NCBI GenBank assembly: GCA_026388255.1
Contig: JAPLKC010000023.1
Span: 1 to 51,442, forward strand
DNA from: Pseudomonadota bacterium
GTDB lineage: Bacteria > Desulfobacterota > Syntrophorhabdia > Syntrophorhabdales > Syntrophorhabdaceae
Reading direction: 5' to 3'
Length of the DNA stretch: 51,442 nt
Made by a program: the position numbers and the translations under genes
Shown: piece after piece, positions 1 through 51,442 of the stretch
How the letters are laid out: every line of letters begins with the position of its first letter
Position numbering within the stretch: position 1 is the first letter of the stretch
The notes under the pieces: generated by a model
The model's input: the letters and a program-made list of their open reading frames with translations, nothing else
Database searches by the model: none
What the model was told of the DNA's origin: nothing

Positions 1-14
1 AAGGAGGCAGAATT

Positions 15-1655
15 ATGAGAGAATTGGAATACGATGGCATTATCATCGGAGCAGGCCCCAACGGCCTGACAACAGCAGGTTATTTAACAAAGGCAGGTTT
101 GAAGATTGCAATCCTGGAAAGGAGATATGAGATCGGCGGAGGGTTAGCCACAGAGAACCTTCTCCTTCCCGGTATGCTTGTTGACAGTCATGCCATCTAC
201 CACATGATGGTAGATTATGCACCTCCAATGAGGGATTTTGAACTGGAGACAAAGTATGACCTGAAATGGATCTACCCGGAGCTTCAGATTGTTATGCCCT
301 TTATGGACGGAACATATCTTGCCCTGTACAGCGATCCCAAAAAGTCAGCAGAGTCTATTGCGCAGTTTTCAAAAAAGGATGCAGAGACCTTCCTTAACTT
401 TGCCAATATATCCGAAGAAGCTATGGATATATTCCTTGCCCCGGCAAGTTATGTGAATCCTCTTCCCAGCATTGAGCAGGCAGCAAAGCTCGAACTTCAT
501 CCTGCCACCAAATGGGATGATGAACTCACGGGATTCACACCGAAACAGATTGTAGATTCCTGGTTTGAGAATGATAAGGTACGTGCATTATTTCTCTATT
601 GCGCCACCATGTGGGGACTTGATTATGACCTTGAAGGCCTCGGATACCTTGTGCCTCTCATGATAAACCGTGCATGGCATTTCAAGCTGTCTCACATGGG
701 TTCCCACCACATAGCACATCTTATGGGGAAATATATATCAGAGAACGGCGGCAGGGTAATAAGCGGATGCGAAATAAAGAGAATTGTCATTGAGAACAAT
801 GAGGCCAAGGGAGTTGAACTTAAAGACGGCACAATTCTCAAGGCAAAGAAGTTTGTCTGCAGCACCCTTAATCCGCACCAGACCTTCTATGACATGGTGG
901 GAAAAGAACATCTCGACAAGGAACTGATCACAAGGCTTGACGAGTGGCATTATTCCGACATGAGCTTTTTTACTACACACCTGGCCCTGACAGAGAAACC
1001 GAAATTCAAGATATTTGAAAAGCATCCGGAACTTGAGAACGCACTTATCTATGTAATCGGATATGAGAGCGAACAGGATCTTGTCGATCACTTTGAAGCT
1101 TCAAAAAGAGGAGAACTGCATGACGGCGGTTTCAACTGCTGCTTCCCCTCCATTCATGATCCAATCCGTATGCATCGACATGAAGGCAGTTTTGTCAAAC
1201 ACATCGGTCTTATCTCCATGGAATGCGCACCATACAACCTTAAGGATGGCGGTGGCCTCGGATGGAACAAACACAGAAGACCCTATGCAGAACGCTGCAA
1301 GGCCATACTGGAAAAATATGCACCAAATATGAATAAAGATACCATAGTATGGGATTATATCAGTACGCCTTTAGACACTGAGAATAAATTCCCTGATATG
1401 AAGCAGGGATGTTTTAAACAGGGCGCATATCTCCCGCTCCAGATGGGATTTATGAGACCCAATGAATACTGCGGCCAGCATGATACGCCAATAAAGAATC
1501 TCTATGTCGGTGGAGCCTCCACACACTCCGGCGGTATGATTACCTACGGTCCCGGCTTTAATGCAGCAGAAAAGATTGCAGAGAATCTGGGGATTAAGAA
1601 ATGGTGGCCTGAACCACGGGGCGTTAAAGAAGCAAGAGATTTAGGACTATTTTAG
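15..1655 (+). CDS. CrtI/phytoene-desaturase-type FAD oxidoreductase (first paralogue)
   Basis: Flavin-dependent amine-oxidase/phytoene-desaturase-type oxidoreductase, 546 residues. The N-terminus carries the Rossmann dinucleotide motif GAGPNG (about residues 13-18), followed about 20 residues later by a strand ending in LER that would bind the FAD ribose. The C-terminus (about 495-520) has the second FAD-contact motif of this family, YVGGAST followed by a GG and PGFNAA stretch. A perfect AAGGAGG lies 7 bp before the ATG. The family oxidises or saturates C-C bonds in hydrophobic substrates such as carotenoids, but members in anaerobes act on unknown compounds. The gene is first in a tightly spaced operon whose start is outside the window, and it is paired with a second paralogue at 2124. 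Family assignment is firm and substrate is unknown. Confidence 0.88.
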   Translation: MRELEYDGIIIGAGPNGLTTAGYLTKAGLKIAILERRYEIGGGLATENLLLPGMLVDSHAIYHMMVDYAPPMRDFELETKYDLKWIYPELQIVMPFMDGTYLALYSDPKKSAESIAQFSKKDAETFLNFANISEEAMDIFLAPASYVNPLPSIEQAAKLELHPATKWDDELTGFTPKQIVDSWFENDKVRALFLYCATMWGLDYDLEGLGYLVPLMINRAWHFKLSHMGSHHIAHLMGKYISENGGRVISGCEIKRIVIENNEAKGVELKDGTILKAKKFVCSTLNPHQTFYDMVGKEHLDKELITRLDEWHYSDMSFFTTHLALTEKPKFKIFEKHPELENALIYVIGYESEQDLVDHFEASKRGELHDGGFNCCFPSIHDPIRMHRHEGSFVKHIGLISMECAPYNLKDGGGLGWNKHRRPYAERCKAILEKYAPNMNKDTIVWDYISTPLDTENKFPDMKQGCFKQGAYLPLQMGFMRPNEYCGQHDTPIKNLYVGGASTHSGGMITYGPGFNAAEKIAENLGIKKWWPEPRGVKEARDLGLF

Positions 1656-1679
1656 TAACTGGAATAAAAGGAGGATACC

Positions 1680-2090
1680 ATGTTTATGCGATCAACCGGT
1701 TTAGGAAGGACATTACTCACTGGTAAAGTGTCGAACATTTTTGCTACCACAGTTGTACCTTCTACGTTGGAAGAACCTCAAGAGGGTGTCACGGAACCTG
1801 TGCGTATGATGATGATGATGGAGATTGTGAACCCTGTGCACTGGACAGTACGTGCCTTTTTGGATCCATCTGATTTAAGAAAGATAGTGAAGGTAATAGT
1901 GACAAATCCGTTACTCATCCTCAAGGGTATAAAGTTCTTTTTTTCAAAAGACCCTGATTACGGGGAATTGGCAAAGGTAGAAGCATCTGCCCCTAAAGCA
2001 GATGCGGGAAAGGCGCCGAAAGGACCAGCCTCAGTACCGGGACCTGGCGCCATACCAAAGGGACCGGGCGCCATACCATCAAGAGCATGA
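1680..2090 (+). CDS. 136-residue protein of unknown function between the two FAD oxidoreductases
   Basis: I do not recognise a family. The start is well supported by AAAGGAGG 8 bp upstream, and the gene sits 24 bp after the first oxidoreductase and 33 bp before the second, so it is co-transcribed with both. The protein has a run of five methionines (residues 43-47, encoded by an ATG repeat), then a hydrophobic/basic stretch (about 75-95: KIVKVIV, LLILKGIKFFF) that could be amphipathic or membrane-associated. Its low-complexity tail is rich in Ala, Pro, Gly and Lys, with GPGAIP repeated at the end. There is no signal peptide and no obvious metal or cofactor motif. Position suggests a small partner or membrane tether for the flavoproteins, which is inference only. 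Confidence 0.75.
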   Translation: MFMRSTGLGRTLLTGKVSNIFATTVVPSTLEEPQEGVTEPVRMMMMMEIVNPVHWTVRAFLDPSDLRKIVKVIVTNPLLILKGIKFFFSKDPDYGELAKVEASAPKADAGKAPKGPASVPGPGAIPKGPGAIPSRA

Positions 2091-2123
2091 ATTTAATGAA
2101 GATATAAGAATAAGGAGGGCATT

Positions 2124-3806
2124 ATGGCAGATAAAAAGTACGATGCGGTTATAGTAGGCGGTGGGCATCATGCTACAATCATAGCCTGCTATTTGCAGAG
2201 AGCCGGTTTAAAGACGGCCATGTTTGAAAGATGGCATGAAATGGGTGGCGGTGCATGTGGTGAGGAACTGCCTGTACCGGGATTTATCCAGAATGTATGC
2301 GCACATTTTACGCGTTTTTATACAAACCCGGCATACAGTGATTTTGACCTGAGAGATCATGGACTGGTCTACCTGTTCCCTGAGAACAACGAGGCATGGA
2401 TCTATCCTGACGGCAGCTACATATTGGGTAAGACGATCTTCCCGGTTGTTGATCCTCTTACCGGAAGGGCAGAGTTCTCTCAGGAGGCTGCTGATTATAC
2501 CATTAAAGAAATAGCAAAAATCAATAAAGATGATGCAAATACTGTTGAGGATATTATAAGGAGATTTAAAAACAAGTGGAGAAAAGCATTTGGACTGTAC
2601 CGATACACAGGTCCGGCTGAGTGGGGTAATGGACCCGATCCTCTTGAAGCGCTTTTTGATGACCCGATAGATGGACTTGATCGTGATATCGCCTTAGGGA
2701 CAGTTGGCGAAATTGCCACGAAGATGTTCAAGAGTCCTGAGATGCAAACATTTTATATGAGGGCAATTCAGACTTCAAACGGTCTTTTTCCGCAGGACAG
2801 ACCCGGGCCATACTGGCACATCCATGCTCTTGGTCTCATTCTTTCCGTCGATGCCGCAGCAATCGTAACCGGTGGCACTCATAGCATTACCCATGCACTT
2901 CTTCGTGCCTTTGAAAAATACGGCGGCGAATTCTTTGTTCTTAATGAGGTCAAGAAGGTACTGAGCGATAACAAAAAGGCAACTGGAATCGAACTGGTAA
3001 ACGGCGATAGGATTTTTGCCGATATGGTAATCAGTGACTTAAGCATTGAGCTCACAATGGACGTAGCAGGCAAGGAAAACTGGCCGGCCGATCTCTGGGC
3101 AAGAGGCCAGAAACTTAAAGAGAAACCCCCGACACTTGATGATAAAGCATATGAGAGAACCCAACTTCTATGGGGTAATATTGCACTTATGGATGCACCG
3201 GTTTATCCGCAGAATCCCGAACTGGGCATGGTTCCGAGATTATACTTCGGTGAAGCAAACCCAGAGTACTTCCTGAGCGGACAGTACCAGAGGGATCGGT
3301 GGGAAAAAGGTATTTCCGACAAGTTATATCTCCTCGTTGCCCCTGATGTTCAATGGGACAAGACCCGCGCACCGGCTGGACGGTTTGCAGCCCTTGTCGA
3401 AGAGTTTACCTGCCCATGGAGGAACTTTTCAGAAAGAGAATGGCTGAAGATGAAAAAGGAGATTGAATTCAGGATGATTGAAGAGTGGGGAAAATATGCA
3501 CCTAATGTCAATATGGAAAACTTCATATCTGCCTGGATTGCAACTCCGGATGATGTGGTTAACAGGAACCCCTGTATGCCTCAGGGTGGCTGGGGCGCAT
3601 TGGATGCCCATTACGAATGCTCCGGCAGGTTGAGACCATTCCCTGAAATATCGGGATACCGTTTGCCATTAAAGAATTACTATCTCTGTTCCTCGGCGGC
3701 ACACTCTGCGCACGGTATAGGGCGTGGCAGCAGCTATGCCTGCTACAAGACGATTGCAGAAGATTTTGGACTTAAATACAAGCCGTGGGAAGAACGCGGG
3801 TGGTAG
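2124..3806 (+). CDS. CrtI-type FAD oxidoreductase (second, divergent paralogue)
   Basis: A 560-residue paralogue of the gene at 15, with an N-terminal FAD fold and the C-terminal desaturase region (about 518-550, YLCSSAAHSAHG and RGSSYACY). The Rossmann loop is altered: GGGHHA replaces the usual GxGxxG, so the third glycine is alanine and two histidines sit in the loop. The start has AAGGAGG 8 bp upstream. Paired CrtI-like genes in one operon suggest either a heteromeric enzyme or two successive redox steps on one hydrophobic substrate. With the changed loop this copy may bind FAD differently or play a structural role. Family call is firm; function is inferred. Confidence 0.85.
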   Translation: MADKKYDAVIVGGGHHATIIACYLQRAGLKTAMFERWHEMGGGACGEELPVPGFIQNVCAHFTRFYTNPAYSDFDLRDHGLVYLFPENNEAWIYPDGSYILGKTIFPVVDPLTGRAEFSQEAADYTIKEIAKINKDDANTVEDIIRRFKNKWRKAFGLYRYTGPAEWGNGPDPLEALFDDPIDGLDRDIALGTVGEIATKMFKSPEMQTFYMRAIQTSNGLFPQDRPGPYWHIHALGLILSVDAAAIVTGGTHSITHALLRAFEKYGGEFFVLNEVKKVLSDNKKATGIELVNGDRIFADMVISDLSIELTMDVAGKENWPADLWARGQKLKEKPPTLDDKAYERTQLLWGNIALMDAPVYPQNPELGMVPRLYFGEANPEYFLSGQYQRDRWEKGISDKLYLLVAPDVQWDKTRAPAGRFAALVEEFTCPWRNFSEREWLKMKKEIEFRMIEEWGKYAPNVNMENFISAWIATPDDVVNRNPCMPQGGWGALDAHYECSGRLRPFPEISGYRLPLKNYYLCSSAAHSAHGIGRGSSYACYKTIAEDFGLKYKPWEERGW

Positions 3807-3847
3807 AAGATTGAAAAAACCTAAGATTCAGTGAAAGTGTATCATAT

Positions 3848-4711
3848 ATGAAACCTCATCCGGAATGCGGCGCATGTCTTGTTCATTGGGTGTTTGAAAG
3901 GACGGCGCCGTATACCCCTGAAGGTGGAACAGCCGTCCTCGTCAGGAACATAGTTGGAGTACTGCTAAGCGATGTTTCACCACAGGCGAACGTTGGTTCT
4001 CTGTGCAATGGAACAGTACATGCTGTTTTTGATTCAACACCCGGGCTTCCCCAACATTATGAGGATCTTAAGCATAAAAGCAATGAAAATGCAAAAATGA
4101 TCCTGGTTGAGGCCATGGAATACATAAATAAAGAAGAAACACTGGAAGGCAGACTGTCAAGAGCCTGCTTTCTTGCCGCTGCTGCCAATATTGCCCCTCT
4201 GAATGCACCTTCAAGTCCTTACACTTTTCAGGAAATACGCGATTTGATGCATCTCGGAGATGCTAAGATGGCTGTAATGGGTGACCTTTTCGGGGCCCTT
4301 AAGAATGCCCGCCATGTGTTTTATGTAACAGATAATGCAGGTGAAATAGGTTTTGACTCCCTTGTTATTCGTCAGATTAAGGATATGGGATTGAGAATTA
4401 CTCTTGTAGTAAAAAAGCAGACCTTTTTTGAAGATGCAACCATGATTGACGTCAACACCTTCGGTCTTGAGGGGCTGGTTGATGAAATAATAACGGTTCC
4501 AGGTTTTCTTGCACCCGATAAAATGGATAAAGAAACTGCAGCATCCTTCAAATCCTGTGACCTTGTTATTGCCAAAGGCACCGGAAGTTACGAGGCCATA
4601 CATGGCGAGATACCTGATAAGAAAGCAGTTTATATGCTGAAGATAAAGTGCAAACCCATAGCAAGAGAATTGGGGATGGATGGGGGAAATGTTATTGTGA
4701 AGGTTGAATAA
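3848..4711 (+). CDS. DUF89 / ARMT1-like metal-dependent phosphatase
   Basis: 287 residues matching the DUF89 damage-control phosphatase family. The N-terminus begins with a CxxC pair (C8, C11) seen in prokaryotic members. The central metal-site motif DNAGEIGFD falls near residue 160, and the C-terminal motifs AKGTGSYEA and KCKPIARELG follow. DUF89 enzymes hydrolyse phosphate esters, often unwanted or damaged sugar phosphates, with Mn, Ni or Co. No strong ribosome-binding site is visible before the ATG, and the gene is 41 bp after the second oxidoreductase. In an operon that also encodes an ATP-dependent phosphotransferase, a phosphatase could remove the phosphate after use or clear a stalled intermediate; that link is inference. 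A 20-bp perfect palindrome overlaps the stop codon. Confidence 0.85.
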   Translation: MKPHPECGACLVHWVFERTAPYTPEGGTAVLVRNIVGVLLSDVSPQANVGSLCNGTVHAVFDSTPGLPQHYEDLKHKSNENAKMILVEAMEYINKEETLEGRLSRACFLAAAANIAPLNAPSSPYTFQEIRDLMHLGDAKMAVMGDLFGALKNARHVFYVTDNAGEIGFDSLVIRQIKDMGLRITLVVKKQTFFEDATMIDVNTFGLEGLVDEIITVPGFLAPDKMDKETAASFKSCDLVIAKGTGSYEAIHGEIPDKKAVYMLKIKCKPIARELGMDGGNVIVKVE

Positions 4712-4729
4712 AAAATGTATACATTTTTT
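4710..4729. promoter_or_regulatory. 20-bp perfect A/T palindrome between the DUF89 and SDR genes
   Basis: The sequence reads AAAAAATGTA then its exact reverse complement TACATTTTTT, starting on the last two bases of the DUF89 stop codon. It could be an operator dyad, or a weak hairpin with a U-rich 3' side acting as a partial terminator. It lies 38 bp before the SDR start codon. The symmetry is seen directly; the role is not known. Confidence 0.4.
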
Positions 4730-4767
4730 TTATTTAAGTCTTTAAATTTAGAGAAAGGAGGTATACA

Positions 4768-5523
4768 ATGATAAGTCTGGAGGGAAAAGTTGCGATTGTC
4801 ACCGGTGGTGCTAAAGGACTCGGAAGGGCGTTTTGTGAAGGATTTGCCCGGGAAGGAGCAAAGGTTTTAGCGGTGACCCGTAAAGACTTGAAGGGGTTGG
4901 AAGAAACAGTAAAGGCAGTGAGAGAAGCAGGATCTGAAGGGGAATATCTCCAAATTGATGTGACATCCAGGGCTGATAATGAGAGAATGGTAAAATTTGC
5001 AATGGAGAGGTTCGGCAGGATTGATATCCTGGTAAACAACGCGGCATTCTACTATGGTGTTGAGCGCAAGGGATTTGATGAAATCAGCGATGAAGAGTGG
5101 GACATGATGATGTCAGTAAATGTCAAAGGTTCCTGGCTTCCAACTGTTGCAGTCTTTCCTTTTATGAAACAGGCTGGAAAAGGAAAGATTGTCAACCTGA
5201 CATCAGAGGTCTTTTTTACGGGTTCCCATGGTTTTGTTCACTACGTAGCAACTAAGGGCGCTGTTGTTGGACTGACCAGGGCTTTGGCCATTGAACTCGG
5301 GCCGTATAACATCTGTGTCAATGCGGTTGCACCCGGGTTCACGGATACAGAAGCAAGCCGCACAATTGCAGATGTCACAAAGTACGATACATCCAAAACA
5401 CCTCTTAAAAGACTCGGTGTGGCGGAAGATATCGTCGGAGCTACGATTTTTCTTTCTTCAGATGCAGCAGATTTCATAACTGGACAGACCATCCTTGTGG
5501 ATGGAGGAAAAGCAATGCATTAA
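4768..5523 (+). CDS. Short-chain dehydrogenase/reductase (SDR)
   Basis: Classical SDR, 251 residues, the usual length. It has TGGAKGLG (cofactor loop, about residues 13-20), NNAA (about 91-94), a catalytic Ser in LTSE, and the YVATK catalytic pair (Tyr and Lys) near residue 159, followed by NAVAPG and a C-terminal GQTILVDGG. It therefore should be an active NAD(P)-dependent alcohol dehydrogenase or ketone reductase. The start has AAAGGAGG 7 bp upstream. It lies 56 bp after the DUF89 gene and 41 bp before the phosphohistidine protein, so it is probably in the same operon. Substrate cannot be told from sequence. Confidence 0.92.
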   Translation: MISLEGKVAIVTGGAKGLGRAFCEGFAREGAKVLAVTRKDLKGLEETVKAVREAGSEGEYLQIDVTSRADNERMVKFAMERFGRIDILVNNAAFYYGVERKGFDEISDEEWDMMMSVNVKGSWLPTVAVFPFMKQAGKGKIVNLTSEVFFTGSHGFVHYVATKGAVVGLTRALAIELGPYNICVNAVAPGFTDTEASRTIADVTKYDTSKTPLKRLGVAEDIVGATIFLSSDAADFITGQTILVDGGKAMH

Positions 5524-5564
5524 AAAGAGCAATGCACCAAAAAAATCGAAAAAGGGGAGGATTT

Positions 5565-7247
5565 ATGAAGATGTACGATTGTGTTCCAGGTCTTGAGTTT
5601 GATGAGAGTTTGGATTTTGCGGTTTCGCCGGCTTGGTTTCTGGATGCTACGCACTCTGTGCCGCCATGGACACCTATGTTCGGTTGGTTCTGGATCAATT
5701 TCTGCCGGCACGGCATGCAGTATGGCGCAGAAAAGCTTTCTTTACCCACGGTAAAGGGATGGGACTGGCGGTTTAAGGATGGAGGCGGCTATCTGGCCTT
5801 GCTCATTGTTCAGGATCCTGAGGAAAGAAAGGCTCGTGAGGAGCGTTTCAAAGTTGCTATTATGCCTTTCATCCAGGATTTCAGCGGCTTGTGGAAGGGT
5901 TTTGTGGACGAGATTGTAGGGAAGTACGATGCGCTGAAGATCGATCTCGATAAAGCCTCCAATATAGATCTTCTGGAGAATTTTGAAGGGACGATCAATG
6001 TCTGCAAGCGCATGTGGGAAATACACATGTATATGATGTATGGCGTCTATACCGCATTCGTACTCTTTGAACAGATGACACAGCAGCTCCTCGGTTTTAA
6101 TGACTCAAGCCCAGAATTCCACAGGCTTATGAGCGGTTTTGACAACAAGAGCTTCCAGGTGGACAAGGGCCTTTTTGAATTTGCCCGGAAAGCTGAGGCT
6201 ATGGGATTGAAAGATATATTTCTTTCCACTGAAGCATCAAAGATGAGAGATGCCCTCAAACCCACGTATAACGGACAGGAATTTCTCAAGGCCTTTGATG
6301 ATTTTATGGAAAAGGAAGCGGGATGGCGTTTGGATAGGATGGCAGAGATCAATTGCCCCACATGGCTTGAGGATCCTACCCCGGCTTTTTCCGTGATCAA
6401 AATGGCCATTACTAAGGGAATGAACTACAACCTCGATGAAGACAGGAAGAGACTTGAAGCTGAGAGAATCGTTGCCGAGAATGAGATATTGGCAAAGATA
6501 TCCCCAGAACAGAAGGGTTGGTTCAAAACGATGCTGAAACTTGCGCAGGACTGCGCCTGGTTCAGCGAAGAACACAACCATTATCTTGACCTTTACGCGC
6601 ACGCCATGGTCAGACGGAGTGTTATAGGTATAGGAAAACGCTTTGCAAAATTAGGCGCGATCGAAACTGCTGATGATATATTCTACCTGATACCCGATGA
6701 GGTGAGAAAGGCATGCATAAGCCCTGATATGTTCAACCTCAGACCGATTGTAGACCGCAGAAAGGCTGACTGGCAGGGCTGGTGTGCGAAAGATAACCCG
6801 CCGGCATTTATGAAAGAAGGTTTCACTTTTGAGGATGCAATGGGAGGATTGATCGGATCCATGGATCCCATCGCCTTAAAGGTCGTTGTGGGCAGTATGC
6901 CTGTGGTAAGACCGGAACTCAAGGCTGATCTCTTCGGTGTTTGCGGTTCGCCAGGCGTGGCTGAAGGGACTGTGAAGGTTGTCTGGAAAGAGGAAGAACT
7001 ATCGAAGATACAAAAAGGAGATATTATGGTAGCGCCTACTACCTCTCCAAGCTGGACCCCCGTTTTCTCTATTCTGGGAGGGGTTATCGTGGATAGAGGC
7101 GCGAGCCTTTCCCACGCTGCAATCGTCGGCAGGGAATATGGCATACCCGTTGTCATGAATACATTCGAAGGCACAAAGGTCTTGAAAGATGGAATGAGGA
7201 TAAGGCTGGACGCAAATATGGGTGCTATATACATCCTTGACAAGTAA
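5565..7247 (+). CDS. PEP-synthase-like protein: substrate domain plus swivelling phosphohistidine domain
   Basis: 560 residues when started at the ATG preceded by AAAGGGGAGG; an in-frame ATG 33 bp upstream has no ribosome-binding site. Residues about 1-460 are a mostly helical, family-specific region with an aromatic-rich N-terminus (WFLDATHS, PPWTPMFGWFW), like the substrate domain of rifampin phosphotransferase or the 70-kDa subunit of phenylphosphate synthase. The last about 80 residues are the PEP-utilising mobile domain, with the phosphoacceptor in LSHAAIVGREYGIP (H517). There is no ATP-grasp domain; that is encoded by the gene at 7444. By family mechanism the pair would turn ATP into AMP and phosphate while passing the beta-phosphate through H517 to a substrate. 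The acceptor is unknown. Confidence 0.85.
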   Translation: MKMYDCVPGLEFDESLDFAVSPAWFLDATHSVPPWTPMFGWFWINFCRHGMQYGAEKLSLPTVKGWDWRFKDGGGYLALLIVQDPEERKAREERFKVAIMPFIQDFSGLWKGFVDEIVGKYDALKIDLDKASNIDLLENFEGTINVCKRMWEIHMYMMYGVYTAFVLFEQMTQQLLGFNDSSPEFHRLMSGFDNKSFQVDKGLFEFARKAEAMGLKDIFLSTEASKMRDALKPTYNGQEFLKAFDDFMEKEAGWRLDRMAEINCPTWLEDPTPAFSVIKMAITKGMNYNLDEDRKRLEAERIVAENEILAKISPEQKGWFKTMLKLAQDCAWFSEEHNHYLDLYAHAMVRRSVIGIGKRFAKLGAIETADDIFYLIPDEVRKACISPDMFNLRPIVDRRKADWQGWCAKDNPPAFMKEGFTFEDAMGGLIGSMDPIALKVVVGSMPVVRPELKADLFGVCGSPGVAEGTVKVVWKEEELSKIQKGDIMVAPTTSPSWTPVFSILGGVIVDRGASLSHAAIVGREYGIPVVMNTFEGTKVLKDGMRIRLDANMGAIYILDK

Positions 7248-7443
7248 CAACAACGAAAAAAGGCAAAGGGCAAACCAAAAGGTGATGATTGCATCCTTTT
7301 GGATGAGTTATAAAGCCGAGAAAGGATTTTTATCAGATTCCAGGTACGGGGTTCAGGTTTATTACCTGAGCTCTCGTCCCCTGGATTCGAAAATCCTTAA
7401 GTCATACTGACTTGTCGGGATGTCCTTTGATTAGGAGACTTCT
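7248..7443 (+). other. Hairpin-rich intergenic region between the two phosphotransferase genes (candidate structured RNA)
   Basis: Within 196 bp there are several strong inverted repeats. Stem 1 is CCAAAAGG (7275-7282) with CCTTTTGG (7295-7302). A nested element follows: AAGGATTTT (7322-7330) with AAAATCCTT (7390-7398), enclosing TCCAGG (7339-7344) with CCTGGA (7380-7385), enclosing TTCAGGT (7352-7358) with ACCTGAG (7364-7370) over a 5-base loop. Last is AAGTCA (7399-7404) with TGACTT (7408-7413). The next gene starts 30 bp later with its own GGAG. No intrinsic terminator U-run follows any stem. The region could be an mRNA processing or stability element, an attenuator, or a novel cis-regulatory RNA. 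I do not recognise a known riboswitch. Confidence 0.5.
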
Positions 7444-8487
7444 ATGGATATGAAAGAAATTTATTGGTTGGATGAACTATCTAAAGAATATAGAGAAGCT
7501 GTGGGAAATAAATGTGCAAACCTGGGAGAGCTGATAAAAATCGGCCTTCGTGTGCCCTATGGATTTGCTCTTTCCATAAAAGCTTATGAAACATTTATGG
7601 AACAATCAGGTTTAAAGGAAAAGGTAATACAGATAGTTGAAAAGGAAACAAATGCAGGCCTTGATGTTGATAAAGAAATAGACAGGATGATAGCGATGAG
7701 CGCGACAATAAGAGAGGCCATCGAGGAGTGTGAAATGCCGCCGGGTATGGCCGCGCTCATCGCTGAATTCTACATGGAGCTTCAAAAAAAGGTAGGTATC
7801 ACCGATGTAGCCTGCGCTGTAAGATCAAGCGGGGCCGTAAGTATGCCGGGCCAGATGGAAACCTATCTGAATATAAAGGGTGAATCTGAGATCATCAGGA
7901 ATGTAAAAAAGGTCTGGGCAAGCGCCTTTACAACACGGGCAATCGTCTTCAGGATAAAGAGCAATATGCCTATTTCATGGGCGCCTATCGGCATTGCCGT
8001 AATCATGATGATCGATGCAAAAAGCGCCGGTGTTACATTGACTGTTCTCCCCAGTGCAGGCGATCTTGATCGTGCCATAGTTGAAGGTAATTTTGGTCTT
8101 GGAGAAAGTGTTGTCAGCGGGGATATAACGCCCGACTCTTTTATAATAAACAAAATTGATATGTTAATAGAATCAAGATCTGTTGCTGAAAAGACTAAGA
8201 TGGTTGTCTATGGCGAAATTGGTACAACAATTGCTGAAGTGCCGGTTGAGTTAAAAAAATCGCCTTGTCTCGATGATAACGAAATACTCGAGATAGTAAG
8301 AATTGGCAAGGAAGTTGAAAATTACTTCGGTTTTCCCCAGGATATGGAATGGGCCGTGGATAAAAGATTCCCTTTTCCGGAAAATATTTTCTGGGTGCAG
8401 GCCAGAGGAGCGAAATACACAAAAAAAGATGTTGGAAAGGATGAAGCGTATGTAGTAGACATGATGCTTCAACTCTTTAGAAAGTAG
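7444..8487 (+). CDS. PEP/pyruvate-binding ATP-grasp subunit of a split PEP-synthase-like phosphotransferase
   Basis: 347 residues covering only the N-terminal nucleotide-binding domain of PEP synthase or pyruvate phosphate dikinase. Motifs in order: NKCANLGEL (Lys near residue 22, phosphate contact), AVRSSGAV (Arg contacting ATP, about 128), GQMETYLNI, the TTRAIVFR segment, GLGESVVSGDITPDSF (about 219), and MEWAVD followed by WVQARG near 310-320. All are as expected for an ATP-binding enzyme. It lacks both the phosphohistidine and the PEP-binding domains, so it must work with the protein encoded at 5565. This division matches subunits 1 and 2 of phenylphosphate synthase. Ribosome-binding site TAGGAG is 8 bp upstream. 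Confidence 0.88.
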   Translation: MDMKEIYWLDELSKEYREAVGNKCANLGELIKIGLRVPYGFALSIKAYETFMEQSGLKEKVIQIVEKETNAGLDVDKEIDRMIAMSATIREAIEECEMPPGMAALIAEFYMELQKKVGITDVACAVRSSGAVSMPGQMETYLNIKGESEIIRNVKKVWASAFTTRAIVFRIKSNMPISWAPIGIAVIMMIDAKSAGVTLTVLPSAGDLDRAIVEGNFGLGESVVSGDITPDSFIINKIDMLIESRSVAEKTKMVVYGEIGTTIAEVPVELKKSPCLDDNEILEIVRIGKEVENYFGFPQDMEWAVDKRFPFPENIFWVQARGAKYTKKDVGKDEAYVVDMMLQLFRK

Positions 8488-8497
8488 AAAATTTGAA

Positions 8498-8587
8498 ATG
8501 TATATAAGGATGACTTTTTCCAAGGTTAAACCGGGCAAAGAGGTCAATACAAGCTCTGATCCTATAATTTTACAAATCTTTTTTTAG
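8498..8587 (+). CDS. 29-codon ORF resembling the start of an alpha/beta-barrel protein; small gene or remnant
   Basis: The reading frame begins with ATG and encodes MYIRMTFSKVKPGKE, typical of the first strand and turn of ferredoxin-like dimeric alpha/beta-barrel (ABM-type) proteins. It then stops after 29 codons, with the TAG overlapping the AGGAGG of the next gene. There is no convincing ribosome-binding site. Since the next gene is itself made of two alpha/beta-barrel repeats, this may be the beheaded start of a third copy or of a lost paralogue. It might also serve as a leader ORF. Confidence 0.3.
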   Translation: MYIRMTFSKVKPGKEVNTSSDPIILQIFF

Positions 8588-8595
8588 GAGGTATC

Positions 8596-9255
8596 ATGGC
8601 CATACTTTTTGTACAGCACTGGAGCGTTGCGAAGAACAAAGAAAGAGAGTATGAAAACTTTATTTTGGGAACACATATACCTGTTTTAGAGAAATTGGGA
8701 TTAAGGGTTGTCGGAGGCTTTTATGTGGTAGTAGGTGCAGGACCTCACATAGCTGCCATATCCACAACTGACAGTGTTGAGGAATTCCAAAAAATTGTGA
8801 CTTCTGCTGAATATACCAAGCTTCTTGAACAACTTTTTCCTCTTATATTGAACTATTCAAGCAAACTCTATGTATCCTACGGTCCAATCGACGTAGGAAG
8901 ATACAATATCCAGTTTGGTATGTGGAGATTTAATCAATATTTTGATATTATTCCAGGAATGGCTGAAGAATATAAGAATTTTGTCAAGAATGAATTCATC
9001 CCGGAAATGGAAGGGTTAGGAATAAAGATAACAAATATCTGGAAGGTAGTTATTGGTTCGGGACCATTCATCCTTGTTGAAGGCAGCAGCCCCGGCTTAC
9101 AGGATATTGCCAAGTCTGTGGATACGGACAAATACAGAGCCCTTATGAGACAATTGAAGTCAAAATACATAATGAACTTTCAGAGCAGGATAATGGCTCC
9201 GACAAGAAGAGTGGAAATTCCGTATTTTATAAAAGGCCTGACCGAAGGGATATAG
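8596..9255 (+). CDS. Tandem alpha/beta-barrel (NIPSNAP/ABM-like) protein, about 25 kDa
   Basis: 219 residues with AGGAGG 6 bp before the ATG. The protein is an internal duplication. Residues about 4-98 (FVQHWSV, EYENFILGTHIPVLEKLG, VVVGAGPHIAA) and about 107-205 (FGMWRFN, EYKNFVKNEFIPEMEGLG, VVIGSGPFILV) align along their length, each with the beta-alpha-beta-beta-alpha-beta pattern of a ferredoxin-like dimeric barrel. Such barrels bind small hydrophobic ligands or form homodimers; here both halves are in one chain. No cofactor motif is seen. It is the last intact gene of the operon and similar in mass to the third, 24-kDa subunit of phenylphosphate synthase, but that subunit has CBS domains and this one does not. 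Confidence 0.7.
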   Translation: MAILFVQHWSVAKNKEREYENFILGTHIPVLEKLGLRVVGGFYVVVGAGPHIAAISTTDSVEEFQKIVTSAEYTKLLEQLFPLILNYSSKLYVSYGPIDVGRYNIQFGMWRFNQYFDIIPGMAEEYKNFVKNEFIPEMEGLGIKITNIWKVVIGSGPFILVEGSSPGLQDIAKSVDTDKYRALMRQLKSKYIMNFQSRIMAPTRRVEIPYFIKGLTEGI

Positions 9256-9320
9256 AGAGCAGAGAAACTGGAATATAAGCAAATGTTGCTATATCTTAAA
9301 TTTGAACACCCACACACACC

Positions 9321-9351
9321 GGGCGGTCAAAATATATTTTTTTGGCCGCCC
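9321..9351. other. Strong GC-capped hairpin at the operon end
   Basis: GGGCGGTC (9321-9328) pairs with GGCCGCCC (9344-9351), allowing one G-U pair, and the A/T-rich stretch between them extends the stem by at least four A-T pairs. It lies 66 bp after the last intact gene of the operon. No U-run follows on the + strand, so it is either a stability hairpin or an atypical terminator. Confidence 0.4.
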
Positions 9352-9369
9352 CCTCCCGATTTTATGTGA

Positions 9370-9717
9370 ACGGATGAGGCCGTCAAGTATATCCTGGATG
9401 CCCCGATACACAACATAACCGCCCCCCCCAGTATTGAGTCGAGCTTACAGAAGGTGGATATGGGGAGATTAGACTGCTGGGTAATGGCCACGCCTGAAAC
9501 AGATATGGCACTGAAGAAGCTCGGTCTTAAGAACATCAAGAGCTGGGAATACAAGAAATTTGACGTGAAAGCGCTAATGCCCCTCGGTGAAAAGGGCAAA
9601 GAGGTGGACAAAATATTGGTCGATCTCATAAAGAAGTTGAGGGCGAACGGAAAGCACCTATACTGGATCAGAAATACGACAACTGGCAGCCATAAAATCT
9701 TACATCACATGAAATAA
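9370..9717 (+). pseudogene. Decayed periplasmic substrate-binding protein, C-terminal remnant
   Basis: An open frame without a plausible start runs from just after a TGA at 9367. It encodes a piece typical of the second lobe of family-3 solute-binding proteins: SIESSLQKVDMGRLDCWVMA, then ALKKLGLKNI, then a C-terminal helix KEVDKILVDLIKKLRANGK. Near 9655 the frame is lost: the expected ending is found in another frame as ILDQKYDNWQP followed by TAA. A run of eight C lies at 9422-9429. There is no N-terminal lobe or signal peptide upstream. An 87-codon ORF from a GTG at 9454 can be drawn, but it is only part of this fragment. Confidence 0.7.
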
Positions 9718-9723
9718 TGGGGG

Positions 9724-9758
9724 ATCAGGTACTGATTTTTATTCACATCAGGTCTGAT
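9724..9758. repeat. Two tandem copies of the palindrome ATCAG-n-CTGAT
   Basis: ATCAG GTA CTGAT (9724-9736) and ATCAG GT CTGAT (9747-9758) are repeated 23 bp apart, each followed by TTT. They lie between the decayed binding-protein gene and the 3' end of the LysR gene. They could be weak back-to-back terminators or a paired operator. Only the symmetry is certain. Confidence 0.4.
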
Positions 9759-9805
9759 TTCCCAATGTATTATATATAATAAGTGCAGTCGATAGTTAAA
9801 GGGCG

Positions 9806-10720
9806 TCAGACAGAAAAGGTCGAGTGAATAATTTCAATAACCTTCTTAGCGCTCGGGCTTAGCAAGTGCTCTGAGAGAAAAATAAGCTGTACATCTATGT
9901 ATATGTTAATATCGGCCATACTCAAAATCTTGAGCTGGCCTTCCTCTAATTCATTCTTGACCACTGCCGGGAACATAAGCGCCATACCCTTGCCTGTTAA
10001 AAGATATTTCTTTATCATTTCCAGATTTTCTGCTTCAAAAACAATATTCGGTGTTACCTTATATTTGTCAAAAACATCCAAAAGGGCCAGTCTCGTAGCA
10101 GAACCTTCTCCTGCAACAAGTATGGGCTGATGCAACATGTCATCTATTGAAATATGCTCCTTTTGGGCAAGCGGATTCTTGTTACTAACTACAAACTCAA
10201 TCTTCTCGTTTGATATCGTAATGGCCGTAATCTTATCATTTATGGGAACTTTAGGAATAATGCCTATATTATCTTTGAATTGCATTATTTTTTCAATGAT
10301 TTCATGTGAAGTGCCTTCAGTAATACTTACCTGGATGTTCGGGTAGTGATCGCTAAAGATGTTTATGATCAGGGGCAGATATGTCTGAGAAAGAGACCTT
10401 GATGCTCCAATACGCAGCACGCCCCTGCCTGCATTGTTATATGATGTCAGAATATTTTCAATTTCCTTTGACTTTTTGTATACTTCCTCGGCTATGGGGA
10501 GGATTTCTTTGCCCACATCGGTGAGTTGGAGCTGTTTACCTGCGTTGATGAAGAGTTTTGTACCAAATTGTCTTTCCAGGCATTTGATCTTGGTGGTTAC
10601 TGCAGGTTGCGTAAGGAATAGTTTTGTTGCTGCGTTGCTGAAACTTCTTTCCTTTGCTACAAAGAAAAAAGCTATAAGATTTTCGAGATTTATCTTGATG
10701 TTTTCCATAAAGATTATCAT
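9806..10720 (-). CDS. LysR-family transcriptional regulator
   Basis: 304 residues, the usual LysR length. The N-terminal winged helix-turn-helix is clear (LIAFFFVAKERSFSNAATKL, then TQPAVTTKIKCLE). The effector domain begins near residue 95 (RIGASRSL). A second ATG four codons in gives the usual family N-terminus (MENIKINLENL) and may be the true start; neither has a good ribosome-binding site. It is transcribed toward the metabolic operon and divergently from the membrane-protein gene at 10957. LysR proteins commonly control a neighbouring catabolic operon in response to a pathway intermediate; which neighbour is unknown. Confidence 0.93.
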   Translation of the reverse strand: MIIFMENIKINLENLIAFFFVAKERSFSNAATKLFLTQPAVTTKIKCLERQFGTKLFINAGKQLQLTDVGKEILPIAEEVYKKSKEIENILTSYNNAGRGVLRIGASRSLSQTYLPLIINIFSDHYPNIQVSITEGTSHEIIEKIMQFKDNIGIIPKVPINDKITAITISNEKIEFVVSNKNPLAQKEHISIDDMLHQPILVAGEGSATRLALLDVFDKYKVTPNIVFEAENLEMIKKYLLTGKGMALMFPAVVKNELEEGQLKILSMADINIYIDVQLIFLSEHLLSPSAKKVIEIIHSTFSV

Positions 10721-10920
10721 ACCAGATTTTTGAAAACAAAGACAGCTATAATCTATAGAACATAGGCAGACATATTCACTTGATCGCGCTCCGCTGAAAA
10801 CAATGAAAGCAATTGTCTTAGATATTTTGTAATGTATAAGATTTAACTGAGTTTACCGCCTAAATTTTAAAGGTAGTCCGCACAGGCTTTCGGTATATAA
10901 TGTTCAAACACGACTTGTTG

Positions 10921-10950
10921 TTGACACCCCGCAGGCTTATTGGATATATA
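10921..10950 (+). promoter_or_regulatory. Sigma70-type promoter directly at the start of the 10957 gene
   Basis: TTGACA at 10921-10926 is followed after 18 bp by TATATA (10945-10950), or after 17 bp by ATATAT. The annotated ATG starts at 10957, only six bases after the -10 box, so a transcript from here would be leaderless or nearly so. No ribosome-binding site precedes that ATG. Confidence 0.5.
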
Positions 10951-10956
10951 TGAATA

Positions 10957-13221
10957 ATGATTAATCGAAAACTTATCTATTTTATTACTTTATTGATTGT
11001 CGGCGGCCTTGGCGGGATTGTTGCCCAGACAGTCCTGCTCAGGGAAATGCTTATCCTCTTCTCCGGAAATGAATTCTCCATTGGCATTATCATAGGCTCC
11101 TGGGTCATCTGGGAAGCAATAGGGTCTTTCATCGGGGGGAGATGGAACAAAATAAATAGTATGAACGCCCTCATGTCATCAATCATCCTGTTTTCAGTCT
11201 TCTTTCCTGCGAGCATATACTTCACGCGTGTCTTCAAAACAATTGCCAGCATTGACCCCGGCGTGGGTATCGGATTGTTGCCTACATTTTATTCCTCAGT
11301 CATTATTCTCCTGCCTACAGGTTTTCTCCACGGCCTTTTCTTTACTCTCGCTTGTTCAGCTCACAATGAGATTACAGGAGAAGGAACTACTTCAACAGGG
11401 AAGGTATACTTCATCGAAATGCTTGGAACAATTATCGGGGGTGTGCTGGTTAATTATCTGCTTATCATTTATTATAACTCCTTTCAGATAGCTATGGGGG
11501 TTGCCCTAATCAGTGCATTGACGTGTTCATTTTTTGCCTGCTCAACAGGCCTTTCAAAAAAACGCATTATAACAAGCATCTCAATATGCCTGTTTGTTCT
11601 TTCAACTATCTTTCTGACAGGCAGCGGAACAGAAAAGATCAACAACCTTGCTTTAAAAAGGCAATGGCCTGGTCAAAACATGGTATATTACGGAAACTCC
11701 CATTATCAAAACATCGTCGTTGTTCAGAATGACAGTCAGTATACCTTTTTCTCCAATGGCATCCCTGCCGTCACAACGCCCATCCCTGACATTGCCTTTG
11801 TTGAAGAGTTCGTGCACCTTCCAATGCTTGCCCACCCTTCCCCGGAAAATATACTCATCATAGGCGCAGGCGCTGGGGGTATCATAAACGAGTTGCTCAA
11901 ATACCCTTCTGTTAAAAAAATAGATTATGTTGAAAGAGATCCGCTGTTTCTTAAAGTCATTCGGAAGTTTTCTACACCGCTGACGCAAAGGGAGCTGGAT
12001 AACCCCATTGTCAACCTGTATTATATTGACGGAAAGCGTTTTTTAACAGAAACGTCTAATAAATACGATGTTATACTTCTTGGTTTACCTCCGCCCTATA
12101 CGCTTCAGGCAAACAGGTTCTTTACACAGGAATTTTTCACAGCAGCGAAGGCAAGATTGAATTATAATGGAATACTTACGCTAACATTGACAGGTTCCCT
12201 AACATATTACAGCAAGGAATTAAAGGAACTAAATGTAAGCATTATACATACCGTTGAAAAGGTATTTTCCTACGTGTATGTACTACCTGGCGATTTCAAC
12301 CTTTTTATGGCATCGGACGCCCAGGAGGTTGCCCTCATCTCCCCTGCCCTTCTTTATGGCAGGTTAAGGGGGTACGGGATAAAAACAGGCCTTATCACCT
12401 CTTCGCACCTGAACTACCGCTTTGAAGAAATCCGGCGCAACTGGTTCCTATCCAACATGCAGGGCACAACGGCGTCCATCAATAGAGATTTTTCTCCAAA
12501 AGGCCTTTTTTATCATGTTACATACATCAACCTGCTTTTTTCCCCATATTTGAAAATATTTTTCGATTATGTAAATCAGATTAACATTATTGTCTCCATT
12601 GTCTTCATAGCATCACTTTTTTTGGTCTTCTTTTTTCTTCAGAGAAGGTACAGCGGGACAGGCATTGTCTATGCCATTTCAACTACAGGTTTTGCAGCAA
12701 TGATTCTTGAGTTGATCCTTCTCTTCAGTTTTCAGATATTTTATGGTTATATATTCCATGAAATCGGTATTCTTATAACAACCTTTATGGCAGGCATGGC
12801 TGCCGGCAGTCTTGTTATCGTTCTTTCCCTGAACCATATCAAAAAGATATTCCTCGCCTTCATCTATACAGAGGCAGCAATTGCCCTTTTTTGCTTCATC
12901 CTTCTTCTGATACTCCTTTTTATTGAGCCTGCCGTCACTTATAATCCCCTATCCGTGCGGGTAATCTTTTTCATCCTGTTATTTGTCTCAGGATTTCTGG
13001 CCGGCATGGAATTCCCCTTAGCAAACAAGGTTTATCGGGCAGGCAGCGTTGGCAGAACTGCCGGAATTTTATACGGCGCTGATCTTCTTGGCGGCTGGAT
13101 TGGCGGGATTATAGGCGGGATTGTGCTACTGCCCATACTTGGTTTGTCGGATGGGTGCATCGCACTTATAACATTAAAAATAAGCAGCTTCGTGCTATTG
13201 TTAACCTCATACAAAAAGTAG
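10957..13221 (+). CDS. Large membrane protein with internal spermidine-synthase-like SAM domain
   Basis: 754 residues. Residues 1-235 contain about seven hydrophobic helices (LLIVGGLGGIVAQ, GIIIGSWVIWEA and others). Residues about 260-490 form a spermidine-synthase-like methyltransferase fold, with the SAM-type glycine loop IIGAGAGG near 300 and an acidic strand YVERD about 20 residues later. Residues about 525-754 again contain several membrane helices, including GADLLGGWIGG. This membrane-SAM-membrane layout is known in fused spermidine-synthase/transporter-like proteins of unknown function. It is 18 bp upstream of the AmrS gene, so the two are probably co-transcribed. It may alkylate a membrane or periplasmic polyamine-like substrate, but no experimental role can be claimed. 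Confidence 0.8.
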   Translation: MINRKLIYFITLLIVGGLGGIVAQTVLLREMLILFSGNEFSIGIIIGSWVIWEAIGSFIGGRWNKINSMNALMSSIILFSVFFPASIYFTRVFKTIASIDPGVGIGLLPTFYSSVIILLPTGFLHGLFFTLACSAHNEITGEGTTSTGKVYFIEMLGTIIGGVLVNYLLIIYYNSFQIAMGVALISALTCSFFACSTGLSKKRIITSISICLFVLSTIFLTGSGTEKINNLALKRQWPGQNMVYYGNSHYQNIVVVQNDSQYTFFSNGIPAVTTPIPDIAFVEEFVHLPMLAHPSPENILIIGAGAGGIINELLKYPSVKKIDYVERDPLFLKVIRKFSTPLTQRELDNPIVNLYYIDGKRFLTETSNKYDVILLGLPPPYTLQANRFFTQEFFTAAKARLNYNGILTLTLTGSLTYYSKELKELNVSIIHTVEKVFSYVYVLPGDFNLFMASDAQEVALISPALLYGRLRGYGIKTGLITSSHLNYRFEEIRRNWFLSNMQGTTASINRDFSPKGLFYHVTYINLLFSPYLKIFFDYVNQINIIVSIVFIASLFLVFFFLQRRYSGTGIVYAISTTGFAAMILELILLFSFQIFYGYIFHEIGILITTFMAGMAAGSLVIVLSLNHIKKIFLAFIYTEAAIALFCFILLLILLFIEPAVTYNPLSVRVIFFILLFVSGFLAGMEFPLANKVYRAGSVGRTAGILYGADLLGGWIGGIIGGIVLLPILGLSDGCIALITLKISSFVLLLTSYKK

Positions 13222-13239
13222 TATAATTTACCGTACGTT

Positions 13240-14352
13240 ATGCTGAGCAGACGGAACTTCATAAAAATAGCCTGTCTTACCCCTCTTATCCTGAACATAA
13301 AACCGGAGATTCTTCTTGGCAGCGACGGTAATCCTTTAAAAGAGGCACTGTATTACGAAAAATATGACGAAAAAAAGCAGATCGTATGGTGTCAATTGTG
13401 CCCCAGAGGATGCACCATTTCTGAAGCTACTTCAGGCTTCTGCCGGGCAAGAAAAAATATAAAAGGAAAGCTCTACTCACTCGGATATGCCCTACCCTGC
13501 GCCATCCACATTGACCCTATTGAAAAAAAACCTTTTTTTAATGTGCTTCCCAGAAGTCTCAGCTTTTCCATTGCCAGTGCGGGATGCAACCTGAGATGTA
13601 AATTCTGTCAGAACTGGCAGATATCGCAGGTCTCCCCGCTTGAAACGGAAAACCGTTATCGCCCTCCCGACATAATTGTTTCAATGGCAAAAGCAAACAA
13701 CTGCAAAAGCATTGCCTATACATATACCGAGCCGACAAACTTTTTTGAATACATGTTTGATACAGCCAGGATAGCAAAAAGCAAGGGCATCCTGAACGTA
13801 TCGCACTCAAACGGATATATCAATCCGGAGCCGTTAAAAGAGCTGTGCAAATATCTTGATGCGGTAAACATTGATCTAAAGGGATTCAGTCAGGAGTTTT
13901 ACAACAAAGTATGTGAGGCAGAACTCAACCCGGTCCTTGAAACGATAAAAACATTAAAGAAATCAGGAGTGTGGGTAGAGATTACGAACCTTGTAATTTC
14001 AGGTTATAACGATGATCCGAAGATGATTGCAAATATGTGTGAATGGTTAAAAAACAATGCCGGGATTGATACGCCTGTGCATTTTTCCCGGTTCTACCCC
14101 ATGTATAAGCTAACAGGGGTCTCTCCTACCCCGGTGAGCACACTGGACAGGGCAAGGGAAATAGCGTTGAAAACAGGGCTGCATTACGTTTATATCGGGA
14201 ATGTACCGGGACATCCGGGGGAAAACACATACTGTCCGAAATGCAGAAAAATAGTGATTAAGAGAGCCGGATACAGCATGTTGGAAAATAATATGAAGGC
14301 CGGGAAATGTAAATTTTGTGATGAAAAGATAGGAGGCATATGGAACGTTTAA
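13240..14352 (+). CDS. amrS: AmmeMemoRadiSam system radical SAM enzyme
   Basis: 370 residues. The radical-SAM cluster motif is CNLRCKFC (C116, C120, C123). An N-terminal Cys group lies at C51, C54, C58 and C68, and a C-terminal zinc-ribbon-like set CPKC/CKFC is at C332, C335, C357 and C360. The N-terminus reads LSRRNFIKIACLTPLILNI, a twin-arginine-like export signal before a hydrophobic stretch, which is unusual for a radical-SAM enzyme but recurrent in this family. The gene overlaps the next by 13 bp, and that gene encodes the Memo and AMMECR1 partners in one chain. The family is named for this three-part association; its reaction is not established to my knowledge. Confidence 0.92.
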   Translation: MLSRRNFIKIACLTPLILNIKPEILLGSDGNPLKEALYYEKYDEKKQIVWCQLCPRGCTISEATSGFCRARKNIKGKLYSLGYALPCAIHIDPIEKKPFFNVLPRSLSFSIASAGCNLRCKFCQNWQISQVSPLETENRYRPPDIIVSMAKANNCKSIAYTYTEPTNFFEYMFDTARIAKSKGILNVSHSNGYINPEPLKELCKYLDAVNIDLKGFSQEFYNKVCEAELNPVLETIKTLKKSGVWVEITNLVISGYNDDPKMIANMCEWLKNNAGIDTPVHFSRFYPMYKLTGVSPTPVSTLDRAREIALKTGLHYVYIGNVPGHPGENTYCPKCRKIVIKRAGYSMLENNMKAGKCKFCDEKIGGIWNV

Positions 14353-15845
14353 AAGCAATTTTTAATTTTCAATTTCGAATTTCGAATTTTAAAAACTGGA
14401 GCATAACAACATTCATTATATGTTTTTTTATTTTTCCGGCACTGTCTGCGGCTGAAGAAGGGTCACTGAAAGTAAGAAAACCGGTCTATGCCGGTTCTTT
14501 TTATCCGGCAGACAGGGACGCACTTGAAAAGAAAATAGATGATTTTCTAAAAGAAGCAGAATCAAAGGTTGAAAAGGTGAATTCTCCTTTGATCGGCATA
14601 ATGGTCCCCCATGCCGGTTATGAGTATTCCGGGGAGGTTGCCTCATATGCATACAGTCAATTGAGAGGCAGACATTATAAAACAGTCATTATCATAGGCT
14701 CAAGCCACAGAATGCCCTTCAGAGGCATTTCCATCTACCCTTCCGGCGCCTGGGAAACACCTTTAGGCAAGGTGGAAATAGATCAGAAGGTTGCACAGAG
14801 GCTTATGGAACAGTGCAAGGCCATCAAAGTCTTTTCTCCTGCCTTTGAACAGGAACATTCCCTTGAGGTCCAGTTGCCCTTTTTACAAAAAACATTGAAA
14901 TCCTTCAGGATCGTTCCATTGCTTATCGGGTCAATGAACACTGATGATTACAGAACGCTTTCCGATGCACTCGTGAAAATATTGAGGCAAAACCCGAAAG
15001 AGACCCTTATCGTAGTTTCATCGGATATGTCTCATTATCACACATACAATCAGGCAAATCAGATGGATAAGCCCGCATTAAAGGAAATCGAGGCACTTAA
15101 TACGGATAAGCTGTTTGATGGCTTAAATAATGGAGAATATGAACTGTGCGGCGCCCAGGGGGTAATTGCTTTACTGATGGCATCAAAAACACTGAATGCC
15201 GAGGCAAAGACCCTACGCTATGCCAATTCCGGGGATGTTACAAGGGATAAGGGTCGTGTTGTCGGGTATGGCTCGGTTGCCTTCTACTATCCTGATGACA
15301 GCCATGCACTCAATAAAAAAGAACAGAAGACACTCCTTATGATCGCACGGAAAACCGTGGATGAGTATATTACAAAAGGGAATATCCCGGGATTTCAGAT
15401 AAAAGAGGGCAAGCTCCTTGAGAAGAGGGGCGCTTTTGTCACTCTCACAAAAAAAAGTGAGTTGAGGGGGTGTATAGGGTATATTGTGCCTGTTGAGCAG
15501 CTTTACAGGGCAGTTTCTGAAATGGCAATCGCAGCTTCAAGCAGAGACCCCCGTTTTCCACCTGTTTCCAAGGATGAACTGAAAGACATTCACATCGAGA
15601 TATCCGTGCTAAGCCCGTTAAAATTGATTAGCAGCACAGACGAGGTTGAGGTGGGCAGACACGGGCTATATATAACCAGAGGAAACTACTCGGGCCTTCT
15701 ACTCCCGCAGGTTGCCACAGAGCAGAAGTGGAACAAGGAAGAATTCCTGAAACAGACATGCCACAAGGCCGGTCTACCCATAAATGCCTGGAAAGAAAAG
15801 GGAACGAACATTTATACCTTCACAGCCCAAATTTTTTCAGAATAA
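14340..15845 (+). CDS. Memo-AMMECR1 fusion (AmmeMemoRadiSam proteins B and A in one chain)
   Basis: 501 residues. An N-terminal hydrophobic helix (about 21-38, ending in ALSAAEE) looks like a signal peptide. Residues about 45-315 are the Memo domain with the metal-site residues of human MEMO1 conserved: H91 (VPHAGYEYSG), H123 (GSSHR) and C270 (LCGAQG), plus EHSLEVQLPF near 172. Residues about 330-501 are AMMECR1 (GAFVTL, ELRGCIGY, PRFPPVS, LLLPQVA). The N-terminal peptide FNFQFRISNFK is encoded by an A/T-rich repeat around 14356-14394, so the true mature protein probably starts after it. Function is likely coupled to AmrS; the fusion supports a direct complex. Confidence 0.9.
   Translation: MERLKAIFNFQFRISNFKNWSITTFIICFFIFPALSAAEEGSLKVRKPVYAGSFYPADRDALEKKIDDFLKEAESKVEKVNSPLIGIMVPHAGYEYSGEVASYAYSQLRGRHYKTVIIIGSSHRMPFRGISIYPSGAWETPLGKVEIDQKVAQRLMEQCKAIKVFSPAFEQEHSLEVQLPFLQKTLKSFRIVPLLIGSMNTDDYRTLSDALVKILRQNPKETLIVVSSDMSHYHTYNQANQMDKPALKEIEALNTDKLFDGLNNGEYELCGAQGVIALLMASKTLNAEAKTLRYANSGDVTRDKGRVVGYGSVAFYYPDDSHALNKKEQKTLLMIARKTVDEYITKGNIPGFQIKEGKLLEKRGAFVTLTKKSELRGCIGYIVPVEQLYRAVSEMAIAASSRDPRFPPVSKDELKDIHIEISVLSPLKLISSTDEVEVGRHGLYITRGNYSGLLLPQVATEQKWNKEEFLKQTCHKAGLPINAWKEKGTNIYTFTAQIFSE
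14356..14394. repeat. Short A/T repeat with TTCGAA units inside the Memo gene's 5' end
   Basis: The stretch contains AATTTCGAATTTCGAATTTT, with direct TTTCGAA repeats that are also palindromic. It encodes residues about 6-18 of the fusion protein, just before the signal helix. It looks like an intergenic simple repeat captured into the coding region. Confidence 0.5.
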
Positions 15846-15997
15846 AATCAACAGAGGCATTGTCGTCAATGTTTATATACCGATAATCACTTCCGACAAC
15901 CAAGAGACCGGCGAGAAACAAAGCAACAATCTGCCCTGTGGCATGGAAATGAAAGCCGATAAAAACATACGAATTGGCCAATGCTATGAGTTCTTTT

Positions 15998-16074
15998 TGG
16001 CTCCCCGGGCAGGACTCGAACCTGCAACCTACTGGTTAACAGCCAGACGCTACTGCCGATTGAGCTACCGGGGA
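15998..16074 (-). tRNA. tRNA-Asn (anticodon GTT)
   Basis: On the - strand the acceptor TCCCCGG pairs with CCGGGGA, followed by discriminator G and an encoded CCA. The anticodon loop CTGTTAA places GTT at positions 34-36. The T arm is GCAGG TTCGAGT CCTGC. The D arm GCTC...AGC is slightly imperfect, and the outermost anticodon-stem pair is a T-T mismatch. It lies just downstream of tyrS in the same orientation. The 152 bp between it and the Memo gene's stop contain nothing I can recognise. Confidence 0.95.
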
Positions 16075-16111
16075 GTGCGGTATTAAGTTAACTATAAAAT
16101 GCACTCTTATG

Positions 16112-17353
16112 TCAAGTCAAAGACTGCTTATCTTCAAAAACAACTTTTTTGAATTTTCTCTTACCAACCTTAAAAATTTCTCCATCAACCTTATCTGCAA
16201 TTATCGATTCAGATGTTATTTTTGTCATACTTCCAGCATCTGTTACAGCAACACCGCCCTGTCCGATCATGCGTTTTCCTTCTGATGTTGATGTCACCAT
16301 ACCCATATCAAAGAGCAGCTTCGGTATCCATATAGTATCATTTTCCTTTTTTAATTTTATAATCTCAACTTCATCGGGTATTTCTTTTTCTCTGTGTATC
16401 TTCTCGAAATTTATACAGGCAGCTTCGGCTTCAGTGTTTCCATGGAACCTTTTTATCATTTCCTTCGCAAAGTTTACTTTTGTGTCTCTCGGATGAACCT
16501 TTCCGTTTTTTAAATCATCATTCAATGTCTTAAACTCATCCATGGTTATGTCACTCAAAAGCACATAATACTTGAGCATCAGCTCATCCGATATGGACAT
16601 AAGCTTCCCGAACATGATATCGGGCGGCTCATCTATTCCGACATAGTTTCCGTAGCTTTTACTCATTTTGTTTATGCCGTCCGTACCCTCAAGCAACGGT
16701 ACTGTTACAAGCACCTGTGACTCCTGCCCATAAGCCTTCTGTAAGTCCCTTCCAACAAAAAGGTTAAAAATCTGGTCATGTCCGCCAAGCTCCACATCAG
16801 CCCTTAATGCCACGGAATCATATCCCTGCACCAAGGGATATAAAAATTCATGGATACTTATGGGTAGGTTGTTTGTATATCTGTTCTTGAAATCCTCCCG
16901 TTCCATAATCCGCGCCATCGTATACTTCGCACATAACCTGATCATGTCCGCAGCTGTCATGGTCTCCATCCACTCACTGTTAAACCTGATCTCTGTTTTG
17001 TCAGGATCAAGGATTTTGAAGACCTGTTCTTTATAAGTCTCTGCATTTTGAAGAAGCTCTTCTTTAGTTAATGCAGGTCTTGCCTCAATCCTTCCGGTAG
17101 GGTCTCCGATCATGCCGGTAAAATCCCCGATGAGAAAAATTGCCGTATGGCCAAGTTCTTGAAATTGCTTTAATTTTTGCAGAACAACAGTGTGACCAAG
17201 ATGTAAATCGGGGGCGGTCGGGTCAAGTCCGAGCTTAATCCGTAAGGGCCTTTTTTCAGATTTTGCCTTCTTCAGTTTGTCTCTCAGCTCGTTTTCACTG
17301 ATGAGATCAACTGCGCCACGCTTAATTATTTCAATTTCCTGTTCTATATCCAT
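16112..17353 (-). CDS. tyrS: Tyrosyl-tRNA synthetase
   Basis: 413 residues from the ATG at 17353, which has AGGCGGG just upstream; a GTG six codons earlier is less likely. Class I synthetase signatures are present: a HIGH-type HLGH (with the preceding DPTAPDLH), and KMSKS in NKMSKSYGN near residue 230. The C-terminal S4 RNA-binding domain ([14 protein letters not shown]) covers the last 65 residues. It charges tRNA-Tyr with tyrosine in the cytoplasm. It is the last protein gene of the long - strand block, 96 bp after ymdB, and precedes tRNA-Asn. Confidence 0.96.
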
Positions 17354-17449
17354 ACACCCGCCTGATTCCACGGTCCCCTACTCACAGCATAATCCAAAGC
17401 ATTTTTAATATTTTTAACTGGGAATTACGAACCGTCAAAATTGAAGTTT

Positions 17450-18226
17450 TCAACTGATCTTTTCCTTTATTCTCTCTATCTTTAAGCATTTATTAGTCAT
17501 GCCGTCTATCGTCAGAATCACTCCCTGTACTTCAATGTTTTCTTTGCCAACTTCATATTTATGTGGCATCATGGTTATAAATCTTTTCAAAACAGCCGTC
17601 TTATCCATACCTATTACCGAATCTGCAGGGCCTGTCATCCCGGCATCTGTGATATATCCGGTGCCGTTCGGCAGAATTCTCTCATCAGCCGTCTGAACAT
17701 GTGTATGAGTTCCTATGACTGCCGAAACCTTCCCATCAAGATACCAACCAAGGGCAATTTTTTCCGACGTAGCCTCAGCATGAAAATCCACAATTATCGG
17801 AATCTCATAGTCAAAATGTTCAGTAAGATCTTTCATTGCCCGAAAAGGACATTCAAGAGAATTCATAAAAACCCTTCCCTCAACATTGGCTACGCATAAT
17901 TCTATATTGTTTTTTTTAATGATCTTATATCCAAGACCAGGAGTCCCTTCCGGATAATTAAGCGGCCTGATGACACGCTGCTCTTCCATCAGGAAAGAAG
18001 CTGCTTCTTTCTTTTTCCATACATGATTACCGGTAGTTATCAGGTCAATTCCACAAGACAGCATTTCCAATGCAACCCTTGGGGTAATCCCGATGCCACC
18101 GGCTAAATTTTCACCATTTATTATTTTGAAATCTACATTGACGTCTTTTATGAAGGTTTCAACAGCCCTTCTTCCCGGCTTACCTATGACATCACCGAGA
18201 AAAAGGACCTTTATTTCATTTTGCAT
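17450..18226 (-). CDS. ymdB: YmdB-type metallophosphoesterase (2',3'-cyclic nucleotide phosphodiesterase family)
   Basis: 258 residues, the usual length for this family. Metal-binding motifs are [10 protein letters not shown] (residues 9-18), [24 protein letters not shown] and [10 protein letters not shown] near the C-terminus. The family hydrolyses 2',3'-cyclic mononucleotides, which are RNA-decay products. The 5' end overlaps the rny stop by 11 bp; rny-ymdB adjacency is well known in Bacillus and others and fits a role in RNA turnover. Confidence 0.94.
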
Positions 18227-19766
18227 ACTCTACAGCCCTTGTTTCTCTGATAACCACTATCTTAATCTGTCCGGGGTAAGAAAGGTCCGTTTCTATCTTC
18301 TTTGCAATGTCCCTTGACAGTAAATAAGTCTGTTCGTCGTTTATTTTCTCGCTGCTTACAATAATCCGTATTTCTCTTCCCGCCTGTATAGCATAGGATT
18401 TCTCAACACCAGGAAAACTGTTAGAAATACGTTCAAGTTCGTCAAGTCTTTTGATATATGTTTCGAGCATTTCCCTTCTTGCACCAGGTCTCGCACCGGA
18501 TAAAGCATCGGCTGCCTGGACTATCACATCAAGGATGCCTGAAGCCTGGATATCTTCGTGGTGTGCAAGGATTGCATGGACAATTATATCACTTTCGCCA
18601 TGTTTCTTGGCAAGGTCAGCGCCAAGTGAAGCATGTGAACCTTCGACTTCATGGTCCACCGCCTTTCCTATATCATGCAGGAGCCCCGCTCTTTTTGCTT
18701 CTTTAATATTAATTCTCAGTTCTGATGCTATAATACCGCATATAAAGGCAACTTCAAGTGAATGTTGATATATATTCTGAGCATAGCTGCTCCTGTATTT
18801 CAACCGTCCAAGCAACCTTACAAGCTCAGGGTGTACATTGTGAATTCCCAGATCGAATATAGCCTGTTCGCCAGCCTCTTTTATCTTCTCTTCCATCTCC
18901 TCGGCAACCTTCGACACTATCTCTTCAATCCTTGCAGGATGAATCCTCCCGTCGCTTATCAGTCTTTCGATGGCAATCCGTGCAACTTCCCTTCTTATCG
19001 GGTTAAAACATGAGAGTATAACGGCTTCGGGCGTATCATCAATGATAATATCAACGCCTGTGGCCGCCTCCAATGCCCTTATGTTCCTTCCTTCCCTGCC
19101 TATAATCCTGCCTTTCATCTCCTCATTAGGAAGGGAAACGGTTGAGACAGCGTCTTCCCCGACATAATCGCCTGCATACCTCTGAATCGACTGAGCTATG
19201 ATTTCTTTTGCCTTCTTGTCCGCTCTTTCTCTCGCATCTTCCTCAATTTTCTTGCATATTTTCAGGGCTTCATATTTTGCATCATCTTCCATTAATTCCA
19301 TAAGAATTTTCTTCGCTTCCTCTGCAGTTAACCCTGATATTTTCTCGAGCTTTTTCCTTTCATTTGCTAACAGGTTTTCGTATTCCCTGATCTTGTTATC
19401 AAGTTGAGAATGCTTGTTTGTTGCTTCCCTGTCTTTTTTTGATAGCTCATCTTCCTTTTTGTCGATTAACTCGATTTTTTTGTCAAGGTTTGATTCTTTT
19501 TGGGAAAGTCGCTTCTCTATATTCTGAAGCTCGATTTTTCTTGTTTTTATTTCTTGCTCAAACTCATTCTTTGACTGAATTGCAACATCTTTAGCCTGGA
19601 TAGATGCCTCTCTAGTAAGCACATCCGCTTCTTTCTTTGCATCATCCAGTATTTTCCTGCCAATCTTCTCGTACTCACCGATCTTTTTTTTCTGAATAAA
19701 TCTGGCAAGTACAAAACCAGCAAAAAGAGCTGCTATGGCTATAATAATTATCGCTATATTGTTCAA
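18216..19766 (-). CDS. rny: Ribonuclease Y
   Basis: 516 residues with the canonical layout: an N-terminal membrane helix ([20 protein letters not shown]), a long charged coiled coil (about 30-190), a KH domain ([15 protein letters not shown], about 218-232), and an HD domain with [12 protein letters not shown] near residue 367. It is a membrane-anchored endoribonuclease that starts mRNA decay. The start codon is TTG at 19766 with GAGGGGG upstream. It overlaps ymdB. Confidence 0.97.
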
Positions 19767-19925
19767 ATTGCCCCCTCATAAATATATACAAATAAAACAC
19801 CATTAGGGGCCAGTATTTTGAGGGAAAAGAGTACCTTATATTACTGATGCAATGAAATTATTCTACCTCCGAGCAACATAAAGTTATTTATATTTAAATC
19901 TCTATTTCCTCAGCAACTAACCTAA

Positions 19926-20102
19926 AAACCCCCGCGAATGCCGTGTAAACAGTATGTCTTGAACCTCTCGGTTAAGTGGGCACTTTTTTGTTGCATTAGG
20001 CTTCTTGCAGCAAGGCAAGCATGCACACCACAACAAGAGGAAGTTCCCATAAAAGAGGTGTTGGCTCAAAGTCCACCATCTATCACGTACACCGCAGGGA
20101 AT
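19926..20102 (-). ncRNA. ssrS: 6S RNA
   Basis: Recognised from sequence and structure in the 337-bp gap between zapA and rny. On the - strand the 5' end CCCTGCGGTGTA pairs with the 3' end TACAC...CGCGGGG, giving the closing stem with an internal bulge. The middle contains GTGCATGCTTGCC...GCAAGAAGCCTAA, closely similar to the E. coli 6S arm GAGCATGCTCGG...CCGAGAAGCCTTAA. A later hairpin AACCGAGAGGTT resembles the 3' side of the known molecule. The 3' end is GGGGGTTTTT, terminator-like. Location beside zapA is the classical one. 6S RNA binds RNA polymerase holoenzyme by mimicking an open promoter. The other 160 bp of the gap (19767-19925) show nothing clear. Confidence 0.88.
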
Positions 20103-20103
20103 T

Positions 20104-20364
20104 TCATAATTCTTCAACCCTTTTTAAAAGATTCAGGGTCCTCCCCTTAAACTTTTCGGTATGCGCCCTTATCTCAAAAAATTCATCTGTTAACTCCATC
20201 ATTGCCATTATAACCGCGTTCATCGTGTTTACTATCCCGTAATCATTAACAATACGACTTATTCTTTCATCAACATCTTGTGCTACCCTTCTAATTCTTT
20301 CTTCGTCCTCGCCAATAAACGTAAATGGTTGATTTAATATATTTACTTCAACCTTTTTTTCCAT
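20104..20364 (-). CDS. zapA: Cell division protein ZapA
   Basis: 86 residues with the ZapA pattern: an N-terminal globular part (VNILNQPFTF), an RVAQDVDERI segment, then a helix for dimerisation (NTMNAVIMAMMELTDEFFEI). ZapA cross-links FtsZ filaments at the Z ring. It is 8 bp downstream of the ZapB-like coiled coil and directly upstream of the 6S RNA, a widely conserved arrangement. Confidence 0.88.
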   Translation of the reverse strand: MEKKVEVNILNQPFTFIGEDEERIRRVAQDVDERISRIVNDYGIVNTMNAVIMAMMELTDEFFEIRAHTEKFKGRTLNLLKRVEEL

Positions 20365-20372
20365 TTACTTCT

Positions 20373-20606
20373 TCAAACCTCAGCTTTGTCTATCTTTTCT
20401 AAAATCTTTGCAATTTTATTGGCTATTAGTTCCTTTTCACTCTTTGAACCTTCAGTTTTTTCTTTCAATTCTATGTTTTGTGCTTCTAATGCTTGAATTT
20501 TAACAAGTAGCTTATCTTTTTCCTCTTTTACAGCCTTATAATTAATTACTAACTTCTCAATTTTCCCTTCGAGTTCGTCTAATTTATTCTCGCCCAATAG
20601 TTCCAT
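20373..20606 (-). CDS. Small coiled-coil protein, ZapB-like
   Basis: 77 residues, almost entirely predicted coiled coil with regular hydrophobic heptads (LDELEGKIEKLVINYKAV, LLVKIQALEAQNIELKE), rich in Lys and Glu. There is no catalytic motif. Its size, shape and position between prfB and zapA support a ZapB-type cell-division role, but coiled coils are poor evidence of homology, so the name is tentative. It starts 7 bp after prfB ends. Confidence 0.7.
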   Translation of the reverse strand: MELLGENKLDELEGKIEKLVINYKAVKEEKDKLLVKIQALEAQNIELKEKTEGSKSEKELIANKIAKILEKIDKAEV

Positions 20607-20612
20607 ATCTTG

Positions 20613-21732
20613 TTAATTATCCTCCTTTTTCTGCTCAAAAGTCAAGAATAAAAGGCACGCCTTAATAAAGGGCTCAATCCCTCCATCAAGTACTGCATCC
20701 GCATTATGCTCTTCAATTTTTGTCCTGTGGTCTTTAACAAGCTTATACGGATGTAGAATGTAAGAACGGATCTGGCTGCCCCAGGCAATGTCCTTTTTCT
20801 CCTTATTTAAAGTATCCATCTTCTCTTCCTGCTTTTTCTTCTCAAGTTCGTACAGCCTCGATTTCAATATTGCCATTGCTATCGCCTTATTCTTGTGCTG
20901 GGAGCGCTCGTTCTGGCACTGAACAACAATACCTGTGGGGGTATGTGTAATCCGTATGGCAGATTCAGTCCTGTTCACATGCTGTCCTCCGGGACCACTT
21001 GATCGGAACGTATCTATTTTCAGGTCTTCCTCATTAATATCAACGGCTATATTGTCCGGTAATTCAGGATATGCATATACAGATGCAAAGGATGTATGCC
21101 TCCTGTTGTTTGCGTCAAAAGGCGACACTCTGACCAGTCGGTGAATTCCGTTTTCACACTTCAAATAACCGTATGCATATGAACCCCTTACAAGGAAGGT
21201 AACACTCTTTACACCAGCTTCGTCACCTTGAAGCAGATCAACCACCTCTGTTTCAAACTTTTCTTTTTCAGCCCACTTAAGATACATTCTGAGCAGCATT
21301 TCAACCCAGTCCTGGGCTTCTGTGCCACCAGCGCCGGCATTTATATAAACAATTGCATTTTCCTTATCGTTTTCACCTCCAAGCATTCTCTCGATCTCAT
21401 ATTTGCTTAATAGCTCATCGAGATATCCAACCCTTGTAACCAATTCATCAATGTCTTTCGGATCATCCGTCTCCCTGACTATCTCGTTTAATATAAGCAC
21501 CTCTTCGAGTTCTTTTTCCTGTCCTTCCCATCGATTAATTTCTTCCTGGAGCCTCGCTCTTTCCTTTAATATTTTCTGTGCATTTTCCTGGTCTTCCCAA
21601 AAAGTTCCTTGTGAAATCTCTTTATCAAGCTTATCAATCTGTTTGTTTATGGCAGAGAGGTCAAAGATAACCCCTTAGGCTGTTCATTCTTTCTGCTAAT
21701 GCATCTATTCTGTTTTTTGTATCATCTAACAT
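20613..21732 (-). CDS. prfB: Peptide chain release factor 2, with programmed +1 frameshift
   Basis: The first 23 codons (ATG at 21732, peptide ending NSLRGYL) stop at an in-frame TGA. The rest is in the +1 frame from 21662 to 20613, giving about 372 residues. Translation must shift at CTT TGA C, as in most bacterial prfB genes. The long frame contains the RF2 stop-codon recognition tripeptide SPF (VSPFDAN) and the peptidyl-tRNA hydrolysis motif GGQ (SSGPGGQHVN). RF2 ends translation at UGA and UAA. It lies upstream of zapB-like and zapA in one operon-like run. Confidence 0.97.
21660..21675 (-). promoter_or_regulatory. prfB: prfB programmed +1 frameshift site
   Basis: AGGGGTTATCTTTGAC on the - strand: an SD-like AGGGG placed three bases before the slippery CTT, then the TGA stop and C. 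This is the classical autoregulatory signal: low RF2 slows termination at UGA and favours the shift that makes RF2. Confidence 0.97.
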
Positions 21733-21769
21733 AATATCTATCCTCTCTTGTCATCTGCAAGGGAATAAT

Positions 21770-21798
21770 ATAGGTCAAAAATGACTTATAAGACCTAT
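21770..21798 (-). terminator. Hairpin after the isocitrate dehydrogenase gene
   Basis: ATAGGTC (21770-21776) and GACCTAT (21792-21798) form a perfect 7-bp stem with a 15-base loop in the 89-bp gap before prfB. The 3' side on the - strand is A/T-rich but has no clean U-run, so it may only attenuate. Confidence 0.3.
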
Positions 21799-21821
21799 GT
21801 TTACCTTCACATCAATAAGTT

Positions 21822-22964
21822 CTATAATATTCTTTTTAATACTGCTTCCCCAAACTCCGAGCATTTAACCGGTTTTACCCCTTTAATCTGCCGTGCAAGG
21901 TCATAGGTCATAATCCCGCTCCTTATTGTCTCCTCTATTGCCTCTTTCAGCACTTGCGCTGCTTTATCAAGGCCCATATATTCAAACATCATTGATCCTG
22001 AAAGCAAAAAAGAGGTAGGGTTAACCATATCTTTCCCAGCATATTTCGGGGCACTTCCATGCGTCGGTTCAAAAATTGCCACATCATCACCAATATTTGC
22101 CCCTGGAGCAACACCTAACCCCCCTATCAGTGCTGCGCAAGCATCGGAAAGATAATCGCCGTTAAGATTGGGACACAAAAGGATATCATAATCTTCGGGT
22201 TTCATTATCACCTGCATGAACATATTATCGGCAATTCTGTCGTTAAAGGATATTTTGTCTTTTTCCATATCAAATGTAATAAAATCTTCAAAATCCTTTG
22301 CAGCATCATAGGCCCATTCTCTGAAGGCCCCTTCCGTATATTTCATGATATTACCTTTGTGGACAACGGTGATCATTTTTCTTTTATTTTTTATTGCATA
22401 GTTTATTGCCCATTTTGTAAATCTTATTGTTTTATCCTTACTTATCGGCTTAACCCCTACCCCGGCATCATCCGGTATTGTTACACCCATCTTATCCTTC
22501 AAAAATTTTATAAAGGTCTTTGCTTCTTTTGAACCTTCCTTCCATTCAATACCTCTATAAATATCTTCAGTATTTTCTCTGAAAATAATAATATCAACCT
22601 TCTCAGGCATTTTTAAAGGGCTTGGCAAACCCTTAAAATACCTTACAGGCCTTATACAAACATAGAGATCTAAAACCTGTCTTAAATAGACATTTAAGCT
22701 TCTAAACCCTCCACCGACAGGCGTAGTCAGGGGACCTTTTATGCCTATTCGGTATTGCTTTATGATCTCCAAAGTCTCTTGCGGAAGTAATGATCCGGCA
22801 CATTCAAGAGCTTTCTGCCCTGCAAGCACCTCAATCCATTCAATCCTCTTTTCAGCGCTATATGCCTTTATGACAGCTTCTTCCAACACCTCTCTCGAAG
22901 CTTTCCAAATGTCCTCACCGGCACCGTCGCCTGACAAATAAGGAATTTCAATTTTTTTGCTCAA
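21822..22964 (-). CDS. icd: Isocitrate dehydrogenase, NADP-type
   Basis: 380 residues of the isocitrate/isopropylmalate dehydrogenase family. Substrate-side motifs are GPLTTPVGGG and RSLNVYLRQ near residues 75-95 and FRENTEDIYRG near 128. The NADP-specificity signature HGSAPKYAGKDMVNP lies near residues 305-320, where Lys-Tyr matches the NADP enzymes rather than NAD-type or LeuB. It converts isocitrate to 2-oxoglutarate and CO2. It sits 57 bp after the aconitase-like small subunit and downstream of a citrate synthase, completing a route to glutamate. Confidence 0.9.
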   Translation of the reverse strand: MSKKIEIPYLSGDGAGEDIWKASREVLEEAVIKAYSAEKRIEWIEVLAGQKALECAGSLLPQETLEIIKQYRIGIKGPLTTPVGGGFRSLNVYLRQVLDLYVCIRPVRYFKGLPSPLKMPEKVDIIIFRENTEDIYRGIEWKEGSKEAKTFIKFLKDKMGVTIPDDAGVGVKPISKDKTIRFTKWAINYAIKNKRKMITVVHKGNIMKYTEGAFREWAYDAAKDFEDFITFDMEKDKISFNDRIADNMFMQVIMKPEDYDILLCPNLNGDYLSDACAALIGGLGVAPGANIGDDVAIFEPTHGSAPKYAGKDMVNPTSFLLSGSMMFEYMGLDKAAQVLKEAIEETIRSGIMTYDLARQIKGVKPVKCSEFGEAVLKRIL

Positions 22965-23021
22965 ATCTTTAATCTCCGTAAGTTTTCAAAAACAATAATT
23001 TAGAACTTTTTATTCTCAATA

Positions 23022-23519
23022 TTAGACCGCCAGTTTTTTATTTTTAATAATATATTTATCAAGGCCACCTTCTTTAAGAATATCCCTCATTATCGAAGGA
23101 AGTCTGGAGAAGCATCTCTGAATACCATTTGCTCTATTAAATATTACACCTTCATCCATATCAATCTCAAGCGTAGCCCCTTCATTTATGCCGTCAACAT
23201 CGCATATTATTGCTGCAAGTCCTACATTGATAGCATTTCTGTAAAATATTCTCGCAAATGAACTCGCAACTATCGCGTCAATTCCTGCCATTTTAATAAT
23301 CAAAGGTGCATGTTCCCTGCTTGAACCGAGCCCGAAATTTCTTCCACCTACCACAATGTCTCCTTTGTTTACCTTTTTATGAAAATCAGGCATAACATCA
23401 TCAAAGACATGTTTTTTTAATTCTTCCAGATTGGACCTTAAATGATAAAATCTACCCGGTATTATATGGTCAGTAGAGATGTTATCTCCAAATCTCCACA
23501 CCCTTCCTTTTAAAATCAT
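23022..23519 (-). CDS. Aconitase-family hydratase, small (swivel) subunit, LeuD/HacB type
   Basis: 165 residues from the ATG at 23519, which has AGGGAGG 6 bp upstream; the TTG just before it is less likely. Family motifs are [15 protein letters not shown] at the N-terminus, [17 protein letters not shown] near 65-80 and [17 protein letters not shown] near 95. The substrate-specificity loop after IPGR reads FYHLR, unlike the usual YLRT of isopropylmalate isomerases or YLVY of homoaconitases, so substrate cannot be read off. The gene overlaps the large subunit by 38 bp. Context with citrate synthase and isocitrate dehydrogenase suggests aconitase activity. Confidence 0.88.
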
Positions 23520-24777
23520 CAAAAACCTCCCTGGGGTCCGTCAGCTTTCCTTTCAATGCACTTGCTGCCGCAGTGGCCGGTGAAGCAAGCACGATACCTG
23601 AATTAGGGTTTCCCATTCTGCCTAAAAAATTTCTGTTTGAAGTCGAAATACAAACCTCTCCGTCACCCAGGACACCCTGGTGGAGGCCTATACATGGCCC
23701 GCATCCGGGCGGCAAAATCGTTGCACCGGCTTCAAAAAGTGTTGTAAGTATACCTTCCTGTAAAGCTTGATAGTAAATCATTCTCGAAGCAGGGGCCACC
23801 AAAAGCCTCACATCTTTATATTTTTTTCTGCCTTTCAGAATTAATGATGCTATCCGCAAATCTTCTATTCTCCCGTTTGTACATGAACCGATAAAAACCT
23901 GGTTGACATTTATTGCCTTTACTTGTTTATCTTCTATGCTTCTCGTGTTATCAACTTCATGTGGAAGACTTACCATTGGCGCTAAATGTCCTAAATCAAT
24001 TTCAATTATTTTTTCATAATGTGCTTTATCATCAGGCAGTATTTCAATATACTGCTTTTCTCTCCTCATTTTTTTAAGATAAAGGAATGTCATAATATCT
24101 GAAGGAAAAAGTCCACATTTCGCCCCTGCTTCTACTGCCATATTGGCAATGGTCATTCTTTCTTCTACATCGAGATGGAATAATGTTTCTCCCGTAAACT
24201 CCATGGATTTGTAAGTAGCACCATCTGCACCAATCATGCCGATAATTTTTAAAATTAAATCCTTTGTAAAAACACCTGAAGGAAATTCCCCATCAATATC
24301 AAATTTAATTGTTTCCGGAATCCTCAGCCAGGTCTTCCCAAGTCCCATAGCAACAGCAATATCCGTTGATCCCATACCGGTTGAAAAAGCCCCAAGGGCT
24401 CCTCCGGTACATGTATGCGAATCTGCGCCGAGCAGTACTTCAGATGGGGACAATACACGTTCCATCATAATCTGATGACATATGCCATCACCAACATCAT
24501 ACAAATTGGCACCATATGCTTGCGCAAATTCTTTTATCGTTATGTGGTCATTTGAAAGCTCCATTCTTGAACTCGGGGATGCATGGTCAATAAAAAAATT
24601 GATCCTGCTGCCGTCAAAAAGCTTTTTAAATCCCATCTCCTTAAATTTTTTTATGGCAAGTGGGGCAGTCCCATCCTGCAGGAGTATTCTGTCAACATTC
24701 GCAATCGCATAATCTCCCTTTATTACATCTGTTCCTGTATTCATACTCAATATTTTTTCGACTATTGTCTTACCCAT
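23482..24777 (-). CDS. Aconitase-family hydratase, large subunit, LeuC/HacA type
   Basis: 431 residues. The [4Fe-4S] ligands are the Cys in GSCTNGR (near residue 300) and the two in GCGPCIG (near residue 360). The substrate-site stretch is [16 protein letters not shown] near 115-130. Together with the small subunit it forms an oxygen-sensitive hydro-lyase that isomerises a 2-hydroxy tricarboxylate or isopropylmalate. It starts 4 bp after the citrate synthase homologue ends, so the two are tightly coupled; I infer citrate/isocitrate as substrate. No leuA or leuB lies nearby. Confidence 0.88.
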
Positions 24778-24781
24778 TTGT

Positions 24782-26590
24782 TTATTCCCCGGCCTTTGTC
24801 AAATCTTCAAATCTGATATCAAGACCCAATATGCCTATTATATCCCCGAACTCATCTCTAATAGGTCCAGAAACGGTTACACAAAGAGCGCCGGTAATTT
24901 TTGATGAATATATATCCGTTACACTAATCTTTCCTGTTTTCATGGGATTTATAAACCAGTCCCTATCTGAAAAATCCTCATGCAAACCTATTTTGGAGTA
25001 TTTGGCTCTGTCTACCACCTGTGTGATATTTCTTGTAATTTTAATGCCTTCACTGTTAACAGTATATGCAAACTGTATATAGGGATATTCCTCAACAATA
25101 TTTTTTAATGCATTCTCTTGTTGTAACGGCGCCATGCTCTTTATATCAATATTTTCAATATATTTTTCTATTAAATGCGCCGCCATGTCATGAGCTTTTT
25201 TCTTCAAAAGCTCGAATTCAGACATAAATATTTCGGGCATATACCTTCTGACAGCATGCTCCATCTCATCATCCGACATAGAGGTTACTCTTCCTTCATC
25301 ATACTGCTTGATTATCCTTTTGTTAATCTTCGCTACTCCAGGATGTGTCTTTTCTACCCTATCTTTTCCAACCAGTGCAAAATGCGAGCTTATCCAGTGC
25401 GCAATTCCCGCGAGACCTGACTTATCGGTTATATTAACGGTTATTGGCCTGTCGAGAAGCTTGTTTGTGTCAAAAGATGAGTATATCTCTTCATTTTTCA
25501 ATAAACCGTCTATATGTACACCTGCTGATGTTGCATTAAAATCAAGTCCTACTAAGGGCTGGGTCCTCGGTATGTGATAGCCCAATTCTTTTTCAAAATA
25601 GTTCCTGATCTCCGTAATTACCTTAGTATCAACACCATTCTCTTCACCTGTAAGAGATATATATTCCATTATAAGTCCTTCAATAGGGGCATTACCGGTC
25701 CTCTCCCCTATACCGAGCAATGTTCCATTTACATATGAACAGCCATAAAGCCATGCGCTCACACTATTTATAATAACTTTGTTAAAATCATTATGACCGT
25801 GCCATTCAAGATACTCTGAAGGAACCCCGGCATCATCAATCATAGCCCTGATAATTTTTCCCATAGACCGCGGAAGTGCTGCACCAGGATACGTAATGCC
25901 AATCCCGAGAGTATCACAGAGCCTTATCTTTACCGGTATCTTTGCCTCTTCCGACATATTAACTAGGGCTTGTGCAAAGGGAACGCAGAAACCATATATG
26001 TCGGCCCTTGTTATATCCTCAAAATGACACCTCGGAATTATGCCGTGTTCAAGAGTGCTTTCTACAATCTTTACATAGTCTTTAAAAACCTGTGAGCGCG
26101 TTTTCTTTAATTTCATGAATATATGATAATCAGAAGCACTTGTAAGTATGCCTGTCTCTTTTAGTCCCAGATCTTTTACAAGCTGTAAGTCCTCTTTTAC
26201 AGCTCTTATCCAGCCGGTAATTTCTGGATAACGGTAGCCTTTGTCAAGACATCTTACAACGGCATCTTTATCTTTATCGCCATAAAGGAAAAACTCGCTT
26301 TGTCTTATCACACCGTTCGCTCCGCCGAGCCTATGCAAAAAATCAAAAAGGTCTTCAATCTGCTTTGCCGTAAAAGGCGGCCTGGATTGCTGACCGTCTC
26401 TGAATGTTGTATCCGTAATAAATATATCATCAGGGGGGTCGATGAGTTCGATCTTGTGGTCAAATTTTACTTTGCACATTTCCGTATACGGAAAAACATC
26501 CCTGAAAAGCTCAGGAATTTCAACGTCTATCAAAGGATATTTCGTACCTCTGGCAACATTTTTAAATATAAAGCCTTTCTTCTTTTTCAA
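24782..26590 (-). CDS. Re-citrate synthase homologue (DRE-TIM) with C-terminal Cache-like domain
   Basis: 602 residues. The N-terminal DRE-TIM barrel (about 50-340) has [14 protein letters not shown] (metal and base residues, 60-72), [11 protein letters not shown], and the metal-binding HGHND near 265. This motif set is that of Re-citrate synthases rather than LeuA or ordinary homocitrate synthase, and there is no LeuA regulatory domain. Residues about 480-602 look like a PDC/Cache sensor fold ([39 protein letters not shown]). C. kluyveri Re-citrate synthase is about 450 residues, so this is an extra domain. It would make citrate from oxaloacetate and acetyl-CoA. It is 4 bp before the aconitase-like pair. 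Homocitrate synthase is the alternative. Confidence 0.82.
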
Positions 26591-26676
26591 GGAAACCTCC
26601 TTATTTGTTCACAATTACGTTTCACGGTAAAAAATCGATATATAGCTTGCAGCAAAACTGTGAACTGAAAACATTA

Positions 26677-28443
26677 TTATGTTGATTCGACCGTTACCTT
26701 TATTTTCAATTCATTCAATTGTCTTTGTGCAACCCTTGATGGAGCGCCGGTTAGGGGACATGTTCCCTTCTGTGTCTTCGGGAAAGGTATAACCTCCCTG
26801 ATGCTGTCAAGTTTCAAAAACATCATGATTATTCTGTCAAAACCGAAGGCAATGCCGCCATGCGGAGGCGCGCCCATCTCCAGGGCCTCAAGTAAAAATC
26901 CAAATTTCTCAAACGCTTCTTCTTCTTTAATACCAAGAAGTTTAAACATCTCCATCTGCTCATCTGTGCTGTATATACGTATGCTTCCGCCTCCAAGCTC
27001 CACACCGTTTAGAACAAGGTCGTAAGCCTTTGCTTTAATAGAATCATAGTCCCCCTCGAAATCTTTTATCTTCCCCTGAGGAGACGTAAAGGGATGGTGT
27101 CGCGCAACATACCTTTTGTCTTCTTCACTGTATTCAAGAAGTGGGAAGTCTACTACCCACAAGAACCTGAATTCATCCTTACGGATCAGTCCATATTTCT
27201 CGCCAAGATATAGCCTTAACCTTCCCATAAGTTCATTCACTTTATCTCGTTTATCACTCATAATAAAAATTACATCGCCATTTTCAACACCAAGTTTTTC
27301 TTCTAAAAAAGTTTTTTCATCTTCGCTTAAATATTTGACCGTAGGTGACTGCAAAACATTATTTTCCTTGCGAATCCAGATAAGACCGCCCGCCCCGATT
27401 TCTTTTGCAACGTCAACAGCAGTATCAAGATCCTTCCTTGACAGGGTCTTGCCTTTAAATATAAGGGCCTTGATCTCACCATTATTTTCTATGGTCTTTT
27501 TAAAAACCCCGAAACCGGTCTGTCTAAAAATATCGGTCAAATTTACCATGGTCAGTTCAAACCGTAAATCAGGTTTATCCGAACCATATAGATTCATTGC
27601 TTCATTGTATGTCATCCTCATAAACGGGGTTTCTATCATCTCGCCTCTTAAGGCTTCATAAAGGGCGCTAATCAGTCCCTCGCCCATACTGATCACATCA
27701 TCTACATCCACAAAGCTCATCTCAACATCAATCTGGGTAAATTCAGGCTGTCTGTCTGCCCGCAAATCTTCATCCCTGAAACACCTTGCAATCTGGAAAT
27801 ACCTGTCAAATCCGGCTATCATCAAAATCTGCTTGTAAAGCTGGGGAGACTGGGGTAAAGCATAGAACATGCCCTGATTCAGACGGCTAGGGACAATAAA
27901 ATCCCTGGCGCCTTCCGGTGTACTCTTCGTAAAAAACGGTGTTTCGAACTCATGAAAACCATTCGATACAAAATAATCCCTTGTAACCTTATATGCACGA
28001 CTCCTGTCAACAAATATCTTCTGAATCTCGGGTCTTCTCATGTCAAGGTATCGGTACTTCAATCTAAGGGATTCGTTTGTCTCTTCATCATCAAGTTGAA
28101 AAGGCAGCGTTTTACAAGTATTTAAAATCTCAAAGGTCTCCACCAGGACTTCTACTTTGCCGGTGGGAATATTTTGATTTTCTGTCTCTTCAGGTCTTTT
28201 CGCAACCCTGCCCTTGACACTAATGACATACTCCTGCTTTATATTTCCTGCCTTTTGATGGGCATCTACAGATATATCAGGAGAAAAAACTACCTGAACA
28301 ATTCCTGTTACATCTCTTAAATCTACAAAAATCAGACTACCGTGGTCTCTTCTCCTGTATACCCACCCTGACAGGTGTAGCGTCTTCCCTATATCTTCGC
28401 TTTTAATTAAACCACAATAAATATCTCTCACTTGAACCTCCAT
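26677..28443 (-). CDS. aspS: Aspartyl-tRNA synthetase, bacterial type
   Basis: 588 residues. An N-terminal OB-fold anticodon domain (LSGWVYRRRDHGSLIFVDLRD) is followed by class II motif 2 (FRDEDLRADRQPEFTQID, near 215-235), the bacterial GAD insertion (about 300-400), and motif 3 (GGIAFGFDRI, near 533). It charges tRNA-Asp; whether it also mischarges tRNA-Asn cannot be judged here. It is the first gene of the long - strand block, with divergent transcription on the other side of a 272-bp intergenic region. The 86 bp downstream of it hold no visible feature. Confidence 0.97.
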   Translation of the reverse strand: MEVQVRDIYCGLIKSEDIGKTLHLSGWVYRRRDHGSLIFVDLRDVTGIVQVVFSPDISVDAHQKAGNIKQEYVISVKGRVAKRPEETENQNIPTGKVEVLVETFEILNTCKTLPFQLDDEETNESLRLKYRYLDMRRPEIQKIFVDRSRAYKVTRDYFVSNGFHEFETPFFTKSTPEGARDFIVPSRLNQGMFYALPQSPQLYKQILMIAGFDRYFQIARCFRDEDLRADRQPEFTQIDVEMSFVDVDDVISMGEGLISALYEALRGEMIETPFMRMTYNEAMNLYGSDKPDLRFELTMVNLTDIFRQTGFGVFKKTIENNGEIKALIFKGKTLSRKDLDTAVDVAKEIGAGGLIWIRKENNVLQSPTVKYLSEDEKTFLEEKLGVENGDVIFIMSDKRDKVNELMGRLRLYLGEKYGLIRKDEFRFLWVVDFPLLEYSEEDKRYVARHHPFTSPQGKIKDFEGDYDSIKAKAYDLVLNGVELGGGSIRIYSTDEQMEMFKLLGIKEEEAFEKFGFLLEALEMGAPPHGGIAFGFDRIIMMFLKLDSIREVIPFPKTQKGTCPLTGAPSRVAQRQLNELKIKVTVEST

Positions 28444-28538
28444 TAAATGTCCATAATTATATAAGTTTATATGGAGTAAATCAAGGGCTACCTAACAGCG
28501 CGAATTGCATCAGTCTCTATATTATATATACAACTATA

Positions 28539-28566
28539 TTGACATATTTCAATAATACTTTATAGT
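28539..28566 (+). promoter_or_regulatory. Sigma70-type promoter with a long leader before the PPOX gene
   Basis: TTGACA (28539-28544), 16-bp spacer, TATAGT (28561-28566). The coding start is about 140 bp further on. The leader contains CTTCG-GGAA-CGAAG, a perfect short hairpin near 28627-28640. The rest of 28444-28715 is A/T-rich and should hold the aspS promoter on the other strand, which I cannot pinpoint. Confidence 0.5.
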
Positions 28567-28715
28567 TAGCATAGCAAGATTTAATCTGTGGTGGTAAGAT
28601 ACAATTATGATAAATTTAATACGGGGCTTCGGGAACGAAGGAAGTATTTTTGGTAAGATATATTATATGAGCTATGACAGATGTAAAACAGATTTTATGA
28701 AGGAGTACGTAGATT

Positions 28716-29207
28716 ATGTCAGATCAATTACCTGGGATAGTTAAAAAGGGCTCGGTGTCTGTTGTAGAGAGATTGAAGTTTCTTGATAAAGTTGAATCGT
28801 TTAGCATTCTTGCGACGCAGGACACCAATACCCCCTACACCTCCCTGGTTGCTTATGCCATAACACCGGATTTAAAAAAGCTGATTTTTGCAACAACAAA
28901 AGATACCCACAAATACAGGAATATGATTAATTCAAAGCAAGTGGCACTATTAATTGACAACAGGTCAAGTGGCAACAAAAATCTCATTAAGCTTGAAACA
29001 TTAACATGCCTCGGCATTGCCCGCCCTGTAAAAAGAGGCAATTTATGGGACGAGTTTGCACGTATTTTCCTTAATAAACATCCAGACTTTGAAGAATTTA
29101 TAAAGGCCCCGACAACTGCGCTTATGGAAGTCGAAATAATCAGATATATCCATGTAGGGGAATTTCAAACCGTATCAACATGGGAACCTATGATCTCAAA
29201 TAATTAA
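28716..29207 (+). CDS. Pyridoxamine-5'-phosphate-oxidase-fold flavin-binding protein
   Basis: 163 residues with the split-barrel pattern: FSILATQD, PYTSLVAYAI, LIFATTKDTHKYRNM, VALLIDNRS and LTCLGIARPV. The segment TKDTHKYRN is the typical FMN-phosphate contact region. Members of this group are small FMN or F420 binding proteins that reduce or bind unknown substrates. It stands alone between two intergenic regions, with AAGGAG about 12 bp upstream of the ATG. Confidence 0.8.
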   Translation: MSDQLPGIVKKGSVSVVERLKFLDKVESFSILATQDTNTPYTSLVAYAITPDLKKLIFATTKDTHKYRNMINSKQVALLIDNRSSGNKNLIKLETLTCLGIARPVKRGNLWDEFARIFLNKHPDFEEFIKAPTTALMEVEIIRYIHVGEFQTVSTWEPMISNN

Positions 29208-29229
29208 TATTACAGCTTAATTTGTTATA

Positions 29230-29260
29230 TTGACAATCCATAAGTATAACCTGTTAAAAT
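29230..29260 (+). promoter_or_regulatory. Possible promoter upstream of the 29270 gene
   Basis: TTGACA (29230-29235) with TAAAAT (29255-29260) after 19 bp, or TTAAAA after 18. The spacing is long, and the ATG lies 9 bp past the -10 box. Confidence 0.3.
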
Positions 29261-29269
29261 AATGAGCTT

Positions 29270-29846
29270 ATGAAAATTGCAAAATCTGTTTATTCGATCA
29301 TCTTATTTACAATATGCGCTGTAATATTTATTGCCAATCCCCTGCATGCAGACAGCATATCCCCTAACAAACCATACAGTACAAGCAAAAACAGAAAGTT
29401 CATTGTCGAAATGAGACCAAAAGCCCCGTATGGCGAAGAAGGAAACGGCATTGTGAAAGAAACCGCAACAGATAGAACGCTCTGGAAGTTTGACTGGTAT
29501 GCACCGGCTACCATACTGCTTAATAACGGTTCCGACCTTATCCGGTTCGGACCATGGGTATCGGATTATCAAGGGCTTACCGATTTCGTAGTCGTTTTTT
29601 TATAAAAACGGTTTAGAAATAAACTACCCCGAAGCAGAGCTTCGAGGAATCTATTGATTGAAAAGTTGCCAGGTAAAAACCTTATCAAAGACAGGGCAAT
29701 AATTATAAGAACGGTCTCCCAATTACTTCTGGGAAGAAAAGGATGATAAATTTTATAGCCTTTCCCATGATGAAAACTTCTTTACACTCAGACTTATTGA
29801 CGGAAGAAGTTACTCCTTCTAAACATCAACCGGAAAACTTGTATAA
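29270..29846 (+). pseudogene. Decayed gene for a secreted protein of unknown family
   Basis: The 5' part (29270-29605, 111 codons) has a clear signal peptide (IILFTICAVIFIANPLHA). Its frame ends just after a run of seven T near 29594-29600. Skipping one frame there continues as YKNGLEINYPEAELRG before a stop in a repeat at about 29655. Further on, the frame read to 29820 gives SHDENFFTLRLIDGRSYSF, then TAA, then TSTGKLV and TAA at 29846. These look like consecutive pieces of one ancestral protein, broken by at least one frameshift and two stops. The first 111 codons might still be made as a short secreted product. Confidence 0.55.
29634..29663 (+). repeat. Dispersed repeat copy 1
   Basis: GCAGAG followed by GAGGAATCTATTGATTGAAA (29644-29663); the same 20-mer recurs at 31284. 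The preceding CCCCGAAGC-AGA-GCTTCGAGG is an imperfect hairpin (one mismatch), like a REP element. It lies inside the decayed gene. Confidence 0.6.
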
Positions 29847-29896
29847 TAGCCAATGTTAGAAAGTCTCCAAAAACCCCATTGGCAGGCATCTAATTC

Positions 29897-31252
29897 GTGA
29901 AACGCAAACTCCACTTTATAATACTTGTATCCGCCACTACCCTTGTTTATCTGAATTCGTTCAGGGGCACATTCCAGTTTGATGACTTTAATGTAATCGT
30001 GTTCAATCCTGTAGTCCATTCGTGGTCAGCCTGGTGGGGAGATGCATATCATGGCGGCATACGTTCATTCCTGAAATTTACCTGGACCCTCAACTGGACT
30101 TCAGGTATGGGGCTTTTCGGGTTTCATCTGTTCAATCTGGGCATACATACTGTCAATACAATATTGGTTTATGCCCTTTCGCAAAAAATTATGGAAGTTC
30201 AGCAGAATATACCGGATACCTTAAAAACATATGTTCCTTTGATTGCCGCCCTTTTTTTTACAGTTCACCCGATCCAGACAGAGGCAGTGACATATATCAG
30301 CGGCCGGTCTGCATCGCTGATTACGCTCTTCTACATGGGCAGTTTCCTTGCCTATGTGCATGGGAGGGATATTGACCATCCCATTTTTATGTATGTTCTA
30401 TCTCCGGTACTGTTTATTTTTGCTGTAATTACCAAAGAAGTGGCGGTTACACTCCCGGCGGCACTTTTATTATGGGAAACTATTGATAGAAATACAAACT
30501 TTTCTGTCCGGCGAGCCTTCAGGTTTCAACGGGTTCACTGGGCGTTGTTATGTATAATAGCCTTATTAATATTTACCCACCCGAGATATAGGCAACTTAT
30601 TTCCTTCGGCCTTAACTTTCGTAGCGTCCATGACAACATTTTGAGCCAGATTCATGGTATTATTTATCTTCTCTCGCGGCTTGTCATGGTTCACAAACTC
30701 AATATTGATCCGGACCTGCCGGTTATAACACAATGGTCTCCCATGCTTATTTTTTATGCATCCTTTTTGGGTTTCATGGTTGTTGCAGGGATTATATGCC
30801 GGAAAAAATGTCCCTGGATATACTTTGTGATATGCTGGTTTTTCCTGCATCTTCTACCGGTAAATTCGTTTATACCCAGGATTGATATCATTAACGAAAG
30901 ACACTTCTATCTCGCCGGATGGGGAATTTTTCTCATTTTCTCGACAGGTCTTGCAATCCTGTTTGCAAAATTTAACATAAATCTGAAATATATCTGGACA
31001 TGCATCATTACCCTTTGTTTGATTTTAGGAGCATTCACAATATCACGCAATAATGTCTATCGTAACGAAATCACCCTATGGAAGGATACTGCGCTGAACT
31101 CGCCGAACAAAGCAAGAATCTTTAATAATCTCGGCTACGCTTACTATCTTGCGGGACGTTCCAAAGAGGCGCGGAAGGCTTATTTAAGGGCGTTGCAGCT
31201 TGATCCAAATTTCATTTTGGCACGAAACAATCTTTTATTGATTGAAAAGTAA
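29897..31252 (+). CDS. TMTC-like polytopic membrane protein with C-terminal TPR
   Basis: 451 residues from a GTG start. About ten hydrophobic segments are visible. The first loop contains YLNSFRGTFQFDDF, the signature of TMTC-like and related dolichyl-phosphate-mannose glycosyltransferases (GT-C type), with the acidic Asp-Asp in the first extracytoplasmic loop. The C-terminal about 50 residues form a TPR pair (FNNLGYAYYLAGRSKEARKAYLRALQLDPN). It may transfer a sugar to proteins at the membrane surface, as an inference from family. It follows the decayed gene by 50 bp. Confidence 0.75.
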   Translation: MKRKLHFIILVSATTLVYLNSFRGTFQFDDFNVIVFNPVVHSWSAWWGDAYHGGIRSFLKFTWTLNWTSGMGLFGFHLFNLGIHTVNTILVYALSQKIMEVQQNIPDTLKTYVPLIAALFFTVHPIQTEAVTYISGRSASLITLFYMGSFLAYVHGRDIDHPIFMYVLSPVLFIFAVITKEVAVTLPAALLLWETIDRNTNFSVRRAFRFQRVHWALLCIIALLIFTHPRYRQLISFGLNFRSVHDNILSQIHGIIYLLSRLVMVHKLNIDPDLPVITQWSPMLIFYASFLGFMVVAGIICRKKCPWIYFVICWFFLHLLPVNSFIPRIDIINERHFYLAGWGIFLIFSTGLAILFAKFNINLKYIWTCIITLCLILGAFTISRNNVYRNEITLWKDTALNSPNKARIFNNLGYAYYLAGRSKEARKAYLRALQLDPNFILARNNLLLIEK

Positions 31253-31283
31253 ATGAACTTCACCGCGGCAGAGACAGAGTTTT

Positions 31284-31303
31284 GAGGAATCTATTGATTG
31301 AAA
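31284..31303 (+). repeat. Dispersed repeat copy 2
   Basis: Identical 20-mer to 29644-29663, again with GCAGAG 11 bp upstream. A related stretch TTATTGATTGAAAAG encodes the last residues of the TMTC-like protein about 45 bp earlier. The rest of 31253-31524 is A/T-rich and shows no gene. Confidence 0.6.
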
Positions 31304-31524
31304 TAATTATCACAATAAAAACAACAAAGGCCTGACTAATATTTTTATCCCATTGCAAAAGCATAAAGTACAAACATTATTACGATAACAAACATGTTTA
31401 TTTGTTGAAAAAATAGGGTAAAAGATAATAGGATGAAAAAGAGTTGATTTAACAGAATTTATCGACAAGAAAAATTGCAGGAGAAAATCATTATGAATCT
31501 GATTAACTTTTAAAGGGGGCATCA

Positions 31525-31770
31525 ATGAGCATATTGATTGTTGTAATCATTATTTTGCTGTTGGTTACCATATTTTCAGTTCAGAATGCAGCACCTGTTG
31601 CAATTTCCTTTTTTTTCTGGAAATTTGCAGCATCTCTCGCAATAGTAGTATTTCTTTCTGTACTCATAGGGGTCATTATAGGAAGTATACTCGTATTCTC
31701 ATTTCGGATATCAAGAAACAAACAAACCTGTGCAGACAATAAGGATAATGAAAACACAAAAAAGAATTGA
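31525..31770 (+). CDS. LapA-domain (DUF1049) small membrane protein
   Basis: 81 residues with two membrane helices (about 2-20 and 34-57), the motif SVQNAAPVAISFFFW after the first helix as in the LapA/YciS family, and a charged cytoplasmic tail. AAAGGGGG lies 8 bp before the ATG. In E. coli LapA acts with LapB in lipopolysaccharide assembly; whether that holds here is unknown. The following 246 bp (31771-32016) contain only a start-less frame ending ...KGRKRLEKIIDEF, perhaps a remnant. Confidence 0.82.
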   Translation: MSILIVVIIILLLVTIFSVQNAAPVAISFFFWKFAASLAIVVFLSVLIGVIIGSILVFSFRISRNKQTCADNKDNENTKKN

Positions 31771-32016
31771 TGCATAATACTAAAATTAACGGAAAGGGAC
31801 GAAAGATAGGTTGGAAATTTATTTGAAGAGTATATTTATTAAGGGGATACGAAACACCATTTCCTCAAAAAACCGTCTATGTCAAGGGAAGAAAAAGATT
31901 GGAAAAAATAATCGATGAATTTGAATCTGAACAGTGCAATTGATTATGAACTGAGAAGACAGTATAATAAGGTTGTATCTTGTTTATAAGTTACTGAATT
32001 GTGAAAAGGAGTTTTT

Positions 32017-33252
32017 TTGGATATCATTGCAATGATACTGGCAGGTGCAAGGGTGGACGATCTGGGGGTACTCACCTTTTTTAGACCGAAATCTGCAATG
32101 CCTTACGGCGGGCTTTACCGCATCATTGATTTTCCCATGAGCAATTTGATGTATTCAGGCATTGAGAAGGTGGGAATCCTCTCTCAATATAAGCCTCTTT
32201 ATTTGATGGAGCATATGCGTAACGGAGAACCATGGGATATGTCGGGACGCAACAGGTTTGTCACCATACTCCCGCCGTTTAAAGGCATGGGGACGTCTGA
32301 CTGGTACAAAGGTACTGCCGATGCAGTGTATCAGAATCTTGATTTTCTCAGTAACCATATGCCCGAACTAATTGTTGTATTATCAGGAGACCACATATAC
32401 AAAATGGATTATCGGGAGATGATCAGGTTTCATCTGGAGAAAGGCGCCGATCTTACCATAGCCTTTGCAAAAGTGCCGAAGGAAGGCGCCCATCGTTTTG
32501 GTCTGGCCAATATTGAAGAAGGAGACGCAAGAGGCGGTAGAGTATTACAATACACGGAAAAAAGCGACAAAACACCTTTTGAATGGGCTTCCTTAACTAT
32601 CTATATGTTTACACCCTATGCCCTTTTTGAGGCTCTCAAGTCAAATGCAGAGGAGAATTCACACGAATTCGGTAAAGACATTATCCCTTTTTTACTGGCC
32701 AATAATTATAAGGTATTTGGGTATAAACATCACGGCTATTGGGGATATACCCGTACACCCCAGGAATACTGGCAGACGAGCATGGACCTCCTGGGGGATT
32801 CTCCCGGGATCGATATTGCATCCTGGCATATATGTACAAACCTTTCCAATTTCAATATTCGTGATCGTCAACCGGCTTTAATAAGCCCTGACGCAAAGGT
32901 TGAAGACTCCCTGTTTTATTCCGGATGTAAGATCAGAGGCAAAGTAATTCGTTCAATACTCTTTCCTGGCGCCAAAGTAGATAGCCAGGCAGTAGTTGAA
33001 GACTCGATACTATTTTCCAACACCGTCATCAAACAGAACGCAAGGGTAATGAAAACTATAATTGATGAAGATGTAACGGTCGGAGTAAATGCACAAATCG
33101 GAGAAGATGCCTCCGGCGAGCTCACCGTCATAGGTATGGGAACACGCATAGCCAGAGAAACGAAGATTTCATCGGGTGTAACAGTATATCCAAATCTTGG
33201 ACCTGCAAATTTTACAAAAAGTATTTATCGCACAGGAGAAATTATTAAATGA
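32017..33252 (+). CDS. GlgC-family protein with degenerate nucleotide loop (GlgD-like)
   Basis: 411 residues from a TTG start with AAAAGGAG upstream. The body matches ADP-glucose pyrophosphorylase: YGGLYRIIDFPMSN, YKGTADAVYQN, LSGDHIYKMDY with the catalytic Asp, and a C-terminal left-handed beta helix (DSILFSNTVIKQNARV). The N-terminal loop that binds the ATP phosphates is broken: ILAGARVDDLGVLT stands where functional enzymes have GGxGxRLxxLT, so the Gly pair and catalytic Arg are lost, while the Lys of RPKSA remains. It may be a regulatory subunit of the next gene's product, like GlgD or plant large subunits. Overlaps the next gene by 4 bp (ATGA). Confidence 0.85.
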   Translation: MDIIAMILAGARVDDLGVLTFFRPKSAMPYGGLYRIIDFPMSNLMYSGIEKVGILSQYKPLYLMEHMRNGEPWDMSGRNRFVTILPPFKGMGTSDWYKGTADAVYQNLDFLSNHMPELIVVLSGDHIYKMDYREMIRFHLEKGADLTIAFAKVPKEGAHRFGLANIEEGDARGGRVLQYTEKSDKTPFEWASLTIYMFTPYALFEALKSNAEENSHEFGKDIIPFLLANNYKVFGYKHHGYWGYTRTPQEYWQTSMDLLGDSPGIDIASWHICTNLSNFNIRDRQPALISPDAKVEDSLFYSGCKIRGKVIRSILFPGAKVDSQAVVEDSILFSNTVIKQNARVMKTIIDEDVTVGVNAQIGEDASGELTVIGMGTRIARETKISSGVTVYPNLGPANFTKSIYRTGEIIK

Positions 33253-34517
33253 AAGATACTGCGGTACTGCTTCTGGCCGGTGGGGTGGGAAGCAGACTGA
33301 ATATCCTCGTAAGCCATCGGGCAAAACCCGCTGTTCCATTTGGCGGCATATACAGGATTATTGATTTCACGCTCAGCAATATAGCAAACTCACGTCTTGC
33401 AAACGTTGCGGTACTCACCCAGTACAAGCCTCTTTCTCTTATGGATCATATAGGCAATGGTTCGTCCTGGGATCTTTCAGGACGTTCCCGGAGCACAAAG
33501 ATACTACCTCCAAAAACAGGGGAGAAGGAATGGGACTGGTATAGAGGCACGGCTGATGCAGTCCGTCAGAATCTGGATTTTTTCACCTCAGGGAGTTATA
33601 AAAACGTCCTTGTCCTCTCCGGAGATCACATATACCATATGGATTACCGGTCAATGCTCCAATTTCACCACGAGCATGGAGCCAAGGTTACCATAAGTAT
33701 GATAGAAGTACCCTGGGAAGAAACCCATCAATTCGGCACAGCCATCATTAATGAACAATACCGTATCATAGAGTGGGAAGAAAAATCCCCCCAGGCAAAA
33801 TCAAACCTTGCCTCAATGGGAATATACGTCTTCGACAGGGATTATCTCGTTGAGCTTCTTGAAGCAACAAAAGAGTTAGATTTCGGGCACCATATTATCC
33901 CGAATGCATTACAGGAAGGTAATGTCTTCGCATATCCTTTTGATGGCTACTGGCGTGATGTGGGGACTGTTCAGGCTTACTGGGATGCAAATATGGACAT
34001 TCTCGATGCCGCAAGCGGGCTTTCTCCTGAAGCATGGAAGATAATGTCGAATTTAAGTACAAAGGGAATTCCTTATGATCGTCCACCCATTATGGTTACA
34101 AAAACAGGTCATATAATGAATTCAGTAATATCACCTGGATGTATAATTTCCGGCAAAGTGGAAAACTGCGTTCTATCCCCCGGGGTAGCAATAGAACAAG
34201 GTGTCTCTGTAAAAAATTCTGTTGTTATGCATGATACAGTCATTAAAGAAGGGTCTCTTGTGGAGCGGTGCATCATAGATAAAAAGGTGTTTATCGGGAA
34301 AAAATCACATATAGGCATTGGTGATGCTTTGGTTGCCAATCGCCTCTTTCCCGACCATCTCAATACAGGTCTGACACTCATAGGTAAATATTCTGTTATA
34401 CCCGATAATGCAACAATCGGCACTGACTGCATTATATATTCGATGACTGCTGAAAAGGATTTTTACACATTACATGTTGCCGACGGGGAAAACCTTCAGA
34501 AGAAAGAAGTCGGTTAA
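33249..34517 (+). CDS. glgC: Glucose-1-phosphate adenylyltransferase
   Basis: 422 residues. The intact loop LLLAGGVGSRLNIL is followed by HRAKPAVPFGGIYRIIDF, then YRGTADAVRQN, LSGDHIYHMDY, WEEKSPQAKSN and a C-terminal beta helix. All catalytic residues of the family that I can place (Arg of GSRL, Lys of AKPA, Asp of GDH) are present. It makes ADP-glucose from ATP and glucose-1-phosphate for glycogen synthesis. Start overlaps the stop of the GlgC-like paralogue, so translation is probably coupled and the two may form a heterotetramer. No glycogen synthase is in the window. Confidence 0.93.
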   Translation: MKDTAVLLLAGGVGSRLNILVSHRAKPAVPFGGIYRIIDFTLSNIANSRLANVAVLTQYKPLSLMDHIGNGSSWDLSGRSRSTKILPPKTGEKEWDWYRGTADAVRQNLDFFTSGSYKNVLVLSGDHIYHMDYRSMLQFHHEHGAKVTISMIEVPWEETHQFGTAIINEQYRIIEWEEKSPQAKSNLASMGIYVFDRDYLVELLEATKELDFGHHIIPNALQEGNVFAYPFDGYWRDVGTVQAYWDANMDILDAASGLSPEAWKIMSNLSTKGIPYDRPPIMVTKTGHIMNSVISPGCIISGKVENCVLSPGVAIEQGVSVKNSVVMHDTVIKEGSLVERCIIDKKVFIGKKSHIGIGDALVANRLFPDHLNTGLTLIGKYSVIPDNATIGTDCIIYSMTAEKDFYTLHVADGENLQKKEVG

Positions 34518-34522
34518 TAAGT

Positions 34523-34540
34523 AAGATCAAATTATCTTAT
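34523..34540. terminator. Weak shared hairpin between convergent glgC and the anti-sigma gene
   Basis: TAAGAT-CAAATT-ATCTTA followed by TTTCTT on the + strand. It lies 6 bp after the glgC stop and covers the stop of the - strand gene. The stem is short and A/T-rich, so the call is weak. Confidence 0.3.
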
Positions 34541-34995
34541 TTCTTAATAAATTTAACTAATGTTATGGTGTTTTTCCCTTCGATCGTCTCATATAGCACT
34601 TCGTCCATCAGGGAGTTTATGATATGCAAACCCATTCCGCCAACGGGTAGCGTTTCAATTTTATCCGGCTCAAAATCGAGGCATACATGGTTGGAATTGC
34701 ACTGAGTGGGATTCATGCCCTTGCCAATGTCACTTATCTTAAAAACCATTTTATCGCTATAAACAAAAATATTAATTTCAACATTTTGTCCCTGCTCAGA
34801 GTTGTATGCGTGTTTTATTGCATTAGTTACTGCTTCTGTCACACTTAATTCCATGTTATAAGGCTCATTTTTGTTAATGAATATAAAATCACATATGGCT
34901 TTTACTGTGATACCTACAAGAGATACGTTCTCAAACCTGCTCTCAATTGACAGAGCAATTGATTTATCCGGTAAAATTTCTTTTATGTTCATCAT
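34537..34995 (-). CDS. Anti-sigma-factor-type serine kinase (RsbW/SpoIIAB-like)
   Basis: 152 residues forming a compact GHKL ATPase: N box VTEAVTNAIKHAY, G1 box ISDIGKGMNP and G2 box GGMGLHIINSLMDEV. In partner switching such kinases phosphorylate a STAS antagonist and sequester a sigma factor or other target. The start overlaps the STAS gene's stop (ATGA), so the two are translationally coupled. No sigma factor is encoded next to it; the target may be elsewhere or be another protein. Confidence 0.9.
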   Translation of the reverse strand: MMNIKEILPDKSIALSIESRFENVSLVGITVKAICDFIFINKNEPYNMELSVTEAVTNAIKHAYNSEQGQNVEINIFVYSDKMVFKISDIGKGMNPTQCNSNHVCLDFEPDKIETLPVGGMGLHIINSLMDEVLYETIEGKNTITLVKFIKK

Positions 34996-35327
34996 GTGAT
35001 TGACTTTATTGCTTCTTCTTCAGATAGGAATATTTGAAATACCCGGTCTATACGTGTCAGATGGAAAAGGTTTTTCACAGTTTCGTTCATACCGCAAATC
35101 ACAAGATATCCCTCGTTGCCGATTGTTTTTAAACTCGACACAATCGCCCCTAGCCCACTGCTGTCTATGAATTCCACTTCAGAAAGGTCGAGCACTATTC
35201 GTTTGTTTCCATTATTAATCCAATCCACCATTCTTCCTTTTAAATCAGTGGATAAAGAAGCATCGATTCTTTTCTCAAAAGGCTTGACAACCAGAATTTC
35301 ACCGAGTTTCTTACCATGTATTTGCAT
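34992..35327 (-). CDS. STAS-domain anti-sigma factor antagonist (RsbV/SpoIIAA-like)
   Basis: 111 residues from the ATG preceded by AAAGGAG; a TTG five codons upstream would contain that ribosome-binding site and is rejected. The STAS fold carries the phosphorylation motif FIDSSGLGA, with Ser56 the expected acceptor. It would be phosphorylated by the kinase encoded downstream and dephosphorylated by the SpoIIE-type phosphatase encoded upstream. Confidence 0.92.
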   Translation of the reverse strand: MQIHGKKLGEILVVKPFEKRIDASLSTDLKGRMVDWINNGNKRIVLDLSEVEFIDSSGLGAIVSSLKTIGNEGYLVICGMNETVKNLFHLTRIDRVFQIFLSEEEAIKSIT

Positions 35328-35342
35328 GTTATCTCCTTTCAA

Positions 35343-35425
35343 TTATTTGGACCCCCGCGGATACCCTGGCGCCCCATACGTAATCCGTAAACCAAGCTGC
35401 CGGGACCTCCCCTTTTCGCTCATTG
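35343..35425 (-). promoter_or_regulatory. GC-rich structured leader upstream of the STAS gene
   Basis: This block is much more GC-rich than its surroundings. On the - strand CCCGGC can pair with GCCAGGG, and GGATTAC with GTATCC, and a GGCGCC palindrome lies between. It ends 15 bp before the STAS gene's ribosome-binding region. It may be a cis-regulatory RNA or a dispersed repeat; I do not recognise a known class. Confidence 0.35.
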
Positions 35426-35480
35426 TATGAACCAAAGCAATTCATCATAATTGGGGCTTACAATTGTCATGCCAGTCCAC

Positions 35481-36677
35481 TCAACCTTCTTTCTTATATT
35501 CAATTCCTACAAGCGTAATGTCGTCCTGAAACTCTATTATACCTTCTCCAAAGTTATTAATAGAGGCTATTACCTTATTAAGCATGTTGTCAACAGTTTC
35601 GTTTTTAATGGTTTCAAGTAGGGAATAAAAACGTTCTTCACCGTAAAACTCACCATTTTTGTTCTGAAACTCAACTACACCATCTGTATAAAGTATAATT
35701 TTGTCTCTTTCTTTAAGCATTTTTTGTTCTTCTTCAAAGGGCATTATTCCACCCATCCCTATGATGGTCCCGCCTTTATCTAAAAATTCCATATTGCCAT
35801 TGTGTCGCAGGAGTACAGGTGCTGGATGTGCGGCATTGCTGTAAAAAACCGTATTATCAAGGATATTAATAATTAAATATGTCATGGTAAAATATTTATC
35901 AAACCGCTCGAGAGGATATTCGTTGTCAAGGGCCTGCATCACTTCTTTAGGTGAAGCTATTTTATAACCTGGCGGCCTATCATATTTTCTTTTTGTAATA
36001 TTGCCAATATTGGGTTGCAGTATCTGGGACAGGGAAACGGTAACGAGAGCAGAAGGAACGCCGTGACCGCTTACATCAATCATGTAAAAGGCTATATTGT
36101 TTTCATCGAGCTGGATAATGTTGAATATATCTCCCCCGATTAAATATGAAGGGAGAAATTTCCAGGCTACATCAAGTCCTTCAATATGCGGAATTTTTTG
36201 CGGCAGCAAACTTCGTTGAATGCCTCCCGCTGCCTCAAGGTCTTCATCAAGCCTTTTTTGCTTGACCGTTAATTCCCTGTTTTTGTCGATTAATTCATGG
36301 GTTAAGTGACGGATTTTAAGCTGGTTCTGCACCCTTGCAACCACCTCGCCCTTGTCAAAAGGCTTGGTAATATAATCTGCTCCGCCCATTTCAAGCCCTT
36401 TTATCTTATCTGCTGTGTCGGTTTTTGCAGAAAGAAAAATAATGGGTATATCCATTGTTTGCTCAGCCTGTTTAAACTTTACACATACTTCATAGCCATC
36501 AATTCCAGGCATTACAATATCGAGAAGTATAAGATCAGGGGCAAATGTGTCTGCCTTTTTAATTCCGTCAGAGCCATTGGATGCTTCCATCACCTCATAT
36601 CCTGCCCTTTTCAGTATAAGTAAAAGAAGTTTTCTCAGATCTTCACTATCGTCGACAATCAGAATTTTATCTGCCAT
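35481..36677 (-). CDS. Response regulator with SpoIIE/PP2C-type phosphatase output (RsbU-like)
   Basis: 398 residues. Residues 1-125 are a receiver domain with acidic pair D9/D10, phosphoacceptor D53 (LLDIVMPGIDG), and Lys in TKPFDKGE. A short coiled coil (about 125-160) links to a PP2C-like SpoIIE domain with GGDIFNI (near 186), DVSGHGVPSAL (near 205-215), YTDGVVEFQN and DDITLVGI at the end, so the metal-binding Asp residues are present. Phosphorylation of the receiver should switch its activity on the STAS protein. It thus connects a two-component signal to the partner-switching pair downstream. Confidence 0.93.
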   Translation of the reverse strand: MADKILIVDDSEDLRKLLLLILKRAGYEVMEASNGSDGIKKADTFAPDLILLDIVMPGIDGYEVCVKFKQAEQTMDIPIIFLSAKTDTADKIKGLEMGGADYITKPFDKGEVVARVQNQLKIRHLTHELIDKNRELTVKQKRLDEDLEAAGGIQRSLLPQKIPHIEGLDVAWKFLPSYLIGGDIFNIIQLDENNIAFYMIDVSGHGVPSALVTVSLSQILQPNIGNITKRKYDRPPGYKIASPKEVMQALDNEYPLERFDKYFTMTYLIINILDNTVFYSNAAHPAPVLLRHNGNMEFLDKGGTIIGMGGIMPFEEEQKMLKERDKIILYTDGVVEFQNKNGEFYGEERFYSLLETIKNETVDNMLNKVIASINNFGEGIIEFQDDITLVGIEYKKEG

Positions 36678-36784
36678 AGGCTATTATATTATAACCAACT
36701 ATTCGTTTTGTAAAAGGTTTATTTACTATGTTTTTTTGAAAGTCTGCCCTTTTAGAGTAAAAGATTTTAAATAAGCTGTATAAT

Positions 36785-37407
36785 ATGAAAAATGAGCAGC
36801 GCAAAGAAGCGCGTAGGATAAATAACTCCATAAATCTCCCTTTTCCGGGCTCAAACCACCTCTGGTTTGAATACCAGCTATATCCATATCCTGTACCAGC
36901 AACTCAGAGAGAACATACACTTATTATTCTTATGAAGGACTCTGTATTGTTAAAAAAGGAGTTTATATATATCCGGGCCATGTTATCCCGCATTCTTCAA
37001 GGATTACAGATTATTCACAACTGGAATATCCCCAGCTAAAAGACTATTTCTTGGAAGATGTAAGAAAAAAAGTCAAGGAACATCATACAGCGCTTGAAAA
37101 CATATTTATAAAACTTAAAAACAAAATGTCATCTGCCTGAGAAATATCTAAATCCATTGAACTTGAAGAACTTAGGTCGATAGTTGAGTCGGAAATATAT
37201 TTAGAAATATTCAAAATTACTTTTTCTGATGATCATACCATGCTCTACCTGAACGTAATAAAAAAACTGGAAGACAAATTGTATCTCAACTACAATATCA
37301 TAGTAATGCTGTATTTAGATTCATTGTAATTTTTTTATGATAACAGGTTAAAACTGCAACTGCTCGTTCAAGAAACCCGCCTTTTAAAAGCGAAGATATT
37401 CGTCTTT
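36785..37407 (+). pseudogene. Decayed gene of unknown family
   Basis: This 857-bp gap (36678-37534) has no intact gene but shows coding remnants. It starts with an 84-codon ORF (MKNEQRKEARRINNSINLPF). A second frame then carries a longer sensible stretch (YEGLCIVKKGVYIYPGHVI, later YFLEDVRKKVKEHHTALENI) to a TGA at 37138. The same frame goes on as IELEELRSIVESEIYLEIF to TAA at 37327, then as NRLKLQLLVQETRLLKAK to TAA at 37405. One frameshift and two stops interrupting helix-rich, charged sequence suggest a recently decayed protein. I cannot name the family. Confidence 0.45.
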
Positions 37408-37534
37408 ATTTAAAGTTCTTTTTGTTTTCAAAAACAGATGTTGCATAACCTGTTGAAAAACAATATTCATCAAGTTATTATATGTTTTGTAAGCATGTAG
37501 GATAAGCATCTTTTGAAAGGAGGAGCAATTCCCC

Positions 37535-37858
37535 ATGACATATGATACCGATACAAGTAAAGGGAAAACAATTGTTCGCATAGACAAGGATTTGGAAGAC
37601 CTGATACCCGGATACCTCGAAAACAGACAAAAAGATATAAAGTCCCTGCTGGTCTCCCTTGGGCGCGAGGATTATGAGAGCATACGGATTATAGGACATA
37701 GCATGAAAGGCTCTGGTGGAGGCTACGGATTTGATGATATCTCCACACTTGGCAAGTCAATAGAGGAAGCAGCAAAAGATAAAAATTATGAAGCAATCAA
37801 GAGATATGCCTATGAACTTTCAATTTATCTTGAAAACATTGACATAATTTATGCATAA
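37535..37858 (+). CDS. Histidine phosphotransfer (Hpt) domain protein
   Basis: 107 residues, essentially a single Hpt domain. The phosphoacceptor is H55 in IIGHSMKGSGGGYGF, with the conserved Lys and Gly residues after it. The start has GAAAGGAGG upstream. The end overlaps the ATPase gene by 8 bp, so the two are co-translated. As a free phosphotransfer protein it should shuttle phosphate between the hybrid kinases' receiver domains and a response regulator, most simply the receiver domains of the overlapping gene's product. Confidence 0.92.
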   Translation: MTYDTDTSKGKTIVRIDKDLEDLIPGYLENRQKDIKSLLVSLGREDYESIRIIGHSMKGSGGGYGFDDISTLGKSIEEAAKDKNYEAIKRYAYELSIYLENIDIIYA

Positions 37859-40418
37859 CCCGGACAGACCTTTAATTTTGAGTATTGATGATGATCCGGA
37901 TATAAGGCGGCTTATCGAACAGATACTGATTAATAATAATTACGAGGTTGTTGCTGCCGAAAACGGAAAAAAAGCACTCCAGATAATTCACACATTGAAA
38001 CCTGATCTAATTTTGCTTGATGTATTAATGCCGGACATGGATGGTTATGAAACCTGTTACCGGTTGCAGCAAAATACTGAAACTGCATATATACCTGTTT
38101 TATTTCTAACCGGCATTGAAGAAGAACAGAACAAAGCAAAGGCCTTTGCTGCAGGGGCAGTTGACTATATAGTAAAACCTTTTAAAAGAAAACTACTCCT
38201 TGAAAAAATTAAACAACATATAAATACAAAAACCCGTTGGAAAACAGTGGAAAAAGGGATTGTTCCGGAGCAGGAAGGAAAAATCACTCCTTCAGACTTT
38301 ATTCAATTCAAAGAGTTTCTTGCCGAAGAACTCGGCTTTTCCTCTGACATAAAAGACAGGCTTATGCATACTATCCCTTCTCAAATCTATTCGATGCTTT
38401 CGGATTCAGGCATTCCGAGTAGTCAGGTGGCACAGCTTATCGCAAAGTTTTTTAGATTTCGTTACACGCCTATTATAGACCCCGATGATGTAAATCTGGG
38501 CATACTTTCTACACCTTTTTCGAAGAGCAACTCTGTTGTTGCCGTTAAGTCAGAGACTATGGACAATACGTATGTTCTGAGCAACCCTTTTAACTGGGAA
38601 CTTCTTGCAGTTTTGAAAAAAAATTCAAGGTCAAAACAGATAGATATCGTAATCACTGAACCGGAGAATATAGCCTCATTATTAAAATACGGCACAACCG
38701 CTGCAGATCAAATGATTGACAAGCTCGAAGAAAAGATAAAGATTGCAAGACCTGCTTCTGAAAAAAAGAGCCTCATTACTGAAGAAGAAACTGAAAAACG
38801 TCCCGTGGTACATATTACAAATACAATTCTTTACACTGCCGTAACCAGCAAGGCAAGCGATATTCATATCGAACCAAAGGAAAAACATACCATAGTCCGA
38901 TTCAGGATAGACGGGGATATGAGAGACATGTTTTCTCTGAACAAGGATACGGGCATTATGGTATTGACACGGTTAAAGGCCCTTGGAGGGCTTGATATTA
39001 CAGAACGGCATAAACCACAGGACGGTTCCCTGGAAGCCATAATCAATAACAGAAGTTTCAAGCTCAGACTTGCAAGCACCTCAACACCCAGTGGAGAAAG
39101 TTTAATCATAAGGATGCTTGAACCGGATGCAAAGCAAAAGGATCTGAAAGAACTGGGAATGATGGATCAACAGTTCGAGACAATGCATGATTTTGCAGGA
39201 CGAACTAAAGGCATGGTTCTCGTTGTCGGGCCAACCGGTTCAGGGAAAACCACTACCATTTATAGCCTCCTCTCCCAGATAGATTGCCAAAAAAGAAGCC
39301 TTATCTCAGTTGAAGATCCTGTTGAATACCGTATAACTTTTGCCAACCAGCAACAGGTGGATGATAAAAAAGGGGTGACTTTTGAAGCAATTCTTAAATC
39401 CTCAGTAAGACAGGACCCTGATATTCTGTTTATCGGTGAGGTAAGGGATTCCTATTCGGCAAGCATTGCCGTTGATTTTGCAAGCACAGGACACCTTGCG
39501 ATTACAACCTTGCATACATCGAACGCCACTACTGCAATATTCCGTCTTGAAAGGCTTGGAATTAGTAGAGGTCAGATGGCAGACTCAATCCTTGGTATTG
39601 TTGCCCAGCGATTATTGAAAAAGCTCTGTCCCTATTGCAAAGAGATAGTGCCCATCTCTGATGAAGAGGCAGATATGCTTGCACCATTCACAGATCAACT
39701 GCCTGTTGAGGTTGCCCACCCTGTAGGCTGTCCGAAATGCAGTGAAACCGGTTATGCCGGACGCGAAGGGGTCTATGAAATCATACCCTTCGAACCTGAA
39801 ACAATAGAAATGGTACGGGCCAATAAATCTATTGTCGAGATACGAGAATATGTAGCTAAAACCGGCGTTAAACTTATCAGCCACCATGCAGTGGAAAAGG
39901 TCAAGGAGTTTCTCTTTTCACCACAGGCTGTATACGAAAAAATACTTGTGGAAGAACAACTTTTACAAACGCAACAAAGTACACAGATGGCCGATAAAAT
40001 CCCTGACATACCTGTGATTGAACAAATATCCGTTCTGGTTAAAACAGACAGCGAAAAGATATCAATGCTGGTCGTTGAAGATGATATGGATACCCAAAGA
40101 CTGATAACCCGTTACCTTCAGGGTGAGGGTTATGATGTAAGGGTTGCCAATGACGGCATTGATGCCTTAATGCAGTTGGCGCAAAAGAATTTCAATCTTA
40201 TCCTCTCGGACATTCAGATGCCCAATTTAGACGGATTTAAGTTCATGGAACTGAAACAACAAAAGGGCATAGAAACTCCCTTGATTTTCATTACTTCACA
40301 AGATAGCGATGAAGACGAGATCAAAGGTTTTAAACTCGGCGCAACAGACTTTATCAAAAAACCGGTAAAGAAGGATGTCCTGTTATTAAGAATTAAAAAG
40401 GCTCTCAAAGGCATCTGA
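37851..40418 (+). CDS. REC - PilB/GspE-type secretion ATPase - REC fusion
   Basis: 855 residues. Residues 1-125: receiver (acidic SIDDDPD, phosphoacceptor D57 in LLDVLMPDMDG, Lys in VKPF). Residues about 140-300: T2SSE N-terminal-like region. Residues about 320-700: GspE/PilB ATPase with Walker A GPTGSGKTTT (near 460), Asp box SVEDPVEY, Walker B ILFIGEVRD, His box TLHTS and the zinc tetracysteine CPYC...CPKC near 592-628. Residues about 738-855: a second receiver (VVEDD, Asp near 786 in LSDIQMPNLDG, Lys in KKPV). Such ATPases power pilus extension or type II secretion. Two terminal receivers imply direct control by phosphorylation. No pilus or secretion genes are adjacent. Confidence 0.9.
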   Translation: MHNPDRPLILSIDDDPDIRRLIEQILINNNYEVVAAENGKKALQIIHTLKPDLILLDVLMPDMDGYETCYRLQQNTETAYIPVLFLTGIEEEQNKAKAFAAGAVDYIVKPFKRKLLLEKIKQHINTKTRWKTVEKGIVPEQEGKITPSDFIQFKEFLAEELGFSSDIKDRLMHTIPSQIYSMLSDSGIPSSQVAQLIAKFFRFRYTPIIDPDDVNLGILSTPFSKSNSVVAVKSETMDNTYVLSNPFNWELLAVLKKNSRSKQIDIVITEPENIASLLKYGTTAADQMIDKLEEKIKIARPASEKKSLITEEETEKRPVVHITNTILYTAVTSKASDIHIEPKEKHTIVRFRIDGDMRDMFSLNKDTGIMVLTRLKALGGLDITERHKPQDGSLEAIINNRSFKLRLASTSTPSGESLIIRMLEPDAKQKDLKELGMMDQQFETMHDFAGRTKGMVLVVGPTGSGKTTTIYSLLSQIDCQKRSLISVEDPVEYRITFANQQQVDDKKGVTFEAILKSSVRQDPDILFIGEVRDSYSASIAVDFASTGHLAITTLHTSNATTAIFRLERLGISRGQMADSILGIVAQRLLKKLCPYCKEIVPISDEEADMLAPFTDQLPVEVAHPVGCPKCSETGYAGREGVYEIIPFEPETIEMVRANKSIVEIREYVAKTGVKLISHHAVEKVKEFLFSPQAVYEKILVEEQLLQTQQSTQMADKIPDIPVIEQISVLVKTDSEKISMLVVEDDMDTQRLITRYLQGEGYDVRVANDGIDALMQLAQKNFNLILSDIQMPNLDGFKFMELKQQKGIETPLIFITSQDSDEDEIKGFKLGATDFIKKPVKKDVLLLRIKKALKGI

Positions 40419-40464
40419 ACTTTCGGTGCATACAAAAAAGAAGAAATGTTCGGAGGCAGTATCT

Positions 40465-43341
40465 ATGGAAGATATGTATAATACAAAAAAACAACTTATT
40501 GATGAGCTTCAACGATTGCGTCAACGGAATATTGAACTGGAAAAGCTGGAGATCGAGCACAAACAACTGGAAGACCTTGTTATTCGTGCCAAACAGGAAT
40601 GGGAATATACATTCGATTCCGTGCCCGATCTGATTGCACTCATTGACGGTCAACACCGTATTATGCGGGTAAATAAAGCAATGGCAGATAAGTTGGATCT
40701 TTCACCAAAGGAAATGGTCGGGATGCCATGCTATAAATCGGTTCATGATATGGAAACCCCGCCTGTTTTCTGCCCCCATACCCTCTTATTGGAGGATGGA
40801 CAAATCCATAACGCAGAACTTCAAGTAGAGGCTTTCGGAGGTTTTTTCTCAGTAACTGTCTCTCCGCTATATGATGAAAAAGGTAATCTGATTGCCTCTG
40901 TTCATGTTGCCCGCGACATCACCGAACTTAAGATGGCAGAGGATGCGCTTAAAGACAGCGAGAACTACTTAAAATCCATATTAAACTCTGTGCAAACAGG
41001 GGTCATGCTCATCGATGTCGATGAACATAAGATCGTTTACGCAAATCCTGCGGCTATCACAATGATTGGAACCAATGAAAAAAACGTCATCGGCAAGACA
41101 TGTCACACCTTCATATGCCCGGCAGAAAAAGGGAAATGTCCGATTTCCGACCTCAAACAGACTGTCGATAATTCAGATAGAATTCTCATAAATGCTAATA
41201 GCGAGAGAATACCAATTATTAAAACAGTTGTTCCCATAAAAATAAGCGGTCATGCATACTACCTGGAGAGTTTTGTCGACATTACCGAACGTAAGGGAGC
41301 AGAAGAAAGAATTCAGGAACAAGTGCATTTCTTGCAGGTGTTAATTGATTCAATTCCCGCACCGGTATTCTACAAGGACTTACACGGTTTATACGTGGGC
41401 TGCAATCGAGGTTTCGAGTCTCATCTTGGTCTGCTTAAAGAACAAATTATCGGCAAATCTGTTTATGACGTAATGACAAAGGAAGTGGCTGAACAGATTG
41501 ATAAAATGGACATGGCCCTTTATAGGGAGCCGGGGATACAACGGTATGAAACAACTGTTGCTCATCCCGACGGTTCAAACCATGACGTAGTATTCAGTAA
41601 AGCTACCTATATAGACAGGAAAGGAAGCATTACCGGACTGGTCGGGGTAATCCTTGACATTACTGATCTTAAAAAAACTGAGATTGCTTTGCGGAAAGCA
41701 AAGGAAGAAGCAGAAGTTGCAAACCGTGCAAAAAGTGAATTTCTTGCAAGCATGAGCCATGAAATCAGAACTCCAATGAATGCCATAATAGGCATGGCTG
41801 AACTTCTCATGGATACGCCACTCACCTCTGAGCAGGAAAAGTATGTCCAGGTTTCCCGGGGCGCAGGGGAAAACCTTCTTGGACTCATAAATGATATCCT
41901 CGATCTTTCTAAAGTGGAGGCCGGCCAAATAAACCTGGAACATATAAGCTTTGATCTCATGGATGTCATTGAAAGGACCTACGATATTCTGGCGCTCCGG
42001 GCTAATGAAAAAGCCCTGGAGCTGACCTGCCATGTATCCCCGGATATTCCCGCTTACTTGATTGGAGATCCGACACGATTGCGACAGGTTCTGGTTAATT
42101 TAATCGGAAACGCAATAAAATTTACAGAAAAAGGTGAAGTTGTTGTCGAAGTAAGCAAACAAGGTTCAGAAAAAGAGGTTCAAGGTCTTTCAGATTCTAA
42201 ATCCAAAATTCTAAATTCTAAATCAGAAATAGTTACCCTTCTGTTTTCTGTTCGCGATACGGGTATCGGCATTCCGGATGAAAAAATTAATATGATCTTT
42301 GAAAAATTTACTCAGGCAGATGCTTCAACTACAAGGAGATATGGCGGAACAGGCCTTGGATTGACCATTTCAAAAAGGATTATCCATCTCATGGAAGGTG
42401 AAATCCGGGCTGAAAGCAAAGTCAATGTTGGAACCACTATGTTCTTCACAGCATGTTTTAATATTCAGGAGGGCTTGAAAGAAGAGAAGACCTTGCCTTA
42501 TAATGTGAATTTAAAAGATGTTAAAGTTCTCGTCATTGATGATAACGCTACAAACAGAATGATTTTGAGAGAGATGCTAAGCAGCTTCGGCGCTCAGGTA
42601 ACAGAGGCGGAAAACGGCAAGACCGGTCTTGAAATACTGGAGCACAGCGTTGTTGGAAAAGAATTGATAGGGCTTGTTTTTCTTGATTATCATATGCCTG
42701 ATATGGATGGTTTTGAAGTAGCAGAACGTATTAAAAAAAATGAACAGCTCAAACATGTCTCTGTAATTATTCTTACTTCAGGATTTTCTAAGAGCGATAA
42801 GGAAATGGCCCATCAGTTTAACATCACGTCAATACTATTTAAGCCGATCAAACGTGCTGAACTAAGAGAGGCAATCAATATTGCAATGCATTATATCCCT
42901 CATAAAGATGATGGAGCTCAAGCCCACGTTGTTCAACCATCTCCCGGTGAAAAAGAGGTTTTACATGTACTGATTGTTGATGATAATGAGGATAACCGAT
43001 TGCTCTTCTGGTCATACTTTAAAAATACGCTTCATAAAACAGATTTGGCAGAAAACGGCCTGGTGGCTTTAAAAAAATTTACAGAAGGTCAGGGAAAATA
43101 TGATCTGGTTCTGATGGACATGCAAATGCCGATAATGGACGGTTACACAGCTACTTCACAAATAAGGGCATGGGAAAAGAAAAACGGGCTTGAACCAACG
43201 CCGATCATTGCCCTTACAGCATATGCCATGAAAGAAGATATTCAGAAAAGTCTTGGGGTCGGATGCAACGGTCATATAACAAAACCGGTAAAAAAGACAC
43301 AGTTTCTTGAAGCTGTTGCCGCTTATGCTAAGAGAAAATAA
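40465..43341 (+). CDS. Cytoplasmic hybrid histidine kinase with PAS repeats and two receivers
   Basis: 958 residues from the ATG with GGAGG 8 bp upstream; a GTG 13 codons earlier lacks a site. A short N-terminal coiled coil is followed by three PAS-type domains (about 45-160, 165-280, 290-405), HisKA with H432 (SMSHEIRTP), HATPase (DTGIGIP, GGTGLGLTIS), then two receivers, each with an Asp (FLDYHMPDMDG and LMDMQMPIMDG) and Lys. No membrane helix is seen, so it should sense a cytoplasmic or redox signal. An A/T repeat inside the ATPase domain encodes a loop. It lies 46 bp after the ATPase gene and probably feeds the Hpt protein. Confidence 0.93.
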   Translation: MEDMYNTKKQLIDELQRLRQRNIELEKLEIEHKQLEDLVIRAKQEWEYTFDSVPDLIALIDGQHRIMRVNKAMADKLDLSPKEMVGMPCYKSVHDMETPPVFCPHTLLLEDGQIHNAELQVEAFGGFFSVTVSPLYDEKGNLIASVHVARDITELKMAEDALKDSENYLKSILNSVQTGVMLIDVDEHKIVYANPAAITMIGTNEKNVIGKTCHTFICPAEKGKCPISDLKQTVDNSDRILINANSERIPIIKTVVPIKISGHAYYLESFVDITERKGAEERIQEQVHFLQVLIDSIPAPVFYKDLHGLYVGCNRGFESHLGLLKEQIIGKSVYDVMTKEVAEQIDKMDMALYREPGIQRYETTVAHPDGSNHDVVFSKATYIDRKGSITGLVGVILDITDLKKTEIALRKAKEEAEVANRAKSEFLASMSHEIRTPMNAIIGMAELLMDTPLTSEQEKYVQVSRGAGENLLGLINDILDLSKVEAGQINLEHISFDLMDVIERTYDILALRANEKALELTCHVSPDIPAYLIGDPTRLRQVLVNLIGNAIKFTEKGEVVVEVSKQGSEKEVQGLSDSKSKILNSKSEIVTLLFSVRDTGIGIPDEKINMIFEKFTQADASTTRRYGGTGLGLTISKRIIHLMEGEIRAESKVNVGTTMFFTACFNIQEGLKEEKTLPYNVNLKDVKVLVIDDNATNRMILREMLSSFGAQVTEAENGKTGLEILEHSVVGKELIGLVFLDYHMPDMDGFEVAERIKKNEQLKHVSVIILTSGFSKSDKEMAHQFNITSILFKPIKRAELREAINIAMHYIPHKDDGAQAHVVQPSPGEKEVLHVLIVDDNEDNRLLFWSYFKNTLHKTDLAENGLVALKKFTEGQGKYDLVLMDMQMPIMDGYTATSQIRAWEKKNGLEPTPIIALTAYAMKEDIQKSLGVGCNGHITKPVKKTQFLEAVAAYAKRK
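42193..42224. repeat. ATTCTAAAT-type simple repeat inside the kinase ATPase domain
   Basis: Direct repeats of ATTCTAAAT (CAAAATTCTAAATTCTAAATC) encode a Lys/Ser-rich loop (KSKILNSKSE) between strands of the HATPase domain. The related kinase at 43945 has an unrelated insert at the same place, so the loop tolerates variation. Confidence 0.5.
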
Positions 43342-43368
43342 ATCTGAATTTATACATTAAGGAGAGAT

Positions 43369-43944
43369 ATGATTGACAGAGAAAAAGGTTGGCAAGACAA
43401 AGCAACAAATCTACAAAAGGACATGTCATATTTATTGACCCATGATTCCATTACAGGGCTTCCGAATCGGGCACTTTTTTATGACCGCCTCGACATGGCT
43501 ATCATTCAAGCACAGCGCAATAAGGAAAGGTTTGCTGTTATGATAGTTGATCTTGATGATTTTAAAAAGATTATTCATACCAACGGCCATCTCGTTGGCG
43601 AAAGCCTGTTGAAAGAGACAGGCGTACGACTCACAAAATGCATCAGAAAAGTGGACACCGTGGCTTATCTCGGAGGAGATGAGTTTGCAATAATCCTGCC
43701 GGCAGTTATGCGAAAAGACAACACCATCAAGGTTGCAAGAAGCATAATTAAATCCTTTCAGTACCCCTTCGATATTAATGAAAGCTTATTTTACCTCACC
43801 GGAAGCATCGGCATCTCCATTTTTCCGGAGCATGGAAACCTGGCAGAGGAGTTGTTGAAGAACGCAGATATTGCATTGTATTATGCCAAAGACAAAGGGA
43901 AGAATAATTTTCAATTCTATTCGTACGCATTGAAGGCGCTTTAG
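43369..43944 (+). CDS. GGDEF-domain protein with altered substrate-site residues
   Basis: 191 residues, almost all GGDEF domain, with AAGGAG upstream. The signature loop is intact (GGDEF at residues 102-106), and the N-terminal THDSITGLPNRALFYDRL and DLDDFK segments are typical. However, where diguanylate cyclases usually read FKxINDxxGHxxGD, this protein has FKKIIHTNGHLVGE: the guanine-binding Asn is Ile and the later Asp is Glu. It may have weak activity or be a GTP or c-di-GMP-sensing relic. No separate sensor domain is present. It is 27 bp after one hybrid kinase and directly abuts the next. Confidence 0.88.
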   Translation: MIDREKGWQDKATNLQKDMSYLLTHDSITGLPNRALFYDRLDMAIIQAQRNKERFAVMIVDLDDFKKIIHTNGHLVGESLLKETGVRLTKCIRKVDTVAYLGGDEFAIILPAVMRKDNTIKVARSIIKSFQYPFDINESLFYLTGSIGISIFPEHGNLAEELLKNADIALYYAKDKGKNNFQFYSYALKAL

Positions 43945-46900
43945 ATGCCATCACAATTCCTCAAAGGTCAAATGGATTATATCTTCTTCTTCTACGGATT
44001 GGCACTTCTTATACTTGCCGCAACATGTCTTAGTTTATACAAAAGAGAGAGGTCTGATCTTCCCTGGATGTTTTTAGGGCTTTTCGGTTTAATACAAGGT
44101 CTTAACGAATGGCTTGAGCTTTTATCCATCAGTCTGTGGGACACGCCAGGCATTACTGTTTTACGACTTTTCCTGCTAATCCTCTCATTTATCTTTCTTA
44201 TAGAATTCGGGCGGGCAGGGAGTATTGCTCTGACAGGAAAGGGTCCTGGGCGCTGGATTTATCTGCCGCTTCTATGCTTAGTCCTTTTAGGCGGCTTTTC
44301 GGGCATAAATGGCTTAGATACTTCTGCCAGATACGCCCTGGGGCTAACAGGCGGTTCATGGACAGCCTTCGTTTTTTACCGTGAATCCCTGATTAAAAAA
44401 GCCGGCGGAAAAATAATGGTTATTGCGGCTTTAGCAATGGTTTTGTATGCTGTTGCATCAGGCATCATCGTTCCTCAGATAGATTTCTTCCCCGCATCCT
44501 TTATAAACAATGAAACTTTTTTTAAGGCTTCGGGCTTTCCCGTTCAATTGCTCCGGGGGGGGCTCGCAATTATCATTGCCGTTGCTATCTGGATATATCT
44601 TAACACCTTCAGACAGACAAAACGCATGGAATATGGCGTAACGTCACATGACTATTATTCTATTATTATGGTTGTTTTCATGTTTTTTGTTTTAATAGGA
44701 GGATGGTTTGCTACTGCTAAAATGGACTGGCATGCGAGAAGAATACTCCGGCTTGAATTCCTCACGAGGGCAAATATTATTGCTGCCGCTATGCCTTTGG
44801 AAAAGGTTAAAATCCTTACCGGCTCCCCTGATGATGTGAGTCTAACGGGCTATAATCAATTACGTGAGTTGCTGGCTAAAATAAGTGCAGCGCAGAAGGA
44901 TCTCCGTCGTATCTACCTGATAAACTCTAAAGAAAATAAAGTATTATTTTATCTTGATGCTCAATTTGATAGACCGAAGGAATTTAACAACCCTTCAGTG
45001 CTGCCGGGCGATATTTACGAGAATGCCCCTTGGAACATCAAGGAGGTGCTTGAATACGACCACGGCACAGTAACCGGTCCTCATGTTGATTCTCGCGGCA
45101 CCTATGTTTCTGCTTTTTCCCCTATCCGCGATCCTGTTTTACTGCAAAATTATGCATTCATTGCAGTGGATATGGACGCACTGGAGTGGAAGAGGCTTGT
45201 CAGTATTTACCGTCTCGTTCCAATATGTGTTACAATAGTCATTGCATTGATATTGTTTGGTTTTATTGTTGTCATGCAACGTCAGAAAGAAGACACCGAA
45301 AGAATCCTTGCAGCAGAGGCGGCATTGCAGGAACAGTTCCAGTTTATCCAGACAATTATGGAAACAATACCAAGTCCTGTTTTTTTCAAAGACAAAAAAG
45401 GGGTTTTTCAAGGGTGCAATAATGCCTTTGAGCAATTCACCAACAGGCCAAGACACGAAATTGTCGGCAAAACTCTGTACGATATATTATCGCCGAATTT
45501 GGCGGAAAAAGATCATAAAATGGACATCCTGCTCCTTCAAAACCATGAATATCAGGCCTACGAATTGGAGATCCCCTATCCCGGGGGTGCTATACACGAT
45601 TTTATTTTCCGCAAAGCCCTCTATAAAGATACCGATGGATCCCCGATCGGCATAGTAGGCATTCTTCTTGATATTACTGAACAAAAACAGGTAGAAGAAA
45701 GGCTGAAAGAGTCGAAGGAGGCAACAGAGGCATTAAACCGGCAACTCGAATCGGTAGCCATAGAGTCAAAACGCTTGGCAATAGAGGCTGAAAAAGCCAA
45801 TGTTGCAAAAAGCGCTTTTTTAGCAACTATGAGTCATGAAATCCGGACACCGATGAATGCTATTATCGGCATGGCAGATCTTCTCCGGGAATCTCCTTTA
45901 ACACCGGAACAACAACAGTATGTGGAGATTTTTAAATCAGCCGGTGATAACCTGCTTTCGCTTATTAATGACATTCTGGACCTGTCAAAGGTTGAATCCG
46001 GGCAATTGAGTCTGGAAATTGCTGAATTTGATCTTCTGGAAATTATTGAAAAAACATGTGAGGTCATTGCTGTTCAGGCTCACAAAAAGGGGCTTGAGGT
46101 GGCCTGTCACATTCAACCGGATGTCCCCCGTTACGTTAACGGCGATTTTACCCGTTTAAGACAGATCTTAATCAACCTCCTCGGCAATGCCGTCAAATTT
46201 ACCGAAAGAGGAGAGATAGTCCTGGAAGTAAAAAAACCGGTATGGAATGAGGACATGCCTCAATTCGCAACCCCCTTCACAAATTTGCAGGTGCTGCAAT
46301 CGGAAATCACCCTCATCTTTTCTATAAATGATACAGGTATCGGCATTCCACCTGATAAAATGGATGCCATTTTCGAACGATTTACCCAGGCAGATTCTTC
46401 TATAACAAGACAATACGAAGGTTCAGGACTTGGTTTAACAATTTCAAAACAACTGGTGGAAATGATGGGTGGGCAAATATGGGTGAAAAGCGAGGTCGGA
46501 AAGGGGAGCAACTTTTTCTTTACAGCAATGTTTGACTGTTGTGATAAAGAAAGGGAGATTGTCCGGATACCCGATGTAGACATAAAAGGATTAAGGATTC
46601 TTGTTATTGATGATAATGCAACAAACCGTTTTATTTTAAAAGAGATGCTGATCAGATGGGGGGCTGTCGTAACAACAGTAAAAAATGGCGCTCAAGGGCT
46701 CGTTGCAATTGGAAAGGCAAAAAAATCAGAAACACCTTTTAATCTGGTGCTTCTGGACGTCCGTATGCCATTTATGGATGGCTTTTCCGTTGCGGAAAAA
46801 ATCGGAAGCGATCCGGACCTGATGGGCACAACCGTCATAATGCTCACCTCTGAAAGCCGCACAGGCGACACAAACAGGGCAAAGGAATTGGGAATAGCGG

Positions 46901-47409
46901 CATATCTCATGAAACCAGTTAAGCAGAAAGACCTTCAAAACGCCATTAAAGTTGCCCTCGGAAAGACCATAATTGCAAAGGAAATAAAATCTGATACAGC
47001 CCCGGCTTTACAAAAAGATCAACGGCCTCTTCGCATCCTTCTCATCGAAGACTCTGATGACAACCGCCTGCTCATAAAGGCATATCTAAAAAATACCCCT
47101 TATCTTATTGATATTGCTGAAAATGGCAAGATTGGCATAGATAAATTTAAGAATAATGTCTTTGATCTGGTTCTAATGGATATGCAAATGCCTGTCATGG
47201 ATGGGTATACAGCTACCAAACAGATCAGGGGGTGGGAGCAGGAGAACAATCTAAAACCCACACCAATAATAGCTTTAACGGCTTATGCCTTGAAAGAAGA
47301 TGCTCAAAAGAGCCTTGATGCAGGATGCAATGCCCACTTGACAAAACCGATAAGAAAGAATTTTATGCTGGAAAAGATTTTTGAATATACAAACAAATTG
47401 CAGGTATAA
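43945..47409 (+). CDS. Membrane hybrid histidine kinase with 7TM-like and extracytoplasmic sensor regions
   Basis: 1154 residues; the ATG directly follows the previous stop and no clear ribosome-binding site is visible, so coupling is likely. Residues 1-225 contain about seven hydrophobic helices, then another helix (about 233-255), an extracytoplasmic region (about 256-415) with a double-Cache feel (RRIYLINSKENKVLFYLD, GTYVSAFSPI), and a final helix (about 420-445). The cytoplasmic part has PAS (about 465-580), coiled coil, HisKA with H631 (TMSHEIRTP), HATPase, and two receivers (LLDVRMPFMDG, LMDMQMPVMDG). The kinase half is a paralogue of the gene at 40465. Probably feeds the same Hpt. Confidence 0.92.
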   Translation: MPSQFLKGQMDYIFFFYGLALLILAATCLSLYKRERSDLPWMFLGLFGLIQGLNEWLELLSISLWDTPGITVLRLFLLILSFIFLIEFGRAGSIALTGKGPGRWIYLPLLCLVLLGGFSGINGLDTSARYALGLTGGSWTAFVFYRESLIKKAGGKIMVIAALAMVLYAVASGIIVPQIDFFPASFINNETFFKASGFPVQLLRGGLAIIIAVAIWIYLNTFRQTKRMEYGVTSHDYYSIIMVVFMFFVLIGGWFATAKMDWHARRILRLEFLTRANIIAAAMPLEKVKILTGSPDDVSLTGYNQLRELLAKISAAQKDLRRIYLINSKENKVLFYLDAQFDRPKEFNNPSVLPGDIYENAPWNIKEVLEYDHGTVTGPHVDSRGTYVSAFSPIRDPVLLQNYAFIAVDMDALEWKRLVSIYRLVPICVTIVIALILFGFIVVMQRQKEDTERILAAEAALQEQFQFIQTIMETIPSPVFFKDKKGVFQGCNNAFEQFTNRPRHEIVGKTLYDILSPNLAEKDHKMDILLLQNHEYQAYELEIPYPGGAIHDFIFRKALYKDTDGSPIGIVGILLDITEQKQVEERLKESKEATEALNRQLESVAIESKRLAIEAEKANVAKSAFLATMSHEIRTPMNAIIGMADLLRESPLTPEQQQYVEIFKSAGDNLLSLINDILDLSKVESGQLSLEIAEFDLLEIIEKTCEVIAVQAHKKGLEVACHIQPDVPRYVNGDFTRLRQILINLLGNAVKFTERGEIVLEVKKPVWNEDMPQFATPFTNLQVLQSEITLIFSINDTGIGIPPDKMDAIFERFTQADSSITRQYEGSGLGLTISKQLVEMMGGQIWVKSEVGKGSNFFFTAMFDCCDKEREIVRIPDVDIKGLRILVIDDNATNRFILKEMLIRWGAVVTTVKNGAQGLVAIGKAKKSETPFNLVLLDVRMPFMDGFSVAEKIGSDPDLMGTTVIMLTSESRTGDTNRAKELGIAAYLMKPVKQKDLQNAIKVALGKTIIAKEIKSDTAPALQKDQRPLRILLIEDSDDNRLLIKAYLKNTPYLIDIAENGKIGIDKFKNNVFDLVLMDMQMPVMDGYTATKQIRGWEQENNLKPTPIIALTAYALKEDAQKSLDAGCNAHLTKPIRKNFMLEKIFEYTNKLQV

Positions 47410-47414
47410 AAGGT

Positions 47415-47472
47415 ATCCCGTGGCTTTCCGGGTAACCACTTGTTGGTGTTTCTCGACGTACTTTGTAGTACG
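47415..47472. repeat. Hairpin cluster after the hybrid kinase
   Basis: In the 226-bp gap before galT, CCCG...CGGG (47417-47432), GTGG (47420-47423) with CCAC (47436-47439), and CGTACT-TTGT-AGTACG (47457-47472, perfect 6-bp stem) follow one another. They look like a short palindromic repeat or the end of the signalling operon. The rest of the gap (47473-47635) has no visible gene. Confidence 0.4.
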
Positions 47473-47635
47473 CCTCCGGCTGATAGTAGGCTGCTGAAAG
47501 ACTTGTTTTTCCTGTTGTTAATATAATCTGTTTGGCATAAAATCAATTTATTAATCCACGGTTTTCTGTTAACAGACAAAGTAAGCTTAGACCGTTAAAA
47601 AGTTAACTGTGAGCAATTAAAACTGGGGGTGAAAC

Positions 47636-48640
47636 ATGTCAGAAGTCCGTTTAAACCTTATAACCGGCGATTGGGTTGTGATTGCGACAGAACGTGCAAA
47701 GCGCCCGGAAGATTTCGTCCATATAAAACAAAAAAAGGAAGTACCAGCTTACGTTGCTACCTGTCCCTTTTGTAAAGGAAATGAGGACAAGACCCCGCCA
47801 GAAACCTTTTCGCTAAAAGGGCCTGATGATAACTGGCTGGTAAGATGCGTGCCGAATAAATTTTCCGCCTTTTCACCTGAGGGCGAAATAGTCAAAACAA
47901 AAATAGATTTTAAACAACACATTACAGGCGTTGGGCTCCATGAAGTGATTGTTGAGGCACCGGAACACAATATGACAACTGCATTGCTCCCTGTTGCTCA
48001 TATTGAACAAATATTGCTTGCCTATAAAAATCGTCAACTCGCATTTTATGAAGACTCAAGAATTGAGCATGTGATTATATTCAAAAATCACGGCGAAGGC
48101 GCTGGCACCTCTCTGGAACATCCCCATTCACAAATTGTCGGCACGCCGGTATTTCCGGGACAGGTCATGCACCGTCTCGAAGAGGCAATCAGGAACTATT
48201 ATTACGTTAATTTTGGAGAATGTCTTTATTGCTTGTACTTGAAAGATGAGCAAAAGGACAAAATACGAATCATCAGTGAGAACGATTCCTTTGTCGCCTT
48301 TGTGCCCTATGCCGCTTTGTCGCCTTTTCATGTATGGATTTTTCCCAGGAAACATAACGCATGTTTTGGCCATATAACAGAAACGGAAATATCAGATCTT
48401 GCCGTTATACTTAAAGATACGCTTTTGCGTATCTATGTCGGACTTGATAATCCGGATTTTAACTATGTCATAAGGTCTTTGTCGTCGGCAGGCGCTGATT
48501 CAAAGTTTTTTCACTGGTATATGGCAATAATACCGAAGGTAACTCAGATAGCAGGATTTGAACTCGGTACAGGCATGTTTATAAATACTGCCATGCCTGA
48601 AGAAAGCGCCAGATTTTTAAGAGAAGTAAAGATTCTGTAA
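47636..48640 (+). CDS. galT: GalT-family nucleotidyltransferase
   Basis: 334 residues of the HIT-superfamily hexose-1-phosphate uridylyltransferase family. A CxxC zinc pair lies in CPFCKG near residue 44. The active-site motif is H162-P-H164-S-Q166, with H164 the expected nucleotidylated residue, preceded by NHGEGAGTSLE. GalT enzymes usually have HPHGQ; HPHSQ also occurs in ADP-glucose:phosphate adenylyltransferase-type relatives. The ribosome-binding site is GGGGGTG. Galactose metabolism is the default role, but a link to ADP-glucose from the glgC pair is possible. It stands alone, downstream of the signalling island. Confidence 0.8.
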   Translation: MSEVRLNLITGDWVVIATERAKRPEDFVHIKQKKEVPAYVATCPFCKGNEDKTPPETFSLKGPDDNWLVRCVPNKFSAFSPEGEIVKTKIDFKQHITGVGLHEVIVEAPEHNMTTALLPVAHIEQILLAYKNRQLAFYEDSRIEHVIIFKNHGEGAGTSLEHPHSQIVGTPVFPGQVMHRLEEAIRNYYYVNFGECLYCLYLKDEQKDKIRIISENDSFVAFVPYAALSPFHVWIFPRKHNACFGHITETEISDLAVILKDTLLRIYVGLDNPDFNYVIRSLSSAGADSKFFHWYMAIIPKVTQIAGFELGTGMFINTAMPEESARFLREVKIL

Positions 48641-48750
48641 GCAAAATAAAGCTGGAACTGAGAAGATAAGGTACTAAGAAGTCTATAACTATTTTATACA
48701 ACATACTGTAAAAAACTGATGATTAAGGCAATACACACCTCTCCTTCGGA

Positions 48751-49878
48751 TCAATACATGAACCGGTCTCCGTTGACCAATCCCGTCTCTTGAACTGTCT
48801 TTTCAATGAATTTTCCCATAGCCTCGGCAAGTGCATCCGCTCCATTTTTTGCGATATCGTTCATCTCCTGGTGTAATAACCATAACTCCTTTAAGAACAC
48901 CTTTATTCCCTGTATTTTTCTCATATAAAGCTCACCGGCTGTATTGTTTTCGGCGATGGCCTCTGTCACTGCCTGAGCTGCCAGGACTCCGCTTTTCAGG
49001 GCAGCTCCGATCCCTTCGTGAGTAAAGGGAAAAAGCATACCCGCTGCATCTCCGACCAACATGGCATTATCTTTTGCAGGCACAAAGGTGCCATTCAATA
49101 AGTCGCCATGCAGCACAGGGATAACACATCCGTCCCGCCAGAGAGGTTTCACGTCAGGATGGAATCCATAGCGCCCCAGTATTCGCCGCATTGTGACATT
49201 AATCTGTCGAATATTGCCCCCTTCGATGAGTAGAAAATGTTCTTTGTAATTTATGTCGAATCTTGGCGATGAAGCTATGAGAGGGAAAAACCAATGAAAT
49301 CGGTCTTTCTCAATCGACAGATTTTCTTCATAGCATTCCCGGTATGCGGGCCGGTAGCGCACCTTCAGGTCCGGGCAGACGAACTTCCTCACCGCAGAAT
49401 AGGCCCCGTCAGCGCCTATCAGGAACCTGGTATTAATAATCTCAGTTTCTTTGTTTTCTTTCTTAAGCGCCACCTCGTAACCTCTGTCAAGCTGTCTGAT
49501 ATTGTAGACCCTGGCGCCGTCCTTTAACTGCGTCCCGGCTTCCACTGCCTTTTTGCACATCCAGTAATCGAGGTTCTTCCTCCACCCCACAGGAATAGGG
49601 GCTGGTATATCCACTAAAGCTTCCGCTCCCACATGAAGGGTAATACCGTTATATTGGCCCTGTTCGATGAGGACGTCTTTCGGTATGTCTCCGAAGTTTT
49701 CCTTCATCAGGTCTTTTGCCCAGTACCCCATCACCATTCCTGAGCATACCTTGTCCCGTGGAAGTAGCTTTTTTTCCACGAGCAGTGTTTCCAGCCCGGC
49801 ATCGGCGCATATTTTTGCCGCTACACTACCGCCAGGACCACTGCCCACAACAATAACATCCCATGCTGTTTTGTTCAT
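48751..49878 (-). CDS. Geranylgeranyl-reductase-type FAD oxidoreductase
   Basis: 375 residues from the ATG with GGAGGAGG upstream; the TTG one codon earlier is rejected. The N-terminal FAD motif is VVGSGPGGS (about residues 9-17), followed by VEKK and the CSGMVMGYW segment. GADGAYSAVR lies near 155-165 and LVGDAAGMLFPFTHEGIGAA near 268-290, the characteristic GD motif of this flavoprotein group. The family reduces isoprenoid chains or oxidises/dehydrogenates lipophilic substrates. The next gene upstream in transcription is the isochorismatase-like one, 123 bp away. Confidence 0.88.
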   Translation of the reverse strand: MNKTAWDVIVVGSGPGGSVAAKICADAGLETLLVEKKLLPRDKVCSGMVMGYWAKDLMKENFGDIPKDVLIEQGQYNGITLHVGAEALVDIPAPIPVGWRKNLDYWMCKKAVEAGTQLKDGARVYNIRQLDRGYEVALKKENKETEIINTRFLIGADGAYSAVRKFVCPDLKVRYRPAYRECYEENLSIEKDRFHWFFPLIASSPRFDINYKEHFLLIEGGNIRQINVTMRRILGRYGFHPDVKPLWRDGCVIPVLHGDLLNGTFVPAKDNAMLVGDAAGMLFPFTHEGIGAALKSGVLAAQAVTEAIAENNTAGELYMRKIQGIKVFLKELWLLHQEMNDIAKNGADALAEAMGKFIEKTVQETGLVNGDRFMY

Positions 49879-50001
49879 CAAACCTCCTCCAGCATATAAT
49901 TTCCTTCTATTTTGTTGTCTACTAGAGGTGCTGTAGTGCAGCTTCTTCCAGGGAAGCAGGGCACACCATCCGTGTCCATATGCCCCATCTTCTTTTTCAG
50001 T

Positions 50002-50616
50002 TCAGATAATGCCCCAGCAGCGGAGTAGATCATTTGACTTTACAATTTCACCAAAAAAAGAATCTATATTGATAAGCGACCATTTTTTGGCCTCCGAACT
50101 GGTCCCCTCAGTCAAGTCTTCGGGAACAACTATATGGTAATCCCGTGCGAATCCATCCCGCGCTGTAGATTCTATACAAACATTTGTAGCCAATCCTGTC
50201 AAGATCAACGTTTTTACATTGCCAATCCTCAGAAAGTGCTCCAGATATGTTGAAACAAAACCGGAATGCCTGTATTTGGGTATTACCAATTCCCCTTCAA
50301 CCGGTAAAACTTCATAAAAGTCCGAGTATGAAGGATCGTAGTGCCTTTCGATGCCATGGCGCTGATAATGTTCGAGTGCTACCGGCGAGCTGAGAGATGC
50401 AATTTTTGTCATCTTTAAATGAACGATATGTTTAAGCGCTTTCCTTGCCTGGTTCAGAAATAGGTTGAGCCGAATCGCAAGTGCTTTGGCAATTTCTACA
50501 TCAAAGCCTGTTCTGTGGAAAATCCCGCCTTCACAACAATAATCCTTCTGCATATCCACTATAAGAAGTGCGGTCTGTTCCGATGCAGCTTTCCGCGTCA
50601 GGTTGCTAATATCCAT
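50002..50616 (-). CDS. Isochorismatase-fold cysteine hydrolase
   Basis: 204 residues with the catalytic triad of the family: D21 (LLIVDMQKDYC), K114 (VIPKYRHSGF) and C147 (GLATNVCIESTARDGF). The cis-peptide region GLATNVC is intact, so it should be active as an amidase such as an N-carbamoyl amidohydrolase or nicotinamidase-like enzyme, or less likely an isochorismatase. Substrate cannot be assigned. AGGAGG lies 6 bp upstream of the ATG. It lies between an MFS transporter and a flavoprotein on the same strand, suggesting uptake and breakdown of an amide or carbamoyl compound. Confidence 0.88.
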   Translation of the reverse strand: MDISNLTRKAASEQTALLIVDMQKDYCCEGGIFHRTGFDVEIAKALAIRLNLFLNQARKALKHIVHLKMTKIASLSSPVALEHYQRHGIERHYDPSYSDFYEVLPVEGELVIPKYRHSGFVSTYLEHFLRIGNVKTLILTGLATNVCIESTARDGFARDYHIVVPEDLTEGTSSEAKKWSLINIDSFFGEIVKSNDLLRCWGII

Positions 50617-50647
50617 GAGTTCCTCCTATTTAATAAACGATGGGGGT

Positions 50648-50682
50648 GAGGCCAGGATCATCATAAGGACTATCCTGGCCTC
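50648..50682 (-). terminator. Strong hairpin between the MFS and hydrolase genes
   Basis: GAGGCCAGGAT (50648-50658) and ATCCTGGCCTC (50672-50682) form a perfect 11-bp stem with a 13-base loop. It lies 50 bp after the MFS stop and 32 bp before the hydrolase start. No U-run follows directly on the - strand, so it may be a stability or partial-termination element rather than a full terminator. Confidence 0.5.
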
Positions 50683-50732
50683 GGTTTGGGTGTTGGAAAT
50701 CTATATATTAACGCTTACACATGCTCTCAGGG

Positions 50733-51442
50733 TCAAGACGTGACGATCGGCTGCTTACCTCTGAATGGCTTAAGTAGATGGTCATCGCGCGTTGGTTTTT
50801 TCGCCATCTTTGCAACCTTCCTTGGCGCCGTTTCTACATAGGCCGTCGAGATAACCATAACCAATAGTCCTGCTATTGCAGCCATCCACATGGGTGCATA
50901 AAGATCGAACTTATCGGCAAGTGCGCCCGCAATAGTCGGCATAATGGCTGCACCGATAATCTCACCTACTGCCGTAGGAACGCCCACGGCTGTTCCGGCA
51001 AATTCAGGCGGTACAGCTTCGGGGGCCAGGGTGCCCACATACAAGGGGAAGAACGCGCCGCCGAACATACCCCAGAAGAAAAAGAGGATGGAGAAAGCAG
51101 TGAGGGTAGTGCCCACAGGCATAGCGATGATCCCAACACCTGCGAGGCAACATAGCAGGCCGCTGATAATAATGGCGGCTTTACGTCCTATGCTGTCCGA
51201 CAACCGTCCCATAATTATCATCCCGAGGAATCCACCGATACCGGAGGCGCCCATAGCAAGACCGATGCCTTCCATGCTCATGTTGTGAACCTTGGCAAGA
51301 AATAATGCGGAGAAGCCACTGTAAATCCAGAGCCAGGCCATGACCGGTATGCTGTTGATAGTCGAAATGATTACATTCTTGTATTTGAGCACATCGGTGA
51401 TTTTTACCTTATGCCCGTGCTGCATAACAACCCTTTCCTTGC
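50733..51442 (-). CDS. MFS transporter, C-terminal part (5' end outside the window)
   Basis: The frame stays open to the window edge beyond the first ATG at 51425 (upstream codons read KERVV), so only the C-terminal half is present. About six membrane helices are visible, with the MFS cytoplasmic loop motif GRLSDSIGRKA and a later GVPTAVGEIIGAAIMPTIAGALAD typical of the second half of aromatic-acid or metabolite:proton symporters. It ends with a basic tail. Substrate is unknown; the next genes encode an amide-type hydrolase and a flavoprotein. Confidence 0.85.
   Translation of the reverse strand, partial: KERVVMQHGHKVKITDVLKYKNVIISTINSIPVMAWLWIYSGFSALFLAKVHNMSMEGIGLAMGASGIGGFLGMIIMGRLSDSIGRKAAIIISGLLCCLAGVGIIAMPVGTTLTAFSILFFFWGMFGGAFFPLYVGTLAPEAVPPEFAGTAVGVPTAVGEIIGAAIMPTIAGALADKFDLYAPMWMAAIAGLLVMVISTAYVETAPRKVAKMAKKPTRDDHLLKPFRGKQPIVTS

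Follow-up and report, generated by a model that had tools for sequence, protein, structure and literature searches.

Because anaerobes cannot use oxygenases, the question of how they attack alkylated phenols and terpenoids is unsettled, and the solutions known so far are few (fumarate addition, p-cresol methylhydroxylase, molybdenum hydroxylases and UbiD carboxylation). The locus described here couples a dikinase with a flavoenzyme, two families that to our knowledge are not known to work together. The cluster suggests a further strategy, one that costs ATP and occurs in several families of a single phylum.

Organization and conservation of the cluster

The window, by which we mean the whole stretch of DNA that was analysed (51,442 nucleotides), begins at base 1 of its contig, so that any genes upstream of position 15 are unseen. 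Between 15 and 9255 the ORF listing gives eight co-directional genes on the plus strand (g1 to g8), separated by 24-197 bases, with the following features and their bases:

15..1655, plus strand: g1, flavoenzyme alpha subunit, 546 aa (ORF, families, motif, alpha clade)
189..191, plus strand: codon for His59 of g1, where covalent flavin attachment is predicted; motif GMLVDSHA (motif and conservation)
1680..2090, plus strand: g2, small protein, 136 aa, between alpha and beta (conserved position; without family)
2124..3806, plus strand: g3, flavoenzyme beta subunit, 560 aa (ORF, families, motif, clade)
2298..2300, plus strand: codon of Cys59 in g3 (Cys at the flavin-site position in place of His)
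3848..4711, plus strand: g4, DUF89/ARMT1-like metal-dependent phosphatase, 287 aa, predicted phosphate removal (PF01937, E 7e-33)
4768..5523, plus strand: g5, SDR alcohol dehydrogenase, 251 aa, predicted conversion of alcohol to aldehyde (domain search)
5565..7247, plus strand: g6, H subunit of the dikinase, 560 aa, with an RPH-like substrate domain and a swivel domain (families, fold, alignment, tree)
7113..7115, plus strand: codon of catalytic His517 in g6 (alignments)
7444..8487, plus strand: g7, dikinase I subunit, 347 aa, ATP-grasp (PF01326, E 8e-79; PDB matches)
8596..9255, plus strand: g8, duplicated ferredoxin-like alpha/beta barrel, 219 aa (predicted structure, conservation)

An in-frame ATG lies upstream of g6 at 5532, and homologues favour the start at 5565. 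Scans of the cluster for promoters and terminators returned them at about the same frequency as in shuffled sequence and were not used.

The original prediction had named the same eight genes, all of which were recovered as ORFs with these starts, and it had staked itself on the neighbourhood being conserved in other genomes. Comparison with relatives shows that the cluster is kept across the genus, the family, the order and distant families, with at least six families of the same phylum carrying the conserved neighbourhood. Genes of the g1 type (at least 50% identity) and of the g6 type (at least 40% identity) co-occur in 10 of 12 cases among 297 genomes of the phylum (Fisher p 4e-13, without correction for relatedness).

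The flavoproteins and the small protein between them

Two CrtI-like oxidoreductases had originally been proposed for g1 and g3. They are indeed flavoproteins, but they score only 71 and 31 bits against the CrtI-family profile, whose curated cut-off is 238, and are only remotely CrtI-like; in the CrtI structure 4dgk no histidine aligns at the flavin site. The two genes are probably not carotenoid desaturases. In the trees, the alpha and beta proteins fall in separate clades, with each pair coming from one locus, and the alpha tree and the beta tree each contain a single kinase-linked clade (support 99 and 100, respectively). The histidine motif for flavin attachment in this type of flavoenzyme has been described (PMC11061730). 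In all 15 of the 15 kinase-linked pairs the beta subunit carries Cys59, with His59 in alpha, and the flavinylated-histidine motif that would be expected in both subunits of an enzyme like CtmAB and the delta-24 desaturases is thus found in one subunit only.

Compared by description, CtmAB (limonene dehydrogenase) and the sterol delta-24 desaturase share with the cluster proteins the origin of paralogous subunits from neighbouring genes, the flavin-site motif of alpha and a remote similarity to phytoene desaturase, whereas the cluster differs in the Cys at the beta flavin site, the extra g2 and the linkage to a kinase. By these features g1 and g3 look like one heterodimeric enzyme of the CtmAB/delta-24-desaturase type with a covalent flavin, and not like two desaturases; we treated them as CtmAB-like in working and did not file them as members of that family. 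The acceptor that CtmAB uses has a high potential, and it has been argued that the enzyme does not suit strongly reducing cells (PMC12583861), which counts against the route that we propose below.

The small protein g2 is conserved in its position between g1 and g3, with the invariant features STGLGxT, P52 and W55, and searches of domain, NCBIfam and PHROGs collections assigned it to no family; it is a probable small subunit or anchor for the flavoenzyme. Three clusters (L190-L192) contain a flavoprotein of the beta type only, which implies that some versions manage without the alpha subunit. Flavoproteins of anaerobic benzene degradation (PMC13416013, PMC13101534) were considered and set aside: in the excerpts of these reports, neither cluster carries a kinase pair, and the type in PMC13416013 is VAO/PCMH- and glycolate-oxidase-like.

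The dikinase pair and its accessory protein

The genes g6 and g7 have a two-component layout, with substrate and swivel domains in one gene (PF00391 at residues 482-553 of g6, E 1.5e-20) and the ATP-grasp domain in a separate neighbour, and the domain search found in neither of them the PEP/pyruvate-binding domain expected of PEP synthase or PPDK. His517 of g6 is conserved in all 16 sequences that were aligned and lines up with the histidine of PpsA and CreH, and this residue of the swivel domain is the predicted catalytic one. Rifampin phosphotransferase (RPH) ranked first in the fold search, with a match along the length of the g6 product (E 7e-16, TM 0.66). It shares the fold and the catalytic histidine with g6, but RPH is a single polypeptide and a resistance enzyme, whereas g6 and g7 are split and stand in a catabolic-looking cluster. 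Domain search, alignment and fold search thus agree with the split anatomy of the original prediction (substrate domain, H517, ATP-grasp, no PEP-binding domain), and its likening of the pair to phenylphosphate synthase and RPH is well supported by anatomy and context. It would have failed had the g6 product grouped with PEP synthases; the tree places the kinase in a 13-row clade of its own, away from PEP synthases, PpsA and CreH.

The characterised pairs HpeHI, CreHI and PpsAB (PMC12167813) likewise have an H subunit with substrate domain and swivel histidine, a separate ATP-grasp I subunit, an RPH-like fold and no PEP-binding domain. The cluster kinase differs from them in its separate clade, in its swivel motif (VxxGAxxxH versus T/SxxGGxxxH) and in its linkage to the flavoenzyme and g8, where theirs is to a carboxylase or a P450. 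The motif T/SxxGGxxxH describes the characterised members and is not a definition of the family; g6 keeps the His and the first Gly, and the residues that it has at -8 (Val) and -4 (Ala) are the consensus of the aligned homologues. The kinase 25-HSK was also considered as a relative, and was ruled out by its published description.

A duplicated alpha/beta barrel had been anticipated for g8 from its sequence, and the predicted structure (pLDDT 89) is such a barrel, of the ferredoxin-like kind. The protein has no match in PHROGs, and its structural matches to chlorite dismutase/HemQ-like proteins are at the level of the fold only (TM about 0.6, 7-13% identity). We regard g8 as a conserved accessory protein belonging to the g6/g7 dikinase clade.

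A proposed route and its alternatives

The domain search returned the SDR and the DUF89 phosphatase that had been expected here. The g4 product matches PDB 2ffj over its full length and contains the TDNAGE motif, g5 is 44% identical to the SDR of Cre-type clusters, and a phosphatase is usually present in the loci. Neither the 15-9255 cluster nor its closest relatives have a recognisable aldehyde oxidoreductase beside them; other relatives have a molybdenum aldehyde oxidoreductase (L043, L094, L095 and, by similarity, L192) or an AFOR (L089, L090, L173, L176 and, by similarity, L175). A PaaK-like CoA ligase of the arylacetate type is found in L038 and L043 and, by similarity, in L176, and the genome that holds our cluster (G000) carries an 88.7% identical PaaK-like ligase on another contig (C93). 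Judged by gene content, aldehyde oxidoreductase and CoA ligase are part of the cluster in relatives, and the earlier remark that no CoA ligase is in view holds for 15-9255 but not for the orthologous clusters or for C93. Benzoyl-CoA-reductase-like genes adjoin L043.

The Cre pathway is the aerobic route for 4-cresol (creC-J in C. glutamicum), and Cre-type clusters on Rhodococcus plasmids run P450, I, H, SDR, ferredoxin, reductase, HD phosphatase and aldehyde dehydrogenase. It has in common with our cluster a two-component dikinase, an SDR alcohol dehydrogenase, a phosphatase and the logic of side-chain oxidation. The cluster has the alpha/beta flavoenzyme where Cre has a P450 with ferredoxin and reductase, and no P450 CreJ with CreE/CreF was found among the scanned cluster proteins. 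It also has a DUF89 phosphatase where Cre has the HD-type CreD, which was not found at 15-9255 but does occur in relatives such as L176 (CreD-like, 37% to the Cre one), and in relatives a Mo/W aldehyde oxidoreductase takes the place of the aldehyde dehydrogenase. The best reading of the cluster sets it parallel to the Cre pathway, with the P450 step falling to a flavoenzyme. The original prediction knew of no described pathway with this gene set; the aerobic Cre pathway shares its logic, but no published description of an anaerobic version was found in the literature. Anatomy and context lend good support to the logic that it suggested (phosphorylation, oxidation, then dephosphorylation).

The sequence itself shows which genes are present, how they are conserved, their active-site residues and folds, and which of them cluster together; what the substrate is, in which order the steps run and what each enzyme catalyses we infer. 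With middling confidence, we propose that the cluster is an O2-independent counterpart of the Cre pathway, a side-chain oxidation initiated by phosphorylation. In such a route g6/g7 would phosphorylate the hydroxyl of a hydrophobic, most likely phenolic, substrate via phospho-His517, converting ATP to AMP and Pi, and the phosphate would trap and tag the substrate. The g1/g3 heterodimer, with g2, would then remove two electrons at an activated benzylic or allylic C-H, with a hydroxyl coming from water, in the role that the CreJEF P450 system fills using O2. The SDR g5 would convert the alcohol to the aldehyde, an aldehyde oxidoreductase dependent on Mo or W, which relatives have in the cluster and to which no gene of G000 is assigned, would yield the acid, g4 would remove the phosphate, and the PaaK-like ligase would form a CoA thioester before ring reduction. 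Since the kinase shares no more than 25-27% identity with CreH and PpsA, the phenolic substrate, though most likely, is an analogy. A cresol-specific label was not adopted, because the sequence leaves the substrate unfixed, nor does it tell whether the phosphorylated or the free substrate is oxidised. Only tentatively do we advance the fuller claim that an alkylphenol-like substrate receives its phosphate from a dikinase clade dedicated to the task and that an O2-independent alpha/beta flavoenzyme, with Cys at the flavin-attachment position of one subunit, hydroxylates the side chain of the phosphorylated compound with water, replacing the Cre P450 step. The cluster singles out about ten genes, and a Cys-for-His change at a flavin site is predicted from it.

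The characterised relatives of the flavoenzyme use terpenes and sterols, and anaerobic sterol side-chain degradation has both phosphorylated intermediates and a delta-24 desaturase of this flavoenzyme type. The dikinase might instead phosphorylate a tertiary or secondary isoprenoid or steroid alcohol, with elimination of the phosphate to an alkene and desaturation or hydroxylation of the allylic position by the CtmAB-like flavoenzyme. We consider this unlikely, because the known 25-hydroxysteroid kinase is described as a single gene product that works by sequential transfer via a ternary complex, and not as a phosphohistidine dikinase, because the cluster has DUF89 or HD phosphatase-type genes and no recognisable lyase, and because the ligase is of the arylacetate type.

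Cre-like side-chain oxidation is also preferred to a phenylphosphate-type pathway, in which a phosphorylated phenol would be carboxylated on the ring and the flavoproteins would act later on ring or side chain. The kinase layout is that of PpsAB, and in one genome (G142) a PpsA-type pair with a UbiD carboxylase (L092) adjoins the cluster, but the kinase-flavoenzyme clusters themselves contain no recognisable UbiD or biotin-dependent carboxylase, and kinases that are linked to UbiD or to a carboxylase belong to different clades, which makes this pathway quite improbable. The Hpe pathway with XccABC (hydroxyacetophenones; PMC9618137) similarly places a dikinase first and a phosphatase later, but within the 15-9255 cluster the kinase is accompanied neither by a biotin-dependent carboxylase HpeCBA (compare L050, a separate dikinase-carboxylase cluster of the same genome) nor by a UbiD-type carboxylase (compare L149).

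We also give little credence to a biosynthetic cluster in which the dikinase, as a PigC/RedH-like ligase, would activate a carbonyl or hydroxyl as a phosphate, to be condensed with another building block. The H subunit scores somewhat higher against the NCBIfam PigC/RedH models (113-116 bits) than against RPH (87 bits), but RPH comes first in the fold search, no further biosynthetic genes were seen in any locus examined, and the neighbouring genes have a catabolic look, with aldehyde oxidoreductases, CoA ligase and benzoyl-CoA-reductase-like genes among them and usually a phosphatase. That the substrate is an aromatic amine and not a hydroxyl, as proposed for aniline in Desulfatiglans anilini, where phenylphosphoamidate is reported as an intermediate of a degradation that runs through synthases and carboxylases (PMC7500099), is hardly credible for a cluster with no pointer to amine chemistry and no recognised deaminase.

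For the flavoenzyme of the Cre-like route, plausible electron acceptors are the ETF-alpha encoded in L170 and the HdrA-like/CCG proteins encoded in L040, L173 and L175.

The eight genes and their conservation

All eight genes predicted between 15 and 9255 were recovered on the + strand, separated by intergenic gaps of 24-197 bases, and family scans identify them as follows (start positions):

15, + strand: g1, FAD protein (alpha subunit)
1680, + strand: g2, orphan small protein
2124, + strand: g3, second FAD protein (beta subunit)
3848, + strand: g4, DUF89/ARMT1-like phosphatase
4768, + strand: g5, SDR
5565, + strand: g6, PEP-utilisers mobile domain only
7444, + strand: g7, PPDK_N ATP-grasp subunit
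8596, + strand: g8, orphan

The gene-neighbourhood search proposed in the original prediction found the cluster kept, with flavoenzyme and kinase together, across six family codes. Orthologous clusters are present in genomes G001, G007, G009 (partial contig), G037, G041 and G043, with changes in G018, and other families of the phylum have them too (G142, G155, G229, G272, G273, G292); G318 has a dispersed version, and in G089, G221 and G306 the kinase and SDR are accompanied by a beta-type flavoprotein alone. Homologues of g1 (at least 50% identity) occur in 12 of 297 sampled genomes and those of g6 (at least 40%) in 16, with both in 10 (Fisher P = 4e-13, which overstates independence because the sampled genomes are related).

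Base 1 of the window is the contig start, and the sequence upstream of g1 is missing. In the sister species G001 the contig likewise starts just before the g1 orthologue, and because both break at the same place, a repeat is suggested there (window 1-15). Downstream lie a LysR-type regulator gene (9806-10720, - strand), with LysR genes also adjoining the clusters at loci L043, L046, L089 and L092, and genes for a radical-SAM-like and then a MEMO/AMMECR1-like protein (13240-15845, identified by eye only).

Kinase and flavoenzyme

The split layout proposed for the kinase, with the His517 domain in g6 and ATP-grasp in g7, is borne out by the scans and by likeness to rifampin phosphotransferase, which g6 matches in sequence over residues 230-559 and, from end to end, in predicted fold (pLDDT 76 on average, with the swivel domain below that). 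His517 is invariant in the alignment, and this architecture has been named a two-component small-molecule dikinase (PMC12167813). The prediction had depended on g6 not grouping with a known phosphotransferase; in a 51-row tree (quick, with long branches and HpeH left out) it falls in its own 13-row clade (support 100), which takes in neither the PpsA encoded in a phenylphosphate-carboxylase cluster (L149) nor the CreH-type proteins (L150, L151). The g8 protein, predicted to fold as two ferredoxin-like repeats, is found with this kinase clade in most loci; because it is kept even where the alpha flavoprotein is missing, we suggest that its function is tied to the kinase or to the phosphorylated intermediate. 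A full-length match links the phosphatase g4 to the structural-genomics protein 2ffj, and the TDNAGE motif is present.

The CrtI-like label given to g1 and g3 expresses only a remote likeness, as both score far under the CrtI cut-off. In sterol delta-24 desaturase both subunits carry covalent flavin on the histidine of a motif, G-F-L/R-X-N/S-T/L-H-A, that is common to the limonene dehydrogenase CtmAB (2024 stigmasterol paper, PMC11061730), whereas kinase-linked pairs have His in the alpha subunit (15/15) and Cys in the beta subunit (15/15) at this column. The motif reads GMLVDSHA in g1 (His59; GFLHNTHA in some relatives) and GFIQNVCA in g3 (Cys59); unlinked family members mostly have His. Alpha and beta separate in the flavoprotein tree, each with one kinase-linked clade (support 99 and 100), and g2 keeps its place between them in most kinase-linked clusters.

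Many same-family pairs without a kinase occur in the phylum (L096-L106), some adjoining SDRs, and belong to a large uncharacterised flavoenzyme family. A second flavoenzyme cluster of G001 (L046:2897-6670, contig C28) has an alpha subunit 95% identical to that of the window, against 90% for the first copy, and a beta subunit only 60% identical; recombination or gene conversion of alpha is possible, judging from these identities.

A candidate pathway

These comparisons show a conserved gene set with intact active sites in a catabolic-looking context. By analogy with the aerobic 4-cresol (Cre) pathway, there is perhaps an even chance that the set carries out a whole sequence in which a phenolic substrate would be phosphorylated, hydroxylated by the flavoenzyme, oxidized to an acid, dephosphorylated and activated with CoA; a dehydration route for isoprenoid alcohols is the main rival. 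We found no paper describing such a kinase-flavoenzyme set, with subscription literature mostly outside reach and absence not proven.

For the phenolic route, the Cre comparison draws on Rhodococcus plasmid clusters (P450, I, H, SDR, ferredoxin, reductase, HD phosphatase, aldehyde dehydrogenase), which correspond to the cre genes of C. glutamicum and to the functions given to them. Identity between the SDR of the window and the Rhodococcus Cre-type SDR is 44%, weak evidence alone since SDRs are a large family. Steps missing from the window cluster are supplied by clusters of relatives: molybdopterin aldehyde oxidoreductase (L043, L094, L095; by similarity L192), AFOR (L089, L090, L173, L176; by similarity L175) and an HD phosphatase sharing 37% identity with its Cre counterpart (L176). 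That no CoA ligase is in view stands for the window region, but relatives' clusters contain a PaaK-like ligase (L038, L043; by similarity L176), and one 88.7% identical lies on contig C93 of the window's genome. Several genes of the Mo and W aldehyde-oxidoreductase types lie elsewhere in this genome, none assignable to the cluster. ETF-alpha (L170) and HdrA-like plus CCG iron-sulphur proteins (L040, L173, L175) are candidate electron acceptors, and benzoyl-CoA-reductase-like genes adjoin the L043 cluster.

Other dikinase clusters

The window's genome has a second dikinase pair (L050:5495-19392, contig C94), clustered with biotin carboxylase, a PYC/OADA-type carboxyltransferase, a UPF0261 protein, an AMP-ligase, a thiolase and a protein with ACP_syn_III_C and ChsH2-like OB domains. 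Its logic is like that of the hydroxyacetophenone (Hpe) pathway, yet its H subunit falls in another clade. UPF0261 (Tm-1-like) genes repeatedly adjoin dikinase clusters of different clades:

L041:12281-13525, UPF0261 (Tm-1-like) gene
L040:15837-17159, UPF0261 (Tm-1-like) gene
L092:12682-13908, UPF0261 (Tm-1-like) gene
L050:8845-10080, UPF0261 (Tm-1-like) gene

Follow-up and report, generated by a model that had tools for sequence, protein, structure and literature searches.

A predicted Re-citrate synthase of Syntrophorhabdaceae with a Cache domain, a candidate metabolite sensor, at its C-terminus

The window analysed here is a 51,442 nucleotide stretch of a Syntrophorhabdaceae genome (Desulfobacterota; assembly GCA_026388255.1, contig JAPLKC010000023.1), and all of its features described below lie on the minus strand. 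An open reading frame at positions 24782–26590, with a ribosome-binding site (AGGAGG, 26596–26601) ahead of its TTG start, encodes a 602 amino acid homolog of Re-citrate synthase that ends in a Cache domain, an assignment that draws on the reading frame, Pfam matches and distribution. The next gene of the operon (23482–24777) encodes an aconitase/homoaconitase-family large subunit (TIGR01343, 2.1e-170), and beyond it lie genes for an aconitase-family small subunit (23022–23522; TIGR02087) and an NADP-type isocitrate dehydrogenase (21822–22964; TIGR00183, 2.1e-165, with NF005425 also over its cut-off). The two aconitase subunit frames overlap by 41 bases (23482–23522) provided that the small subunit does begin at its TTG; a later start would shorten the overlap. 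Upstream is an aspartyl-tRNA synthetase gene, aspS (26677–28443; read from the sequence), which is a recurrent neighbor. It lies directly upstream and on the same strand in 92 of 141 loci whose Re-citrate synthase carries the Cache tail, mostly from Desulfobacterota, and in none of 18 tail-less loci, a contrast that is confounded by lineage; many tailed loci outside Desulfobacterota have no adjoining aspS. Aspartate derives from oxaloacetate, which is a substrate of Re-citrate synthase. Another TCA cycle gene order is seen with a tail-less Re-citrate synthase of genome G059 (L161 2013–4310), which is directly followed by an apparent malate dehydrogenase gene and, after that, by one for a fumarase subunit.

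In a Pfam search with the 602 amino acid protein, residues 57–330 (25601–26422) match the HMGL-like family PF00682 (1.2e-30) and should form the DRE-TIM catalytic barrel. The His-Gly-His sequence at residues 264–266 (25793–25801) is predicted to bind metal together with D65 and N300; D65, H264, H266 and N300 are invariant in the 62 rows of the homolog alignment, and their metal-binding role is presumed by analogy with LeuA and homocitrate synthase. The top structure matches of a model of the whole protein are homocitrate synthase and isopropylmalate synthases, and no NCBI equivalog model attains its own cut-off against the 602 amino acid protein. The protein is 60% identical over residues 14–600 to a protein of Syntrophus aciditrophicus, the sole match in that genome. 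Si-citrate synthase (PF00285) was not found in the host genome, a 98% complete assembly, and the same search found it in 13 of 14 control genomes; the tailed enzyme is thus the only recognisable citrate synthase there. By orthology, predicted active-site residues and operon, which is to say by every test short of an assay, the protein appears to be a Re-citrate synthase of the HMGL type, citrate being its predicted product and Re its predicted stereochemistry. The preliminary description, made from the letters of the DNA, had called it a Re-citrate synthase homolog, and the S. aciditrophicus match, the aconitase and isocitrate dehydrogenase operon and the lack of a Si-citrate synthase bear this out.

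A helical linker (residues 440–487; 25130–25273, from the secondary structure of the model) joins the catalytic part to the C-terminal tail, and residues 488–599 or thereabouts (24794–25129) are, by profile and model, a Cache domain fused to the synthase. In Pfam, residues 495–599 match MCP-like_PDC_1 (PF22673) at 2.4e-14 (54 bits vs. a cut-off of 27), and residues 479–598 match dCache_1 at 3.7e-10, under the family cut-off. The assignment is not due to chance, since PF22673 is matched by all 62 diverse aligned homologs (E up to 0.001) and dCache_1 by 61 of them. The Cache structure of Tlp3 is recovered by sequence alone (2.8e-6), while a profile built from the tails of 62 homologs recovers Tlp3, KinD, PctA, PctC and YkuI (1e-10 to 4e-4). 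An AlphaFold2 model of the isolated tail (pLDDT 89.7, pTM 0.82) displays the Cache layout, a long N-terminal helix and an antiparallel sheet; Foldseek ranks KinD (E about 1e-8), Tlp3 and YkuI highest, its VIA-align Z is about 16 against both WalK and KinD, and it also matches the Cache structures of CitA and DctB. The PDC/Cache pattern that the preliminary description had read in the tail is upheld by the PF22673 match and by this confident model. The motifs it had listed (WF.NP, TG..CVTVS.PI and GIIGILG.DI) do occur, at conserved columns of the alignment, and the structure prediction and Foldseek search that it had suggested for the tail return Cache structures, with KinD best.

Hydropathy analysis of the whole protein found no transmembrane segment (maximum 19-residue Kyte-Doolittle mean 1.08). 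As no segment approaches a transmembrane helix, the Cache domain should be cytoplasmic, in agreement with the cytoplasmic enzyme originally described, and the tailed enzyme lacks the usual setting of such domains, which is extracytoplasmic and between transmembrane helices. Three other accounts of the tail were considered and rejected: hydropathy rules out a transmembrane topology, a LeuA_dimer, RAM or ACT identity is ruled out because none of these has a Pfam match in the 602 amino acid protein, and an assembly artefact that joined two neighbors is ruled out by the same fusion in well over a hundred genomes.

Among 297 genomes drawn evenly from the phylum, 145 have the enzyme; two of these are cut at contig ends, and 139 of the 143 that can be judged have the Cache tail (the four tail-less genomes are G059, G348, G520 and G598). 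Among the best 80 genome contigs, tailed homologs are also present in Nitrospirota, Spirochaetota, Omnitrophota, Elusimicrobiota, Lentisphaerota, Fibrobacterota, Armatimonadota, Margulisbacteria and Auribacterota, which places the tailed enzyme in at least nine phyla beyond its own. The Brocadiaceae homologs among these best 80 contigs are tail-less and 61–63% identical over residues 18–458, and in Planctomycetota the tail was seen in none of 12 genomes with the enzyme, one match being only partial. The tailed form is the usual form of Re-citrate synthase in the phylum and is found in many other phyla. Since some lineages have tail-less versions of the same enzyme, the tail should be dispensable for catalysis. 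In a quickly built tree of the catalytic region, tentative in its deep branches and drawn from phyla other than Firmicutes, tail presence and absence require at least four changes, with tail-less groups interspersed among tailed ones; the distribution is most simply, if tentatively, read as a fusion of long standing that was lost several times. Core and tail distances are correlated (Mantel r 0.72), which indicates that both parts evolved together, and the tail is overall the faster evolving of the two (mean distance 0.58 vs. 0.39).

In 118 genomes of the phylum, the same Cache subtype occurs outside Re-citrate synthase mainly at the C-terminus of MCP-signal proteins, for example L165 1986–3608 (minus strand), L166 589–1905 (plus), L167 634–1917 (plus) and L168 1432–2847 (minus). 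Most of the MCP-signal proteins with this Cache are apparently soluble; the MCP set shares the R-x-W-F, Y-x-S and D residues discussed below, and the four listed are likely sensors of an internal metabolite. One EAL protein (L170 1452–2717, plus strand) also has this subtype as a YkuI-like C-terminal Cache, which is matched by the tail profile; Pfam finds the EAL domain alone. Because these closest free relatives are MCP proteins, mostly of apparently soluble type, and EAL proteins, and because YkuI_C is one of only two principally intracellular Cache families, the other being Diacid_rec (PMC4822843), the tail was probably taken from a cytosolic signaling protein and not from an outside-facing receptor.

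The most conserved residues in about 130 tails are G515, R543, W545, F546, Y561, S563, T566, L569, T572 and D591. R543, W545, F546, Y561 and D591 align with PctA R126, W128, Y129, Y144 and D173, and the pocket R, W, F, Y and D positions are conserved far above random tail positions (P = 3e-5). Pocket residues were assigned from alignments and not from distances in the model. R543-x-W545-F546 (24953–24964) is a predicted carboxylate clamp, from conservation and from alignment to PctA and KinD. Y561-x-S563 (24902–24910) aligns with Y144 and D146 of PctA and with YSS of KinD, and D591 (24818–24820) is the predicted contact for a ligand amino group; S563 and D591 are each present in 130 of 130 tails. 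The roles of the amino-acid motif residues, including the Arg that binds the ligand carboxylate, have been described (PMC10104139). Five of the six positions of that motif (Y, R, W, Y, Y, D) are conserved in the tail, with Y129 present as Phe; the position of PctA Y121 is a variable E538 (entropy 3.1 bits). In addition, the position of PctA D146 is an invariant Ser in the tails, as in the Y-S-S-x-I-T-G of KinD. The tail falls outside the strict definition of the universal amino acid sensor dCache_1AA, with its Y121 position unconserved and a single Cache domain after which the protein ends, but in the alignments a works-like resemblance to such a sensor remains. Sharing the PctA motif residues and the KinD Ser, the pocket appears to stand between a site for carboxylates and one for amino acids. 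Its conservation favors an amino acid or a small carboxylate as the ligand, the class best supported by these residues and close to the amino acid or dicarboxylate named as examples in the preliminary description, and selection on the pocket argues for ligand binding and against a mere spacer.

The enzyme would catalyze a metal-dependent Claisen condensation of acetyl-CoA and oxaloacetate to citrate, and with this step an anaerobe that has no Si-citrate synthase would enter the oxidative route toward 2-oxoglutarate and glutamate. The single intracellular Cache domain occupies the C-terminal place that the leucine-binding regulatory domain has in isopropylmalate synthase, and it would most likely bind a small cytosolic metabolite, its carboxylate through R543 and W545 and probably an amino or hydroxyl group through D591; glutamate, glutamine, aspartate or a short carboxylate are plausible ligands. 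The ligand-bound Cache would then act through the helical linker on catalysis or assembly. From the sequence we infer ligand binding, ligand class, control and its direction. We give a probability of roughly 0.55 to the view that citrate formation is under the allosteric control of a small metabolite with a carboxylate, a pathway-linked amino acid being the most plausible one; through the tail, such a metabolite could probably switch the enzyme directly. A sensor is supported by the fold, the fusion and its wide retention, the co-divergence of core and tail and the conservation of the pocket; the missing Y121 equivalent, the Ser in place of D146, the tail-less lineages and the reported effector-free activity of the S. 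aciditrophicus enzyme weaken the case for one. The broader suggestion, that the citrate synthase of glutamate biosynthesis is feedback-controlled by an amino-acid-binding intracellular Cache across much of the anaerobic bacteria, is tentative and somewhat against the odds.

A sub-case of the sensor reading has the tail sense a keto acid or short carboxylate (pyruvate-like, as KinD), giving feed-forward control by the carbon supply rather than amino-acid feedback. KinD heads the Foldseek matches and has the R and the Y-S-S-x-I-T-G in common with the tail, and its structure 4jgp contains pyruvate; however, the invariant D591, for which KinD has no counterpart, points to a ligand that bears an amino or hydroxyl group. 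The keto-acid reading is possible but on the doubtful side. It is rather unlikely that the Cache domain is instead an assembly module, one that makes the enzyme dimerize or tetramerize without binding a regulatory ligand. Dimers are frequent among Cache and PAS folds, the tail model has the long N-terminal helix that is usual in dimeric Cache domains, the enzyme of S. aciditrophicus is reportedly a homotetramer and the tail evolves faster than the core, but tail-less homologs exist and conservation is highest at the pocket residues, not on surface helices. An alternative role for those residues could be to hold a structural ion or to pack against an interface. The idea that the tail is a vestigial sensor without present function draws on its absence from several lineages and the few (4) tree changes needed, and is made very improbable by its persistence in some ten phyla, where the pocket residues do not vary. 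Just as improbably, the tail might attach the enzyme to a partner such as the neighboring aconitase or aspartyl-tRNA synthetase, as the conserved neighborhood (92 of 141 tailed loci with aspS ahead of the synthase gene) might suggest, but gene neighborhood is not interaction, lineage confounds the aspS count and many tailed loci outside Desulfobacterota have no aspS beside them.

If the tail is indeed an amino-acid-binding allosteric sensor, a chemoreceptor sensor would have been reused as an allosteric site, and Cache would be a third regulatory module type of the synthase superfamily, beside LeuA_dimer and RAM. A census of Cache domains gave signal-transduction outputs alone, SMP_2 excepted (PMC4822843); Cache as a standard part of a central biosynthetic enzyme points to a wider role for such sensors. 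The tail also offers a concrete account of how carbon entry into glutamate synthesis may be controlled in anaerobes that lack Si-citrate synthase. What is new here is the recognition of the module, its breadth and its pocket, the fused enzyme itself being already known, and the named pocket residues and short ligand list make the sensor question testable on a previously purified enzyme.

We take that enzyme, the 60% identical relative (L126/L172), to be Re-citrate synthase SYN_02536 of S. aciditrophicus SB. It has the same barrel, linker and Cache tail with R-x-WF, Y-x-S and D, and its locus likewise has aspS upstream (L172 8575–10350). From its ATG it is 629 amino acids long (71,766 Da) with a full Cache tail, and with Ser and a Strep-tag added its computed mass is 72,893 Da; the abstract of Kim et al. 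2013 reportedly gives 72,892 Da for S. aciditrophicus Re-citrate synthase, which they are said to have found to be a homotetramer, and the purified enzyme is said to be active without added effector. Since this enzyme is tailed, the fused form has already been isolated, and its activity as a Re-citrate synthase has been demonstrated. Kim et al. 2013 (PMID 23378508) is cited in PMC12016533. A literature search with a scope outside the primary Re-citrate synthase papers found no Cache reading of its tail, and searches on Cache with citrate synthase, or Cache fused to metabolic enzymes, gave nothing on the fusion. The early remark that no characterized fusion of this kind was known is therefore only partly right: the fusion is unnamed in the literature found, but purification and assay have been done on an enzyme with the same tail, that of S. 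aciditrophicus.

The anammox-type Re-citrate synthases (Brocadiaceae) have the same catalytic part and end directly after the helical subdomain, without a Cache domain. The Re-citrate synthase of Clostridium kluyveri is presumably tail-less as well, going by the literature. On whether the tail belongs to all characterized Re-citrate synthases, a point on which the preliminary description had let its proposal depend, the sequences compared here indicate that it does not: the S. aciditrophicus enzyme is tailed, and the anammox-type homologs of the family are not. LeuA (2-isopropylmalate synthase) and the Sulfolobus homocitrate synthase with its RAM module have a homologous HMGL barrel and a regulatory module in the same C-terminal position, where it senses the amino-acid product of the pathway; the LeuA_dimer and RAM modules, however, have folds other than Cache, and neither is in the 602 amino acid protein. 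KinD of B. subtilis, PctA and Tlp3 share the Cache fold and most of the pocket residues with the tail, but these are extracytoplasmic transmembrane double-Cache receptors with signaling outputs. The nearest free-standing relatives of the tail are YkuI and the soluble MCP-Cache proteins (L165–L168), which likewise have a C-terminal Cache without the layout of an extracellular sensor, but whose output is c-di-GMP hydrolysis or chemotaxis signaling and not biosynthesis.

Follow-up and report, generated by a model that had tools for sequence, protein, structure and literature searches.

A putative type IV filament motor with a receiver domain at each end and its own phosphotransfer protein: a candidate phosphorelay output

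A locus in the genome of a Pseudomonadota bacterium (GTDB family Syntrophorhabdaceae) probably encodes an assembly motor for a type IV filament, either a pilus or a pseudopilus, which would itself be the response regulator of a multistep phosphorelay. It lies in a stretch of 51,442 nucleotides that was analysed as a whole and is called the window below. This proposal is drawn from the domains and retained residues of the motor and from the genes that accompany it in 18 related loci.

Domains and residues of the motor

The motor gene (37851–40418, plus strand) codes for a protein of 855 amino acids in which a first receiver (REC1) is followed by a domain of MshEN fold that lacks the c-di-GMP motif, by a T2SSE ATPase and by a second receiver (REC2), as judged from Pfam, alignment and Foldseek. 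A sequence-only reading of this DNA had placed a T2SSE ATPase between two receivers, and Pfam and the alignment give the same order at the exact coordinates of the open reading frame. The T2SSE profile (PF00437) scores 355.4 bits against a curated cut-off of 24.9, so that the protein belongs to the superfamily; the ATPase core covers residues 313–686 according to Pfam (38787–39908, plus strand). Response_reg matches two stretches (Pfam, 188.6 bits for a cut-off of 30.2), the best of which, residues 9–121, is REC1, also recognized in the alignment (37875–38213, plus strand). REC2 was delimited by alignment to about residues 735–853 (40053–40409, plus strand).

The residues typical of response regulators (acidic pair, acceptor aspartate, threonine or serine, lysine) are complete in both receivers: D13/D14, D57, T87 and K109 in REC1, E743/D744, D787, T815 and K837 in REC2. 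The two phosphoacceptors claimed in the earlier reading, D57 and a C-terminal aspartate (D787), are thus intact, and so are the catalytic boxes that it had described as complete, namely Walker A and B, the His box and the zinc cysteines; K466, E530, H555 and C593/C596/C627/C630 are identical in all 13 aligned rows. That reading would have been contradicted by homologues consistently lacking the acceptor aspartates, and the alignment shows them conserved: D57, D787 and their partners are retained wherever the domain is present and readable, with the exception of a change in the acidic pair of G041. These acceptor readings exclude REC2 of G282, part of which, including D787, is masked.

Two more specific identities were tried and rejected. 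With the NCBIfam profiles, the protein falls short of the cut-offs both for the PilB of type IVa pili (TIGR02538, 366.1 for an equivalog cut-off of 675.65) and for the GspE of type II secretion (TIGR02533, 382.8 for an equivalog cut-off of 630.25). A structure model of the full-length motor, calculated with three sequences, has a mean pLDDT of 51.4, with most of the core below 50, which is too low for the arrangement of the ATPase and the receivers to be taken from it.

The middle domain (residues 140–300; 38268–38750, plus strand) was modelled alone with two relatives, at a pLDDT of 83.7, and this model predicts an MshEN/GSPII fold. In Foldseek it matches the N-domains of MshE, of PilF from Thermus and of PilB from Xanthomonas (E-values as low as 1.7e-4, probability 1.00), the TM score to PilB-N (7lko) being 0.63, and the Pfam MshEN profile (PF05157) gives 21.1, slightly below its cut-off of 23.1. 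Against a profile built from ten family members, the 18 family rows (counting those ten) reach 112–226 bits, and none of the other T2SSE rows or of the Pseudomonadota rows described below exceeds 30 bits. The tandem 24-residue c-di-GMP binding motif of MshEN was taken from PMC5013675. Even a relaxed single form of it is found in none of the 13 family rows tested (out of 18; G219, G282, G386, G418 and G437 were left out); among 56 other T2SSE rows, 25 have it one or more times and 31 do not. The missing motif is therefore evidence against c-di-GMP binding, yet its absence is common among ordinary motors.

Distribution of the family

In a draw of 395 genomes from the phylum, full-length or near full-length relatives (E<=1e-95) occur in 12 genomes, including that of the window, which speaks against a chance arrangement; three of these carriers belong to the window's family. 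No such motor was found in G001, the one other genome of the window's genus that was searched. A further carrier is Deltaproteobacteria bacterium AB_3033_Bin_75 (L048), and a draw around a Nitrospirae bacterium (L097), in which the architecture was read for the loci that were returned or fetched, added five: G701 has the complete REC-T2SSE-REC order, G641 and G508 are T2SSE-REC, G418 and G437 are REC-T2SSE, and all five have the middle domain. These 18 loci (12, one and five) make up the family set. Two further draws consist for the most part of genomes already in the phylum draw and were excluded as independent evidence.

The Hpt gene and its link to the second receiver

The motor gene is preceded by a gene for a probable phosphotransfer (Hpt) protein of 107 amino acids (37535–37858, plus strand; acceptor H55), identified from the list of open reading frames, Pfam, its HxxKG motif (H55-S-M-K-G) and the scores of its relatives. 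Its own Pfam score (PF01627) is 23.3 bits, slightly below the cut-off of 24.6, and the seven motor-adjacent relatives that were scanned all exceed this cut-off (32.1–56.4 bits). The overlap of the two genes announced in the sequence-only reading is confirmed: the stop of the Hpt gene and the start of the motor gene share 8 bp, ATGCATAA, at 37851–37858 on the plus strand. An overlap of the same length is found in six loci (the window, G012, G003, G041, G113 and AB3033). About 830 bases immediately 5' of the Hpt gene (36700–37530) contain no open reading frame of 90 amino acids or more on either strand. The region 34000–48000 has no Rfam match; scans for promoters (32 found, 25.2 expected), terminators (10 found, 9.4 expected) and viral contigs (one weak match) gave nothing more.

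The survey of REC-T2SSE-REC proteins and their neighbours that had been proposed with the earlier reading was carried out on the 18 loci, and the pairing with Hpt is conserved in 16 of them, where the Hpt gene adjoins that of the motor or, in G701, stands one gene away; the exceptions are G418 and G437. In 13 loci, including the window, the Hpt gene precedes that of the motor on the same strand; in G096 the two are convergent, and in G368 and G386 it lies downstream and its product is of another sequence type (about 30% identity; 52.1 and 56.4 bits with Pfam). The acceptor histidine is present in all 16. It is important to note that the 18 loci are related, so these counts are not independent of each other. 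When the Hpt of the window was searched in eight genomes, each gave zero to two matches, zero being found only in G001, the genome of the same genus that has no such motor; the second relative in G003 (C56) has no adjoining receiver gene. Neither type of Hpt was matched at four unrelated REC-T2SSE loci of Nitrospirota that were read with wide flanks (L197, L198, L200 and L201), nor at an unrelated T2SSE-REC locus (L199).

The earlier reading also proposed that the motor is controlled at both ends; both receivers are intact in the window, but control at both ends is not a constant of the family. REC1 is missing in three of the 18 loci (G183, G641 and G508), all of which retain the Hpt, and REC2 is missing in three others (G096, G418 and G437). 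All 15 motors that have REC2 are paired with an Hpt, compared with one of the three that lack it (G096). REC2 and Hpt thus appear to be the constant couple and REC1 to be dispensable; we take REC2 to be the probable main partner of the Hpt because the latter tracks REC2 and survives the loss of REC1.

Hybrid kinases and other neighbours

Two hybrid kinases had been noticed downstream of the motor, and both are present on the plus strand, at 40426–43341 (PAS repeats, HisKA with H445, HATPase and two receivers) and at 43945–47409 (PAS, HisKA with H631, HATPase and two receivers), as assigned by Pfam. They are separated by a gene for a GGDEF protein (43369–43944, plus strand, Pfam) that the earlier reading did not mention. 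Of the 16 loci whose sequence leaves space for one, 11 are flanked by a hybrid kinase that matches the window's kinase cores at 50% or above (the sequences of G113 and AB3033 start with the Hpt gene); none was seen in the flanks read of G003, G183, G096, G418 and G437. The nine kinases that were scanned, two from the window and seven from relatives, all have HisKA, HATPase_c and receivers, the receiver of G386 being incomplete, and none of the nine contains an Hpt domain, so the free Hpt would provide the missing step of the relay. The order from kinase receiver to Hpt to motor receiver, which the sequence-only reading regarded as plausible, is in keeping with these observations. Chemosensory control of the Pil-Chp type, with a CheA-type kinase, an MCP and CheW at the locus, is not what we see: the window's kinases are HisKA hybrids, and none of the eight neighbours scanned gave a CheW or MCP signalling domain.

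GGDEF proteins are encoded near the cassette in several loci, despite the motif-less motor: besides that of the window, they are found at L131:7639–8622 (assigned by eye), L133:2–1663, L134:10406–13318 and L135:2788–4911. A gene that we named GalT-like by eye follows the kinases of the window (47636–48640) and has a counterpart, 74% identical, beside the Hpt gene of G003 (L130:7933–8967). On the minus strand upstream of the locus (34537–36677), genes for a REC-SpoIIE phosphatase (35481–36677), a STAS protein and a HATPase_c_2 protein, which we take to be RsbW-like, form a trio that resembles a partner-switching system and adjoins the phosphorelay motor. Farther away, the C-terminal part of a HMGL-like protein (24782–26590, minus strand) matches an MCP-like PDC sensor domain with an E-value of 2.4e-14.

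Prepilins and the filament

In seven of the 18 loci (G012, G041, G078, G113, G183, G219 and G282), the motor adjoins genes for a prepilin and for a Zn-ribbon membrane protein; no such prepilin is encoded at the other 11 loci, including the window. Six prepilins from five loci were scanned and all score above the N_methyl cut-off, two of them having a C-terminal PF06439 domain; that of G183 is similar by eye. The Zn-ribbon protein was found in seven of the 13 genomes searched, with a single match each, always inside the cassette, and the genome of the window has none. The adjoining prepilin is probably the substrate of the motor in these seven loci. In the case of the window, pilins are encoded elsewhere in the genome, together with three platform proteins that have two T2SSF domains each; the substrate would be one of these pilins, with a shared platform of the PilC/GspF type. 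G003, G113 and G183 each have only one platform protein over the cut-off, so the motor would have to share it.

The two prepilins with a C-terminal PF06439 domain (3-keto-disaccharide hydrolase-like; L129:8692–9660 and L132:3550–4467) may perhaps form a sugar-binding tip of the pilus. In G012 (L129:7904–8770), an Hpt domain whose acceptor histidine has been replaced is fused to the Zn-ribbon membrane protein, and an intact pair of Hpt and motor is encoded close by.

Evolution of the motor core

Between the motors of the window and G701, identity is 35% in the core, 57% in REC2, 48% in REC1 and 39% in the middle domain, and the core of G701 is no closer to that of the window than any other T2SSE compared (33–40%). 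Within the main clade (eight relatives in the alignment), no other part is as well conserved as the core, which has 61–76% identity. Trees of the core split the family and put the main clade on a long branch; seven short or duplicate rows were omitted from the first one, including the frameshifted core of G386 (L046), and twelve further near-copies from the later one. AU tests fail to reject a single clade (p 0.0998 with 17 rows, p 0.273 with 14 rows). The identities and the trees would favour a regulatory shell that was placed on different motors; the AU tests, with which a single origin would agree as well, and the long branch of the main clade speak against it.

An unrelated family of motors with receivers

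In a draw of Pseudomonadota around a Gammaproteobacteria bacterium (L060), matches at E<=1e-92 were obtained in 39 of 398 genomes and for the most part cover the ATPase and the C-terminal receiver. Ten loci from ten of these genomes were read (L249–L258): CheW follows the motor in all ten, and nine also have genes for an MCP-like protein and for a CheA-like kinase. In the two loci on which Pfam was run, T2SSE, REC, MshEN and CheW are found together with a CheA-type kinase that contains Hpt and REC; one of the two also shows an MCP signalling domain. Like the motor of the window, these proteins have a C-terminal receiver and a kinase module with an Hpt nearby; unlike it, they have an MshEN domain above the cut-off and a chemosensory kinase, and they form one clade of their own (100/100), apart from the Hpt family. 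We know of no name for such motors in CheW-MCP-CheA clusters. Such a motor looks like an output that a chemosensory system controls directly, and motors wired to phosphorylation thus appear to have evolved on more than one occasion.

The idea that the locus embodies a principle distinct from the usual c-di-GMP-binding N-domain should be qualified accordingly. The N-domain is indeed devoid of the motif, but the fusion of receivers and motors is not unique: unrelated families of REC-T2SSE and T2SSE-REC order exist, among them REC-T2SSE motors of Nitrospirota, where the four loci read gave no match to either Hpt type, and the association of MshEN with REC is already in print (PMC5013675).

Proposed mechanism and alternatives

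We propose that a PAS-containing hybrid kinase would autophosphorylate at H445 or H631, and that the phosphate would pass from this histidine to a receiver of the same kinase, next to H55 of the small Hpt protein that is co-translated with the motor, and from there to D787 of REC2, the constant partner, and also to D57 of REC1 where this domain is present. The phosphorylated receivers would alter the assembly of the ring, its docking to the platform or the hydrolysis of ATP, and in this manner switch filament assembly. The relay is well supported by gene linkage; that phosphotransfer occurs and acts on the motor, the direction of phosphate flow, the sign of the effect, the choice of REC2 as main target of the Hpt and the filament that is driven are what we infer.

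The main rival to a phosphorelay motor is a PilB-like signalling role, in which an ATPase derived from a motor senses phosphorylation, and perhaps its nucleotide state, and controls for example exopolysaccharide synthesis but drives no filament. The PilB of Myxococcus regulates exopolysaccharide independently of pilus assembly (PMC5544727), the window's cassette has no pilin, and the protein falls so far below the PilB and GspE cut-offs that motor activity could have drifted. We nevertheless consider this unlikely, given the invariant catalytic residues, the strong conservation of the core within the main clade and the prepilin that accompanies seven of the motors. It may also be that the receivers are mainly structural or localizing, or that the Hpt is a phosphate sink for other receivers (those of the kinases, REC-SpoIIE or other regulators), phosphorylation of the motor being minor. 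Many receivers are indeed encoded close by, REC1 can be lost, being absent from three of the 18 loci, and G418 and G437 keep REC1 with no Hpt in the vicinity; on the contrary, the retention of both acceptors and their partners, G041 apart, and the presence of one or the other Hpt type beside every motor with REC2, when the four unrelated REC-T2SSE loci have no match, make this reading quite improbable. As for c-di-GMP made by the operon's GGDEF protein, which would be the main control as in MshE, the MshEN fold, the gene between the kinases and the GGDEF proteins near four further loci speak in its favour. We rejected it as the main input since the binding motif is missing from the family rows tested, and we hold it to be very unlikely, even if most of the ordinary rows also lack the relaxed motif.

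A broader scenario, which we put forward tentatively, is that fusion turned type IV filament motors into response regulators on two occasions or more: as the terminal output of a relay of hybrid kinase and Hpt, known here from the window's phylum and from Nitrospirota, and as the terminal output of a CheA chemosensory cluster in Pseudomonadota. In the first case, a portable phospho-shell made of REC1, the motif-less MshEN domain, REC2, Hpt and hybrid kinase would have been set on different cores, with a dedicated pilin, and would have replaced control by c-di-GMP.

Comparison with known systems and significance

In Pseudomonas aeruginosa, the receivers PilG and PilH of the Pil-Chp system are phosphorylated via the phosphotransfer domains that ChpA contains, and they control PilB, the extension ATPase (PMC12632253). 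The window's system is similar in that receivers phosphorylated through phosphotransfer domains would act on a pilus motor; the difference is that the Pil-Chp receivers are separate proteins, PilG setting the location of PilB, and depend on a CheA-type kinase, whereas those of the window are part of the motor and are associated with a stand-alone Hpt and hybrid kinases. In Synechocystis, a phosphorylated response regulator of the PixG/PATAN type interacts with PilB1 and PilC (PMC12288463), in trans and via its PATAN domain, again unlike receivers that are fused to the motor. MshE, PilF and PilB share with the window's motor the ATPase superfamily and the fold of the middle domain, but the latter has no c-di-GMP motif and has gained phospho-receivers. 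Judged from titles and the beginnings of abstracts, we recognized no description of a system of motor, receiver and Hpt in the open-access literature searched.

For the control of pilus motors by two-component and chemosensory systems, the arguments have so far come chiefly from trans-acting regulators such as PilG and PixG. A motor equipped with receivers and with an Hpt of its own reduces the question to two or three proteins. The presence of receivers at both ends of the motor, with a dedicated Hpt and usually kinases, suggests that the cell may switch the motor directly by phosphorylation. The separate chemosensory version would mean that receiver domains have in this motor a natural target on which they act directly.
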